NCBI GenBank assembly: GCA_011503125.2
Contig: WWBZ02000033.1
Span: 4,030,001 to 4,094,000 of the forward strand
DNA: 64,000 bases
Source: Botryosphaeria dothidea
Taxonomy: Eukaryota; Ascomycota; Dothideomycetes; Botryosphaeriales; Botryosphaeriaceae
Direction: 5' to 3'
The notes beneath the pieces were generated by a model. That model was given only the letters and a program-made list of their open reading frames with translations, searched no databases and was not told the DNA's origin. This document shows, piece after piece, positions 1-64,000 of this stretch. Within the stretch, counting starts at the first letter, position 1. Every line of letters begins with the position of its first letter. The position numbers and the translations under genes were made by a program.

Positions 1-329
1 ACAGAACTTCTTGTTGCAATCGTTACAGGTTCGCTTGCCCTTCTTGGATTCTTTTGCGCGCGAGAAGAGGCTGGAGCCGGAGTCCTTGGAGGAACCGGAC
101 TTGGAGGAGCCGGATTTGGAGCTGTAGGGCGAGGGGTCATCGAGGTGAATAATGGTGCTATTGGTGAAGCAAGTGCACTTGCAGAAGGAGGCCGGGGCTA
201 AGCGGAGGAGGGTCAGCGGACGGACAGGTATGCAGGAGCGGAGGCGTGCGGCATACTGGCTGCAAGAGCGGTGGAGAGCAGGGCGAGGAGGGCGAGCAGA
301 GTCAGGAGGGCATGTCTTCGTCCCAACAT
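1..329 (-). CDS. Cys-rich secreted or membrane protein, C-terminus beyond window
   Basis: Minus-strand gene starting at the ATG complementary to 327-329 and running off the left edge. The first 24 residues are a hydrophobic leader (MLGRRHALLTLLALLALL...) typical of a signal peptide. A 59-nt intron at 198-256 (GTATGC donor, GCTGAC branch, TTAG acceptor) removes an in-frame stop. After splicing the frame continues through a CKCTCF motif followed by NSTII, a Ser/Lys/Gly-rich linker, and a CNDCNKKFC motif at the edge. Paired Cys clusters after a leader suggest an extracellular or lumenal domain, but I cannot name the family with certainty. It is divergent from the next gene. Confidence 0.6.
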
Positions 330-649
330 GGTGTCGACGGCGCGAGGTGGTGGATCGCAGGCCGGAGGATCGCAAACGGCCGCGCTGGAGATGATGCGCG
401 CGCTGTGGATGGCCTGAGCCCTGCCGGCCGCGTACCCTGCGACGGCTTGGCAGCAGTGGGGAACCCGGCAAGGGTCGAGCTCGATAATTTGTCTCCGCCG
501 GGCCCTAAAAACTTCCAGCGCGATTCTCCGCCTCAGCAACAGCCAACACAGCGCCCGCTGAGCTGAGACACTTGCGCGGCTATGTTCTAGCATCCTTCGC
601 CCGCTGGTTGGTGGTGGCTCATCCTTTCGCACATCACGACACCTCAGCA
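330..649. promoter_or_regulatory. Divergent intergenic region
   Basis: 320 bases between two divergent genes, presumably holding both promoters and 5' leaders. I see no clear TATA box. An in-frame upstream ATG at 572 extends the next ORF but lies in leader-like sequence. Confidence 0.4.
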
Positions 650-2458
650 ATGTCCGTTACACAAGCGCTTACAACAGATTCCGCCGCCCGCGAAGAGCCC
701 TCCAGCAGCTCCAGCGCCGCGCCCGAGAGAACGCGCCTGCACATCACACCCTTTAATCCGGACCTACTGAAGGCTTTCATCCCGCCCTCCATCTTGCCCC
801 AGGCGTCGCAAATCTCCTACCACAGTATTCAGACATTTCCCGAGAAAGGCTTCGGCTACGTCGAGCTCCCCACCATGGAGGCCCAAAAGCTTAAGAAGAA
901 GTTTAATGGCTCCATTCTGAGGGGTCACAAGGTTCGCATCGAAGACGCGCGCCCGGAAAAGCGCAAGATGATCGTGGAGGAGGCACAAGCGGCAGCCGAG
1001 GCGGGCGCAGAGGAGGAAGATCGCAAGGCCGGTAAGAAGGTCAAGAAGGTGAAGCGCAAGGATGGCGTGCTTCCAGGATTTGAGCTTCCGGATGAACGGC
1101 ACGTCAAGCGTGGCTGGACTGAGCCAGACAGCAAGAAGGATCGCAAGCACAAGGACAAGAGGGACAAGGACAAGAAGGAGAAGAAGAACAAATCGCAGTC
1201 TTCGAAATACACTACGGACAAAGAATTGCTGTTCAAGACAAAACTCCCACCAAATGCCGTTCCGATAGCCAAGTCCGACAGAGCTGTGGAAAAGCCCAAG
1301 AAATCGAAGAAGTCCTCGCGCGAGGTTGTTGTTCACGAGTTTGCCAAAACAACAAAACATGCCAGCTTCTTGAAGACCAGTAAAGTCTCGAAAGATGCAA
1401 AGAAAGCTGCCGAATTCGTTGAAGGCAAGGGATGGGTCGACGAAGAGGGAAATGTGGTGGAGCAAGAGTCTGAGTCGCGTCGGACGCGCAGAGAGGCTGA
1501 GGAGGAGGCGAGGCAAAAACGCGCAGAAAGGAAGGCATCTGCCCCTAAGGAAGAGAAGCGCTCCAAGAAGCAGTCTGCCCTGGAGCGGGCGGAGGCGCTC
1601 GAGGCAAGATGCAAGTCTAAAAAAGCAGCTCTATCATCTGACGAAGAGTCAGAGGATGACGATGAAGATGTTTCCGATGATTCTTCAGTCATCTCTACAT
1701 CCTCATCCGACGTCAGCAGCAGTGAAGAAAGCGAGTCTGAAGAAGTGTCTTCGTCGGAGGCTGAGTCAGAAGTCGCACAAGGACGGGAAGCCGAAGAGCA
1801 ACCTTCGCCGGAATCCAAGCCACCAGTTGCACACGCGAAGGCAGCTGATCAGGACAACATTCCTCGTGGTGTTCCTGGCGCAGACGTGGAGATGATTGAT
1901 TCCACAGCGAATACCGGGAACGCCGCGGAGGAGGCGACAAAAGAAGTTCACCCTCTGGAGGCTCTTTTCAAGCGCCCCAAATTGCCCGAGGGTGGAACGC
2001 CAACGAAGCTCGCGCCAATCAATACTTCGTTCAGCTTCTTTGGTGGTGGCGAGGATGACGATGAAGAGGTTGCAGAAGAAGCAAATCCACCGCTCACGCC
2101 ATACACGCGGCAAGACATGCAAATACGTGGCATGCGTAGCGCCGCCCCAACGCCCGACACTGCCGCCATTGGCAAGAAGTTTTGGCGAGATAATGACGAG
2201 GACGAGGAGGAAGACGATGAAGAATTGGAGGACAGCATGATGCATATCGATGCCAATTCGGTCCTGGTCGGGACGAACAAGTCCGATGTTACCAGCGCAC
2301 CGGTTCCAGGCGCAGACGATGCGCAGCAGAGCGAATTTGCGAAGCATTTCTGGGAAAACCGGGGAGACTACAACAGGGCATGGAAAAAACGCAGGAGGGA
2401 AGCAATGAAGGTCCAACGCCAGCGTGAGAATCGCCGCCTGGGACGAAAGGTTGTTTAG
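650..2458 (+). CDS. RRM-like nucleolar protein (SRP40/NOL8-like), 602 aa
   Basis: Single exon. I chose the ATG at 650 rather than the in-frame ATG at 572 because the compact RRM-like fold begins soon after it. Residues about 28-100 read as an RNA-recognition motif, with an RNP2-like strand LHITPF (30-35) and an RNP1-like strand KGFGYVEL (66-73). The rest is low-complexity: Lys-rich blocks, Ser/Asp/Glu acidic tracts around residues 340-400 and 520-545, and a basic C-terminus (WKKRRREAMK). This arrangement is usual for nucleolar ribosome-biogenesis factors annotated in fungi as SRP40-like. The RRM and the basic/acidic composition are seen; the nucleolar role is inferred from family architecture. 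Confidence 0.7.
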   Translation: MSVTQALTTDSAAREEPSSSSSAAPERTRLHITPFNPDLLKAFIPPSILPQASQISYHSIQTFPEKGFGYVELPTMEAQKLKKKFNGSILRGHKVRIEDARPEKRKMIVEEAQAAAEAGAEEEDRKAGKKVKKVKRKDGVLPGFELPDERHVKRGWTEPDSKKDRKHKDKRDKDKKEKKNKSQSSKYTTDKELLFKTKLPPNAVPIAKSDRAVEKPKKSKKSSREVVVHEFAKTTKHASFLKTSKVSKDAKKAAEFVEGKGWVDEEGNVVEQESESRRTRREAEEEARQKRAERKASAPKEEKRSKKQSALERAEALEARCKSKKAALSSDEESEDDDEDVSDDSSVISTSSSDVSSSEESESEEVSSSEAESEVAQGREAEEQPSPESKPPVAHAKAADQDNIPRGVPGADVEMIDSTANTGNAAEEATKEVHPLEALFKRPKLPEGGTPTKLAPINTSFSFFGGGEDDDEEVAEEANPPLTPYTRQDMQIRGMRSAAPTPDTAAIGKKFWRDNDEDEEEDDEELEDSMMHIDANSVLVGTNKSDVTSAPVPGADDAQQSEFAKHFWENRGDYNRAWKKRRREAMKVQRQRENRRLGRKVV

Positions 2459-3349
2459 AGGATTCAGATAAAGAGGCGGGAGGTCGATGCCGCTGTTGTG
2501 GAAGTGGGAGCATCCTAGCGGGTGCTAAGCCCACTCCGCTGGCATGCAGGGTTCATGGAAGCACACGGGGAGCCGCATGGCCGGATTTTCGGGGTGCTAG
2601 GTGGCGTTTACAGGCATGAGCCCCATTGAGCAATGTCAATTGCTTGTGCAACCTGCTGCTTTTCCGTACACTTGCATATGTGCGGTGTCTCAGTTTGACA
2701 CCGTCGCGATCCTCGGAGCTGATACTTCAGTGCACGCGCATATGTGACTTTTATTTGTTTTGCTTGTCTCCATTCATCTTGTACAGCAAGCCTCGCGGGC
2801 CAGTGCGTAGTGGGTCAGTTCTGCAGGTACGACGTGTGGGGGAGAGGGGGTAGCAGGGATGGGATGGTTTTCCGGGTTTAATACTCCACGGCGCTCACCC
2901 CAGGGAATCTAGCGGTCACTCCACCCGGACTCTCATCGGCGGCGATGGCATGCATCAGACGAGATCTGCTTTTCCTTTTGAATTAGATTGCTTTTCGACC
3001 CGTGCGTATAATGGTAGGTTGCGTCCGTTGTCGTGGAGGTAGTGGTCGACACAACTCACGCACCAAGCCTTCCTGACCTCACTTTATTCTGACTTCGGCG
3101 ACTGTCGACATTGCCTCACTCTTAGATCTTGGCTGCTCCATCCTGCTAATCAACACGCCCGCCAACCGTCTAATTTCTATGTTCTTTCAACTCCAACTTC
3201 TTCTCTACCACACACTCGTTCACTGGCCCGGATAGATATTCCCCCGTTTCAGCACCAACTCCCAACACGCATCCGACTTGAAGAGGCATACCTAACTTCC
3301 TCTGGAAATACCCACTTTACTGCAACGGCGAAGATAAGCCAGAGGCGCA
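2459..3349. other. Intergenic, no gene seen
   Basis: 890 bases holding the 3' end of the RRM gene and the leader of the next. The last 250 bases are C/T-rich, common in fungal promoters. No ORF is convincing on either strand. Confidence 0.4.
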
Positions 3350-4154
3350 ATGGCTCCTGACGCCTGCTCGCCCACACGTACCACTTCCACCAACACTGTC
3401 TTCCCGAAAATACTCGCCACCAGACGTAACCTTGACTCACAAACATACTCTGCCTTTCTTGAAGAAGCTGAGATCCTCGACTCTTTCGCCAACATGGAGG
3501 CACCGATCCGATATTCCTTCAGCGCGCCTTCGAAGCGCTTCTACTGCGTCATCGCCCTTGGCCAGATCACACTCCTCTCCACCGTCGTGGCGCTCGTCCT
3601 CCTTATCGCCAAGTACGAAACACTACAAAACGACAGCGAGCGTGCCGGTTACGTCATATGGCTGGTCTTCTCCGCATGCGCAACCTCTGTCTTCGCAATG
3701 ACGACATTCATCTTCCGGCACCAGCGACGCCGCATGCGCGACATGCAAAACAAGCTCCGGACGATGCACTCGAACGCCGAAGCCCAAGGCTCGCAGAAGC
3801 GCCTCGATACAGACTCATCAGCGCCGCCGCAAGTACGCACGGAGACGGACCACCGACAGAGCATCCTGGCGCAGCACCACCAAGAAGCCAGCGCCGATCC
3901 AACTCGCAGAAGAAGCAGCATCATCGCCAGCGGCCGCAGCCGCCAGCAAAGCTCCGCCGCAGGGGAGGGCTGCGAGCTCTCCCTCTTCCAGACGCACCTC
4001 AGCAGCGGCAGCGCCGAAAGGGCGTCGTCCTCGCTCCCAAGCCCGCCGCCCGCCGCCGTACACCATCGCCAGCGCGACTCCGCCCCCAGCCGCCTCTTCC
4101 AAGACGACCCCGTCATGATGGACCTCTTCCACAGCCTCTACAGCAGCAACTCCA

Positions 4155-4189
<35 letters not shown>

Positions 4190-5053
4190 AACAACCGCAC
4201 ACCCACCACACCCACCACACCCACCCACCGCCGCCGCCCCGCCATCGACGCCCGCCCGCTCCGTCTCTCCCTCCTCTCCTCCCCCTCCGCCACAGCCAAC
4301 CGCAGCTCCACCGCCCTCCCCGACCGCGTCAACACCGGCCACGACTCCTCCCCGCCCGCCACACCCACCCGCCCCACCTCGCCCGGCGGCAACGGAGCCG
4401 CCGCCGTCCTCCCCTCAAGCTTCCCGCTCCCGCCGACGCACGCGCGCTTCAGCGCCGTCCGGACTCCCACCGCCGCAGCCGGGCACGCTGCGGCGCCGCC
4501 TGCCAGTCTGCGGTGGCGGTCGTTGTCGAGGCGGGAGAGGCGCTGGGTGGGCGAGCAGCAGCAGCAGGAGCCGGAAGAGCGCGCCGTGTGGGGACGAATG
4601 GCTGCGTTGTCGCCCTGCGGACCACCGTCGTCATCGCCAATGCCGAGGGGGGGCGATCTCACGGATGGCGCGATGGTCGAGACGAGGGATGGTGACGGTG
4701 TCGCGCTCGAGCAGCTGCCGTCGGGGGAGCGCAGGGATTCGCACGTCGATGTCGATGGGCGCGGGGAGGAGGAGAGCGAGAGGAGCAAGGGGTCATCTGG
4801 CGACGGCGGCGCGGTGTCGAGCCGGCGCGAAGCAGTGGATCTGGCTGCCTCGCGGATGCCGTCTTTGCGGGCGAGGAACGGGTCGGAGACGAAGGGGTAT
4901 CGCTGGGTGGGCGGCGGAGAGGAGGGGGGAGTGGTGGCGCCGTCGAGGCGGTCGAGTAGGGGGTTGGTGTCGCTTGCGTCGACCATAGGGGAGGGGTATG
5001 CGCGGTTGGAAGAGGAAGGATGTGTGCGAGGAGGCGAGGGTAGACGGTCGTGA
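3350..5053 (+). CDS. Two-TM membrane protein with long disordered tail, 567 aa
   Basis: Single exon, family not recognised. Two hydrophobic segments, residues about 64-87 and 100-122, are followed by a basic RHQRRRR stop-transfer stretch. About 440 residues of Ser/Pro/Arg-rich, probably disordered cytoplasmic tail follow, containing an acidic Asp run near residues 270-280. A second in-frame ATG at 3494 (residue 49) has a better context (gccaacATGg) and lies just before the first membrane segment, so the true protein may be 48 residues shorter. The tail is GC-rich and open in several frames, which creates long shadow ORFs on both strands. Function unknown. Confidence 0.6.
4157..4189. repeat. 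GAC trinucleotide microsatellite coding poly-Asp
   Basis: About eleven uninterrupted GAC triplets in frame within the tail of the two-TM protein, flanked by AAC (Asn) codons. Such tracts vary in length by slippage, so the protein is probably length-polymorphic. Confidence 0.85.
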
Positions 5054-5841
5054 TGGAGATAACGAGGGATGGATGGGCAATATACGTGGGGCATTAGAGA
5101 GATTGGTCGGGTTTAGGATAGGCGGAAAACAGGAAGATGACCATGTGGATGATTGCTTCCGCATATAAGCATGCCGTGAAACGGCTAGGGGTAGGAGCAA
5201 ATTGGCGTTTCTTCCTTTTTGTCTGCTTCCAGCGTGCGCGATACGGCAGGAATAATGGCGTCTGAGAGGTGAAAGCCATGAGGGTCCATCGAAGGAGAGT
5301 AGATGACATAGATTTGATACCCCAATGCATTTCTTATCTTGATGCTTTGTTTTCTCGTTTGATTCTCGGATTCCTGCAATCTTTGGTCCAATATTGAGTC
5401 ACTGTCTGCCTCGCAGTCTGAAACTTGTTTTATCAAAAGCTTTTTGCATTAGATATACAAGAGCGCGTACCTTTGTCTGCTCATATGAGCCGTAACAGGT
5501 AAAGTAAGCGTTATCTCTTCCTGTTTTGGTGCAACCTTTTCTTTTACTAAGGACATTTCATGAATCAAATCAGAACTTCGGGCTAATTGCGGCATCTCCT
5601 GGATCCAGGAACGAAGAAACGTAGTAAAGACGTTGAGAGTTCCACCTCAGAAAAAAGTCTTTGTGCTGCGATAAAACAAACATGACGCCCGAAACTCCTT
5701 CATGCGGGTATTACAAGAGATAATTTATGTGTTGATGACGGGTCTCTCGATCTTTGTGGAGAACCGATGGGACGTTGTTTGGTGCGGCAGAACACGAATC
5801 GCTTCGAGTAGGGATGGATAGTAGAAGATAACCTGCCACGT
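5054..5841. other. Intergenic, no gene seen
   Basis: Region between the convergent 3' ends of the two-TM gene and the ARL1 gene. It is lower in GC than its neighbours and has only short unsupported ORFs. Confidence 0.4.
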
Positions 5842-6765
5842 CTATGCATTGTCTGCCTGGATCGTCGTCTGCGCAAACGCGCCGTTAGCAAACCAAGGAA
5901 AACCGCCAATGCTGAGTGCAATGATTTGAGCAAAGGACTCACAGTCAACCAGTCCATACCCTCGTCCACACCCCTGCCATCAATAGCCGAGCAGGCGACT
6001 ATGCTCCAATTGCGGTCCCTGAGCTCGCCCAGCTTGAGAGCCTCGGATATCTCGCCGGCGCCCTTTGCGCCGGGCTGGTCTTGCTTGTTGGCGAAGACGA
6101 GCAGGGCGGCGTCGCGCAGCTCCTCCTCGGACAGCATGGCGGACAGCTCCTCGGCGGCGGTGCCTAACCGGTCGATATCGGTCGAGTCGATGACGAAGAT
6201 GACGGCGGCCGTGTTGCTGTAGTAGCACCGCCAGTACTGCGGGCGGGGGAGGAAGGTCAGCGTGCGCAGCTCTGCGGTGCGGGAGAGTTGCTGGAAGAGT
6301 GGGTGGCGGGGGAGAAGGGGAGCTATCGCGCGTACCGGGCGGATCGACGTCTGGCCTCCGAGATCCTGGGAAGGAGAGTTAGCAGGCAGAATTCGGGCTC
6401 GAAGGGGCGCGAATGGTGAGGAGGCGTACCCAGACATTGAGGTTCAGGTTCTTGTAGGTGACGGACTCGACGTTGAAGCCGATTGTCGGAATCGTCGTGA
6501 CTACCTCGCCAATCTGCACTCAACATGACAGTGTAAGCAGATCCATGCTTTGTTCTCTCTTTTCTGCAGGAACCCGCACCTTTAGCCGGTACAACAGCGT
6601 CGTCTTTCCAGCATTGTCCTGCGCGTGCTCGCGTTAGCTGCGCCGGAGCCTGCAACTCGTCTTTCAGGCGTGTCGTGGGCGCGGGCGTACCAGGCCGAGG
6701 ATTAGGATGCGGATTTCCTTCTTCGCCCAGACTAGCGACGTCAACCGCGAAACCCAGCCGCCCAT
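5842..6765 (-). CDS. ARL1: ADP-ribosylation-factor-like GTPase Arl1, 182 aa, six exons
   Basis: Spliced from exons 6691-6765, 6580-6618, 6430-6513, 6336-6365, 5943-6236 and 5842-5868. The product has a family-typical length (yeast Arl1 is 183 aa). Gly2 of MGGW is the expected N-myristoylation site. GTP-binding motifs are all present: GLDNAGKT (P-loop), PTIGFN (switch I), WDLGGQ (switch II), NKQD, and the CSA motif. By family knowledge Arl1 works at the trans-Golgi, recruiting GRIP-domain golgins. The last exon encodes only TTIQADNA and is the least certain part. The gene reads toward the convergent two-TM gene. Confidence 0.93.
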
Positions 6766-7319
6766 GGTGTCGTTGTGCAAATGCGCCCAAAAAAAAGTTC
6801 CGAGGGAGGGATAGCTATGGCGTCAGGGCCGAGGAAGGGCGACCGAGATTTCTAAGCAGGGCGAGTCGGGGAGACGGCAGCCGGGGGGGGGGGGGGGTTT
6901 GCGCGTTGGCTTCGCGGGGGAGAAGGCGCGAGGTGAACGGGCAGAAGAGCGCGTGGGAGCAGCGAGCGGAGAGGGACAGGAGAGAGAATGGGATGGTCTT
7001 GGACCGACTTGCAGTAGCATTAAGGCAAAAGCCAGCAAAGCAACCTGTCGCCCAGGTGGTTGATCCGAGCTCGAGCCCTAACAGCAGCAGCGGGCATGGG
7101 CCCGAGGGCCAGAGCTAGACCCGCTGGTGAAAGGCAGCCAACCGCCTTTCCCCGATGCGGCGCAACCCACCCAGCAATCAAACCACACATGCCCTGCGCT
7201 TTCTCGCCCTGAGTAAAAAGCCCTGCGAAAAGCCCTCGCTTTCAGCTCACCGCGTCCGCGCTATGCATCTACTACAGAAGCCCATCCCGCCCACAGTTCT
7301 CGCCCATTATTCCAGTCCC
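6766..7319. other. ARL1 upstream region with G15 homopolymer
   Basis: Lies between the ARL1 start and the stop of the next minus-strand gene, so it holds the ARL1 promoter and leader. A run of 15 G on the plus strand at 6883-6897 sits about 120 bases upstream of the start. No further gene is supported. Confidence 0.4.
6883..6897. repeat. G15 homopolymer
   Basis: Fifteen consecutive G on the plus strand (poly-C on the ARL1 sense strand), upstream of ARL1. Length is prone to sequencing or slippage error. Confidence 0.9.
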
Positions 7320-9656
7320 CTATTCCGTATTCATCTCTTCCGCCAGCGTCGGCGTGTCGTCGCGACTCCGCTTCCGGCTCGTATTGCCGCTGCCATTGCT
7401 ATTCCTATCGTGCCTCTCGTTGTCCCCGGTTGCTGACGGGTCTAGCGATTGCTCGAAGCGTCGTGCGATCTCCAGCAACTCTGCGTCCATGCGGCTTCCG
7501 CCCATGAACTGCACCCCGAACGGCAGTCGGCCCTCATTGCCCCCAGTGCCGAGAAGTTCGTCAAGGGGATATAGCCCTGCTGGTACCGAGACGGCGCACA
7601 AGTCCAGCACGTTGGCCGCGTGCGTGTACTCTCCCAGCGCGCTGTTCCTCCTGATGGGATCTGCCAGCACCTCCTCGATCGTCCAGTGCCCTGGAGCTGT
7701 CGGGGTGACGATGACGTCAACCCCATTGGCCCCGGCACTGAATGTCTCCTCTGCCTGACGCGTATAGAGAGCTTTGGCCTGGATGTCTCGATAAGCTTGA
7801 ATGGCCGTGCTCTGCCGCGCCACAGCCCCGTCGAAGACCTCCACCACTGCCGGGTGCAAATATTTCCTGTTCTTCTCTAGCCAGTCGTCAGGATGATTTG
7901 CGAGTCGTTCCATAACCAATGTCCCGTCGTAAAGTAATTCCCCTGCCTTCTCAAATGGAGTCCAATCTATGGGCTTCAACGCTCCGCCAATACTAACAAG
8001 CTTCCGGATGACGTGGTTGAAGATCTTGCGGTAGAGCGGATGGCATGCGTCTAGCGATTCTGGAGGGGGGATGCCGAAGCGGAAGGTTTGCCTTTGCGGG
8101 CCGACTGCATTGATGTGACGCTCGAAAGCAATGGACGGCTTCGAGTATCTGTCCGCAGCATCGTAATCTTCGATCGCTTGCCACACCATGCGAGCTTCGC
8201 TTGTGTTGCGAGCTAAGACCGCTATGCAATCCAGAGAGGCGCATGCAGGAGTAATCCCGCGCATGGACACAAGTCCTCGAGTAGGCTTGAAGCCTACAAC
8301 GTCGTTGAACGCCGCTGGAATGCGTCCTGATCCTGCTGTGTCCGTCCCGATGGAAAATGATACCAATCCCGCCCCAACGCTCACAGCACTGCCGCTACTT
8401 GAGCCTCCGGCGATGTAGTCCTTGTGAAATGTCGAGTGTGGTGTTCCTTCAGGGCTTCGGCAGCCTGTCATACCCGTGCCCAGTTGATCCATATTCGTTT
8501 TCCCTATGAAAATGCCACCGTTGTCGATGATATTTTGGTACACAGGTGCTGATGTAGATGCCATTCGTGTGAGCGGCGGGCATGCTGTGGTGGTTTGAAT
8601 GTTCGCAACGTCGATGGAGTCCTTTATGCTGAAGGGGATGCCAAACAGCGGCGGTCGTTCCCTGGGATTCGGCCACTTCTCTTCTACCTTCCTTGCCGCT
8701 TCTAGCACGGCTTCCCTGCTCTCCAGATGGATCCAAACCGCGGGATCGTGGTCTTTGTAGACCTCGATTTTGCGGTACAGCAAGTTCATGACTGATTCAG
8801 GAGAAACGCCAGACTTATAGGCCGCCTGCAGACGGCGAATTCGCATATCTGCGTTCTGTCGATATCGCTCATCCTGCGCTACACGTGCTTCCGCCAGGGG
8901 GGCCAAGGCTTTGACAACCCGTTCCAGCTTTGAGACGAAACCGAAAAGACCTCCGTCCACATGGATCACGTCCAAACTTCCCCGTCGGAATTTTTCTTCA
9001 TTATATCCAGCCGTGCATTCCGAGATCACGCCTGCATTCTGTAAGAAAATTGGTTGGTGGTGTTACGGACGCAGAAACTCACAGCACTCAAGACCTCTGT
9101 CACTAGCCTCCCGGACCGTAGAGGACAGACAGCATTCTGTGCTGACTCCGGCTACAAGAACATGGGTGATGGCACGGGCCTTGAGTTTGTGCAGCAGTTC
9201 GGTGTTCCAGAAAGCGCCCTTCCCAGACTTGTCTATCACAACCTCTCCCGCAAGCGGGCGAAGCTCGTCAATGATGTCGTGACCGTATTCGCCGCGCACC
9301 AGGTACCTGCCCATGGAACCCTTGTCTCCCACGGTGATGCCCGCATTGCCGTGGGCGGGCGCCTGGCGCGCCAAAGTGATGGAGGGACAATCAGATAGAT
9401 CCGGCTTGAATCCCACGCGAGTGTGGAAAACCGGCAGGCGGGCCTCTCGGCACGCGTCCAGCAGCCGCATCACCGGGCGGACGCAGGCCTGGACGGCGGA
9501 GAGATCTGCGCCGACGTTGTGGGAAAAGCCGCCTTCGACCAGGAAATCGCGCTGCATGCCGATGACGAGCAGAGCAGTGTGGCGCGAAGGGAAGCTGAAG
9601 GGAAATGGGCGGGCGTCGACGACCAGATGTGAGAGCCCGGCGCCGCTGAAGGCCAT
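7320..9656 (-). CDS. Fused isochorismatase-like hydrolase and amidase (probable biuret/allophanate hydrolase), 761 aa
   Basis: Two exons (9083-9656 and 7320-9031) joined across a 51-nt intron. The upstream acceptor would give a stop; the AATGCAG acceptor gives an open frame (ECCVISECTAGYNEE) matching the usual isochorismatase C-terminal strand. N-terminal half: cysteine-hydrolase triad D37 (MQRDF), K143 (DKSGKG) and C176 (GVSTECCL). C-terminal half: amidase-signature enzyme with K328 (SIKDS), the GGSSSGS loop (Ser 402-404) and nucleophile S426 (DTAGSGRIPA). The amidase resembles the allophanate hydrolase type more than generic amidases (KTNMDQLGTG, GTDTAGSGRIPAAFN). In bacteria an isochorismatase-fold biuret hydrolase and an allophanate hydrolase act consecutively, yielding ammonia and CO2. 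The fused gene therefore suggests a two-step nitrogen-salvage enzyme. Domains are seen; substrates are inferred, and a ureidoacrylate-type N-domain is the alternative. Confidence 0.8.
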
Positions 9657-10209
9657 GGTTGCGGAGGTTGTTGTGAAGATTCGAGTAACGCAGGCAACGT
9701 GTGAAAATGTTTGGGTTAAGAGAGTGTGTTATTAGGGGCCGTGAAGCTATGAAACAGGTCGTGGGTTTTTCATTTCTCGCATGCCCCAATCAAGCCTTGT
9801 CCGCGGCCCACTGCTGCCAGCTTGTTCCCAGTGCGGGGCGAGGGCTCGGGGAACTGCTTATTAAGATTCGGGGAGCAGAGGTCGCGAATGGCCAGGCGGC
9901 GGACATTTTCGACTCAGGAAAAGGGGTGGTAGTCATGGACAGCAATCTGTGATGACCGGCGGGCGTATCTGAGCTTTTGGGTTGCGGAGTTGTTCCGTCG
10001 AGAGTGCAGCAAGCTCCGCTGTGTCCGCGCCGCTGGGCCCTCGAGGCACGGGCCATGAACCACCGCCGACGCCGTCCAGCCAGCCTGAGCCTGAGCTTCC
10101 ACGACTTCAACACCCGCGACCCCAGCCTGTCGATACCGCCCGTCCGTCGCGCCCGCACCAGACTATCCACCCGCCAGAGCTGCCCTGATCGCAACTCCAG
10201 TTGCTCATC
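9657..10209. promoter_or_regulatory. Divergent promoter region, fused hydrolase / ARP8
   Basis: About 550 bases between divergent starts. Open frames here on both strands are GC-rich shadows overlapping the ARP8 leader. No specific site identified. Confidence 0.35.
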
Positions 10210-13200
10210 ATGGTCGGCAAGAAATCCGGCCGCGCCCTCTTGAGGGATGAAGGTTTGTCCGTCCAGTGCTCTCTGCCCGCGAGAGCTGCCCTCTGTTGCA
10301 TCGCCCGTCGCGCGCTGCATTGAAGCTGTGTGCTGACTTTTGCCACGCAATTGCCAGGCCTGGAGAGGACGGATAACAATCTGGACCTCACTACCTGGCC
10401 CCAGGTCAGCATGATCAACCAGAAGAATTACTACACGTCTGTAATCCCCGTTCTTTTCCTTTCGCAATCGCCCCTCGCTTCCCCGCCCTGCATCGACCAC
10501 ATTCGCCGTCCAATACCCGGTTGAGGGTTCTAGCCGAATCGCATTATGGCCAAAGGAAATATGGAAGGAGCAACATCCCCGGACACCGACCTTTTGGAAG
10601 TAGGCGCGATCAGTGAGAGCTGCCAATGGCGATAATGGCCGCGGCGTGAAATGGTGCACATCATCTGCACCAACAACAGCAGCCTCATAACAAAGCACAT
10701 TCACACATTTTACGTATCGTCCATTTATACGCCGGTCCAAGCCAACATGTATGGCAATTCGCTCCATTCGCAACAGAAGCCGGTCATTCAGGACAACCTC
10801 GCTCCTTCGGGTCTGCCTGTCAGCAAGCTGCCGCCAGTCAGGCATAGAGGCTTGAGACGCTCACTCTCTGCTATGGAAGATAACGAATCCCTGATGGTAA
10901 ATTCATATCTTCGAGAAGTCTTCGGCGGGCATGATACAATGTTACTGGCGGGATATCACAGCTTATCTCCGGGCTCGGGAGAACAGTTGCCAGCTGGTGT
11001 TCATGACAACACCCGGTGCAATCTCGTATTAGAACTTTATCATCCTCAACGGCTTTCAAGGAATCGTTCACAGAAGGTGGAACCTTTTCCACTACGGCCA
11101 CCAAGCCCGCGTTTGACCCCAGAGCATCCAGGGATCCAATCAGTATACTCTCCCCCGTCCCATCGTACATATCCAACAGTCGTTTGGAATGGAGAGGTGC
11201 ACTTTGCTCCACTGCCGCCTCAGGGCAGCGTAGTGTACGCCCATTGGCGAGAGGCCAGACATTCTTTCTTTTCGAAAGGCCAAAGCGAAATCTGACAGAG
11301 ATCAACAAACTTCGAGTGACCGTGTATGCGCCTCAACCATGACTCGCCGGGAATCATAGAACATACAGGACTGTTCGCGAGACTTCCATTATACCCAGTC
11401 CGCAAAGTCAAGGATCCTTCTTCGCCCTGCTCAATCATCCTGGCCTTTACACCCGTTGGACATGCACAATGTTTTGGTTTTCTTCACTTTTCACAGACGA
11501 GCCGTGTTACTGACATATATTCCAGTGAATATCTGAAGCGTGACGATCAATTCCTTGCGTACCGAACTCAGCAAGAAGAGGCGACAAATCGCATGGTCCA
11601 ACAAGCAAGAGACAAAGACAGAGCTCTAGCACAGGGTGTTGATGTCAATGAGGAAGACGAGAGCGGAGCCGCCACGGCAACGCAAGAAGCCTTTGGATCA
11701 AAAATTGTCGTCATACACCCTGGCAGCCAGCACTTGAGGATAGGTTTGGCAAGCGATGCTCTACCAAAGACCGTCCCCATGGTCATTGCTCGCAAGTGGC
11801 CTCAGAGTGAAGCCGAAGAAGATGGAGGCGAACCCCTCCCAAAGCGCATAAAGATTGATGATGAGCTCGCCGAAGAACCAGACAAGTGGTTTGGCGACGA
11901 GTTCTCTTCGCAATACACCACAATGTCGAACGATTTGAAGCAGCGCATGCGAGCCAACAAGAGGAGGGTCTTGCCGAACTCAAAGGAATTGGTGGTAAAC
12001 TATAACCGACGGACTCCACCAGAGGTCATTAGCGAACACAACGACCCTCATCGCGTCGATTGGACGGAGATTCCTTCAGACGCCCCGGACTACATCATTG
12101 GTCAATCTGCTTTGCGGATACCGGACAACTCTAAACCTCGCTACAAACTCTTCTGGCCAATTCGCTACGGGTGGTTCAACGAGCAGGACTACACGACCAA
12201 GAACATGCTTTACCAAGATGTCTCTTTGATCATTGAGCATGCAATCATCTCTGAACTCGGACTGAAGCACAAAAAAGACTGGTCCCAATATGGATGCGTG
12301 TGCGTTATCCCTGACCTCTTTGAGCGCAATTATGTCACCCAAATGCTCGATATTCTTCTTCGAGATCTTGGGTTCGGCCGTGTATGCTTCCAGCAAGAAA
12401 GTCTGTCGGCAACTTTCGGCGCCGGCTATTCAAGCTCTTGCATCGTCGACATCGGAGCGCAGAAAACATCGGTTTGTTGCGTCGATGAGGGCATGTGTAT
12501 TGAAGACTCTCGCGTCAACGTGAAGTATGGCGGCGCAGATGTGACGGAGACTTTCATGCGCATGATGCTTCACGATTACTTTCCTTATTCTGACATTAAC
12601 CTGAAAAGGAGATACGACTGGCTTCTGGCCGAGGAACTGAAGCAGAAATTTTGCACGATGAACGAATCCGACATCAGCGTGCAGCTCTACGACTTTCATT
12701 TGAGAGCTTTCGGGGAGGACACAAGGAAATATTTTTTCAAGTCGTATGATGAGACAATGTTGGCTCCTATGGTAAGGCATGCAACGTGCGTTCGGTGGCC
12801 ACTATTAACCTGTCGCAGGGGTACTTCCAGCCGGCCATTTATGACCATTCCGATAAGCTCAGGCGACGTCGGAAGCTCATCGACCGCTCATATGACTTGT
12901 ATGACGGATCGCCAAATGATCCCCAGTCTGCTGCACAAACCACCATTATCGAGAGCGCTGCACCGCCACAGTCGGCGGCTGCCAGTGCCGCTGCCCCAGA
13001 GGCCAAGCCACTTCCGACAATGGTTGCAGGAACTCCTAGCCGTTCTAACCCCGTCAGCCTTGTGGCACGTCTCAATGAACAAGAAGGAACGCCTCGCTCG
13101 TCAGTTGCCGGCTCTCCAGGCCCGGACGGAACGGGCACTCCACAACCACCTCGCGAGACTTCAGCAGCAGTCGGCGCTCCTGGCGAAGGAGGTAGCTTTG

Positions 13201-13625
13201 GTGCAACAAGCATCTTCTTCGACCCGACACTTGAGAAGATCAAGGTTGCGGAAGAACGCGACAAGATCCTGCCAATCACAGGTCTGGACACTGCAATTAT
13301 GGCATCAATCCAGCATGGAGCGCGCGGTGACGACCGCAAAGCGCGCGATTTCTATGGAGGGATCATGGTGATCGGTGGCGGCAGCAAGATTGCTGGCTTC
13401 ATGCCGTTCCTGGAGGACCGACTGCGCTCGCTGTTGCCGGGGCTTGGCAAGGATATCCTGATCGGTGCGCCGCCGCGAGACCTGGATCCTCAGGTGTTGG
13501 TATGGAAGGGTGGCAGTGTTTTCGGGAAGCTGAGTACCAGCGGCAACGATAGCTGGGTCTCGCAGAAGGAGTATGACATCCTCGGAAGCCGGTTGTTGAT
13601 GAACAAGTGCATGTTCTTATGGTAG
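10210..13625 (+). CDS. ARP8: Actin-related protein 8, INO80 chromatin-remodelling subunit, 724 aa
   Basis: Exons 10210-10252, 10358-10436, 11526-12771 and 12819-13625. The N-terminus (MVGKKSGRALL, TDNNLDLTTWPQV, MINQKNYYTEYLKRDDQF) and the actin-fold core (IGQSALRI, WPIRYGW, CVCVIPDLFER, SCIVDIGAQKTSVCCVDEG, GGGSKIAGFMPFLEDRL, WKGGSVF) identify Arp8. It acts in the nucleus in the INO80 remodeller and binds nucleosomes together with actin and Arp4. A low-complexity insert of about 130 residues (Ala/Pro/Ser-rich) lies between actin subdomains, as is usual for Arp8. The second intron is 1,089 nt, far longer than any other intron here. The AC/T codon split across it restores YYTEYLK, which supports the splice. 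Confidence 0.9.
10437..11525 (+). other. 1,089-nt intron 2 of ARP8
   Basis: Donor GTCTGT after NYYT and acceptor TTCCAG before EYLK. All other confirmed introns in the window are 47-112 nt. It contains open stretches on both strands (plus 10651-11295; minus 10871-11308), none with a recognisable domain. It may hold a decayed insertion, a nested unknown gene, or regulatory RNA. Confidence 0.7.
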
Positions 13626-13899
13626 CGGTGGTCAGGGATCATGGCGCTGGAAGAGCAGAAAATGGGGCTCAGTATCAGTCCAAGCGGGCGCTTCTACTAT
13701 AGATTTTCATCGCTGTGGGGTAATTATTCTTTCCGCTGGTTGCGGCCCATGAACACCTTCAACGCCCGGGAGACAGCGATGCTGCCACCGGCCATGGTGC
13801 ACGGACCCTGAACATCAACCTCGACGTGCATGGCCGACTTTCTTGGTTGCTCCTCCATTCCCCTTCAACCCCACAACACCTCCTCCACAACCTTCCAAG

Positions 13900-15371
13900 A
13901 TGGCGAGCGGCGGGCGCGTCTACCACCAGGACTACATCGCACGGATACGATACGCGAATGCGCTGGCCCCACCGCCCAATCCCCCGAAGCTCCTTGAGAT
14001 ACCCAACACCGGCCTAGCTAGTGGCCAGTACACCTCCGCCGGTTTCGCATCGCGCCTGGCCAGAGAGCAGCCGCTAAATGTTGAGGCCGATGCTGAGCTT
14101 GGAATGCCCATAGACCTCGTCGGTCTGCCCGCTGTATTCGACGGCGATGACTCCGGTACGCCCCTCATCCGCGGAGCTCACACCTGTGCACAACAGTCGC
14201 TGACAGAACAACCCGCACAGTACTCCTCGCACCCGAGAACCCAATCCCTCTTCACCCCCATGACCGCGCCCTCCTAAAACCCGTGTCCAGCCTGGGCAAA
14301 CCCTCGTCTATCGCCGGCGGCGTCAGCTTCCTGCGGCGAACCGAGTACATGACAGCAGCAGGCGGCGGCAGCCACAGCGGCCTGCGCGACTCAGCTGGCG
14401 CGCGGCGGGCCGCTCCCAAGCGCAAGAAGCAGACGGACGCGGAGAAGAACGAGCCGATCAACATCCTGCGCTCAATCCTGAAGGGCTTCGACATCGCCTA
14501 CCCAGAGGACGCGTACAGGGGACAAGACACGGTACAAAACCTGCGCGCCGAGGAGATCGCGCAGGAGGAGCGCCGCGCGTGGGACGCGCCCAAGCACCCG
14601 CTGAACCCGGCGCTCCGGCTCGTCGACAGCTACCCCATCCTGCCCGACCTCGACGCCGTCACCGAGACGGGCGGCTACATCGTGGCCAAGTTCCAGACCA
14701 ACCCCATCGCCAACAACCAGGCCGGCAGCGGCGCGTACGACGACCGCGCCGACGTGTCGCTGCTGCGCGTGCTCGAGCCCACGGCCGAGCAGGAGGACGC
14801 GTACCGCCAGAAGCTGGCCGAGCACGACGCCGCCGACCCGGAGACGCGCGCGTCCAAGCCGCCGCCCCAGCCCGACTACGACTACGAGTTCTTCCTGCCG
14901 GGGTCGCGCGACGCCGTGCGCGGCATCAAGCGCAAGTTCTCACCCGACGACCCCGAGCGCGACGACGACGCGCTGTACGACTACAACAACGGCGAGACGG
15001 GCAAGCGCTGCTTCCGGTTCGACAGGGTCAGGTGCTACGAGACGTACCAACAGGCCGGCAACCCGCAGGAGCCCTACGACGACACGGTCGCGGTGGCCCT
15101 GCATGACGCGGAGACGGATGTCGGCGCGGTGCCGGGTCAGGGCTGCAGGCTGCAGAAGGGCGCGTATTACTATCCCATCGTGCAGCGCACGTTCATACGG
15201 CCGAAGCGCAAGACGACGCGCGCGGGCGTGGTAGGTGCGATGAGCCAGCCCGATGAGCCGGAGAATAGGGTTGATGTGTTGGAGATTGAGGTGAGGGAGC
15301 CGGATGAGAAGGAGGTTGCGGAGAAGTTGGCGTTTAAGGAGAAGTTGGAGGGGGAGGAGGTCGAGGCATGA
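13900..15371 (+). CDS. PAF1: RNA polymerase II-associated factor 1 (Paf1), 468 aa
   Basis: Two exons (13900-14155 and 14221-15371) around a 65-nt intron. The start at 13900 (MASGGRVYHQDYIARIRYAN) is preferred over the longer ORF because the family N-terminus begins with this basic/aromatic stretch. After splicing, LLAPENPIPLHPHDRALLKP and VSFLRRTEYMTA match the Paf1 core (the 'lrRTEY' motif is characteristic). The C-terminal part is acidic and charged (EVREPDEKEVAEKLAFKEKL). Paf1 is the scaffold of the PAF transcription-elongation complex in the nucleus and is needed for H2B ubiquitylation and H3K4/K36 methylation. No oddities seen. Confidence 0.92.
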
Positions 15372-16799
15372 TCGGTGCATTTCGCTGATGGGATATTGCA
15401 CAAGGGCATACTAGGGTTCGCTTGGTTGGAGCGGAATATCAAAAAGGGCGCTGCTGGTTGGGTGGGGTGGGTAGACTCCGTGTGTATTATGAAGTCATTT
15501 TGGGGGTAGGTATGGGCATTGATGAAGCGTCCAATGAAATTCTGGATCTGTGCTTTCTCATTTAGTGACGTTTGATTATGTTTGACTGTTTACAAGCTAC
15601 TTACAGCTCACCCCTCCCTGGATCTTTCTCTTTCACGGTCAATGATACAGGCATGATGTTGTGTAAGTGAGCTGGATCTTCTGTGGCACTCACTTCAGAT
15701 CAGCTTGAACACCTCTCAGCCACAGCCGTGTCGTACACACATGACATGTATGCATTGTTCTATCAAGACGAAGAGCTTGCTTTTCGAGAGTTGAAGTTCC
15801 GCCGCCCACATTGTACGGACGACGCTGACGGAAAGCAAACGCTTTCAAGGCGCATTGCGGACCAGCGGCATTTCGGGACCTCTCATCCTGGACAGAAAAG
15901 AAGGAGATAGAGTCGATGAGCAAGGCTGAAGGAGAGCCTTGTTCCACCTTTCTCGGAACCTCGGAAGTACTTCTGTACTGCGAGCTAATCCTTGCTGCGC
16001 GCACATTCCGCTCGAGTATGCCTCGCTGCCTGCGGGCATAGCCTGCGCCGCCTGCCTTGCATCCTGCAGGCAATACTCTCAAGTGGACCCAGGGCTGACT
16101 GGTGGTGGTGTTGCACGCTCAAGGCAGACTTGGCTCACGTAGATGCAGCTGTCGACCCCTGCGTGTTGTGGTGCCTCGGGCCTATGGTGATTCCATCGAA
16201 GGCGTGAATTACGTTGAATTCTGGCATGGGGTTGAGCAATTGCAAGGCGAATGTGGAGAGCCACTGGCGCGGCGGGGGAGAAGCCGTCCGTATCAGCGTT
16301 TTGCCGCAAATGCGCAGTCACTGCTTAGTGGTCAACGGAACTGATGCAGCTGAGAGGATCAGGCTAGGCTGTTTCACGCTGTTCATTTTTTACGCAAAGT
16401 CGCATTCAACATGGAATCGTGTTGTCGCATATGCGTACAAATGGCTCAGCCCCATTGCTTTGGTCTTGCGTCTGGAGCGAACCACAAGGCAATAGAAGAA
16501 TGCCAGCTGAACACCGCAGCTGCATGGCCCGAAACGACCCCAATCATCTCTTCTGCCTGTTCAATTTGCACGTTTGCGACTTCGCAAACGTGTTGCAACA
16601 ATTTTGCGTCTTTGCATCCCAAGGCCCCCCCCCGCACTCGCGACTTTGCCGCAAAGTGCGGATATAAAAGGGAAGCTGGCCGAGGACAGTGCAGTATTGA
16701 CCTCAACGTACCAGCGCCTCAACTATAAGACCTTTTAAGGTGTCCCCTCCCGCTTTCGGGATCTAGGTTTGACCTCTCCCTCGCAATCGGTAAGCAACA
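15372..16799. other. Long intergenic region, zinc-finger gene promoter
   Basis: 1.4 kb without a supported gene. Small ORFs (plus 15683-15910; minus 15690-16082; plus 16411-16728) show no domain. The last 250 bases contain inverted repeats built on GCAAA/TTTGC and a TATA-like TATAAAAG at about 16669, roughly 130 bases before the next start. Confidence 0.45.
16569..16592. promoter_or_regulatory. Perfect 11-bp inverted repeat upstream of zinc-finger gene
   Basis: CACGTTTGCGA, a 2-base spacer, then TCGCAAACGTG. A second shorter palindrome (ACTTTGC, 1 base, GCAAAGT) follows at about 16650. The shape suits a dimeric DNA-binding protein; the factor is unknown. Confidence 0.5.
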
Positions 16800-18475
16800 A
16801 TGGAAGCTGACAGTCATTCTAGCCATCTAATAGGTAGTCGAGGCCGTGCCTCGAGTACAAGAAGTCATCCTGGGTCAGCTCGTCTACAGCCACAACGTGA
16901 CGTGGTATGGATTCTCAATAACCCCTGGCATCTTAGTTACTGACAAGAGAACAGAGAACGCTGCAATCGATTCCTAGCCCAAGCAAGTCAGACACTTCTC
17001 TCGTTGGGCAGCGAAGGTTGGCATGTCCTTATGCCAAGAAATATAGTCGAGCAAGCGCGAAATGGCAACCCTATTCACCGTCATGCCTTCACCCATTTCC
17101 GTCATTTGCCCGCTTGAAGTAAGGTGCAAACAACTTACGATGAAACCGGGCCAAATCGAGCTGACTGGTCAAAGAGGGCATCTACAAAGATCTCATACAG
17201 TCCCCCACCGATGTCCCAGGTGCCAGGAGACCTTTCGCGATGCTGAGACCTTGAAACGGCATCAAAAGGCCACACAAGCCTGCGAAGTTCGGCGCCAGGA
17301 AGATGATCGAATCTTGACATCATATCAAGAGGAATTCCTCAAAAAGCGCTCGACTGGAAAAAAGCCCGACGAACAAAAGTGGAAGGACCTCTACGCAAAC
17401 TTCTTCCCCGAAGACAAAGAATCAGATATTCCATCACCATGTAGGCATCCCTTGCTTTTTTCTATTCGATCTTCAGGAATGCATAACTGACAATTCAGTC
17501 TGGAACAACGATATCCTGGCCGACTATCATGAACACATCCGCCGAAAGTTTCGCGCAGCATTGTTAGCAAAGCTTGACCTTTTCGGCCTCGATTCTCGGA
17601 TGAAGAACATGCTCATTGAAGTGGCCGAGGATGTGAACGAAAGCCTTTTTTGCGCATTTCAGCAACAGCAGTGCGAGTCTTCCAACGGCACTGCATCTGA
17701 ATATTCGGGAAAATCAAGCAGTGATCCAAATGAAGCCATGATGGACACACCGGCCTCGAGCACTGAGTCGGAGTTCATCGATGCCGATACTTCAAACCTC
17801 ATCGAAACCTGGAACGAAGAAACTTTTGAATCTGCTCCCTTGTCTCCTGTCCTCGAGCATCCTCAGAGCCCGAATGCTTTGAGTACTCACATGGGGTCAA
17901 GCTCTGCACGTGGAACCACCACCGCAGTTCCACAGGTTGGCTACAGTGGAAGCCCTTCGTCCGGAAACACCAGAACTCCATTGAGGCAACCCAGTGCCGT
18001 TGAGAGAAACAAACCATCAGCCGCGAGAGCTTCGCTTGAAGCCAACCCCTTTTCCATGAACCCAGCAAGCGCACAAGGCAGTGAAAACCATACCTTCACA
18101 GCCTTTCCATACGGAACTATGCCAGTGCAGCAGGTTCACTCATCGTCAGGCAACATGGGCGCGAATCTGAACATGCATCAGGTTCCCACCATGCAATGCC
18201 CGTTTCGCCACGATCACGGATCCACAGGCGGGTTCGCCCCGCTGCAGTATCCGCCTTCCTTTTTTGCTCCTGCCGGACAGCACCACTTCAAACAGCAATA
18301 CATTGATCCATCTTTGCTTCAAAGCCAGTACCAACAGCCATCTTTGTTGGTTCAGGACCAACATGGCAGGGCAGTCACCTTGGAAGCAAGTTCGTCACCC
18401 TCTGGACAGATTTCTGATGCCCAGATGACGGAGCTGCCGGGCTGGATGGGGATTATGGATAATGCAGACGGATAG
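16800..18475 (+). CDS. C2H2-type zinc-finger protein, 503 aa, four exons
   Basis: Exons 16800-16904, 16955-17118, 17175-17440 and 17499-18475, each junction set by frame continuity. The conserved part is residues about 55-180: ACPYAKKY...C(79)LHPFPSFARLKGHLQRSH, then CPRCQETFRDAETLKRH...C. This gives ligand sets C59/C79/H92/H97 and C103/C106/H119/C126. This paired, partly degenerate finger layout followed by TGKKPDEQKWKDLYANFFP is a large lineage-specific Pezizomycotina family with unknown targets. The C-terminal 300 residues are Ser/Gln/Pro-rich and probably an activation-type disordered region. Likely a nuclear regulator; DNA binding is inferred. Confidence 0.8.
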
Positions 18476-18779
18476 ACACAGTGAATCGAACGGCGGTCGG
18501 TATTCAGTTTTGCTCTTCTGTCTTGTTGAATTATTGCTATTGGCCTTCTTTGCGACCTTCACTATAGACTCAGTTATATTCTCCTTATCAGTTAAGTGTT
18601 TTCTTCACAGCGTAGTGTTTGTATTATCAAGTAGCTCATGGCACCCCAGCCTCTCGATATTCTAGCCGGTGAATGACAGTTGTTAGGTGTTGGTGTCTGA
18701 CATCACTCCTATCCAAGAATAACTCAAACTGCGCGACAAAAGTGAGGGCATGAAATAGAAAAGCGAAAATATAGGCAAA
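18476..18779. other. Convergent 3' intergenic region
   Basis: AT-richer spacer between convergent 3' ends, presumably both polyadenylation regions. No gene seen. Confidence 0.4.
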
Positions 18780-19883
18780 TCAACGTAATGGAGAAATGTC
18801 GTAAGCCGGAGGTGACTGAGTGGGGTACTGCGTCGTCAACCCCAATTCTCGTTTATCAAGTCGGAAGCGCGTAAAGCTGTACGGAAGGTATTTGGACGGA
18901 TGGACGGCAATGAAGGAAATAGAGGAGACTGGAAGACATCAGCCAGGCGCCTAAGATTGAACGTCGATGGCGTACTCAGCACGAAGAGGGCGTCAAACAC
19001 CCAGAAAGTCCACTCATGAGTCTCGAAGTAGTTCTTGTCCTCGCGGTCTCCGGAGAATTCAAAGACGCGATATAGTCCCCGGAGCTAAAAAAAAGTTAGT
19101 GATCAAGGTAGCTGGTCAAGACGGGCGAGCCTACCGTCACCAACACGGCGACCGCATTGACCGCCCAGCTCAGAGGCATCCAGCCGTGGGCGTGGGACGA
19201 GTGGCGCCACTTCTTGCAGATGACGAGGAACCGCACGCTGACGAGGGCGAAGATGCAGAAGCAGAGCAGCTGCGCGACCAGGCCGACCTTGAGGATCTTC
19301 TTGCCCCTCGCTGTCTTGTCGGCGTTGCCCGAGAGGTCCTCGCCCTTCTGACTGTCGTTGTAGGCGCTTGCGACCGTGGCGACGCCCAGGAACTGGACCA
19401 GGAAGGCGAAGAGGTCAAATGCTACGAAGATGGGCGTGATCAGGCGGGGCGGGACCCAGAGATGCTTGAAGTTGCGGCGCGGCTGGGGCGTGATGTACCA
19501 TACAAGGCGCCCGAAGGTCACGTAGCAAGCTGCTGCGATGAAGGATGGTGCAAGGATGATGAAGAGGTAGTTGATGAGGAAAGCCCAGATACTTCGCAGG
19601 TTATTCGCCCAGATTGCTCTTGCAATGTGGCCGACAGCCTCCACTGTATGTAGTCAGCGCATGTCATTATGGCAGGGGGAGGAGGGAGTTGTGGCCGGGA
19701 GATGGGTTGTGGAGTGGAGCACTCACTGCATACTCCCAAAGCCATGGCCCAGAAAAACCAGGCTCTATGCTGCATAAACAGCCAAACATGGCCAGTCGCT
19801 GCAATAGAGAAGAGAAGAGCGCCGCAGATAGCAGCAGGTTTGGAAGGTAGGTATCCGGACCTACTGGATGACGAATCGCTCAT
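18780..19883 (-). CDS. RTA1-like seven-TM lipid-translocating/stress protein, 307 aa
   Basis: Four exons: 19727-19883, 19135-19643, 18976-19084 and 18780-18928, with introns of 83, 50 and 47 nt. The family landmarks appear in order: MEAVGHIARAIWANN, LAPSFIAAACYVTFGRLVWYI, FVAFDLFAFLVQFLG, LRGLYRVFEFSGD, and FETHEWTFWVFDALFVL. About seven hydrophobic segments are predicted. RTA1/RSB1 family members sit in the plasma membrane and affect sphingoid-base release and 7-aminocholesterol or azole resistance; the substrate of this one is unknown. The cytosolic tail ends with QYPTQSPPAYDI, a PPAY motif that could recruit a Nedd4/Rsp5-type ubiquitin ligase (inference). Confidence 0.88.
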
Positions 19884-20382
19884 GGTGACATGAACTCAAA
19901 AATCTGGAGAATGTTGACTGGCCTGGCAGCAACATGAGGCATTGACCTAGCGACAGCATTTGCAACGTTGATATATGACCGTTGACAAGCGGGAGGGCAG
20001 TCTTGGCAAATTGGAGGATCTGTTGGTATCGCACCATAGCTGAGTTGAAGGTGTTGTGTGGGGCAGCAACGAATCCTCGCAGCTCGGCACACCAACTCCC
20101 AAACACTTCTGCCTGCAGCAATCAGGCATCCACAAGCTTGGCAGGATCGAAAGAATAAGTTCCTACATTTAGCACCGTTGCCTCATTTCAGGGTAAACGA
20201 GCTCGTCAAGGTCTTGGCAATCCTTCCTACTAAATCACCATGTCGCAGCAAGGCAGCAGTGCTCAACATCCACACAAAACATCACTTTTAATTTGTGGGC
20301 CGGAATTTTCAAAACTTTTTCGTCAGATAGATCCTGACCCTCTTTTTCTCCCGCAGCACGATCCAACCTTGAGCTCTCCAAA
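19884..20382. promoter_or_regulatory. Divergent promoter, RTA1-like / ankyrin gene
   Basis: Roughly 500 bases between divergent starts. Nothing specific recognised. Confidence 0.35.
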
Positions 20383-21336
20383 ATGAGCAGTCCTCTGGAT
20401 ATTGCAGTCGAAGCCGCCCAGAAGGGCGACTTGGACAAGATCAAAGAGCTTCTGGACGGCGACATACTCATCAAAAACAGCAAGAAGCTCCACGACCAGC
20501 TGGCAAGCGGCATCACCAACTACGGCGAACTGGACCACGATGACTACGGCGCCCTCTGCCGTCTTCTCAGAGCCTCGTCCGACAGAGGCCAAGCCGACGT
20601 GCTCCGCCACCTCCTCCAGCGCTACCCCCTCCCAACCATGGAGGGCGACGGCGGCTGGATCGTCGACAACGTCATCACATGCGGCTCCGTCGAGTGCCTG
20701 CAAATCCTCATCGACCGCGACCCCAACCTGCCCAAGCTCACCTTCTCCGGCCACATCAACGAGGCGCTCTGGGGCGCCATCAGCCACTGGAACCGCGCCT
20801 CCGCGCTCGGCATGACGGAGCTGCTCCTCAAGCACGGCGCCGGCCCGCACACTTTCCGCCACATCAACGAGATGACGCCCATCGAGCGCGCCATCGCCCT
20901 GTCCGAGTTCCCGGAGATGCGCACGCTGCTGGAGCAGTATGGCGCCCGCTGCGACGACGACGGCTACCTCCTGGCCACCGCCGCCGCACAGGGGTTCCTG
21001 GCTTCCGTGCGGCGCATGGTGGAAGGGGGCGCGCACGTCGACGCCTGGGGCCGGCGGCCGGGGAATCCGGGAACGCCGCTGCAGAACGCCGTCGCCGGCC
21101 GCAATCTGGACGTCGTCGAGTACCTGCTCGGTGCCGGTGCGGATGTGAACAAGCCGAGCGTTGGCGGCCGGACGCCCTTGTTCCAGGCGGTCACTGGCGG
21201 CTGGCTGGATGGTGCGAGGGTCTTGGTTCGCGCGGGGGCGGATCCGACGCAACCTTCGGTCGATGGCCGGACTCCGTTGGAAGAGGCCGAAGGGAAGGGC
21301 GATGCTGATATTTTGAAGTTGCTGAGGTCTGTTTGA
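20383..21336 (+). CDS. Ankyrin-repeat protein, 317 aa
   Basis: Single exon. Ankyrin units are recognisable by the helix-turn pattern: LDIAVEAAQKGDLDKIKELLD at the N-terminus, TELLLKHGAGPHTF (about 147-160), DGYLLATAAAQGFLASVRRMVEGGAHVDA, TPLQNAVAGRNLDVVEYLLGAGADVNKP, TPLFQAVTGGWLDGARVLVRAGADPTQP and TPLEEAEGKGDADILKLL. The last three are canonical and the earlier ones degenerate. No effector or localisation domain is attached, so it is probably a soluble protein-binding scaffold. Partner unknown. Confidence 0.85.
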   Translation: MSSPLDIAVEAAQKGDLDKIKELLDGDILIKNSKKLHDQLASGITNYGELDHDDYGALCRLLRASSDRGQADVLRHLLQRYPLPTMEGDGGWIVDNVITCGSVECLQILIDRDPNLPKLTFSGHINEALWGAISHWNRASALGMTELLLKHGAGPHTFRHINEMTPIERAIALSEFPEMRTLLEQYGARCDDDGYLLATAAAQGFLASVRRMVEGGAHVDAWGRRPGNPGTPLQNAVAGRNLDVVEYLLGAGADVNKPSVGGRTPLFQAVTGGWLDGARVLVRAGADPTQPSVDGRTPLEEAEGKGDADILKLLRSV

Positions 21337-21871
21337 GGCTTTTTTTTTTTTTTTTTGCTTTGGATATCGACGCACAGATTCATTGCTCTCGTTAGCGATT
21401 TTACTCGATGATGAGCCAAGTCACTCGTTTCCGGGACACAGGATTGGGACTTTATAATGTGAGGGAGTCACATGGTATCTATATTTACTTCATGCTAAAG
21501 TGAATACTAGAGCGGTGTGAAATCTATACTCTTTTGACGCAGTGAAAGACGAGGTCCCTTTTCAGTAATCTCCTTCCAGAGCGCCAAGACGACGTTGCAG
21601 AGAATCTACGCCGTAGCAGGCAAGTAGTATTGTACCGCCGTTCCAAAACAAATGAACTCACAGGTATCCTACTCTCATTCCGCTCACATTGATATTGGAG
21701 GAACCGGCATTTGAATGAATTGATTACTGCATATCGCCTGCAATTTGCAGATCGAAGTCGAAAATACAAAAACGAGTGACTGACTACAACCCTTGAGAAC
21801 TACGAAAAACAGAAATCAAAAAGGAAAAAAAAAATACGGTAAGGTGAGATTCCAAAGCAGGGACCCGCACA
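21337..21871. other. Convergent 3' region with T17 tract
   Basis: Starts with a 17-base T run (21340-21356) right after the ankyrin stop, which fits a 3' processing region. The rest is AT-rich and shows no gene. Confidence 0.45.
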
Positions 21872-22537
21872 CTAGTAGGAAGTTGGGGGTAGATCGTCAG
21901 GCATTTTCCACTCGCCAATTGGACCGTCGCCCTCTTTCCAGAAGGCCGTTTCCTCCGAATCAATGTCTTCTTCCATGTGGTCCAGGTCGATCCTCTTGAT
22001 TTCCTTCAACTTCGGCACGATCGTAAGCGTTGGCTGCTCAAACAGAACCCAGACCGCGGGCGTCTTGCGTGAGGTGCCCTTGTACGGGTCGTTGGTGTCG
22101 GCGCCCTTCGGGATCAAGAGCCAAGCCGTCTGTCCCTTGCAACGGTCGGCGAAAGCAAAAGACAGTCTGTTGATCACCGTCTGCCTGTACTTGTCTTCCA
22201 GAAACATTTGCCATCCGGACAGCCATCCTCTCGGGATGACTTCGTTGAACCAGACTGTGTCTCGGCCCGTCTTGCTCTTGATTTTCTCCTTGAACTGGTC
22301 CATCCAGCCATCTTCGGTACCTTGTGGAAAACCGGTCCAGAACAGACAGTCCGCATCTTCCTTGCCCTCGGGCCACATTTTCTCAACTGCTTCCTTGGCT
22401 TGCTCGTTGGTGATGAGGTCGGTGTGCTTTCTGAATTCACTGTCTTTGGGTATCGCGTCCTTATTCTCACTTGGGATGTACCCGGGAGCCGCAGCAACAA
22501 GCGCGCTGCTAGCGGAGAGGAAGTAGAGGAATCTCAT
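21872..22537 (-). CDS. Secreted protein of unknown function, 221 aa
   Basis: Start chosen at the ATG complementary to 22535-22537, where MRFLYFLSASSALVAAAPG is a clear signal peptide with an Ala-rich cleavage site. The longer frame upstream adds 40 polar residues that would bury it. The mature protein is about 200 residues, few Cys (DADCLFWTG, DRCKGQ), with conserved-looking blocks CLFWTGFPQG, VIPRGWLSGWQMFLEDKY, AWLLIPKGAD and AVWVLFEQPTLT. The pattern (FWTG early, W/L-rich middle, an 'AVWxxxExPxL' strand near the end) resembles a group of fungal secreted proteins I cannot name. No catalytic motif assigned. Paired divergently with another small secreted protein. Confidence 0.7.
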   Translation of the reverse strand: MRFLYFLSASSALVAAAPGYIPSENKDAIPKDSEFRKHTDLITNEQAKEAVEKMWPEGKEDADCLFWTGFPQGTEDGWMDQFKEKIKSKTGRDTVWFNEVIPRGWLSGWQMFLEDKYRQTVINRLSFAFADRCKGQTAWLLIPKGADTNDPYKGTSRKTPAVWVLFEQPTLTIVPKLKEIKRIDLDHMEEDIDSEETAFWKEGDGPIGEWKMPDDLPPTSY

Positions 22538-23373
22538 CTTGATGGGAATGCTTGGGTGGGTATTGATAAATGAGGTTGAACGTGTGGAAGAACTCAAATA
22601 GTGTACAAGTGACTTGCTGTCGTTCTGGTTTGCGTTTTTGCGGCTTCTGGTGCTCATTTAAGTTCACTCAGTATGTTATATATGTCTTCAGTTCTGAAGA
22701 TGTTTCTAATCTCGAATTCTTCAGTGTCCCAACACCATTGAAGCAAAGGGCTGGAAGCGCAGTCTCGGAGGCTGTTGTGTTGGAAGCAAACGCTCCAGAT
22801 TGCTTTCGTATACAACGAGGCACTGATCAGAAGATCCATGGGAAAGGAGAATCCTCTCTTGATCCTTTCCAACAAGTAATTCCTTCTTGGCACGGCCTCC
22901 CGTATGGTCCACTGCAACGAGACTTGGCAATGAGCTGATATCTTTGCAGGTGAGTGTTGGCCAAGGCTTGAAGAATTGAACCAGCGTTGCCATGATGTCC
23001 ACCAACCCCTTGCGATCCCCTGAGGACGTCGAAAGTATGAACTTGGAGCTTCGTGATTGAGACCTCAGTCAATGGATCTTGTTCCTGGATCAGTTGACAG
23101 CTCGTGTTGTACTCATCCACCAACAGATGAGGCATTGAATCTAACGAAGAATCGTTCTAAGAATGGAATCCACTCAAGATGGCGGTTGACTATCTGCTCT
23201 CTGAGGAGTAGCACTGAACAGATGCCGTGTATAAATACGGGCTTGACGGCACCCGGAAAGACAGCATCACAACCACCACCACTGCAATCAACACAACAAC
23301 CAATCTCAATCACAAAGCATCCCAATTCTCTCATCTTTGAAATATCCCAATCATCAATCATCCAACCTCCAAA
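22538..23373. promoter_or_regulatory. Divergent promoter between two secreted-protein genes
   Basis: 836 bases. A TATA-like TATAAATA lies at 23230-23237, about 140 bases before the right-hand start. The final 90 bases are CA-rich. Open stretches on the minus strand at 22721-23135 look partly coding-like but have no domain and are not called. Confidence 0.5.
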
Positions 23374-24144
23374 ATGAAGACCACTGGAATCGCCACCACC
23401 TCCTTCTTCCTCACTGCTGCTCTGGCTGGAGTAGTTCAGCGTGACACTGCCTCCATTGCACCTCTCCCTGAGCAGATCCAGGGTATTGACAAGAGCGGCT
23501 TTCCCAATGCTCCTTCCAACCTGAAGGCCGAGACCAAGCAGTTCCTCGAGAAGTACCAGAAGTACTCCGACAAGGCCGTCAAGAGCATCAACCCCGCCAG
23601 CGGCGACAAGTTCGCCTCCAACGGCATCTGCTACTCTGAATATCCTTGTTTCTCTGTCCAGAAGAGCGCGGTCGGCACCATTGGCAACTCCGAGGAGGTC
23701 TCGCAGAAGCAAGTCTCCGCCCTCCTCGACCAGGTCCTGTCCTCGGAAACCGTCACCTACGACAACGAGAACGGCCCCGCTCCCTTCACCGGCCAGCAGT
23801 GGACCGCCGAGGGCGCCACGCTCTCGGTGATTGCTCCCGGCGGCACCGCTCCCTCCGATGTCGTCGCTGGGTTGGTCTTCGATCTCTTCAAGCTCCAGAC
23901 GGAGGACGCGACGACCAACTCGATTCGCGCCGTCAAGGCCCTCGGCGATGGCGAGCAGCGCCCCACCGTGGCACTCTGCCTGCACCCCGCCGATGCCGAT
24001 GCGCAGAAGGCCTACAACTTCTGCATCGGCAAGCAGCTCGACGGCTCCTACATGCCCACCGAGACCGACAACAACAACAAGCGTGACGTCGGCGACATTG
24101 CGGACTTCATCTGCAACCTCATCGACATCCCCATCCTTTGCTAA
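23374..24144 (+). CDS. Small secreted protein, 256 aa
   Basis: Single exon with a signal peptide (MKTTGIATTSFFLTAALAGV) followed by VQRDT, where a KR/QR-type processing site is possible. Four or more Cys (ICYSEYPC, ALCLHP, NFCIGK, FICNLIDIPILC), with the last ones at the extreme C-terminus. A second dibasic site, NKRDV, lies near residue 236. No recognised domain. Size, leader, Cys content and TATA promoter fit an extracellular protein or effector-like protein, but function is unknown. Confidence 0.7.
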   Translation: MKTTGIATTSFFLTAALAGVVQRDTASIAPLPEQIQGIDKSGFPNAPSNLKAETKQFLEKYQKYSDKAVKSINPASGDKFASNGICYSEYPCFSVQKSAVGTIGNSEEVSQKQVSALLDQVLSSETVTYDNENGPAPFTGQQWTAEGATLSVIAPGGTAPSDVVAGLVFDLFKLQTEDATTNSIRAVKALGDGEQRPTVALCLHPADADAQKAYNFCIGKQLDGSYMPTETDNNNKRDVGDIADFICNLIDIPILC

Positions 24145-24318
24145 ATGTGTGCCGCTCGATTCCCCACGCGCATTTCCTTAGGTTTTGCATCATCTCCTTG
24201 TGTCTAGCACTGGCTTGCGGGCATCTTCTCGATTAGGAATCTTGTTCCCTTGATCTGGTTTATTGTTTTGATCCTTTGTCACTCGTTTAATTAGTGTACT
24301 ACAACCCGAAATTGCATT

Positions 24319-24804
24319 TTACTTATCCTTACAACAAGTTCTTCTGAGTGACCAATTCCAAGTGGTGGTTTTTAACCGCAGGTGTTCGCCCAGGAGGCTT
24401 TCTTGCCAATGTGTTGAGATCCGAGGAAACTGCCTTTTACCGCTTACATCTTCGCCTCTTTGATCATACTGGTGCATGTTGACCCATTCCTGAACTTCTC
24501 TTGGCATCGGCATTTGATTGTTGGAACGTGAGTTGGGGGTGAGCTGGAATGATTTTGCATTAGCCAAGCTGTCTACATGAATTGGAACTGAACTTACGTA
24601 CACGTCGTTGCTCCATTCGTCATCGGAACTAGCCAAGGCAATCCTTTTCTCAGATCCTACGCCAACGCAACAAAGCAAGAAAGCTGTACGTTGTTTCCTG
24701 CGTAAAGCACGCCCACAATATCCAGATATACGGTTAACCTGCGGAGGAGCAAGGGTCTCTGGTCGTTTTCTCGTGATATGATAGGCCAAAAGGAATCCAC
24801 ACAC
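24319..24804 (-). CDS. Possible small spliced gene, about 143 aa
   Basis: Minus-strand frame opening with MCGFLLAYHITRKRPE. It holds a textbook intron at 24544-24597 (GTAAGT donor, GCTAAT branch, TTCCAG acceptor, 54 nt) that keeps the frame: SSDDEWSNDVY joins LTPNSRSNNQMPMPREVQEW. No domain recognised, and the N-terminal part may itself contain another intron. The quality of the splice signals is the main reason for listing it. Confidence 0.35.
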   Translation of the reverse strand: MCGFLLAYHITRKRPETLAPPQVNRISGYCGRALRRKQRTAFLLCCVGVGSEKRIALASSDDEWSNDVYVSSVPIHVDSLANAKSFQLTPNSRSNNQMPMPREVQEWVNMHQYDQRGEDVSGKRQFPRISTHWQESLLGEHLRLKTTTWNWSLRRTCCKDK

Positions 24805-25509
24805 ATCCCCAGACGAATTAGGGCGTACGGCGAGACATCAAGTTTGGGGGCCAACGAACATCACGAAAATCCGCACAACGCACTAAATCTACTACAACCG
24901 CGAATCCGCAACCTTCTCCTCCGTATTTCTACATAAGCGAGCTGGGCGCGATCCACAGTGCAACGCTGCACCGACACGACCGTAGGGTGGGGCAGCTAGC
25001 TCTATCGTTGTGAGTCTTGCCTGATCGCTCACCGGCTCCAACACCACCACCCCTGACGTATCGTACGTACGATACTAACAACGGCGACGCCACCCGCCAT
25101 ACGACCACGTCACATCTCATTCCAAACCTCCATCCACCTCTTTACTCTCTATTCCGCCACCCCCTCTACCCCTAGCATCTACTACACCCTCTACGAAGTA
25201 GACCTCGCTTCGCACCTAGCCTTCGAAGCGCTATCGTATACGTAGGCGGCTTTTCTAGCCCAGTTACGCCTGTGCTTAGATCTTAAGATCAGAATCCACC
25301 TCTAAACGGGATGTTGATTAAAGGATATGCTGCTACGAATGATTACTTTGTTACTGTCTTAAGTAGGGTGTACCTTCAGAGATAAAACGTTCAGCAAAGC
25401 ATCCTCCTTGCCGCCTCAAAAATCCTTCGAAAAATAATGAAAGAAAAGGAGAAATATCAAGAGATGTTGCCTGAAAGGAGATTTCAGACAGAGAGAGCCG
25501 TTCTCTGTG
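24805..25509. other. Intergenic, degraded; contains HET relic
   Basis: No intact gene. The middle (25071-25262) is a decayed HET fragment described separately. The flanks have many stops and low coding quality. Confidence 0.5.
25071..25262 (+). pseudogene. Decayed 5' fragment of a HET-domain gene
   Basis: Base-by-base alignable with the start of the HET gene at 38478. Both share CCCGCCATAC, CCTCCATCC, CACCCTCTACGAAG versus CACCCTCCACGAAG, GACCTCGC, and CTTCGAAGCGCT followed by TCGTA. Conceptual reading gives TSIHLFTL, YTLYEVDLAS and AFEALSYT followed by a stop where Trp is expected. The start ATG is ATA. Most differences are C-to-T, G-to-A or C-to-A changes toward AT, consistent with RIP plus drift. 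The similarity fades after about 190 bases. Confidence 0.75.
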
Positions 25510-27239
25510 CTACTCGACCACTTCGCATCGAAACCCTCTGAGGAGCTCCACGTAGTCGTTGTAATAGAATTCGTTCAGGGGAGGCATGTCGTGGGCACTC
25601 TGAAGATGGTCAATTAAAGCATACTGTTCATCAAAGCGTTCATGCTTTGACTCTTCGCACAGGGTACACACGTAGTGCGTCCCTAGAGCAAACCTTTCCC
25701 AATGGCGGGTCTGTGCCCTCTCTTGCCTGATGTCTACAAGACTCTTTGCACACTCGTGAAGCTTATCCTTGATTTCCCCAGAACATATATCTTCCGTGAA
25801 CTTCACCACACGCTTGGCCACCTCTTCTACGTCTCCGGATTCCCAATTAATGGGTATAGCCGCATCCTCCGGGATACGAATAGTATGGTTTCTGGAAGCT
25901 CCTCCCAAAGATTTTTGTAGAAGCCTTACGTCGGCAGCTGGCTCGATTCTTTTGAATGGACTGGTTGGTTGAGGAGAAAAAGAGCGTCTTCGAATCATCG
26001 TCTCCGTCTTTCCCCATACGAGATTCAACAGGAAGCCAATCTGCTGGCTACCAGCTTCTGGACTCTTGAGAGTTGTCACGACCTTTGGCGCCAGTCCAGA
26101 TGGTAGAGCAGAAACTCCGTTGAACTTTTCTTCGCCGATTTGAACACTGCTGAATTGCTCAGGTGTTGCCAAAGTCGCCAGGGCTGCATCAATAACATCC
26201 ACCTCTTGCACTTCCACTTTCGACAAAGTTGTTGAATGATCGGGACCAAGAAGTGCTTGGTGGTTGTTCTTTCCGCGTAGAGATAGTAGAGGCAAACTGA
26301 TTACAAGGGTTAGATATATTTGATGCAGTTCAGATTTGATCATTCACCTCTTGCACATCCTAATGTCCAGAAAGAGCTTTTCCTGCAATCGAGAAGACAA
26401 CAACCCCTGTGGATCAGAGTGAGACATTTCCTCCTCTGGGATTCCTTTTAAGTCCTGCCGGTTCTTCGACTTCAGCTTCCTGATAGGCCGTGGAATTTTC
26501 CCACGCCTTCGATGGTATAGTAGTTTTCCTGTCCTAGATGTGATTCTCTGGAACACCCTGATAGCCTCATCCACAGGCATTTGAAGCCGCCCGAGCATGA
26601 TGGCGACAAGACTAATCAAAGTTAGAATGTTTCGACAACAAAATTGGGATAAACCAACCCTCCTGCATTCGAACCGGCGATATAATCAAAATAATGGCAG
26701 GGGAGAAACGTCGAATCAGATTCCAGGACAAGCTCAGAGTTCTCTGGCACTGGCACATTTCGAACATCCTGGTGGCGTTCTGGACTTCGATCTATCTGTC
26801 CAGATTTGCGGCGGCGAAGAATTAGCGGGTCTAAGCTGGACACGGCTCTGCGCTCTTTTTCCAGCCGTTCTATCGCGATCATGAGAAACTTGAGGATATG
26901 TAGCTGGACGAGGCCAGCCCACCCGCTCCCGTCTTTTTGACATGTCAGTCGAAATCTTTTAGTTCGGAGGCAATTCGTACCTAGGCAGAGAACCATGCTT
27001 TCACTCCATGGACCGCTTTTTGTCCTTGGCACAGCATGAGTGGTGAGTCGGCTAGCTTCCAGGTCCTGTTCAACGCTGTGAAGCTTGCGTTTCATCGAAT
27101 CGTCAGATCCTCTGCGGATAGAATGTATAGAGAGCAGCCTCGACATGGTAGATAACCTTGGCACACCAAACTTGTGAGTGCTTCCTTCTCTTTCTTCAAG
27201 CGATTTGGCTATCTCGTCATTCCAGGGTGTTATTTCCAT
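25510..27239 (-). CDS. Patatin-like protein with degenerate catalytic site, C-terminal Cys/His motif, 527 aa
   Basis: Exons 26981-27239, 26659-26932, 26348-26611 and 25510-26296. The patatin fold is recognisable by CLD(87)GSGWAGLVQLHIL, YFDYIAGSNAGGLVAIMLGR and DEAIRVFQRI. The three active-site elements are altered: the oxyanion loop DGGGxRG reads DGSGWAG, the nucleophile motif GxSxG reads G-S-N175-A-G, and the catalytic Asp of the DG motif appears as N325 (KFNGVS). All exons are otherwise open, so this looks like a maintained pseudoenzyme, not debris. The C-terminus has a CxxC...H...H-like motif (YVCTLCEESKHERF, LIDHLQSAHD). Patatins in fungi often serve as effector or guard domains in NLR-type immunity proteins; a role here is inferred from neighbours. 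Confidence 0.72.
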
Positions 27240-28026
27240 TGTCACAAATGTCTGTGAGAGAGGCAGCAGTGGATTTATTGCGGATATGCGCAAGTGAGTG
27301 AAAAGAGGACGAAAATTCGCAGGTGGGCTGTGAGGAGGCTATGCTACTCTTCACCGTTTAAGCCTACGATAACGTCAGCCAATAAGCCATGACCCCATAC
27401 GGACTCGACGCGCAAGGTAGAAAGCCTGACACGTATGGGCTGTGGTCATGGGCCCAAGGCGGTCATATCCCTGATTGCAGTCTGCCCCCTCCAAGTAGAA
27501 AGACTCAGCCTCGCCATTCACTAGGCACGGGCTGACTTGCATACTGACCCCTGCCAGAATGGGATGCATGTTGCAGCCAGCCCACATGCAGTAATCCTGC
27601 AGCCACGCAGGCGCGGAAACCTCTTGCACCTTCCAAAAATGACGGAACACAATGGATCGAAACCGGAATTTGCCGCATCAATGTGGCTGCCTGAACGCTT
27701 CACAGATCAACATTTGTGTATTCATTGGATTGCTGTGAAATCATGAGGAAGACAGATAATCCATGTAGTTGCCACACGCCAATAGCGCACCCATTCACGA
27801 GTGTGAAACCGTCCTTCCCGTCGCTTTTCGACCAACCGAACGACCGGAAACTGGGCCATGGACTGATAGGAGACGTGCGCTACCGAAAATTCGCATGGAG
27901 TTCCTTCGGCCCAGGATTTTAAGCAGATCTATGTCCAGTAGTTCCTCCTTTTTGTAAGGCAAGGAAACTTTCCAGCACCGAAAACGGGGCAGAAGGTAAA
28001 GAGAGCCTTCTTCATCTTGCTGGGTG
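27240..28026. other. Intergenic, no gene seen
   Basis: Upstream region of the patatin-like gene and 3' region of the kinase gene, both minus strand. Only short unsupported ORFs. Confidence 0.4.
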
Positions 28027-29971
28027 TCAGCAGTCTTCCTTTTGAGGCTTAATAGGCTTGTTCATTTTACCTCGTGCTTTATCTTTCGTCATTATTCCGA
28101 GACACTCTCTCTTCATGTCCCACACAAGAATTTTGCTTCCAGGGATCTGCTTGACATGATCGAAGTGTGACCATTTTCCTTTACGTACGTCATAGTACGG
28201 AATCACAGTGCTGTTCGAAAACCCCGCACTCGTGGCGTCCCTCTTGGGGGCATCTTTTACCGCTGTTGGCCTCTCTCTAGCGTGATCTTGCACTGCGACA
28301 TTGTTCTCTTCCATGACGGAAGGTTCCGGAGGATTATCGAGCTGAGGCTGGTTGAACTGCTTCTCTTCTGCTGGTATTGTCAAGGCCAGGCCTTGTCCCA
28401 AATTTGGAAGGTCCTGCAAGGTAGATCCGCTTTTTTCAGAGTCTGTTGACGTTCTTTGATCGTCAAATATCTGCTCCGGTGTGGTGACAATATCAGGCAT
28501 CTGAATTTCCGCGATTTTCTCCTGATCTGGACTCGAACACTGTCTTGGGTAGGCAGAATCTACAGGCTTGGTGGGATAATCCTACAAGCGAGCGAAAGTC
28601 AGATCGTACGAAGACTCTCAGCTGAACCTCGGCCGTACTTACCTCATCTTCGCAGTCATCACAATGAATGGGGCTAAAGTCTTTGAATGCATCCCACAGC
28701 TTCTGAGCTTCTGGCCGGCCTTTTGGGTCATCTGCTAACATCTTTTGCACCATTGGAAGGCATTCATTCGCCATCTTTTCATCTTGACTTTTGCTAGCCA
28801 GATCCTGCAAATTTTGAATCCAGTCCTTGACACGTTCGGGTTGTCGGCAGTAGACAATTGGAGAGGATTCTGGAATAGATCCTGAAGCGATTCTGTGTCT
28901 CAAGTGATCCAGAGTCTCTCCAAGGATAACCGTCGCCATTTCCATGAATACGCATCCCATTGAGTAGACATCTGCACTTAGACCTCGCTTTTCCCTATTG
29001 AGAACCTCTCTTGGTGCGTATTGGGTGGTTCTTTTCGTCTGTCCTGATGTCATTGTTTCCTCCTGAGTCTCGTATCTCTTGGAGATGCCGAAGTCGGTGA
29101 GAACAATCGAGCGGTACCTGTCTATGAGAATATTTGCTGGCTTGATGTCCTTATGTTTGATTCGCATTCCCGACTTGCCATGTAGATATCGGAGAGCCCC
29201 ACAAAGACAGGCGAAATATTTCCTCAAATCCATCAAATAATCATTTCTTCTCTGGATTGCCGTGTCCCCTCCTTTCTTGCCGTTCTCTTGGGAGACGCTA
29301 TTCAGGCGATGAGCAAGATCGCACGCCGCGAAAGGGAACATCAGAATGTAAAGATCTGGGCCGAACCAGTAGGATTGGAGGTATGCCACAATGTGGTTGT
29401 GGCGTAATTTTCTGAGGATTTGGACCTCGTTCCAGGCGTCATGCTTGGTTTTTTCATTTGAAACAACCCTTTTGATGGCGATCCAGTCACTCAGACCGTG
29501 GGCCTTAGTGGATTCGGCTGCAAAAAGATCGCATTTAGCTTCGGATTCCAGGAATACGTGCTCGGTTTTGGAGAATGGAAGTTGTAGATCAGCGATCCAC
29601 TGGTCACCGTCGCCGGATTTCTGCACCGAGCTGTTGCTAGGCCAACTAAACTGGAGATTCTCCCGGTGGAACGAACCCAGACGTTTCCTGGATGCACTAT
29701 CATGCCCACTACCCTGGCGCCTTGAGCTACCAGTGCGCTTGAGCGGGGAATTCTCTGCAGTGCTGGGTCTTGGTGAGAGCCTCTTTGTACTTTGTTCTCT
29801 TGTTACAATCCGTCTCTTCGTTCCCGGGGTCCCCTGTACCGCTACGTTCTGTAAGTTTCCGAATCTTGTGGGTGAGCCTGTTGCCGAGCCGCGGAGTGAC
29901 TGGTATTCCGCAGCGAGGGAGCCTCTGGCACTCGAACTTCTCGAACTCGTTGGACGGGCTGGCGATGCCAT
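28027..29971 (-). CDS. Serine/threonine protein kinase with disordered N-terminus, 627 aa
   Basis: Exons 28643-29971 and 28027-28581 around a 61-nt intron (GTAAGT...TTGTAG). The start MASPARPTSSRSSSARG is preferred because upstream sequence is leader-like. Residues 1-130 are Ser/Arg-rich; the kinase domain spans about 135-430: K167 (IAIK), E182 (helix C), HKD275IKPAN, D293FG, APR at the APE position, and SADVYSMGCVFMEMA. All residues for phosphotransfer are present, with K in place of R in HRD. The C-terminal 185 residues are acidic/Pro-rich and end in YYDVRKGKWSHFDHVKQIPG and a Lys-rich tail. It is divergent from the HeLo-pseudokinase gene across 650 bases, suggesting shared control and perhaps a shared pathway. 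Confidence 0.85.
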
Positions 29972-30620
29972 GATTAAGCACGGGAAGTCATTTTGTGTTC
30001 TGGCGGTTCTAAAGCGCCTTCGGACCCCACTTAAAGCCTCGTCGGATCTTTGTGATCTTGCGAGGCTGAAGTTCTTGCGGATGGCCACGCGGCAAAGACT
30101 CCAAATCGGCGACAGAACGCATTTTCTTTTACCGCTAATGCATGCAGCTACAATATGCAGTAACACGCATATAAGCATGTCCCCGCCCTGCGTGCAGTAG
30201 CACGTTATCTCCGCTCACGACCGTCGCAGAAACAACGCCACTCGACGCAGCAGAATTTGAGTGGGTCTGTCGAAGCGAGCAAGGGCATTTTCAGCCCGGC
30301 GTACTTCCCCCGAATGCAGCACGTAGCTAGCCCTTCAAGTCCGGAACCGTTGCTTATTGCTCAGCCACTGCAGCTTGAATAAGCCACGCGCAGTCAACAG
30401 CATTCGAGTCCCTGCTCATCTCGCAGCAGCTGCACGTATTGGGCTGGATAGAGTCTGCCTTGTGGATTTCTTCAGTAAAGCCTCGTGAAGCTGAATCGGG
30501 GTCGGGATCAGCCTATCTTTGCCTTAATACCTAGATGCTACAGTCCAAAAGCACACAAGGTAGAGCCGTGAGGCTTCTTCCTGGTTGTCTGTCTTTCAAT
30601 CCCAAAAACAGCCACACATC
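29972..30620. promoter_or_regulatory. Bidirectional promoter, kinase / HeLo-pseudokinase
   Basis: 649 bases between divergent starts. No definite motif identified. The arrangement allows co-expression of the two genes. Confidence 0.4.
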
Positions 30621-31971
30621 ATGGCGGAAATACTCTCCGTGACAGGTATCACCCTGGGCGCAGCCTCACTATCAGTTCAAATTTTTGAAGGCGCGAAGAA
30701 AGGTTAGCCATCAAGTTTGAATTGTCCGAAAACGAGCCTCGCTCATCTGACTGATGGTTGAAGGTTACAGGTATTTCGAACAGGCGGCCAACATGCCTGC
30801 GGATTGCAAGTCACTCCAGCTTGAACTTGAGATTCAACATACCCGGTTGCTTGATTGGGGAGACCTTGCAGGCTTGTCCTCCGAGAGCGACTTCGCCACA
30901 TTCGACCGGACTCTGCAGATGAACCGTGGCGTCATCATGGCGCTTCTAAGCGAGCTCAAGACATTGCTCAAAAGAATGCGACGAACTTCGCTCAAGTATG
31001 GAGAACCGAGCCGTGACTCTCTCAGGACCGTCGAGGATGGAGCTCACGGTCGGAAGGAAGTTGTTGTTAACATCGACCTGTCGGAATATCGATCTGTCTT
31101 CAACTCTTCAAGCATATCGTCGGAGAGGAAGAAGGGTCTTATGGGCTTCACCCATATTTTCAAGCTCGGAAAAAATATGAAGTCGGTTGCCAAAGACCCG
31201 AAGCAGCTGAGATGGGCAATTAGCGACAGAGAGAAGTTTGGGAAGGACCTGAACAAGCTCGGGAAACTCATCGACTACTTGCATGAAACTCTCGGGGATC
31301 ACAAGAGAGACGCCTTGCTCCAGGCTACGCACGAGATCAAAATTGCCATGGTCCAGATGTCAGAGACCACGGGACAGATCAAGCAATTGTTGGAAGCTGG
31401 CAAACCTACTTCTCTCCATAATTCAGATGACTCGCAGAGCTCAATCTCGGACGATACCACAGTCAGGGAACTTCCAGACGATGAAACTCTGGAGACTCCT
31501 TCAAGAACACGAGACTCAATTTTTCGAAACCTGGCTGAGTTCAAGATCAGGGTCATGGAAGTCGACCTGTTTAGTACTTCAAGCATTCATGGACCGCTGA
31601 GCAAGGACATCGAAGATATTGCTTTCGCAGACTCCGAGGAGTTAGATGCTGAACTTGAGGACCGTTCTATCGGGACTTTCGCCCAGAAGCCAGTGTGGGT
31701 GGAATGGAAGATATGCGAACCGAGTGCGACTGTAGCCGTTGATGAGCTCCGCGGGCACGTTCGAAGGCTGACCGCATTGCTCAATGATCGCCACCTTCCA
31801 CTGGAGTTTTGTGTGCCTCGCTGCCTCGGTTATGTTGAAAAGGAAGACCAGAGAAAGTTTGGACTCATTTTCCGGTACCCTGAGAGTGGGTTCCAGGGCG
31901 TTAGGCGACCGCAAACTCTACTTGACGCATTTGAGAACAAAAAGCCAACGCTTGAGGAGCGGATTAAGTTG
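30621..31971 (+). pseudogene. HeLo-domain pseudokinase gene, 5' part (interrupted by copia element)
   Basis: Exon 1 30621-30702, a 61-nt intron, then exon 2 from 30764 up to the insertion. The N-terminus MAEILSVTGITLGAASLSVQIFEG...YRYFEQAANMPADCKSLQLELEIQHTRLLDWG matches the HeLo (Het-s/LopB) alpha-helical domain, the membrane-targeting cell-death module. After an acidic linker comes the start of a kinase-like lobe (VWVEWKICEP, LDAFENKKPTLEERIKL). Reading through into the element gives a stop at about 32063. Skipping from 31971 to 37191 keeps the frame and gives a 614-residue product with no other lesion. Architecture HeLo plus kinase-like domain parallels animal MLKL (4HB plus pseudokinase), whose 4HB bundle is a known remote relative of HeLo-type domains. 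Confidence 0.82.
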
Positions 31972-32233
31972 TGTTGCAGTTCCCTCGGGAACTTGCTGAA
32001 TGCGCAGCATATCCTTGCGTGCCTAGGGAGAGAAAACGAAGATGTAGAAGACTCTGATATCTGAAGGTAGTAACTATGGTGGCTTAAATACATGACTGTT
32101 GGGTACAAATTGGGTAGAGTTAAGGTAGTGATTGGGCAGATATTGGGTAGTGTTTTTAAGCACGGAGCAGGTTGGGTAGTAGGTAGATGCCTGAATTGCC
32201 ACCGTATGCCCAAGTGATGCCTAAACCGTTACA
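31972..32233 (-). repeat. Complete 3' LTR of copia element (262 bp)
   Basis: On the minus strand it starts TGTAACGG and ends CTGCAACA. It contains a TATA-like TATTTAAG (32083-32090) about 35 bases before the AGAGTC at 32055, which I take as the transcription start (start of R). Unlike the internal region it keeps many CpA/TpG dinucleotides. Confidence 0.85.
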
Positions 32234-35200
32234 CACCCCCTTCATAATAGCTTGTTGAATAGCTATTATAATAAAAAGAAATGCTAGATAGGATAAATAA
32301 CGGTAAATTAAGTGTACTAAGTCCTAGAACGCCGAATAAGGAAGGTTTATTTTGCAATTTAAGGCCTATTCCTAGCCTATAACGGGCTTAATATCCGTTA
32401 GGTTAAGTTGTTTTACGAATTGCCTAAATCGCTGGGGCGGTAGTTGCTTTGTAAGGCCGTCCGTAATCATTTCGGCTAATGGAGACCAGGTAAGGGAAAT
32501 CCGGTTCTTGCGGACCTCCTGGCGTAGCCAATAGTAATAAATATCGACGTGTCGTAGCTTGGTATTAAGCTAAGGTATAGGTTCTTCGAGTAGTCGAATC
32601 GTTTGGCGGTTATCGCACTGAACATTGATGGAATAACCTGGGTTAAAGTCGAGTTCCTGGAAAAGACGTTCCTACTAAATTATTTCTTTAGCCGTGGTTA
32701 ATAGGGCTAGAAGTTTAGCTTTAGTGCTTAACGTAGTAACCGTCCGCTGCTTATTTGCTACCCAGTCGATAGGGCTACCGAATAGTAAAAAGATTAAGCC
32801 TTAGTAGCTTTTCCGGGTCGTAGGGTTATTCCCGAATGAGGCGTCACTGCAGGCAAGGAAAACCTGCTTTAGGGAATTTTCCTAGAGTCCTAAGAAGGAG
32901 ATTGCAAGGGTCTTTGTACCTAAAAGGTACTCGATTACCCTGTTGGCGTAGGCAAGGTGAAGAGGAGAGGGATTTTTAAGAAATTCGGATAGCCTGGATG
33001 AGGCCTAAGCAATATCCGGCCTAGAGGTGACTGCGGCGAAATTGATCGATCCGATACGCTGTTGATAAGCGTATATTTCTTGCTCTATGGCCTGAGTAGT
33101 TGCTGGCAGGAGGTCCTCCTGGGGTAGCGGGGTAGAATAAGACTTCTGTTGTAGGTTGAATTTTACTCTAAGTTTATTAATATAGGAATCTTGGCAGAGA
33201 TAAAGCTCTCGTTTAGCTCTATCTCTCGTAATCCTAATATTTAGGAACCAAGCAAGCTCTCCGAGCATCCGTATTTAATATACGGATACTAGCTTGCTTA
33301 TAAACTAATTAGTAGTTTCCTTATCTTCGTAGCGGTAAAGGAGGTAGATATTATCTACGTAGAAGAATAGGATGAGTCCTTGGCCTTTAAAAAGGTAGTT
33401 TACTCCTGGGATAGCCTGTAGTCTAAGGGACTTAAGCGTAGTTGAGAAGTAGTTGTACTACAGGGCTGGTGACTGGCGGAGTCCGTACAAGGCCCGTAAT
33501 AGTTTAAGAACGTATAGGCTTCTTAGGCCTAGGAATTAAGCTTTAGGTAGGTCGTATCTATCTGGGATTTGGCAGAAAATTTCCTCGTCTATAGGACTGT
33601 TAATAAAGGCATTAACGGTATTAAGTTATAGGGTTTCTAGGTCGAATACTGCCGTAATAGCTATTAGGCTTCTAAAAGACTTGCCGGCTAGGGTAGCCGT
33701 AAAAGTATCCCGTTCTATAAACTAAAGATTACCCCGTACGTAGAGTCTAGCCTTGAATTTAAGTAGGTATCCTTCGGTGTCGAATTTATAGGTAAATACC
33801 TAGATTAAAGGGATAATCTATTTGTTTTAGGCTATAGCTACGCTTCGTGGCTAAATCTCCTAGGTATTCTTGCTCGTTAGAATATTAATCTCTAGGATAA
33901 TAGCCTATAAAAAGGCGTCCTTATACGGATGGTTAAGAAGTTCCCGAAAGTTTTATAGTGGAGGTGGCAATTGATCTCGGTAAATTTTAGCCTCTAATAA
34001 CGGCTGTTTATTAGTTATACTAGCTAAGAATATAGCGTAGTATCCTAAGAGGTCTTAGACTGCCTATATAGCGGCTACATATACCTATTTCCTAGTTAAC
34101 CTTTTTACCCCCTTAGGTAATATAGCATCTAAGCTAATATTGCCTGAAATTTAGTCTCCTTAGGGTGCTCTATTGCTTAGGTTAGCGCCTAGCGGAGAAG
34201 GGACGTCGTATTAAGTAGGTAGGAGTCTATCTAGACGTCTTGGTGGATCTAGGGGATCTAATAGCTTAGGGGAGCCCAGCCGAGTAGCTGGCTCTTATTA
34301 CGGAGCTAGAGTCTCTTCTAGAGTTATTAACGCTAGTAGTAGAGTAGGCCCTATAGCATCCTTCTCTTATAGAGTAATTATAGAGAATTCGAGCTCTAAA
34401 GCTTCTAATTCTAGTAGGTCTTCTAGTTATAGGAGACGTAGTAGAATTAAGGTAGCCAAAAGTTCTTCTTGTTCTTCCCCTAAGATTTATAATAAATCTA
34501 GGTCTTCTAGCGTATAGAACTCGTTCTCGTTAAAGGTGACATCTCTCGTTCTAATAACCTTGCGTAGGCTTAGTATCTAAATGCGGTAGATATTCGTAGA
34601 ATCGTATCTAACGAGATATCTAATATGGGCTCGTTCGGCAAGTTTATGTGTGCGGGGAATTAGATACCGTAGGAGATACGCTTTACAGCCGTATACCCGT
34701 AGGTGAGAAGCCTTAGGCTTGTTACCTGTAATAACTTCAAAAGGAGTTTTCTAGTCTAAACGTTCTTAAGGGGTACGATTAAGGATATAGCCCGCGGCTT
34801 TAATAACTTCTAGCTAGAGAGATTAGGGTAGCTTAGAGCCGATTCTTATTGCTCTAGCCTTAACTTAAAGAATTCCTCCGAATCGTTCTAAATAACCGTT
34901 TTATGCTGGCGTGTACGGGGCTGAAATTTCGAGCGTAATTCCTCTAGATCTTAGCTCTTCCTAAAATTAAGTACTAAGAGTTTTTTCTCCGTTAGTCCTA
35001 AAGAAGACTACGGTACCCTTATATCGCTTAGGTATTAGATTTAGGGTAAATTTAATAATGCTAGGTGCATCTAATTTATTCGGGTGCGTAAAAGTAAACT
35101 AAAAGCTAGTACTATGGCAAGCGAGATGGGTTACCCAGCGATCCTAATTATAGGCCTGCCCAGCTTCTATTAAATTATATATAATTCTCTAGAAAGGTTT

Positions 35201-37035
35201 AGTGTCTAGTTCCTCCTAATTAGAGCTTTTCGAGACTATTCTATAAGCCTTTAATAGGGCATAGGTCTCGTATTCTTAGGTAACCGGAGCTGGGTCCGAT
35301 TAAGGGATAAGTTTAGCTCTATCGAGAGCCTTAGGGATTTAGTTAATTACCTTAGGTCTAGTATAGGTAAGAATCTAGTACTATTAAGCCGGAGAGGCTC
35401 GTTTAATAGCTAGTTGAGATCGAGTGCTAGTATACGCTTAAGGTGTCTCCGTAGTATTATCTTAAAGCAAGAATTAGCCCTTATTCGGCGTAATAAGGCA
35501 AAGGTCTTAGTTATCTCGTACTAGGCGCATTCGCCGAGTATCCTAGTGCACCCCCTTAGCTAATAGTAGCTTAAGGGACACGAGATTAGTAAGAAAGGTC
35601 GGAATATAGGCCGTGTTTAGAAGGGTTATAATACCCGTCCTAGTAGGGGTTTAAACGCGTAATTTGTAGGTACTAAAGAACTCTATCTAAAGAGTCTAGT
35701 TACCTATAAGGAGCTTATCCTAAGAACCTATATTTCGCGTTTTAGTAAAGTAATTAAGGTTGTTGTAAATATAGATATTAGTACTAGAATCGAGTATCTA
35801 GGAGCTTCGTAGGCTATAGTTAATCGCTAGAGTGCCTACTAAATAGGCTTAATAGGTTGCTATAAATACTCCTACGTCTTAATTCTTAGCTAAATTCTTA
35901 GGTTAATTCTCCTCCTTTACTTAGGTTTAAGGTCGTTAACGTTGTTAATAAGCTTCCCATTTAGCAAGCGCCTATTAAACCTATTTCTTATTTTTCGGGG
36001 TTTATAGGAATTTATCCACCCTTTCTTAAGCATCCTTTTTAGGCTTCTAGCCAGAAGGCCTAATCTTTAGGTTGAAATACCTACAGTCTACAAAGTATTC
36101 CTTCCTCCCGCATAGGCATTAAGGTAGTAGTTTTCGCCAGTTTCCTGCCTAATCTTTTCCGCTAAGTGTAGCAGTAAAGGCTACGTAGCTTCCCTTAATT
36201 AGCTGAGAATCAACGAGCTTATTTAGGCGTACGTGTTGCCGAAATTTCTCCGTAATTGTATAGAAATCTAGTTCTATATTGTCGTTAAGCATAGATAGCT
36301 CCTAAAAGTTGGCGAAATGAGAGAAAATAGGCTTAATAGCCAAGAGAAAGTCTCGTACGGGCTTAGATCCTTGAACCTCCGCGAGATTCTGAGCCTTAGC
36401 TCTAGAATAGAGCCGTTCCCATTATTGAATCCAAGACTCGATTTCCTGGGTTTTCGGAGTAACCCGAAGGTTCTAATATTGCTATTTAAGCTCTAGGGTT
36501 CTAGCAGCGTCCGTTGGTGCTAGACGTTGCCTAAGTGCCTAAAGAAGGTCCCACGGGTACGAAGGCTTGTCCGTAATATACGTAAGAAGGTTAACTAAGG
36601 TTGACTCCTGAATGTAGGTAGTCAGGTCTATGATTGCTTTCCGATAGGTATTATAGTTAGAAAGATCGTTACGGTACTTAGCGTTATAGGCGGTAAAGAC
36701 GTCCTTATCCGTAGTAAGGTTGCCGTTATCGTTAACTTAAAAGGTAGGTGCGGTTGGCTTAACCGGTTGTACTAGTTTAGGTTGAGTATCTGGGTTGATG
36801 AGGTCCCAGATCTCTAGGGACTCGGCGCGGGACTTGACTAGGTATAGCCAATTATCCCAGTCTAAAGGCTTGGCCAAAATAGCCCTGGTTGTTGAGGAAC
36901 TTATCGTAGAAGGTCGAGATGATGTTATTGTTGAGGCTAGGAATAAGGTTCTAGCCGTACTAAGAGGGTCTAATAGATAAAGGTAAAAGAGGCTACACTA
37001 GGTGTAGAATAAGTGCACGCAAAAGAGTGCGTGAT

Positions 37036-37048
37036 CCGGGCTCATAAC
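37036..37048 (-). other. Copia primer-binding site (half-tRNA iMet type)
   Basis: Minus strand GTTATGAGCCCGG directly follows the LTR end. Its complement contains GGGCUCAUAAC, the anticodon arm of initiator tRNA-Met. Copia and Ty5-like elements are known to prime from such tRNA halves. Confidence 0.7.
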
Positions 37049-37185
37049 TGTTGCAGTTCCCTCGGGAACTTGCTGAATGCGCAGCATATCCTTGCGTGCC
37101 TAGGGAGAGAAAACGAAGATGTAGAAGACTCTAGGCACGCAAGGATATGCTGCGCATTCAGCAAGTTCCCGAGGGAACTGCAACA
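37049..37185 (-). repeat. Aberrant 5' LTR: R-U5 plus inverted U5 foldback (137 bp)
   Basis: Positions 37049-37132 are identical to 31972-32055 (84 of 84). The U3 part is absent. In its place 37133-37185 is a perfect inverted copy of 37049-37101, giving a hairpin with 53-bp arms and a 31-base loop and TG...CA termini at both sides. The duplication begins exactly where R should begin. Confidence 0.9.
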
Positions 37186-37190
37186 AGTTG

Positions 37191-37745
37191 TCTCAAAAGC
37201 TCGCCACGTCTCTGCTCTACCTTCATGCAGGCAGCTGGCTGCACAAAGAGCTATTCAGCGGCAATATTCTTTTCTTTCCCTCCACGGACGGGTTTGGCGT
37301 TTCGAGGCCTGATGAGAGTGATATCACAGTTGGGCCTTCGAACAATCCACAATGGGAGCTATATTGTCATCCTGATTATTTGACTGAGCCGAAGCCACAG
37401 TACCGGAAAAGCTACGATATCTATAGTCTCGGCATCATTCTTTTGGAGATCGCCCACTGGAAGCCAGCTAGCCGGATATTCGATATACCCGACCCAGCCA
37501 ACGCCCCGTTACCCGAACTCAGCTCTATTCGAGGGAACCTCTTGGATGGTTCAGACTGCAATCTCGGGGCCTTAAAGCAAGAGATGGGTGGGCGGTTTTA
37601 TGAGGCAACGAGGACATGCATCGAAGGTCTTTCAGCATTCAAATTGGACTCGGACATTGACCAGGCAAAGCCGATATACGGCGTGCTGATCCAGAAGGCA
37701 TTTTCAAAGTTGGTCGTTGATGTGTTGAATGAGATCGCGGTTTGA
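37191..37745 (+). pseudogene. HeLo-domain pseudokinase gene, 3' part
   Basis: Continues the frame left at 31971. SQKLATSLLYLHAGSWLHKE(450)LFSGN(455)ILFF is the catalytic-loop region with HRD replaced by HKE. GFGVSRPDESD stands where DFG is expected. YCHPDYLTEPKPQYRKSYDIYSLGIILLEIAHW is the APE-to-helix-F region. Loss of the catalytic Asp and of DFG indicates a pseudokinase. Without the 5' part this fragment lacks a start codon and HeLo domain. Confidence 0.82.
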
Positions 37746-38477
37746 GATGGTGTCTGGGGCGACTGTATTGCCTTTTCAGCTGCATCATTATTGTTCATTA
37801 GTCCGTCAATCTATGGAGTTTCAGTCACAATCTCGTTCTCCACTGTCGAATAGAGGCTGGAATGGTATCATCTTTTACAGCAGCATCACTTCATACATCA
37901 ACGTCTCTACTTATGATCGTTTCAAGGCGCGGTCTGCAACTGCGACCCGTGTATGGGGGTAATCAATTAGCCGAAATGTGAAAATCTTGCCATTCAAGCG
38001 TGAGAGTTCCGTAAAAACGGCTCGCAGTTGACCAATTATATCGCAAATTTAAGCGCGCGCTTCTGGCCATACCTGCTGAAAGATCTCTGAGCACGGGGAC
38101 GGTCCGTAAAGCATTTGAGTTGCTGCCTGAACAGTGTTATCACAGCTACCCGGAAAGGCGAGCCCATAACACGAGCAAGGGTGTCTGTCATTCTGGCGTA
38201 TCGAATCGTGGGAAAGCTGTCAATCATGATGCTGTGCCGCGTCGCCGGACACATCAGTGAGGCGTATGTTTGGGGGCTGATTGACATCTTATAGGCTGCA
38301 CACCCGTTCCGTGAATCACAACAGCAGCGAACCTGCGTTACTTGAACCCTTTTGTCAGCGTCCGAGCCGAGGAACAACCAGTGATGCAACACTGCAATGA
38401 TGCGTTTATGGGGAAGATATCCGGATACAACGCGGTGAATTCTGTCCTACGTCTGACCATACCACCTTTGACTTACA
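37746..38477. other. Intergenic, no gene seen
   Basis: Region between the HeLo gene end and the HET gene start. Nothing recognised. Confidence 0.4.
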
Positions 38478-40554
38478 ATGTCAACAGCAGCGGCGCCGCC
38501 CGCCATACAAGCACGCCCCCCTGTCATCCCCCACCTCCATCCGCCTCCTCACCCTCCACCCCGCCACCCCAACCGCCCCCGGCATCCACTGCACCCTCCA
38601 CGAAGCCGACCTCGCCTCCCCGCCCGCCTTCGAAGCGCTCTCGTACACGTGGGCGCTCGACCGCGCCCCCCGCACCGGCCGCGCCCGCACCATCGTCTGC
38701 AACGGGCGCGCCCTCGCCGCGCAGCGCAACCTGTGCGCCGCGCTGCGCCAGCTACGCCGGCGCGGCCGCGGCCTGCCGCTGTGGGTCGACGCGGTGTGTA
38801 TCGACCAGGGCAGCGCCGACGAAAAGAGCGTGCAGGTCAACCTGATGGGCGCGATCTACCGGGCCACGCGGACCGTCGTGGTGTGGCTGGGGAGCGCAAC
38901 GCGGCCGATGCGGGCCGCGCTGAGGGACGCGGACGGGATTTTCGCCGGGGAGTGGTTCGCGGCGCAGGCGGCGGTCGCGCGGAGGGTCGGCGAGCGGACG
39001 GACGATTTGAGCTTGTGGCGGATTGCGCTGATTGACAAGTTTGCGGTGGGGCCGCTGCTGGCGCTGGCGTGGTTTTTGGACCGGGGGTGGTTTGGGAGGG
39101 TGTGGACGGTGCAGGAGTGCGTGCTCGCGAGGAGGATTGTGTATTTTGTGGGGGATAGGAGGGTTCCGTTGGAGGATCTGGTGAGGTCGTCGGAGAAGAT
39201 TGAGCTGAGGTCAACGAGCTTGGAGGATATGTTTGCGTACTCTGTGAAGCAGATGCTCAGGGGGCCGAGGTTTTTGCTAAATGCGCGGGAAGAGGTGAGA
39301 AGCGCGGGTAAGTGCACGTTTGAAGCAGCGATTACGGAGAATCGGGGCCGGAAGGCGACGGACCCAAGGGACAAGGTCTTTGCGTGTCTGGCGTATAGCA
39401 GCAACCGGCTTTCCGCGAACTACAAGAAGACCGTTCAGCAGGTGTACGCCGAATGCGCCGCGGAGCTACTCCGCAGCGAGACTGGGCTCTTTGTTCTGTC
39501 TCCCGTTGGCCAGGTTAGACATGAGAGACTGCTGCAAGGCTACTTCGTGAGAAAGGAATGGGAGGACATCGTCCCGAACGCCGGTCTCGTCGCCGGACTG
39601 CCCAGTTGGGTTCCGGACCTCAGCGCCAGGACAGTACCCGCTACACTCCGGAGTCTGATCGAAAGACCGTTCACTGCATGCTTAGACCAGGATCCCAGCT
39701 TCACTATCGACACAAGTCTCTCAGTGCTCACCTTGAAGGCCGCTTTTCTTCGGACCATCACGAACGTAGGGGAGAGCTTCAACTTCGGCCCTTTCCCGCC
39801 CGGCGGTATCTACAACTTCCAACCAATTTGGGAGTACCTCCGTCTCCCCATAAAGCTGGGGCCTGTGTACGGGCCGACGGAAGAATCAACTCTATCTGCT
39901 TTCTGGAAGACGCTGATTGCAGGAGACACCGCCATCCGCACTGGAGACGGGAAGGTTGTCGAAGTGAACGAGCAGCGCTTTATCGAATGGTTCGTCCGCA
40001 TGGCTGAGGATGGGGGAGACCTGAGCCCGGCGGATATGTGCCGCCATATCCTGAGACTTGACGAAAGGCACATGTGGATGCGAACTTCGCCCCGCAAGGT
40101 GTGGGATGAGAGCAAAGTCCCGAGAACTGGTTTGGCAAAAGACTTGAGGCGAAACGACGTACACAAATTCGATGCGGTGAGAGACTTCCTCGAAGCGCTG
40201 GACGTGCCAACCTATGGGTTGCAGAGAGCCATCAGAGAGCGCCATGAAACACTCGCGCAAGAGAAGCGGCAGACGGATGAGGCTGATCCGCTGTTTCGGA
40301 ATCTATTCGAAGGGTACCACGTCGACCGCAGACTGTTCGTGGCGGACGAAACGTATCTTGGGCTTGCTCCTTGGACGGCTCAAAAGGGAGATATCGTTAT
40401 GGTCGGAGCGGGAGTGTATGTACCATATGTATTTCGGCCGTCTGAGAGGGCTGCAGGCGGCTGGGAGCTCATCGGTGAGGCGTACTGTCATGGTGCCATG
40501 CTCGGTGAGGTTTCAGAGGGGAACCTTGAGTTCAAGATGATCGATGTGGTGTAG
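38478..40554 (+). CDS. HET-domain heterokaryon-incompatibility protein (start region frame-shifted)
   Basis: HET signature blocks in order: AFEALSYTWA, the IVCNG...AAQRNLCAALRQL helix, LPLWVDAVCIDQ, then LMGAIYRATRTVVVWLG; the C-terminal half (LASTHSCTV shadow excluded) has DRGWFGRVWTVQECVLA, RKATDPRDKVFACLAYSS and LPSWVPDLSA. HET proteins trigger cell death on meeting genetically different mycelium. The only well-placed ATG (38478, ACAATGT) is one base out of frame with the HET domain. The decayed paralogue at 25071 has the same leader one base shorter and in frame. The offset falls in C-runs at 38516-38521 or 38528-38532. Either a one-base insertion inactivates the gene or the base count in the run is wrong. 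Frame from 38539 to 40554 is fully open. Confidence 0.85.
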
Positions 40555-41803
40555 GCTTCTTACATATTGCTTGAGAATTTTCCAGGCCGCTATTTCCACG
40601 TGAAGTTGTAAAATACGTAGCGCTGTGGGGAAGAGTAGGCATCCAGCACAGTTTTATTATGTTGTTGTGACCGCTGTGCGGCAGCGGCACTCAAAGATTT
40701 GCCACGAAGGTTTACCCACTATTGCCGGAAATACCTCCCCTGACTCTTGCTTGCGTGCTCAACAAGATTTTCGGGTCACACATCTTCTCTCTTCGGACCA
40801 TATCTCTGTCAGCAGCTTGGAGGCTACTAAACTGCTCCAGGAGGCCGGAGAGCGCCGATAGTTTTCGCTTGCGGCAAAGTAGTGTGCATACATGACAAGT
40901 TGGTGTGTGACAGCTGCTGTAACACCAGCCATCATCACCGTGAGTAACCTCGAAATTGTGCCACACTCCATTCAGACTCCCTGGATAGATACTGTGTCCC
41001 ATCCTCCAGATGCTACGTATTTGAGGCTCTGGAAAGAGCTATCCGGGTCAGTGGTGCTCCATCTCTAGATCGTCAGCAGAGTTGGAACCTTGATCCGGAT
41101 TATTGGGAGCTCTAAAACCTTCCATTGATTGCGGAGGCAAAAGCTCAGTGGCCTTCTAAAGGATAACGAGGCTGAGTATCGAAAGATACGTGGAGGATAG
41201 CTCATTCCAGAGTAAGGCTGAATTTACGCCACCTTCCAAGCCGGTGCTGAACTTTCCGAATCAATCATTCTCCGCAGTTTTCCCATAGCACTTGGCTTAT
41301 CCTTAGACTTTGGCAAATTGATTGTGGCTTATGAGAGTCCTGCCAGTGCACCTCAACCTGAGATCATTTCTCCTTGTGTGTTCCCGTAGACGTTGACCAT
41401 GTCTTACAGCAGAGGGGTTTGAGTCAGACTTTTACAACCCACTCAGATGAAACCAACCAATAGAGTTCTCCATGTGAATCGAAGCTTGAACAGTGTTTCC
41501 AAAAAAAAAAAAAAAAAACAGCCATGCTCCCCTACCCCTTTCTTCTCAGCTTATCCAAGCGCTGAGCAATGGCACAGTGGCTTTTGGCTTTTCACAGACC
41601 CCCAATAGCTTAAGGCACTACTAGACTCGTGCAAGCTGGGAAAATTGCTCCGAAATAAGTTTATATTGTCTCTATATCGTCCTCTACAAGGTAGAATTGC
41701 AAATGTTGCATGTATTGCGTCGATAACTCTCGTTACCTCCCGCAAACTCTGAAGCGTTTCGAAAATGTGTTCAACTCTCCTTTTCTGAGTTTCAATAACC
41801 CTC
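40555..41803. other. Intergenic, no gene seen; A18 tract
   Basis: Holds an A run at about 41501-41518 and small unsupported ORFs. The missing 5' exon of the next gene may lie at its right end, but I find no signal peptide there. Confidence 0.4.
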
Positions 41804-43678
41804 TTGACTGTTGAAGTCAAGTCAGATTGCTCTGCCAGATCTGGCTCGTCCGAAGACCTTTTCCACGGTGGATATGACTCTGAATATCCGATGGTAACTA
41901 GTATACACTGGGAACCGGTTTCTTTGGAAGCTGTGTACACAGCTACTGTTGTTGTAGAATTGTTTGCAGACAACGCTACGAAAATTCGACCCATTACGCA
42001 TGAGATTCCCGAAAACACCAGCATTGATTCGATCATCACATTAAACGAATATACATTCTCAAACGGCGGACTCACGACTGTCATTGCGTATCCAACAGGT
42101 GAGCACTCTGGGATGTCTGAAAAGAGTTTCATCTGACACAGAGCCTAGATTTCGTGTACTGGCCGAGCGAGAAGCCCACTGGTGGATTCCCTGCAAGTAT
42201 TCAGCCAGAGGTGGGGTCAATTCCAGTAATGTTGCAACGACAAAAGAGGGGACGTGGCAACTTGAAATTTTCATTCACATGCATGCGTCTAAGAGGACGG
42301 ATTACACTCACATCCTGACGAATGCTTCAAGTCCCCATGGTAGCCTAGTGGCGTGTCATCATCCTTAAACTTGGCCCAATGGATTTTGGTCATTCAGGAT
42401 GGATATGATAAGCCTGAACCTTGACGGAGAAGCAGCTTCTCAGAAAGTTCACTCATTCGGACAAGGAGATTGAAGAGGATTAGTATGATTGCTCCGATAC
42501 CAGCGCTGATGCAATAAGTAATGCAGGCCCCGTCATCCGGTACTCAACACACTCCCGGAACATCCGCTGGAAGGGGTCATGAGCCTGAAACGACTAAGGG
42601 AGGGTCTTCAAGCGTGCAGAGAGTTGACGATACCTCTCATCCATCTCAAACAGGTTCTCCAGCCGGTGACTTGTCCAAATCAGTTCCCTCCTCTAACGAA
42701 AAGGTAAATTCCGACCAGACCGAAGGGCATACTATGACGAAAGAGGCGCCAGCGGCTGGTGAGTTGATTCAACCAGGCTTGAACCACCATGAGCCTGAAC
42801 CAGAATCTCCAGACATGGCTCCGGGTCCAGCGAAGACGGTTATTGTGGTCGAAGGTCCGCATTCCAGTAGAGAGAGACATGGAACCATGCTGAGCCCCGA
42901 AGAAAGCGTACCGAACGAAATGAGCACGGTTCAGGAAGACAGAATGTCAATGTCAGCAACAGGAAACTCCACCGCTCCGCAATCCGGAAGGTGGCGAAAT
43001 GGCTCGCCAGACAGCGGCATCACCGCTGATACCCCTCAGACAGCCTACACTGGAACCGACCTTAACGAAGGACAGCTATTGAAATCGGAGATAGCTTCAG
43101 ACGGACCAGTCGGAATGGCTAGGACATCGCAATCTGTAACTCTTCAAACCATCCCTTCAAGCGCTATACAGCATTCTCACGCGGTGCAGCAGCCAACCTT
43201 GAATTCAAATACCCTCGATGCCACTTCCGACCCCACCGTTCATGCGTCCAGCCATCCCTTCGGGAAGACGGACTCCGCACTTCCTTCCAGGGACAACTCA
43301 GGCGCAACATTGCACAGAACGCGGCTCGTGGGAACCGGGCCCCTCCCGACGGCGGTGACAACGTACGATAATCAGGCCACATCTGCGAACACGAATGCAG
43401 AAAGGTCGAGTCCGACAGGGAATAGTGGCCAATCTACCAGACCGGTTGATTCTTTCTTGTCATGGACGACTCTGGATGAGACTTTGGGCAAGGACTCGAG
43501 TGTTTCAAGAACGACAGAGGACACAGGGAAGACTGCAATGATGAGCATAACGTTGAAAGGTAGCACAGACGGGACAGCAAAGCCATCGAATGCGAGGGCT
43601 AGCTGTGTGTATCAATGGAAGACGGGCTGGGCGGCATTGTTCACTGGAGCCATTGTCACATTGTTGGTTTATATTTGA
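41804..43678 (+). CDS. Mucin-like surface protein, paralogue 1 (5' end unresolved)
   Basis: The conserved N-terminal part (TSIHWEPVSLEAVYTATVVVE, SIDSIITLNEYTFSNGGLTTVIAYPT) is followed by an intron at 42099-42148 into DFVYWPSEKPTGG. It aligns with the gene at 44811. A further intron or lesion separates this from a long Ser/Thr/Pro-rich frame at 42527-43678 ending in a hydrophobic C-terminus (WKTGWAALFTGAIVTLLVYI) that looks like a GPI-attachment or TM signal. No signal peptide is visible upstream, so either a 5' exon is missed or the gene has lost it. Probably cell-surface; function unknown. Confidence 0.5.
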
Positions 43679-44810
43679 ACACCTAGAGCTTCCCAAAGTG
43701 TTTGGAGGCAAGCAAAATCTTAGATAGTATATTCGGAGGACATGATGCAATACAAAGAAAGAATTGAACAGCCCACATAGACCCATGGGCTTACTTTGAC
43801 AGAAAGCGAGGAATTGACCTTCCGTACTGGAATGTAATACAATGGGGTCCCGGAAAATGTTCCAATTCCGCAAAATTTCCTGTCTATCCAAAATCACAGC
43901 CGCTCATTGTCAGCTGTATATGTCCAGTTGATATGTCTTCCTTCATGTTTTCGAAGATTGTCATTCATACTTCCATAGAAGTTGACATAAATCCCATGAA
44001 TGATTGCAAAATACACGGTAAAACAACAATGTTTCGATTTTGACCTAAAGTCTCCGGAGGCTTGCCTTGATCTATGATATTTGAGAGAGAGATTGGTGGC
44101 ATGGTTGCTTGTAAGTTTTATAGCTAGAAAGACAATCCATGCCATTTGTAGGATATCACTCGTTTTTGAGACGAAGCGTGTCTCACTATATAGCTTAGTC
44201 ACAATCACTTGTATAAGAGGCAAGCGGGTTACCTACCCTCTCCCTCTTCATGCCAATCATCAATGGATCATCGTTGTTGATCAACACACAACACCATTTC
44301 ACTCCAAATCGAGACTGACGGGCCGTGCCGCTGTCTGCTCTGCCCTCTTGAAATATGCTGTCTTGAATTGAAATCCGACGAGTGACTGGGAGCTTGCAAG
44401 GACCCTGGAACTCGAACTCAAACCTCTTTTTCGAGACCAGATCTTCTGGTGTAACCACACAAGTGCCGGCCGTACAACGCAACAGAGGGGTTTAATTGAA
44501 ACGACCTTCACCGCTCTCTACTCTTAGACTAACCGACAAGGCCGCAGCTGTAGAAACCGTCTTGAAGTGGTAACATCAGCTCTCATGATTCCTCAGTCTC
44601 AACAAATCAAGGGGCTGTCAAAGCATGACAGTCTTGTTGCCTTATTTAGGGCTCGAAGGCTTGTACTACTGGAGTTCTCTGATGCGAAAGGGAATATTCC
44701 ATGGCACAACTTACATGTTTGCGTTATCAAGGACAAAGTATATAAAGCAGGCGCGTGGCGTGTTCTTTCGGTCTGCTTTATCTCAATTCTACCCATGAGG
44801 ATTCCCTGCA
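43679..44810. other. Intergenic, no gene seen
   Basis: Spacer between the two tandem mucin-like genes. Short ORFs only. Confidence 0.4.
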
Positions 44811-46465
44811 ATGTATCCAATGTGCTTTCTCTGGGCCTGTGTGGCTCTCCTATTGATCTCCTCAGTGAACTCTTCTTCTGATCCCGAAAATATTGCCTGT
44901 CAGTTCATTCATCCCCGCACACAGATATCTCTTGACAATCGAACCAGGGTCCGCAAACAACAGGCTTCAGGAGAATGAAGCAAACATATCAGCTTTTCCA
45001 ATGACGAACACAACGGATTCCCCAGTGGCAACTACGGTGACCTGGGAAAAAGTCTCTTTCGACAAAGTTTACACAGCAACTGTGCTTGTAGAAGTATGCG
45101 CGCACAACACAACCACAACTCGAACGATACCATACGAATTGCCCGACGATATCAACAGCGATTCCATCTTTACCCTACCACCAATAGATGGAACCAACAA
45201 GTGTACGTTCTCCGAAGCAAACGTCACAACAGTTGTAACGTATCCTTCCGGTGAACAGTCCTTCTTGTTTGGTAGTAATCATGACTGACACACCACAGCG
45301 TATACCTACTGGCCAACCGAGAAATTGAGAACCGGCCCCAATCCCAGCCTCCAAGGAGGCTGGACGCTTTGTGAAAATGATTCTCTGAACAGCCTTCAGA
45401 CAACACATTCTACTTGGCAGTATCCGAGTAGTAGTGACTTACACGGATACGGGTGGGTGCTCACATATAAGAAGCGCGGCAATATCAGTTGCTAATTCCA
45501 GGTCAAGGTTTACACCGGTATTTATTAAGTTTAGGATTTGCGTTCAAACATCAATCACCCGCGAAACATCATCTACCTTCGAACAATCACCATCAACAGT
45601 GCCCGGAGTATCGATGCCCACTTTGACGCCAACGACCTCCTTGATACTATCCACACCACAAGTATCATCTTGGGGTTGTCATGAGAATACAAAAACGGAA
45701 TCTTTGCCCACAATTTCAGGTGCCCGCTCCGGTACGTTTACCACTTCATCTTCGTACACTGCACCAGTGGATCCGAAAATAGCTGCCATGACCCTCACTA
45801 GCACCATCACGAGCTCGCAAGCTGCACTAACCAAGAATTTAATGCGGGCTGTGGTTAATCAGAACCAAAGTGGAAGGATGGTGAGTCCAGGTACCATATT
45901 CTTCTTTTCAAGTTGTGTCCAGTCTTCTATTCATATTATCAATGTTCTTATGCAGCGCTTTTGAATTGAGTTCTAACACAATGTGACACAAGGATCCATC
46001 ATCACCTTCGAATATTGGGAATAGCAGGGATGAGCCAAGTGAAAGCACGGATCACGCTGAAACAAATATCAAGAATTTCTCGGGCTGGTCGAGAATGGCT
46101 GGTTTCTTTTTTCCCCGACAAGAAATGGATTCCGAAACGACTACTTCGCTCAGCCCAGCCCCGCTCGTCTCGTCTCTGAGGGGCCTACATCTCGGTCGAA
46201 CGAAATGCCTGCTTCAACAGACAAGCCTCTTAGTGTCGGCAAATCCGTCCAGCAGCGCTCAGGTCAGGATGAAACCCCATCAGACTCTCCGGAGTCACTC
46301 TCGATGAGTTCCTCCAACCTTGAAAGTGGAGCAACTCCGGGCCCAACAAGCACCGACAGCACGGCCAAGACGTCAAAGGCTGACGGAAGTTACATGATGC
46401 TATGTAAGAAGAGCTCGGCTGGAATGTTGGCTGGGATCTTCGGGACTTGGCTGGTCGTGTTGTAA
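44811..46465 (+). CDS. Mucin-like surface protein, paralogue 2 (possible frameshift)
   Basis: Exons 44811-44898, 44948-45250, 45299-45452, 45502-45880 and from 45993. Signal peptide MYPMCFLWACVALLLISSVNS. The conserved region TTVTWEKVSFDKVYTATVLVE, TFSEANVTTVVTYPS and YTYWPTEK matches paralogue 1. The rest is Ser/Thr-rich and the extreme C-terminus (SAGMLAGIFGTWLVVL) fits a GPI signal. The frame entering at 45993 differs by one base from the frame carrying the C-terminus; the switch lies near 46165-46178 in a CTCGTCTCGTCTC repeat. No splice explains it, so a small indel is likely. Tandem duplicate of the previous gene. Confidence 0.55.
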
Positions 46466-47324
46466 GCACAATTTGGTTGGATGATGGAATTCAAAGGCAA
46501 GGGAACGGGTGGACAGATAAGAAACAGTGATACTGCGGATATGCCTTGGGAAGACTGAATATTGTGAAACTTTGATGTAGCTTGACGTCCGAATGTCCCT
46601 CACTTGGAGCAAACATCGAGAATGCTACGGAAATGAAGGCTTTGTCTGAGGGGTAGCAGAACGTATGCCGCCACGATGGTGACTTGGAGCGAACGCTTGA
46701 CCCTGAAATTTTAGTCTGTCCGAATAGTTTACGCCCGGAGAATTTCTTTTACATTCGATACGTGTCGAACGGTGCGAGAAAGTAAGACGCCGCTGGTTTT
46801 CTCATTGTTGCTATCGAGGTCTGCTATATACGTATGGTAATCGGATTTACGGAAATAAACATAAATGGGGCAAATGAGGCGTGTGGGGATACGTGTTTGG
46901 TGTTGCAAAAAAAAAAACAAAGAAAGAACGCGTGTATAAAAAAGCAAAGAGAACACGTGACTTCGGGCCATTGTGGTTGACAATACGCTTTGCGCTTGCT
47001 CCGGTAGGAAAGTTCCAATTGATTCTCGAGGTTCGCTCTCAAAGACGCACAGACATCCATCTCCAAATTCGAAAAAAATTAAATTGGAACAACCTCAGAC
47101 GCCCAACTCGTGACATGCTCAAATGATTGAAACATACAGGGGAAATGGTATAAGATACTGTGGTTCGTCGTTTGGACTTACCAAAAGGAGAGAGATTGGG
47201 CGCGCCGTTGAGGGTCTAAATAAATGGATAGCTATACCGAAGAAATGATGAAGCCTGAAATTTGAAAGATCCACAGTTGATGAATAAACACTAATTAAGG
47301 AAATTCAAGATAAGTTGCCCGTTC
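46466..47324. other. Intergenic, no gene seen
   Basis: AT-rich, with an A-rich tract near 46906. Convergent 3' region of paralogue 2 and the Clr5 pseudogene. Confidence 0.4.
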
Positions 47325-50162
47325 TCAGATGTCCATATTGGAGAAGTAGGTGGCAGAGACATCATCCATACAGAGATGATGGCTTGGAAATTGTCCACAC
47401 CTGCAATGTTTCTTCATAAGCCCTTTTTCAACCAGACCCACCGCCACTTTCTCTTCAGCCTTCAATCCCCAAAGAAGCCTCTCCATATTGAAATTGTCGG
47501 AAACCCAGGAATCGCCGACATTCACACGTCGGTAAGTTAGAAGTTCCGTCTGCACGGATGCCCGAAGGGTGCTCAGGATGGGATCTTTACCGAAATGGCC
47601 CGGTCTATGGTATTCGCCTTCGTAATAACAGGCCTGGTCGTCATCATCATCCGCGGCTCCGTCAGAAGAAGCGCACGAATTTTGGCTACGCGAGAGCACC
47701 TAGTAAAGGATTTCCCAACCTGTAACAAGATTCTCTGGCTAATGCGCTATATTGTAGGAACTAATTCGCTGGGCTAATTCTGCTGGAGTGAATGCTTCAT
47801 GGGTGCACATATCCATGTTGTCTGACACTTTAATATCGAGGAGCTCTAGCGATATGTCACACCTACTTCTAGGATTTGCACTAACGGTAAGCATTTGACA
47901 CACACAGGCCAGAATTCCAAATAGATCCTCGTCATCCATGCCGGACTGGGCGAGATGAAATGCAGTAATGACTAGCGCGTGGAGGTGGGACATCGTAAGC
48001 TTCGACCCGCACAATGTACATAGTCTTGTGAAAAGCCCACTGTCTATCAACATGCTTGCGAAGATGTAATTATTTTCGAGTTGAATGATTTCGCAGATAG
48101 ATTTTGCCGAAGTGTGGCAGAATTTGTGCTTCCATTCTGGTGGAGCGGCAGGAATCCCTCGAGAAAGGAGAGAACGGTAACAATCTGAGTCCGCATCCCA
48201 GCGTCCGCAGATATCCAGTTCATCTCCAGGAAAATGTCTCTCTTGATTTGTTGGATCGATGATGGATGGTAGCGTTGTTGTATGAGATTCCAAGATCACA
48301 AGTAAAAGTTTGTCAATGACGGTGTGCCCTAGGTCGTCCACAAGCATTATTGGTGGAATATCTCCGTGAAAAATTTTAATGAGTCCTTGAAGATAGTTGT
48401 CAGACTATTTTGCCCTACTATATCAGGTATTACATTCTTTCGGGCATCAAGATCAGTAGCTACTCTTTGCCACCTCCTCACTACTCCTCATATTCACAAG
48501 CTTCGGATACTAACATCGGCTTCTGTTCTCCTCGGTTATTTAAACACTCTTTTATGTATATAAGTAAGCCTAACGACCCCCCTCTCAGAAGACAGGCAGA
48601 ATCTACTCTCTTTTCTGACCTCACAACTCTTCACTCTCAAATCTAACAATAGTGCAGCATGCTTTGGACCCATCCAGGTAAATTGCAGCCAGATGAAATG
48701 GATAGCATGGCCTCACATCCACGTTCAGGTCAAAACATTTGTCAACCACTTCCTCTGTGAGGTCAACGTTGCGAGCCATGATTGCGAAGCTCAATGATTC
48801 CAGTAGCATTTCATCAGGGGATCGTTCTGCTTCCTTGGCCACCTGAGGTATGGCGACCGGGAGCTGGTCCGATTCGAGAGTGCTGAAATCATTGTGTTCT
48901 AGTGCATCCCGCATGCGGTCATCGAAGGCTGGAGTTTTCCATGTGGGACCCCATGATTTCCCTATGCTTACGTCGTTTTTATGCTGATCAGGGACGGCTC
49001 CGTGTGGCAGAGGAAGATACTCTGCATTGGGTACTCGCACATGGATGACCCATTTGCACAACTGCGATGGCTCTGCCTGTAGCAAGGAATTGTTTGCAGA
49101 AGGATACGTGATAACATGAGATGATGCCGCGAAGACTGACGTGGAGGATCTTGGAGTGCCATGGTTTGAGGTGGGGATGGCCTCGAATGCGTCGAAGTGC
49201 AGTTCAGCGGACGTTCACTCTCGGGGGCCATAACCCCAATATTTGGCAGACTTGAACGAAAAAAGCCAAAATTGGTACAACCATTCGTTCATAACTCTGC
49301 ATGCGAAATTAGAGTAATTCCATAGCCATTGGATTTAGGAGCTCACTGATAGTCTTGTCTGCTCATTGTCTTGATAAGCTCTGCATGCCTGCCTTGCATG
49401 AACAGCCGGGCTCTTTCAATACCAGTTCTCTTCAGAACATCTGAATTCATCCTCATTTGAGCATCCTGGGTCCCGGGGGTGCTCCATCGGAAGGAGGAGT
49501 TGCGATGGTTATGTCTCCGTATGGAGAGGGGGCGCTGGCGTATGGAGAGGAAGAGAGGTGCTCAGATCCAGAAGATCGAAAAGCCCCATAGGGCATGCTC
49601 CAGGTGGCGAAGCTATGGAACGACTACCATCAGCATCTGCGATCGCAATACGAGAGCTAGATACCTACATGTTCTTCCCGCAGGCGAGCCTCGCATTCGC
49701 GACCACGCCTGTGTTCGGTGCATAAACTTTGAGGATGGAATCTTGCCTCTGCTTGTCCTTGAGATGTCTTCGTATCTTCCTAGGATCCACATTGTGTCCC
49801 TTGTACTGAATGATTGTGGAGGCTCGTCCTGCCTCCGCCCGAGTTTGGAGGCATCGTCCAATGTGGGTTTTCGCGTCTGAGGGCACGTTCTTCCTGAGGT
49901 TCCACTTTCTGAACTGGTATTTGTACTGATGTACCCTACAAAGAATGGCATGATATGTTAGAAATCATAGAAGAGAGGTCGCACGCGCCACATACCCCGC
50001 GTCAAAGTTGTGATTGACCTTCATATACTCCGCAAGATCTAGCAACTTGCGTTTCTCGTTGATGTATTGATGCTCAATGACATCCTTCAACAATTGCCAT
50101 CGGTCTTGTATAGGACCTCGGGAAGATCCAGAAGAGTGACCCGGCGGCCCAGGGGGGTCCAT
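47325..50162 (-). pseudogene. Clr5-domain protein, multiply disrupted
   Basis: Starts MDPPGPPGHSSG at 50162. The Clr5 domain spans the first intron: QDRWQLLKDVIEHQYINEKRKLLDLAEYMKVNHNF joins VHQYKYQFRKWNLRKNVP. A second intron is at 49613-49668. Beyond it the frame is kept for several hundred helical residues but broken by a one-base deletion in the G5 run at 49475-49479, TGA at 49214-49216 (from CGA), a 251-bp solo LTR at 48398-48648, and TAG at 47739-47741 and 47700-47702 (both from CAG). All three stops are C-to-T on the sense strand. Removing the LTR and one duplication rejoins SKACCTI with FKDSLKIFHGD in frame. Clr5 proteins are fungal proteins of poorly known, probably nuclear, function. 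Confidence 0.78.
48398..48648 (+). mobile_element. Solo LTR, 251 bp, with 5-bp target duplication
   Basis: Begins TGTCAGACTATTTTG and ends AAATCTAACA, flanked on both sides by ATAGT (48393-48397 and 48649-48653). Contains a TATA-like TATATAAG near 48557 in plus orientation. It differs from the copia LTR at 31972, so it belongs to another family. Inserted in an exon of the Clr5 pseudogene. Confidence 0.85.
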
Positions 50163-51139
50163 GGCGGACAGACTGGGCAGGCCGAGGGGGGCAGGGAGGG
50201 AGGTGTGAAGGCGTTCGAAAGAAACAAAACCGTGGGCTATGGAGGGAAATTTCAAAAGAGAAGAAATAGTGGTCTGTATCCGAATAGTATAAGAAGATTT
50301 GGGTGCGTATTTATGCTTGTGGGGAACGCAAAGTCGCGAGGTGGTAGAACAAGGCTGACTCTAGCTCTGATACTGACACCCCTGTACGCCAAGCTAACAA
50401 AAGAGTAATAGCCAATCACAACGAGAAGACTAAGACTTGTGCTTGCTTGACTGCCTCGACCTTCCATGTCGCAGATCTTAGGGCCTGGGTGACGCCAGCA
50501 GGGACCTCATCCCAGTCTCGCAAAGGAGGACTGGCCAGTGGAATCGAGAGTCTTCGGGACACTACATATCTGGTCCGGCCACCCGCCCGACAGCTGTTCC
50601 ACTCTCCTCCAGGTACCCAAACTGCCAACTTTGACAAAAGAGTAAACTCCACTTAGACGATGCGGACAAGGTTTCTCTATCACGGGTCCGCCCGACCGCC
50701 CCCCGAAGCCTTCCCAAAAAGGAAATCCGGGATTAACGACACACGCCCCATTTCGCAGCCTCCACCTTTTGCCGCAGGCAACTCTACCTCCCAAAATGTG
50801 CAAAAGAGTAACAACCAATCCCAGACTTCCACAGCTGACCCCCAATGGTTCCAAAATTGGCCCAAAGCCTCTGGGTTGCTCAGGTGGCGCGTCTGATCTT
50901 TCATGCGAATGTCTGATGGAATGCTCGCCGGCTTACTGAAAGGCAGTCCTCTGTGGAAGCTATGCGATCTATCACTGTAGCTTGCCACCTCATAGAGAAC
51001 TATAAAGGTTACTCTTGGGAACCTTTGCAGCTCTTACATCTGTAGCAGACCTTTCCAGCTCGAACCTTCACTGACTCAATACCAAGATCACAGCCTCTCA
51101 TTTGATTCTCCACAGGTCATTAGCGGTCAAAACTGCAGA
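50163..51139. promoter_or_regulatory. Divergent intergenic region, Clr5 pseudogene / small protein
   Basis: No gene supported; overlapping open frames on both strands around 50447-50988 have no domain. A CTATAAAGG TATA-like element lies near 51000, about 140 bases before the next start. Confidence 0.4.
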
Positions 51140-51567
51140 ATGGCATCGCGGGACAGTCAACAGGGTCAACAAAGCCCGCAAACCCCCCATACATCGTACG
51201 CACTGACCCCCGCTCTATCCGGATAGCCTGCTGACTGACAACTTGCACCGTTAGTTCTCACCAACATCAGCAGAAGGTGCTATCCAACGATCTTTCAAGC
51301 AATACCTCCAACGGATCAGTCCAGCCCGATTTCACCAACAAGCACGAGGACTATGGACAGGGCTACAGCTCCTCCAAAACTTACGCTTGTCCATACCACG
51401 GATCTGTTTTGCAAATGCAGGCCAACACCGGTGGCTCGACTCCCGGCATGAGTCCCGTGGACCGATTCCTTGTTGAAGGACCCGGACAGCAGCATGCGCT
51501 GTTCGTTCGACCGGATAACGGACAACTCTCTACGTTCAAGAGATGCACGTGCGAAAAGGTTGAGTAG
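51140..51567 (+). CDS. Small Gln/Ser-rich protein, 122 aa
   Basis: Exons 51140-51195 and 51255-51567 around a 59-nt intron (GTACGC donor, GCTGAC branch, TTAG acceptor). N-terminal half MASRDSQQGQQSPQTPHTSSHQHQQK is low-complexity. The C-terminal half has CPYHGSVLQMQ and RCTCEKVE, giving three Cys, and is more ordered in composition. A TATA box and clean splice support expression. No family recognised. Confidence 0.6.
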
Positions 51568-51889
51568 GGGCATACACCGGTTAGAACAACGGTTGGATAT
51601 AGCTTGATCGTACTGAGGTCTTTATTTCAATACTGAAAAGGCATCACGACGGGATTGCGTATATGCACTATGTCTCGTGAAGTAGCTGATTGCTCATCAA
51701 GAAGGCTGGGAGGGCAATGACGTATTCAGCAGGATGGCATCCCGCGCATGGTCGAGACATCCAACTTCCTCTACCGTCAGCGGATGAGTTTAATGTGGCT
51801 CTTATCGGCCATTTCTCTTGAACGTATACCTAATGACACATGGCTAACAAAACATACTTGACTCGGAACTCGACGGCCTCTACTCAAGC
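51568..51889. other. Convergent 3' intergenic region
   Basis: About 320 bases between convergent stops, nothing recognised. Confidence 0.4.
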
Positions 51890-52984
51890 TCAATACCCTT
51901 TCCCCACCACCGCATCAACAAACACTCTCAACCCCTCCCTCCCCGGATGCCCCTCCTGATCCAACATCCACAACCACGGCTCAATCAGCTCCACCTCCAT
52001 CAACACGAACGCCCCATCCTCCCCAACCACCCCATCCACCCTCGCATACAACAACTCCCCCGTCCCCTCCCCCTTCAGCTCCGCCTCCTTCCCCTTCAAC
52101 CATCCCCACACCCCCTCCGCCGCCCTCCTCCCGCACTCCGGCACCCGCGCATCCCCCGCCTCCATGGGTTCCCACACCCCCTTAAACGCGCTGTTGATCC
52201 GAAACTCCCCCTCCCGCGGCCGCTTCCGCACCGCGTGCGTCAGCACCCCGTCGACCACGACCATGCTCCACTCGCCGCCGTCCTCGCCGTCGCGCGCCGC
52301 CACCCGCGCCAAGTACTCCTGGCACATGAGCGCGGCGCCGGGCGCGGCGTTCGCGCGCATGCTCGCGAGCGCGGCCGCGTCGGCGGCCGTCAGGGCGAGC
52401 GGCGTGCGCAGCAGGTGCGTCGAGTGGCCGGAGGCGGCGATGCTGGGCTTGAGGACGACGGGGGTGGTCGGGGCGGCGGCGGCGACGTCCGGGTCGGCGG
52501 CGAGGTGGGCTGCCAGGGCGTCGGGGGTCGTGGTGGCCGGGTCGAGGAAGGTGGTGCGGGGGACGCGGAACGCGGGGTGGTGCAGGCGCTGCAGCTCGGA
52601 GAGGTAGGTCTTGTTGGCGTTCCAGGCGATGAGGGCGGGCGGGTTTTGGATGCGGAGGGCGGGGGAGAGGCGCTGGGCGGCGGGCAGGGTGATGGTGAGG
52701 AAGTGCGTGAAGGCGGACATGTGGTGGATGTACTTGTCGACGGCCAGGAAGAGGATGTGCGTGTAGGTGGAGGCGATGGCGGAGGGCGTTAGGGAGGCAT
52801 CCTGAAAGGTGCGCAGGTCGACGGTGGCGCCGCGGGCGCGGAGGGCGTTGAGCGGGTCGTTGAGGTAGGCTTCAATTTTACCGATCCAGATGGCGGCTTC
52901 GTCTTCTGGGGTCGGGAGGTTTGCGGTGACGAAGAGGATGGATGGTGTGGAAGGGGCTGGAGCTGGTGCGGCAATGAACCCCAT
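51890..52984 (-). CDS. ATP-grasp-fold ligase-like protein, 364 aa
   Basis: Single exon, very GC-rich. The N-terminal Rossmann-like part SILFVTANLPTPEDEAAIWIGKIEAY precedes the ATP-grasp domain: PVVLKPSIAASGHSTHLL (nucleotide-binding Lys and small loop), ALMCQEYLARV, MVVVDGVLTHAVRKRPREGEFRINSAFKG, LLYARVDGV and FVLMEVELIEP, where the last strand carries the metal-binding Glu/Asn positions. The motif set resembles the glutathione-synthetase/RimK-like group, including cycloserine-synthetase-type enzymes (HAV.KRP.EGEFR). ATP-dependent carboxylate-amine ligation is likely; substrates are unknown. Confidence 0.75.
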   Translation of the reverse strand: MGFIAAPAPAPSTPSILFVTANLPTPEDEAAIWIGKIEAYLNDPLNALRARGATVDLRTFQDASLTPSAIASTYTHILFLAVDKYIHHMSAFTHFLTITLPAAQRLSPALRIQNPPALIAWNANKTYLSELQRLHHPAFRVPRTTFLDPATTTPDALAAHLAADPDVAAAAPTTPVVLKPSIAASGHSTHLLRTPLALTAADAAALASMRANAAPGAALMCQEYLARVAARDGEDGGEWSMVVVDGVLTHAVRKRPREGEFRINSAFKGVWEPMEAGDARVPECGRRAAEGVWGWLKGKEAELKGEGTGELLYARVDGVVGEDGAFVLMEVELIEPWLWMLDQEGHPGREGLRVFVDAVVGKGY

Positions 52985-54381
52985 GGTTGTGGCAGCGAAG
53001 AATCCTAGACGTGCAGGAGAGGGGCGAAGAGATTTGAAGCCCGGGTGTATATGGTAGCCTCAAATTTGGCGTTGTGGGAAGGCCGTAGACTGGTCTCTTG
53101 ATGGCAAGGAGTAGATTGAGGAATGGATTTACGAGGCTGACTTTTGGCTACAGAGAAAAATGCGACAACAGAAGAGACTATGAGCTTTTACGGACAACTG
53201 AGAAAGAAAGCGGAGGACACGGGGAAGGAGAAAGATCTGATAAGGCAGCAGCTTTAAAGCATGGTGGTCAGACTCGGATATCCGATAGGCGTCGATAAGT
53301 GGTAGGACATCTCCGAAACCGGCCGAGTTCGGGACACTCGGGCAGATTTTGGAATCTTCCTGGGCTTCGATCGGGCTGAGGAAGCGCAGAGCATGCATTA
53401 TGGCTGAAACGCGGCTCAAACCCAGGCAACCCGCTCGACCAGGAACTTGGATGTTTCAATGACGTTGCTCGTCAGGAACGCGGCACAGAAAAGGGGGGGA
53501 TGGGTCTTGATCCGATTTGCCAGAATTCACTGGGCTGCCACCGCACGGACTCTGGGTTCCCCCGCTTTCAGGTGGTCTCTGATCTGGAGGTGCCTACGTT
53601 TCCATTCTCTTGAAGATGTTGCTCGGGACTCGAGTGAGAATCAGCACTGAGCATCCATCGTGCCTGCTTCTCTTTCAGCACCACTGCCTAGGCTGAAGGC
53701 TTACTCAGTGCCATGTTCGACCGGATCTGCCGGTGAATCACCATCTTCTGGCCACGATGGTCCTCAATCCGGATGGGAATCTCCCTCATATGGCGATAAG
53801 TACGGCATACTGGATATTTAAAGATTTCAATCGGCCGACATTTTCTTCTTCCTCTTTTCAAAGTGGCAATGAAAAAGCCGAGCGGATCCAACGGGTCCGA
53901 AAACCTCCGCAATAATCCGAGCTGTGCCGTCTACGCATCCTGATCAGGTCTGTATGCAGTTAGGCCAACATCGTCGTTACCTTATGTGGAAACGAGCCGG
54001 AGAGCGGATTTTTAGGTTCCGTCCGCTTTCTAAGCTTCAGAGAAGACGTGCTGCACCAAGATATCCAACGGGGACTCAAATTGCCATATTCAGTTACCCC
54101 TAGCATAAGCAAGCTACGGACGGTCGGAAATTCTGATACGTCCATGGCCGAGAAAATAAGTCCGTTTGGAAAGAGTTGGAACGTTCCTGCTGATATGCTT
54201 TGCATTGTGTAATGATGGCTGTTGTTTTTGCTTGGCTGTGTCATGGACACCCTGCTATATCGTAGGAAACGGTGATATAAAAGGAAGACTTGAGACACCA
54301 ACGAAGACATTCAACAGGTGCAGCTCGAAGTCCATCCTTCGAAACTACAGCTCTCATATCCTGAGCCTATATCAATCAGTC
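52985..54381. other. Intergenic, no gene seen
   Basis: 1.4 kb with only short unsupported ORFs. The last 130 bases hold the leader of the next gene and a TATA-like GATATAAAAGG near 54275. Confidence 0.4.
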
Positions 54382-55486
54382 ATGGTCAACGTCGCGGTAG
54401 CCGGTGGTCTGGGAAATGTCGGCAAAACCATTGTCGAGGTGTTGAAAGAGGATCCCAAGTACAACGTCATCATCCTTTCCCGGAAGGTAAGATTGAGATC
54501 CGGACCCAAACTCTTCGGAGCAAGAAGCTCAACAGCACCATCCCCAGTCCGACGACAACGCCCCTGCGCCGGTGAAAGCGGTCGGCTACGACAACATCGA
54601 CGCTCTGAAAGACCTCCTCGAGGCGCACCAGATCCACACCGTCATCTCCGCTCTTTCCATCACCAGCGAGGCCGTCTCCCAGGGCGAGGTTAGCCTCGTC
54701 AAGGCCGCCGCGGCCTCCGCCCCGACGAAGCGCTTCATCGCCAGCGACTGGGGCGCACCGGTACCAGAAAGGTAAGTCCCTGCCCACAGGCCTCGCTCTT
54801 CGCTCTTCTCAGCTCTCATTAGCTCCGTAACCCTCCCTCACTTCGCGCTCCATGAGAAGACCTTCGCCGAGCTCAGGAAGACGGGCCTCGAGTGGACGCA
54901 CTTCCACAACGGGTATTTCCTGGATTATTATGGCATTCCGCACCTCAAGTCGCACATGTGGTACTACCCGTTCGTGATTGATGTGGCCAACAAGATGGCT
55001 GCTATCCCAGGAACCGGTAATGACGTTATGACTTTCACGTACACATTCGATGTTGCCAGATTCGTGCGCGCAGCGCTCGACCTACCGGCGGGCGAGTGGC
55101 CAGAGACCAGCGTTGTGATCGGGGATAAGCTTACCTTTAACGACTTCTTGAAGTTGGCCGAAGAGGCACGTGGTAAGTTTCTCAGTCTTGCCAACGAATG
55201 ATATCAGGAATTACTGATGGTTTGCTTTGCAGGCACCAAGTTTGAGGTCAAGTATGATCCGCTAGAGAAACTCCAGACCGGGCAGATCACGGAGCTCCCC
55301 GGGCACAGACAGGCATATGCCTTCTTCCCCAAGCCGGCGTTGAATGGGATGCTTTCAGTCTTCGAGCAGTGGGTCATCGACGGCAATTTCGACCTGCCGG
55401 AGGAGAAGTCGCTGAACAGGAAGCTCCCAGAGATCAAGACGCTGACGGCAAAGGATCTGCTGGAGCAGTTCTGGAAAGGGAAATGA
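54382..55486 (+). CDS. NmrA-like / isoflavone-reductase-type NAD(P)-binding protein, 310 aa
   Basis: Exons 54382-54486, 54548-54771, 54823-55172 and 55233-55486. The N-terminus VNVAVAGGLGNVGKTIVEVL holds the GxxGxxG dinucleotide-binding loop (residues about 7-14). TVISALS, KRFIASDWGAPVPESS and WTHFHNGYFLDYYG follow the NmrA/isoflavone-reductase pattern. Length is normal for the family. Members are either atypical reductases of secondary metabolism or redox sensors binding NAD(P); which applies cannot be told. No metabolite cluster genes adjoin. Confidence 0.85.
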
Positions 55487-56460
55487 TCTATCTGAGGCGA
55501 GGTCTCGGCGTTTTGTGATTCGGAAGGACTGAGATGCATTGCAAAAGCTGTTCCCAGGTGATAGAATGAGATGAGTATTCCATCATGCTTGTTGAGTGCT
55601 CTCTTGCAGGCATCAATGGTCGACGGGAGGTTCCATTTGAAGAGAACTCCGACATTTTTCGGGTGCTTCCGCAGCGTCCTTATGAAATCTTTCAAGAAAA
55701 TAGTAATCTCAGGACTTGGATGCCCGCACATACAATAACCAAGAATGAAGCCATCGCGACGCATCGCTTTGTCCAAGGCGTCAATGACCGGTTTCATGGG
55801 GATTAAAAGCCAATTTGAACGAAGGTAAATTCCATTTAGGCAGTGCTACTTTCGAAGTCGTGTCCGGCCTCGCCGAGCACTACAAGCCTGGCCATCATCT
55901 GGGAACGAGCGATATTGGGATTTAGGTTTAATTTTTTCTTGATGTCGTAGTCCGTTGAAACTTGTCGGTGGGAAGCCCAGCAATAATGAAGTAGAATCTG
56001 CTCGCCATGGCGGGAATGATGCTCTTTCTTCATTAAATTTACTAGACGAAAACTGCTGGATCCTGAGTTCTGTTACATCGACTATTGGTCGGAGCTTATA
56101 TACCGCAAGTGCTTTACCTTTGGATTAGCTAACCACGCAGATGCGGAGTTGCCATTGGAGTAGGCGCCGCATTCTCCTGGATCAGGTTGGCTAGGATCGG
56201 TAGGGTCTCCACTGAGGAGGTCTCTGATCCATGCCATCCGACAGGGTGAAAATGTATGATTCCTTCAGCGCCTTTGAGTGTTTCGTCGCCTTTGTAGTGA
56301 CACGTCCTGAATCTGGTTACGATAGGGAATCTCTCTCGCATGGCGGTCTTCCCGCACATTTGTCGACTTTGTCATCGCCTCTATAATGTTGTCATGCCGC
56401 GGCTTTGTCATAAAGTCACCAAAGCATGGGCGGTCCACCGCCTGTCTGGGTCACGTCCCC
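55487..56460. other. Intergenic with coding-like remnants on minus strand
   Basis: Two minus-strand stretches, about 55500-56033 (MARLVVLGEAGHDF; AMRRDGFILGYCMCGHPSPE) and 56129-56359 (TCHYKGDETLKGAEGIIHF), look protein-like in composition but cannot be joined by clean splice sites, and I recognise no family. They may be relics. Confidence 0.3.
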
Positions 56461-56575
56461 CTCCGCTTGGTGTAGTTGGTTTATCACGTTTGACTGTAAT
56501 ATCTGTGCCTCCTTAACCAGAGGTGTTAGTGCATATGCCATCAAAAGGTCCCTAGTTCGATTCTGGGAGCGGAGA
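56461..56575 (+). tRNA. tRNA-Tyr (anticodon GTA) with 40-nt intron
   Basis: Acceptor stem CTCCGCT (56461-56467) pairs perfectly with AGCGGAG (56568-56574). The D arm contains GGTGTAGTTGG. Anticodon stem TTTGA (56489-56493) pairs with TCAAA (56541-56545), with loop CTGTAA before an intron at 56500-56539, the canonical 37/38 position. T arm CCTAG-TTCGATT-CTGGG is intact. Tyr tRNA genes of fungi normally carry introns; 40 nt is long but acceptable. Confidence 0.88.
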
Positions 56576-56949
56576 GATCATCTTTTTGCCTGGCTAAAGG
56601 GCGATTGCGGAGGCGTTGAGCAGGATGAGAGCTGAGATGGGTGCAAAATCAGTTTTGATGGCGGTGTGGGGCGGCGGGGATGCGGCCGAGGCTCTAGGCG
56701 AATCAGCCGCGACCGCCATTCGTTGCGGTCGAATGACTTTTTTGGCGCGTTCCTGGAGCCAAAGATTGGACGAGAGGAACAGGGCTAGCTCGTGGGGTGA
56801 GGGGACATGTCGGACATGTCGTCAGGGTGCATTGGCAAAAAAGGACAGCATGTCGTTAGCTGCATGGGTAGTGCCAAAAAGAACGAGTCTGGTGGACAAG
56901 CAGGGGATTGCTGCGAATCGGTCAGGACGGAGCACGGCGGGATTGGGGA

Positions 56950-57029
56950 CGCGTTTCGAACTTACAACCCTGGACCTCTCGCATTCGAGATGGTTCTGCA
57001 AAGCGAGCGCTCTACCACTGAGCCTAGTC
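56950..57029 (-). other. tRNA-Ala(TGC)-like sequence with damaged T arm and acceptor
   Basis: Minus strand GGCTCAGTGGTAGAGC (A box and D arm) is followed by anticodon arm CTCGC-TTTGCA, a 13-base insert at the 37/38 position, and GCGAG. The T arm reads CAGGGTTGTAAGTTCGAAAC and cannot form a 5-bp stem, and no matching acceptor stem is found. Probably a tRNA pseudogene. Confidence 0.5.
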
Positions 57030-57724
57030 ATGGTCAGCGCCGGAACGAATGCGCCAACACGAGGCGGTACTTACTACATGCCCTCGAGAGGGATTATGTA
57101 AGCGCCATCGACTGCGCGCAGCTATGAAGGGACGCATGCAGCTCGTCGTGGACGAGACGGGATACGGGTAAGCTTACTGGGTAGCACGAGGCTGCGGTGG
57201 AGTGCCGGATCGGGTGAGCATGGGGGCGCGTGCGATTGAGCGTGTGCTGGGTATGGCGGAGTCGGATTGAGTGACGACAGCAGTGCAGCAGAGGAGGAGC
57301 GGTGCGAGGTTGCAGGGCTGTTTTAAGCTTGGCCGGGCTGTGCTGGCAAATGCGAGGCGGGCGGACGTGCGTGGGAGAGTCGCGCGGATGCCAGACCGCA
57401 AATCTGCGCCGGGGGATCGGCAGCCGGGCGGAAGCTGCCCCCAGCAAGACCATCCTGGCAGCCCACCGACCCTTTTACTCTCCACGCTGAAACCCAGAAG
57501 TCAGAAATTCGCAAGCAAGATTTGCTCAGGCTCCCGATCGAATGTCGCCCGCGCATGCTGCCGTCACCCGGGCTTCTCAATGCTCAAATTCTCGCCCGTC
57601 CGCTCCAAGATCGTGTGAGCAGCACGGCGCATGGTCTCATTCGGCCCTGGCGCGCCCTGCTTGCCAGCCACCTTTTCATTGGCCCGCTCACCGCCCGCCC
57701 ACGGCTCCCACGTAGTCGAGCTCC
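57030..57724. other. Intergenic, upstream of RBR ligase gene
   Basis: No supported gene. Contains long antisense open frames caused by GC-rich sequence. Confidence 0.35.
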
Positions 57725-60021
57725 ATGGCCCACGGCCGTCGCTTCTCTCACCTGCTCGACGGCGTGGGAGCAATCTTCGCTCCCAAGCCCAGAGGGAAGG
57801 ACCACGACCAAAAACACCGCCGCCGTCCCGACTACGACGACTACGACAACGACGCCTACCGCCCGCGCTCTTCTCGCCGTGCGCGCCGCGGTACGTACGA
57901 CCACTCGCAGCGCTACTCGCACCCTGAACCCAGCCCCGTCGATGCACCTGACGCCGACCACCTGCGCCAGGCCCGAGCAGAATACTACGCCCGTCCCCAA
58001 GATCAGCGCTCCCGCCGCCCTTCAGCTCCAGCTGCCACTTCTTCCGCACAACACAATATGGAGCCCAGGCTCACGCGCGCCGCGAGCACGCGCAAGAACT
58101 CCAAGAGTAAGCGCCACGACGTTGATCGCAAACCCAGCAGGAAGGAGCGCGAGGATCGGGACAGCGGCGTCTTCGTTTACAGCACTCCCCGTAGTGGCGG
58201 CAGCAGAAGCAGGCCTGTCGATTCCCGTGAAGAGGACTTGGGTGACAGTCGATCGCGCCCAGGCGCACATAGGAGGACCGTATCGTCGCCCGCCGCCAAC
58301 GTTATCGATGTCGAGGTGGAAAAAGAGCCGGACCCATCCGTGCGCAGGGCCGATGGGGTGAGGTTGAGCAGGTATGGACAGATGTTGTCGCGCGGCTCGT
58401 TCGATTATTGACATGGATCAGGACAACGTCGGCGCGCGACCAGAACCGTCCCGCCATGACTAGGCCGTCTCTGCGCAGAACAGGCACAATCAAGTCTCCC
58501 GCTGCCGACGCACCACCAGCCACCCCTGCATCACATCACAGCCGGAGAAACAGCGGCATCTTTGGCCTGTTCCGTCCCGTGCCTACACAGCAGACGCCGG
58601 AAAAGAAGTAGGTCATGTCTCGACTACTAACACTCCGTTGCTTACGAATCTCCCCCAGATATGGCTGCATGATCTGTCTCGATGAAGTCCGCGCGTCGCG
58701 TTGTCCAAGACTACCCTGCGGACACCGCATGTGTCATACTTGCCTCAAGCGCCAGTTCGAGCTCTCCGTGAGAGATCCACAACATATGCCGCCAAGATGT
58801 TGCACCAACGACCATATCCCTCTCAAGTATGTTGATCGCATCTTCGATACCAAATTCAAGGTTCTCTGGAACAAAAAATATCAGGAATACACCGCCAAAA
58901 ACCGCATCTACTGTCCAACACGTGGATGCGGCGAATGGATCAAGCCCTCACACATCCGCGTGGACCCTACCGTCGGCAGAAAGTACGGCAAGTGTCCCCG
59001 TTGCCGCGGCAAGGTCTGCGTAAAATGCAACGGGAGGTGGCATTTGCGGAAAGAATGCCCCAAGGATGAAGACGCCCAGCAGTTCGCCACTATGGCGAAG
59101 GAGTCGGGATGGCAACAGTGCTACAACTGCAAAGCCATGGTCGAGCTGAAGGAGGGCTGCAACCACATGACCTGCCGCTGCACCGCCCAGTTCTGCATGC
59201 TCTGCGGCGCAAAGTGGAAAACGTGCGAGTGTCCGTGGTTCAACTACGCCCACCTCGACGAGGAAGACCGCCTGCAGAACATGCGCGTCCCCGAGCCGTA
59301 CGTCGTCGTCGAGCACGACGTCCGCGGCAACGCGCCGCCCCCTCGCGCCCCGCCCAACGCCCGCCCCGACCAGTACGCCGTCCCGGCCCCTCGCCAGAAC
59401 CACCCCGTCTACGCTCCCGCCGCCGCCGCCGGCGGCGGCCCCGCCTACCCGCGCGGCCGCGACCCGGATCGCGAGCGCGAAGACGAGATGCTCGCCCGCC
59501 GCCTCCAATCGCAGTACCTCGCCGAGGGCACCGGCCAGCGCGCCGGCGGCAGCCGCGCGGGAGAAACTCGTCGCCACCATCATCACCATCGCCGCCGCGC
59601 CGCGCCCTCGCGCTACGAGTCCCCCGAAATCGAAATCGAGGTCGTGGGCGTCGGCAACGCGGCGGGCCACCATATGAACGATTTTGGCGCTCCCGCCGCT
59701 GCCGCCGCCGCCGCTGCGCTACGCGCGCCACGTAGCACGATTATCAGGCGGACCACCACCCGGAGGGCGACGGAGGCGGATAGGCAGACGGCGAGGAATA
59801 TGGGCTATGGAGCGTACGGTGGGCAGGCGCCGGCGCAGCAGGCGCAGGCGAGTGGTGCGGCGAGGGCGGCGCGGCCGGTTGAGGCGAGCGTCATGGCCGG
59901 ACTGTCGGATCCGGCGAGGAGCGGGATGGGGAGGGTGGGAATGTGGTTGAACTACGTGGAGGACGATCCGGCGGAGGTGGAGGGGAGGGCGCAGAGGGCG
60001 CAGGGGGTGATGGCGTATTGA
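57725..60021 (+). CDS. RBR-type E3 ubiquitin ligase, 731 aa
   Basis: Exons 57725-58371, 58422-58607 and 58659-60021. Residues 1-278 are basic, Ser/Arg-rich and probably disordered. RING1 starts at C281 (CMICLDEVRASRCPRLPCGHRMCHTC), then the IBR (CPTRGCGEWI...CPRCRGKVCVKCNGRWH...C) and RING2 (CYNCKAMVELKEGCNHMTCRCTAQFCMLCGAKW), with the thioester-forming Cys at C450 in NHMTC. RBR ligases take ubiquitin from E2 onto this Cys before transfer. The C-terminal 260 residues are Ala/Arg/Pro-rich with a HHHHHH-like stretch (RRHHHHHRRRA). The fungal RBR type has an unknown substrate range. Confidence 0.88.
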
Positions 60022-61096
60022 GTGGATGGGAGGAGAAGGTGAGGTTTGTGATGATATATGTGATGGGAAGGTAAGATTTATGATGATTTGGGAGGGGAAG
60101 TATGAGTGTTTATTTTCTGTTTCCAAATTTGCTTACGACTTATGAATCATGGACAAACAGAGAAGAGACGGGTCGAGGATTTTTGGGTTTTCTTTATGGG
60201 ATACGGCAGGGCTGGTGATACCCCCCTTCTTCTGAGCTATTGGATTTTCTTCTGTTTATGTTGGGTCTTTATGATATCACAAAAACACTACGTCATGGGC
60301 ATTTCCGGGCGAGGATATATGGCTTGTTCTCATCTCATTCATCTACATACCCCAATTTTTTTTCAGCTGTGCTGGAATTTGAGCGAGACGGGAGGGAAAT
60401 TTCCAGGTTCGTTGGGAAAAGCATCTCCTCCCATGGTTTTACTGTTTATGCATTTTGTTGCGTTCCATCGTCATTCAAATTGCAACGTTGAAGCGAGAAG
60501 TAAAAATGTCGAGCACAGCGCTTCGTTTCTTGCACCTACTCATTGCGCATGCCATTCAGGTTTTTTTTGCGGTAGGCTGGATACCCCCCTCATATTTCTT
60601 TTCGTTTCGTTCCATTGAGAAATGGGCGCATTTCGGAAGTGTTGGCGATTGCGAGATAGAGAAATTGCTTTGGAGAAGAGATATTGGCGTATATGAAAAC
60701 TGTTCGCATACATGGCCTTTACTGTTGTAACGTGATACTATCTTAAGAAGTGGAAATTTTGTTCCGATGTAAGTGTATGGATCTGCCCGTATTGCAGTCG
60801 TCCAACTTCCGTAAGAACTAAGCGGTGTGCTTTCAGCTTGTCTTATGGTTCAACAGAGTTCAGCGTGTCTCAGCTTCGCCGTAAGGACAATCTCAACCCC
60901 AATCCAGCAGTTTAACATGTCACGGTCAGGCTACTGCAGCAAGATACACAGAGCATATATGTGGGTGGGGGCACAAAAAGGCAACGATTCCGCGCTGAAC
61001 TCTGCCCCGGTTGAGTTTGGCAACTCTGGTCTCGTCCTCCCTGAATATGAGAACCAGACTAACATACTAAACGCCCACGCACCACTGGACTAGCCT
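60022..61096. other. Intergenic, no gene seen
   Basis: 3' region of the RBR gene and unassigned sequence. A short frame at 60940-61093 may belong to the remnant described next. Confidence 0.35.
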
Positions 61097-61609
61097 AGTA
61101 ACCAATCTTTTGCTATCAACGCGGTGGATATCGTGAACACGTTCGGACTGCTCGGGTCCGCGTTCACGGCCGACTGGACCTTAGATGATGTCATGATACC
61201 GCCCTCCGATATCTCTTTCCTCCTGTTAACGACGCCGAACACTTCGCAAATAGTCAGCAATGTCGCAACCAGTTTGACCAACCACATTCGCAGATCACCC
61301 AACTCAACTGAGATTCTCGGCAAAGCCTTCCGTGGCGAGATATTCATCCACGTACGCTGGCCATGGTTCATCCTCCCTGCTTCGCTGGTCGTCATGGCAG
61401 CTTTAACGCTTCAAGTGACCATCATCGTCAACCGTCGCTGTGGTGCTCTGCTCTGGAAATCTTCGTTACTACCGCTACTCTTCCACGGCTTTGATGAGCC
61501 CTACGTGCATCTCCTGAGAAACTACCCAGTATCGAAGCAGGATCAAGAGCTGTTGAGGCGCAGTTGCGGACGACTGGTAAGGGGGGCGTTCAGGTTCGTT
61601 CTGAGCTGA
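61097..61609 (+). pseudogene. C-terminal remnant of a fungal DUF3176-like membrane protein
   Basis: Open frame SNQSFAINAVDIVNTFGLLG...SNVATSLTNHIRRSPNSTEILGKAF...IHVRWPWFILPASLVVMAALTLQVTIIV, then ALLWKSSLLPLLFHG. The 'LTNxIR...VRWxWxxLPxxLV...LWKSSxLxLLFHG' succession is what I associate with the C-terminal TM of DUF3176 proteins. It has no ATG and is preceded by in-frame stops (TAG at 61091). The expected N-terminal TM region is not found upstream, so a truncated relic is most likely. Confidence 0.5.
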
Positions 61610-62296
61610 ATTGGACGTTTTGGATCTGTCACGGACTGTATTTTCTGTTTTTTGAGATTTCGAATACAACGTAGCTAAATCCAGACCGTTGCTGATGACA
61701 GCCTTGTGCAAAATTGATTGCGTGGGAAGCCGGATGCGAATGTATTTTATTCCTGGTGACGGAGTCATCCGGCTGAATGCTTCGACTCCTCATGGCAGGA
61801 CTGGTGGAATTTTTATGCACGAGCATATCGCATGTGGCGGTTGCTCGTGACTCCAGGACGGCCCTGCAGATTGGGGAAGCAGAGGCGCTAAATGCATCAT
61901 CACGTAAGCCTGCGCATGTCTGACTGGTGAGGTTAGCGAGGCGGGAGCCTGCTTTCTAGCGCTTCGTTGCTCTCTGTCTCTCACTCCCGCAACCTTCATT
62001 CTTGTGCAGGCTCAACCGGCCTTAGCTGACAGCTCATCCACTCAGCCTTGCGCTTATTTCGCTGCTCTCTCCGAGGTTTTCGCATTCTGATTTGTTGTTC
62101 CCGCCCGGTACCGTCTATCGTGTCAGCTCGGCTTCAGCCTCGCGTCCGACATTCTCTCAGCATGTAACCCCGAGGACGAGAGAGCCACTCTCTTTCGTAC
62201 GAGCTCTCCGGCCTGAGACTGCGAGTCCTGCTGATGAGCATCCGACTTTGCTTGTGCTTGCTTCACAAACCCTATCACTTCCTTTGTGGGTAAACC
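61610..62296. other. Intergenic, no gene seen
   Basis: Leader and promoter region of the SET gene on the right; nothing specific recognised. Confidence 0.35.
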
Positions 62297-64000
62297 ATGG
62301 CTTGCGCCGGAAACTCCTGCGACCAGGGTCTCGGAACCGTCGAGTCATTGCGTTACAGGCTCAAAGAGGAGATTTCCAGTCAGGAGCGATACAGTTTCGA
62401 TATCAGTATCACTAAAAAGTATTTACTGAAATATGTCGTTCAACGTCGGGATCAAAAACAGCCTTTGGAAGGAACAGAGCTAGACAAAACCCTCGAGTCA
62501 GCTAAGATCATTGTTGATCTGCTGTCCTCCAAAATGCTTATTGATTGGTCTGGTAAAGAGGCTGTCGAGCTGATCTTTGGATGCCTTCGAATCCTCATCA
62601 AGGTAAGCCCGTCTCATCAAACCATGGCGTGCCACGTCTTGGGGCTCTTGCTAATAACGGTAGCTACACCGGGATGGAGATGTGTGTATGGAGTTCTTGC
62701 ACCGTTATAGTGTAGAGTTTGCTTTCTATCTGAATCGTCATCTTGTTATAGCTCTTCACCGGTCCGAGGAACAGCTCCGTCTTGCTCTAAGTCATCTTCT
62801 GCGTTTCGGCGTCGAGGTCGCGATTTACCAGCTTCGAAGAGCGACATGTTCTTCCTATCGCAAGAGTATCACAAGGTCTTCCTCCTATCAGCAGCAAAGA
62901 GGATCCCATGAGAATGTCAATCATGAAGAAATGAAGAAGCTGATCAAGGATTTGGGCTACTCGGAATTCGACGAAGAGCTTTGGATTGACATTACACGGT
63001 CTAAAACTCGGCTCGAGGTCGCACTCAGAGGCTCAAGTCACGATTCATTGATAGATGGCGTTACCAGTCACCAATTCCTGGAGTTCGCCGAACAGTATAC
63101 AAGCAAGCATTCCGAGGAAAGCACCCGGTCATCGGCCCTTCAATCGGCCATGGGCCTATGTGGATCACTCTCTCCTTTCGAGAATTCAACATCAAAGGCA
63201 CTCATCCAGACCTCTCGACTCCTGCTCGGATGCCTCCTGATCCTGTTTCAAGTAAGTGCACGTTGCGCATCTAGTCAATTTTCAAACCTGCTCATTCTTG
63301 CAGTTGCCTCATCTTGAAGATAGTTCTCTGGAACTTACTTTCAAACTCTTCCACAAATACGATCTGGCTCTGTCCAGAACTTCAATTACCGTCTTCCAAG
63401 ACAGACAGGCACTGAACCAAACGTTGGCTGAGAAGCTCCAATTCAGCGTAGAATGGGTGGTCTATCTTCATATGCGAACGGAATCCTCGGCTAGATATCA
63501 GACCGCGATATCTGACATGACGGACTATGGTCTTAAGTGTCTGGACAGAGCATCTTTCTGGCTCTACGCCCACCACTCTCAAAAGTCGACTGGCAGGTTC
63601 GCTACGGAGTCGGAGGATCCCGAGAAGCAGCCGAAATCACAGACGATGGGCCTCTACGAGTTTCGCTCCAAGCCCGGCGCCGGAACAGCCACCTTCGCGA
63701 CGCAAGCCATCCCCAGAGGTACGATCATCATGGAGGAGCAGCCGCTTCTCTCTGCTCCGATGAGAAAGTCGTTTCGGAGCCCGTTTGAGGTCTGGAACAG
63801 GCTGGACGAACAACCCGAGGAGCGACAGCGAGACTTCCGAGCCCTCTTCCACTCGGTCCCGAAGTTGAATCAGGTGCGAGAGAGGGCTGACCAGCTGATG
63901 GACAAGCTCCTCGTGGACGATACGGACGTCGATGTGTCCGACGCCATCCTCGTCACCGGAATCTACGACACGAATGCGTTTCGCGGTGGTGTCTACAGGG
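62297..64000 (+). CDS. SET-domain protein, C-terminus beyond window
   Basis: Exons 62297-62602, 62664-63251 and 63304 onward; 530 residues inside the window. The first 400 residues are helical and unrecognised (RYRLKEEISSQERYSFDISI, EFLHRYSVEFAFYLNRHLV, ELTFKLFHKYDLALSRTS). From about residue 413 a SET N-terminal segment follows: LYEFRSKPGAGTATFATQAIPRGTIIMEEQPLL, a partner of the 'GrGvfAtrdIpkGt.Il.E.Pll' motif. The window ends at GIYDTNAFRGGVYR, just before the NHSCxPN core. SMYD-like/'SET5-like' fungal proteins share this order. Probable protein-lysine methyltransferase; the catalytic core is not visible. Confidence 0.75.

Follow-up and report, generated by a model that had tools for sequence, protein, structure and literature searches.

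In the account of Ty1 and Ty3 reverse transcription given in section 2.2 of PMC5371799, the 3′ end of the minus-strand DNA comes to carry R and U5, and in plus-strand transfer this end normally pairs with plus strong-stop DNA to yield a complete LTR. The primer used by copia, according to the same source, is a half-tRNA (PMC5371799). For HIV-1, the Discussion of PMC4668388 reports that template switches occur on 2 nt and that strong-stop cDNAs anneal to each other, and in the self-priming and inter-strand products described there strong-stop DNA is attached in inverted orientation at the RNA 5′ end; they are described as abortive and were seen in vitro. HIV-1 proviruses with asymmetric LTRs have also been described, in which the inequality of the LTRs is blamed on an error of reverse transcription and the DNA was integrated nonetheless (PMC9278108).

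Here we describe a copia-type retrotransposon on the minus strand of a 64,000-nt stretch of the Botryosphaeria dothidea genome (positions 31972-37185; the whole stretch that was analysed is called the window below) that can be compared with each of these systems. Like Drosophila copia and the Ty1-copia elements, it has a reverse transcriptase of the RVT_2 type, with an apparent integrase-side domain upstream of the reverse transcriptase in a relative (L061), and its primer binding site (PBS) matches the anticodon arm of tRNA-Met. Unlike them, its 5′ LTR has an inverted copy of U5 where U3 should be. Its inverted U5, joined at the putative RNA 5′ end, would correspond to the inverted strong-stop DNA in the HIV-1 products of PMC4668388, but here the product is full length and integrated, and plain self-snap-back would set the loop the wrong way round. 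It shares unequal LTRs with the asymmetric HIV-1 proviruses, but the deletions presented in PMC9278108 begin in the 3′ LTR and are described there with no inverted U5 in the 5′ LTR. Finally, the minus-strand DNA ending in R and U5, as described for Ty1 and Ty3, is the very intermediate that would be needed here, although the complete LTR that normally follows from it is missing. Among the titles and abstract openings listed in searches of open-licence PMC papers, we found no description of an integrated element in which an inverted U5 replaces U3.

Structure of the insertion and its 5′ LTR

The element interrupts a host gene (Table 1). When the insertion is removed, the flanks form an open frame, and in alignment with a 662-aa homologue from Cryomyces minteri (P0002) the left part of the gene ends at residue 451 and the right part begins at residue 452. 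This continuity, together with the single AGTTG duplication, indicates one clean insertion and thus places the real terminus of the element at the outer limit of the inverted U5. A second U5 terminus at the outer end, with AGTTG duplicated at both ends, had been proposed in an earlier note on this DNA, and the letters bear out both points. A second inserted element was considered and ruled out, since one duplication is common to both ends. The disrupted gene codes for a HeLo domain (prion inhibition and propagation) as well as the kinase-like DUF7580 part, and its homologues are uninterrupted.

Table 1. Features of the retrotransposon and of the host gene that it interrupts, in window coordinates
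Feature	Position	Strand	Evidence
Host gene, left part (HeLo domain)	30754..31971	+	ORF; PF14479 on P0001, E 2e-21; P0002 alignment to residue 451
Target site duplication AGTTG, left copy	31967..31971		
Intact 3′ LTR, 262 bp	31972..32233	-	13 LTRs compared, 97.7-99.2% identical over 260-262 bp
TATA box TATTTAAG (element sense)	32083..32090	-	35 nt before putative +1; spacing 35 in 49/49 U3-bearing places
Likely polypurine tract GAAGGGGGTG, adjoins U3	32234..32243	-	Read by eye
Copia-type reverse transcriptase (RVT_2), 9 stops	33143..33838	-	PF07727 at C29:4063143-4063838, E 2.3e-19 (family search)
PBS, 13 nt complementary to tRNA-Met anticodon arm, no spacer to LTR	37036..37048	-	Compared with L068 (tRNA called in genome)
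R-U5 of 5′ LTR	37049..37132	-	Equals 31972-32055, 84/84
27-nt loop between arms	37104..37130		
2-bp overlap at junction and putative +1 (CT on + strand, AG in element sense)	37131..37132		
Inverted U5 copy, 53 nt, in place of U3; outer end is the exact U5 terminus	37133..37185	+	
Target site duplication AGTTG, right copy	37186..37190		
Host gene, right part (DUF7580, kinase-like)	37191..37745	+	PF24476, E 5.8e-7, above its cut-off; P0002 alignment from residue 452

The short ORFs of the window gave no Pfam match, and the reverse transcriptase surfaced through the family search; Rfam likewise gave no match within the window. In the relative L061, an ORF at 3796-4773 with an SH3_retrovirus match (E 8.1e-22) lies upstream of the reverse transcriptase (L061 5143-5835). 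The rve_3 match of this ORF is below threshold (18.5 vs. a cut-off of 26.5 bits), and with that sub-threshold integrase match the gene order of the relative, an apparent integrase-side ORF upstream of the reverse transcriptase, would be that of copia. The run GAAGGGGGTG next to U3 is what we take to be the polypurine tract. The window copy has the TG...CA LTR ends and the 5-bp duplication of Ty1/copia elements, with AGTTG on both sides; of the two complete LTRs expected of such an element it has one, the 5′ LTR being without U3, and it is a defective member of the group. Because U3 is missing from the 5′ end, the copy should lack a promoter of its own.

The 5′ LTR amounts to 137 bp, in which 84 nt of R-U5 are followed directly by the 53-nt inverted U5. 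The letters of 37049-37185 confirm what had been claimed of them, that U3 is absent and that 53 bases are an exact inverted copy, 37133-37185 being the exact reverse complement of 37049-37101. When the 2-bp overlap at the junction is counted, the arms are 55 nt each. Folded as single-stranded DNA, 37040-37195 reaches -77.2 kcal/mol, compared with a mean of -20.03 (sd 2.89) for 200 shuffles of the same stretch, none of which folds as well (0/200). In the genome searched (51.7 Mb, 78 contigs), the arm-gap-arm pattern (12-nt arms, a gap of 10-40, no mismatch) occurs at one place, and the 84-nt junction stretch has an end-to-end match at one place, with 40 of 46 candidates scored.

U3 in other copies of the family

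The earlier note had taken the 137-bp form to be aberrant, a view that other copies with the same LTR would have contradicted. Such copies did not appear. Among the loci examined, the end of R was found at 50 distinct places, several of which are copies of one locus, and 49 of these 50 continue into U3; the place in the window is the one that does not. Fifteen places reach the PBS, and all 14 besides that of the window run into U3, though these 14 are not all independent, as L045 and L046 share flanks. Judged from these copies, the 137-bp form is not the normal LTR of the family, and in the window an element of an ordinary copia-type family was inserted in a single aberrant form. In the two LTR searches behind these counts, 40 of 59 candidates were scored in one and 40 of 63 in the other. 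Eleven solo LTRs, read by eye, have the same TG...CA ends with 5-bp duplications.

Two further kinds of LTR variation were observed. In two of the 14 places that reach the PBS, L050 and L051 (C29:122870 and C29:72148), which are RIP-mutated, U3 is broken further out, where it is split by a short, tRNA-derived-looking, SINE-like sequence; part of this insert presumably resembles a B box. A related group of LTRs, L032-L037, has only positions 28-262 in common with the LTR described here and differs from it at the U5 end, as though families had swapped such ends.

Edges of the junction and origin of the inverted U5

TATTTAAG starts 35 nt from the inner junction, which falls on the A of AGAGTC, and in every U3-bearing place (49/49) TATTTAA stands 35 nt ahead of the corresponding base. 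Two diverged copies outside the 50-place filter (L072 and L074) have the TATA box at the same distance, with a different sequence in between (read by eye). This constant spacing suggests that the inner junction is the position of the RNA start, and the earlier placement of the junction at a putative transcription start agrees with it. The outer edge corresponds to the border between LTR and PBS, as 37185 mirrors 37049, the base adjoining the PBS. Thus, with the TATA spacing on one side and a PBS adjoining U5 on the other, the inner edge lies where the RNA would end and the outer edge where tRNA-primed DNA would begin.

The position of the PBS beside the LTR fits copia-type half-tRNA priming, the exact tRNA position of which is presumed here, and tRNA-Met is the predicted primer. 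Candidate tRNA loci were found at no place in the genome with the longer search pattern and at five with the shorter one, and one of these five was called tRNA-Met by ARAGORN. L065, L066, and L069 combine the anticodon arm of tRNA-Met with a 3′ half resembling that of a tRNA and were not called tRNA-Met by ARAGORN; their 5′ half may contain an intron or be missing.

An error of reverse transcription that led to an integrated element with two U5 ends is the most likely origin of this structure. As to how it came about, we lean toward mutual priming between a stalled strong-stop DNA and the 3′ end of a minus strand, the product being integrated by its two U5 ends. In such a course, minus-strand DNA would copy the RNA 5′ end by way of the PBS, U5, and R and end at +1, as in the Ty1/Ty3 scheme, while a second, tRNA-primed minus strong-stop DNA would stall after 53-55 nt (or its template would be a shorter transcript). 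The 3′-terminal AG of the strong-stop DNA would then pair with the 3′-terminal CT of the first strand, and each would prime synthesis on the other. Extension of the strong-stop DNA would produce the plus strand (R-U5-PBS-body), and extension of the minus strand back to the tRNA junction would leave an exact, blunt U5 end, after which this cDNA, bearing a U5 at each end, would be inserted by integrase in a single concerted step. The fuller claim, that the locus is the fossil of a full-length cDNA in which mutual priming at the RNA start bypassed plus-strand transfer and copia-type integration proceeded in concert by way of two U5 ends, seems to us evenly poised.

Rebuilt strand by strand, model T, in which the minus strand and a second, stalled strong-stop DNA prime each other, reproduces the 137 nt exactly. 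The same 137 nt are obtained if a PBS-joined minus strand ending at +1 folded back in cis, copied 53 nt of its own U5, stopped at the U5/PBS border, and was integrated (model C), so the sequence alone does not separate the two. Folding back in cis, which was the mechanism of the earlier note, needs a single molecule, and strong-stop self-priming is known for HIV-1 from the products described in PMC4668388; we nevertheless regard it as possible but doubtful. From that proposal the error of reverse transcription and the two U5 ends stand, and the stop exactly at the end of U5 is left unexplained, as nothing would cause synthesis to halt there: beyond U5 the template continues through the PBS and into the element's body, and the product would tend to run into the body and become a hairpin-capped end. 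The proposed 4-base self-primer is weaker than described. The pairing of CTCT with AGGG comprises two Watson-Crick pairs, then T.G, and then one pair. Of 73 fold-back positions tested this one ranks 4th, and a perfect 4-base CTCT/AGAG site at 37106-37109, 4 nt away, which ranks above it, was left unused. We infer, and prefer, mutual priming over folding back in cis because a template that ends at the tRNA makes the exact outer end automatic, and because only two terminal Watson-Crick pairs form at the site where the strand would have folded back, with a perfect four-pair site four bases off. Mutual priming has difficulties of its own. A stalled strong-stop DNA and a minus strand that had read through the PBS would have to meet in one particle, RNase H may remove the template needed, and a 2-nt overlap is common by chance and therefore argues only weakly for it; identical arms, moreover, would not prove the participation of two molecules. 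The mechanism is one that we infer from a single, unreplicated locus.

The remaining explanations received less weight. The letters ACA stand last both in the copied stretch of U5 and at the outer edge of the LTR, and on this 3-nt overlap a replication fork could have returned if, after an ordinary insertion, it had switched template, copied the inverted U5, and come back at the outer edge of the LTR with deletion of U3. This would presumably require coincidences involving the putative RNA start, the end of U5, and the border between LTR and duplication, and we consider it improbable. Two U5 ends within one target duplication would likewise be expected if a palindromic cDNA dimer, joined head to head so that both of its outer ends were U5, was inserted and later lost its center, but the deletion must then have ended by chance at the putative RNA start, and the second body leaves no trace; such a history is very improbable. 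Hairpins can produce errors of assembly or library construction, and an artefact at the hairpin had been named in advance as a way in which the structure might dissolve. However, the inverted arm stops exactly at the LTR terminus, after which come the target duplication and the remainder of the host gene, still in frame, and an inverted chimera, which we give very little credence, would have had to drop U3 and rejoin at that base. An assembly artefact therefore appears unlikely. Least tenable is the simplest meaning of snap-back, in which strong-stop DNA folded on itself and the new end entered by plus-strand transfer (model S). It predicts an 84-nt arm on the outside and a loop of the wrong orientation, and its sequence departs from the observed letters from base 56 on; unless the loop was inverted later, the observed structure contradicts it, and we find it scarcely credible.

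Inverted strong-stop products are otherwise described as abortive by-products. If one of them was integrated, cDNA of this kind can go to completion, and U3 would be dispensable at both ends for concerted insertion by a copia-type integrase. If mutual priming is the correct reading, an intermediate regarded as a dead end gave rise to an inherited insertion. In addition, the junction would mark the putative RNA start of the family and its primer junction within one genome sequence. An inverted U5 beside a PBS, with a target duplication flanking the element, provides a signature by which further cases can be searched for.

RIP-like changes and the sister copy

The internal region of the element is RIP-like in composition, with a TpA/ApT ratio of 1.82 and a CpA index of 0.49. 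The corresponding values for the 3′ LTR are 1.29 and 1.12, and the LTR and flanks show less RIP signal or none. Compared with L061, the bins of the window copy between 33000 and 36000 have 35-41 T/A-type differences per 500 bp, and 37000-37132 has one T/A-type difference in 133. Against the same reference, L059 and the window copy have 131 common changes at CpA sites, compared with 100.9 expected if the changes were independent, and 40 common changes at other sites, compared with 2.3 expected; by these counts, the window copy and L059 are sister copies. RIP of a parent before transposition, which may be considered in this connection, is only partly supported. Overall, 32234-37048 is RIP-like, the LTR and the foldback end have almost escaped such change, and many of the changes are common to the sister copy at C6:558582.
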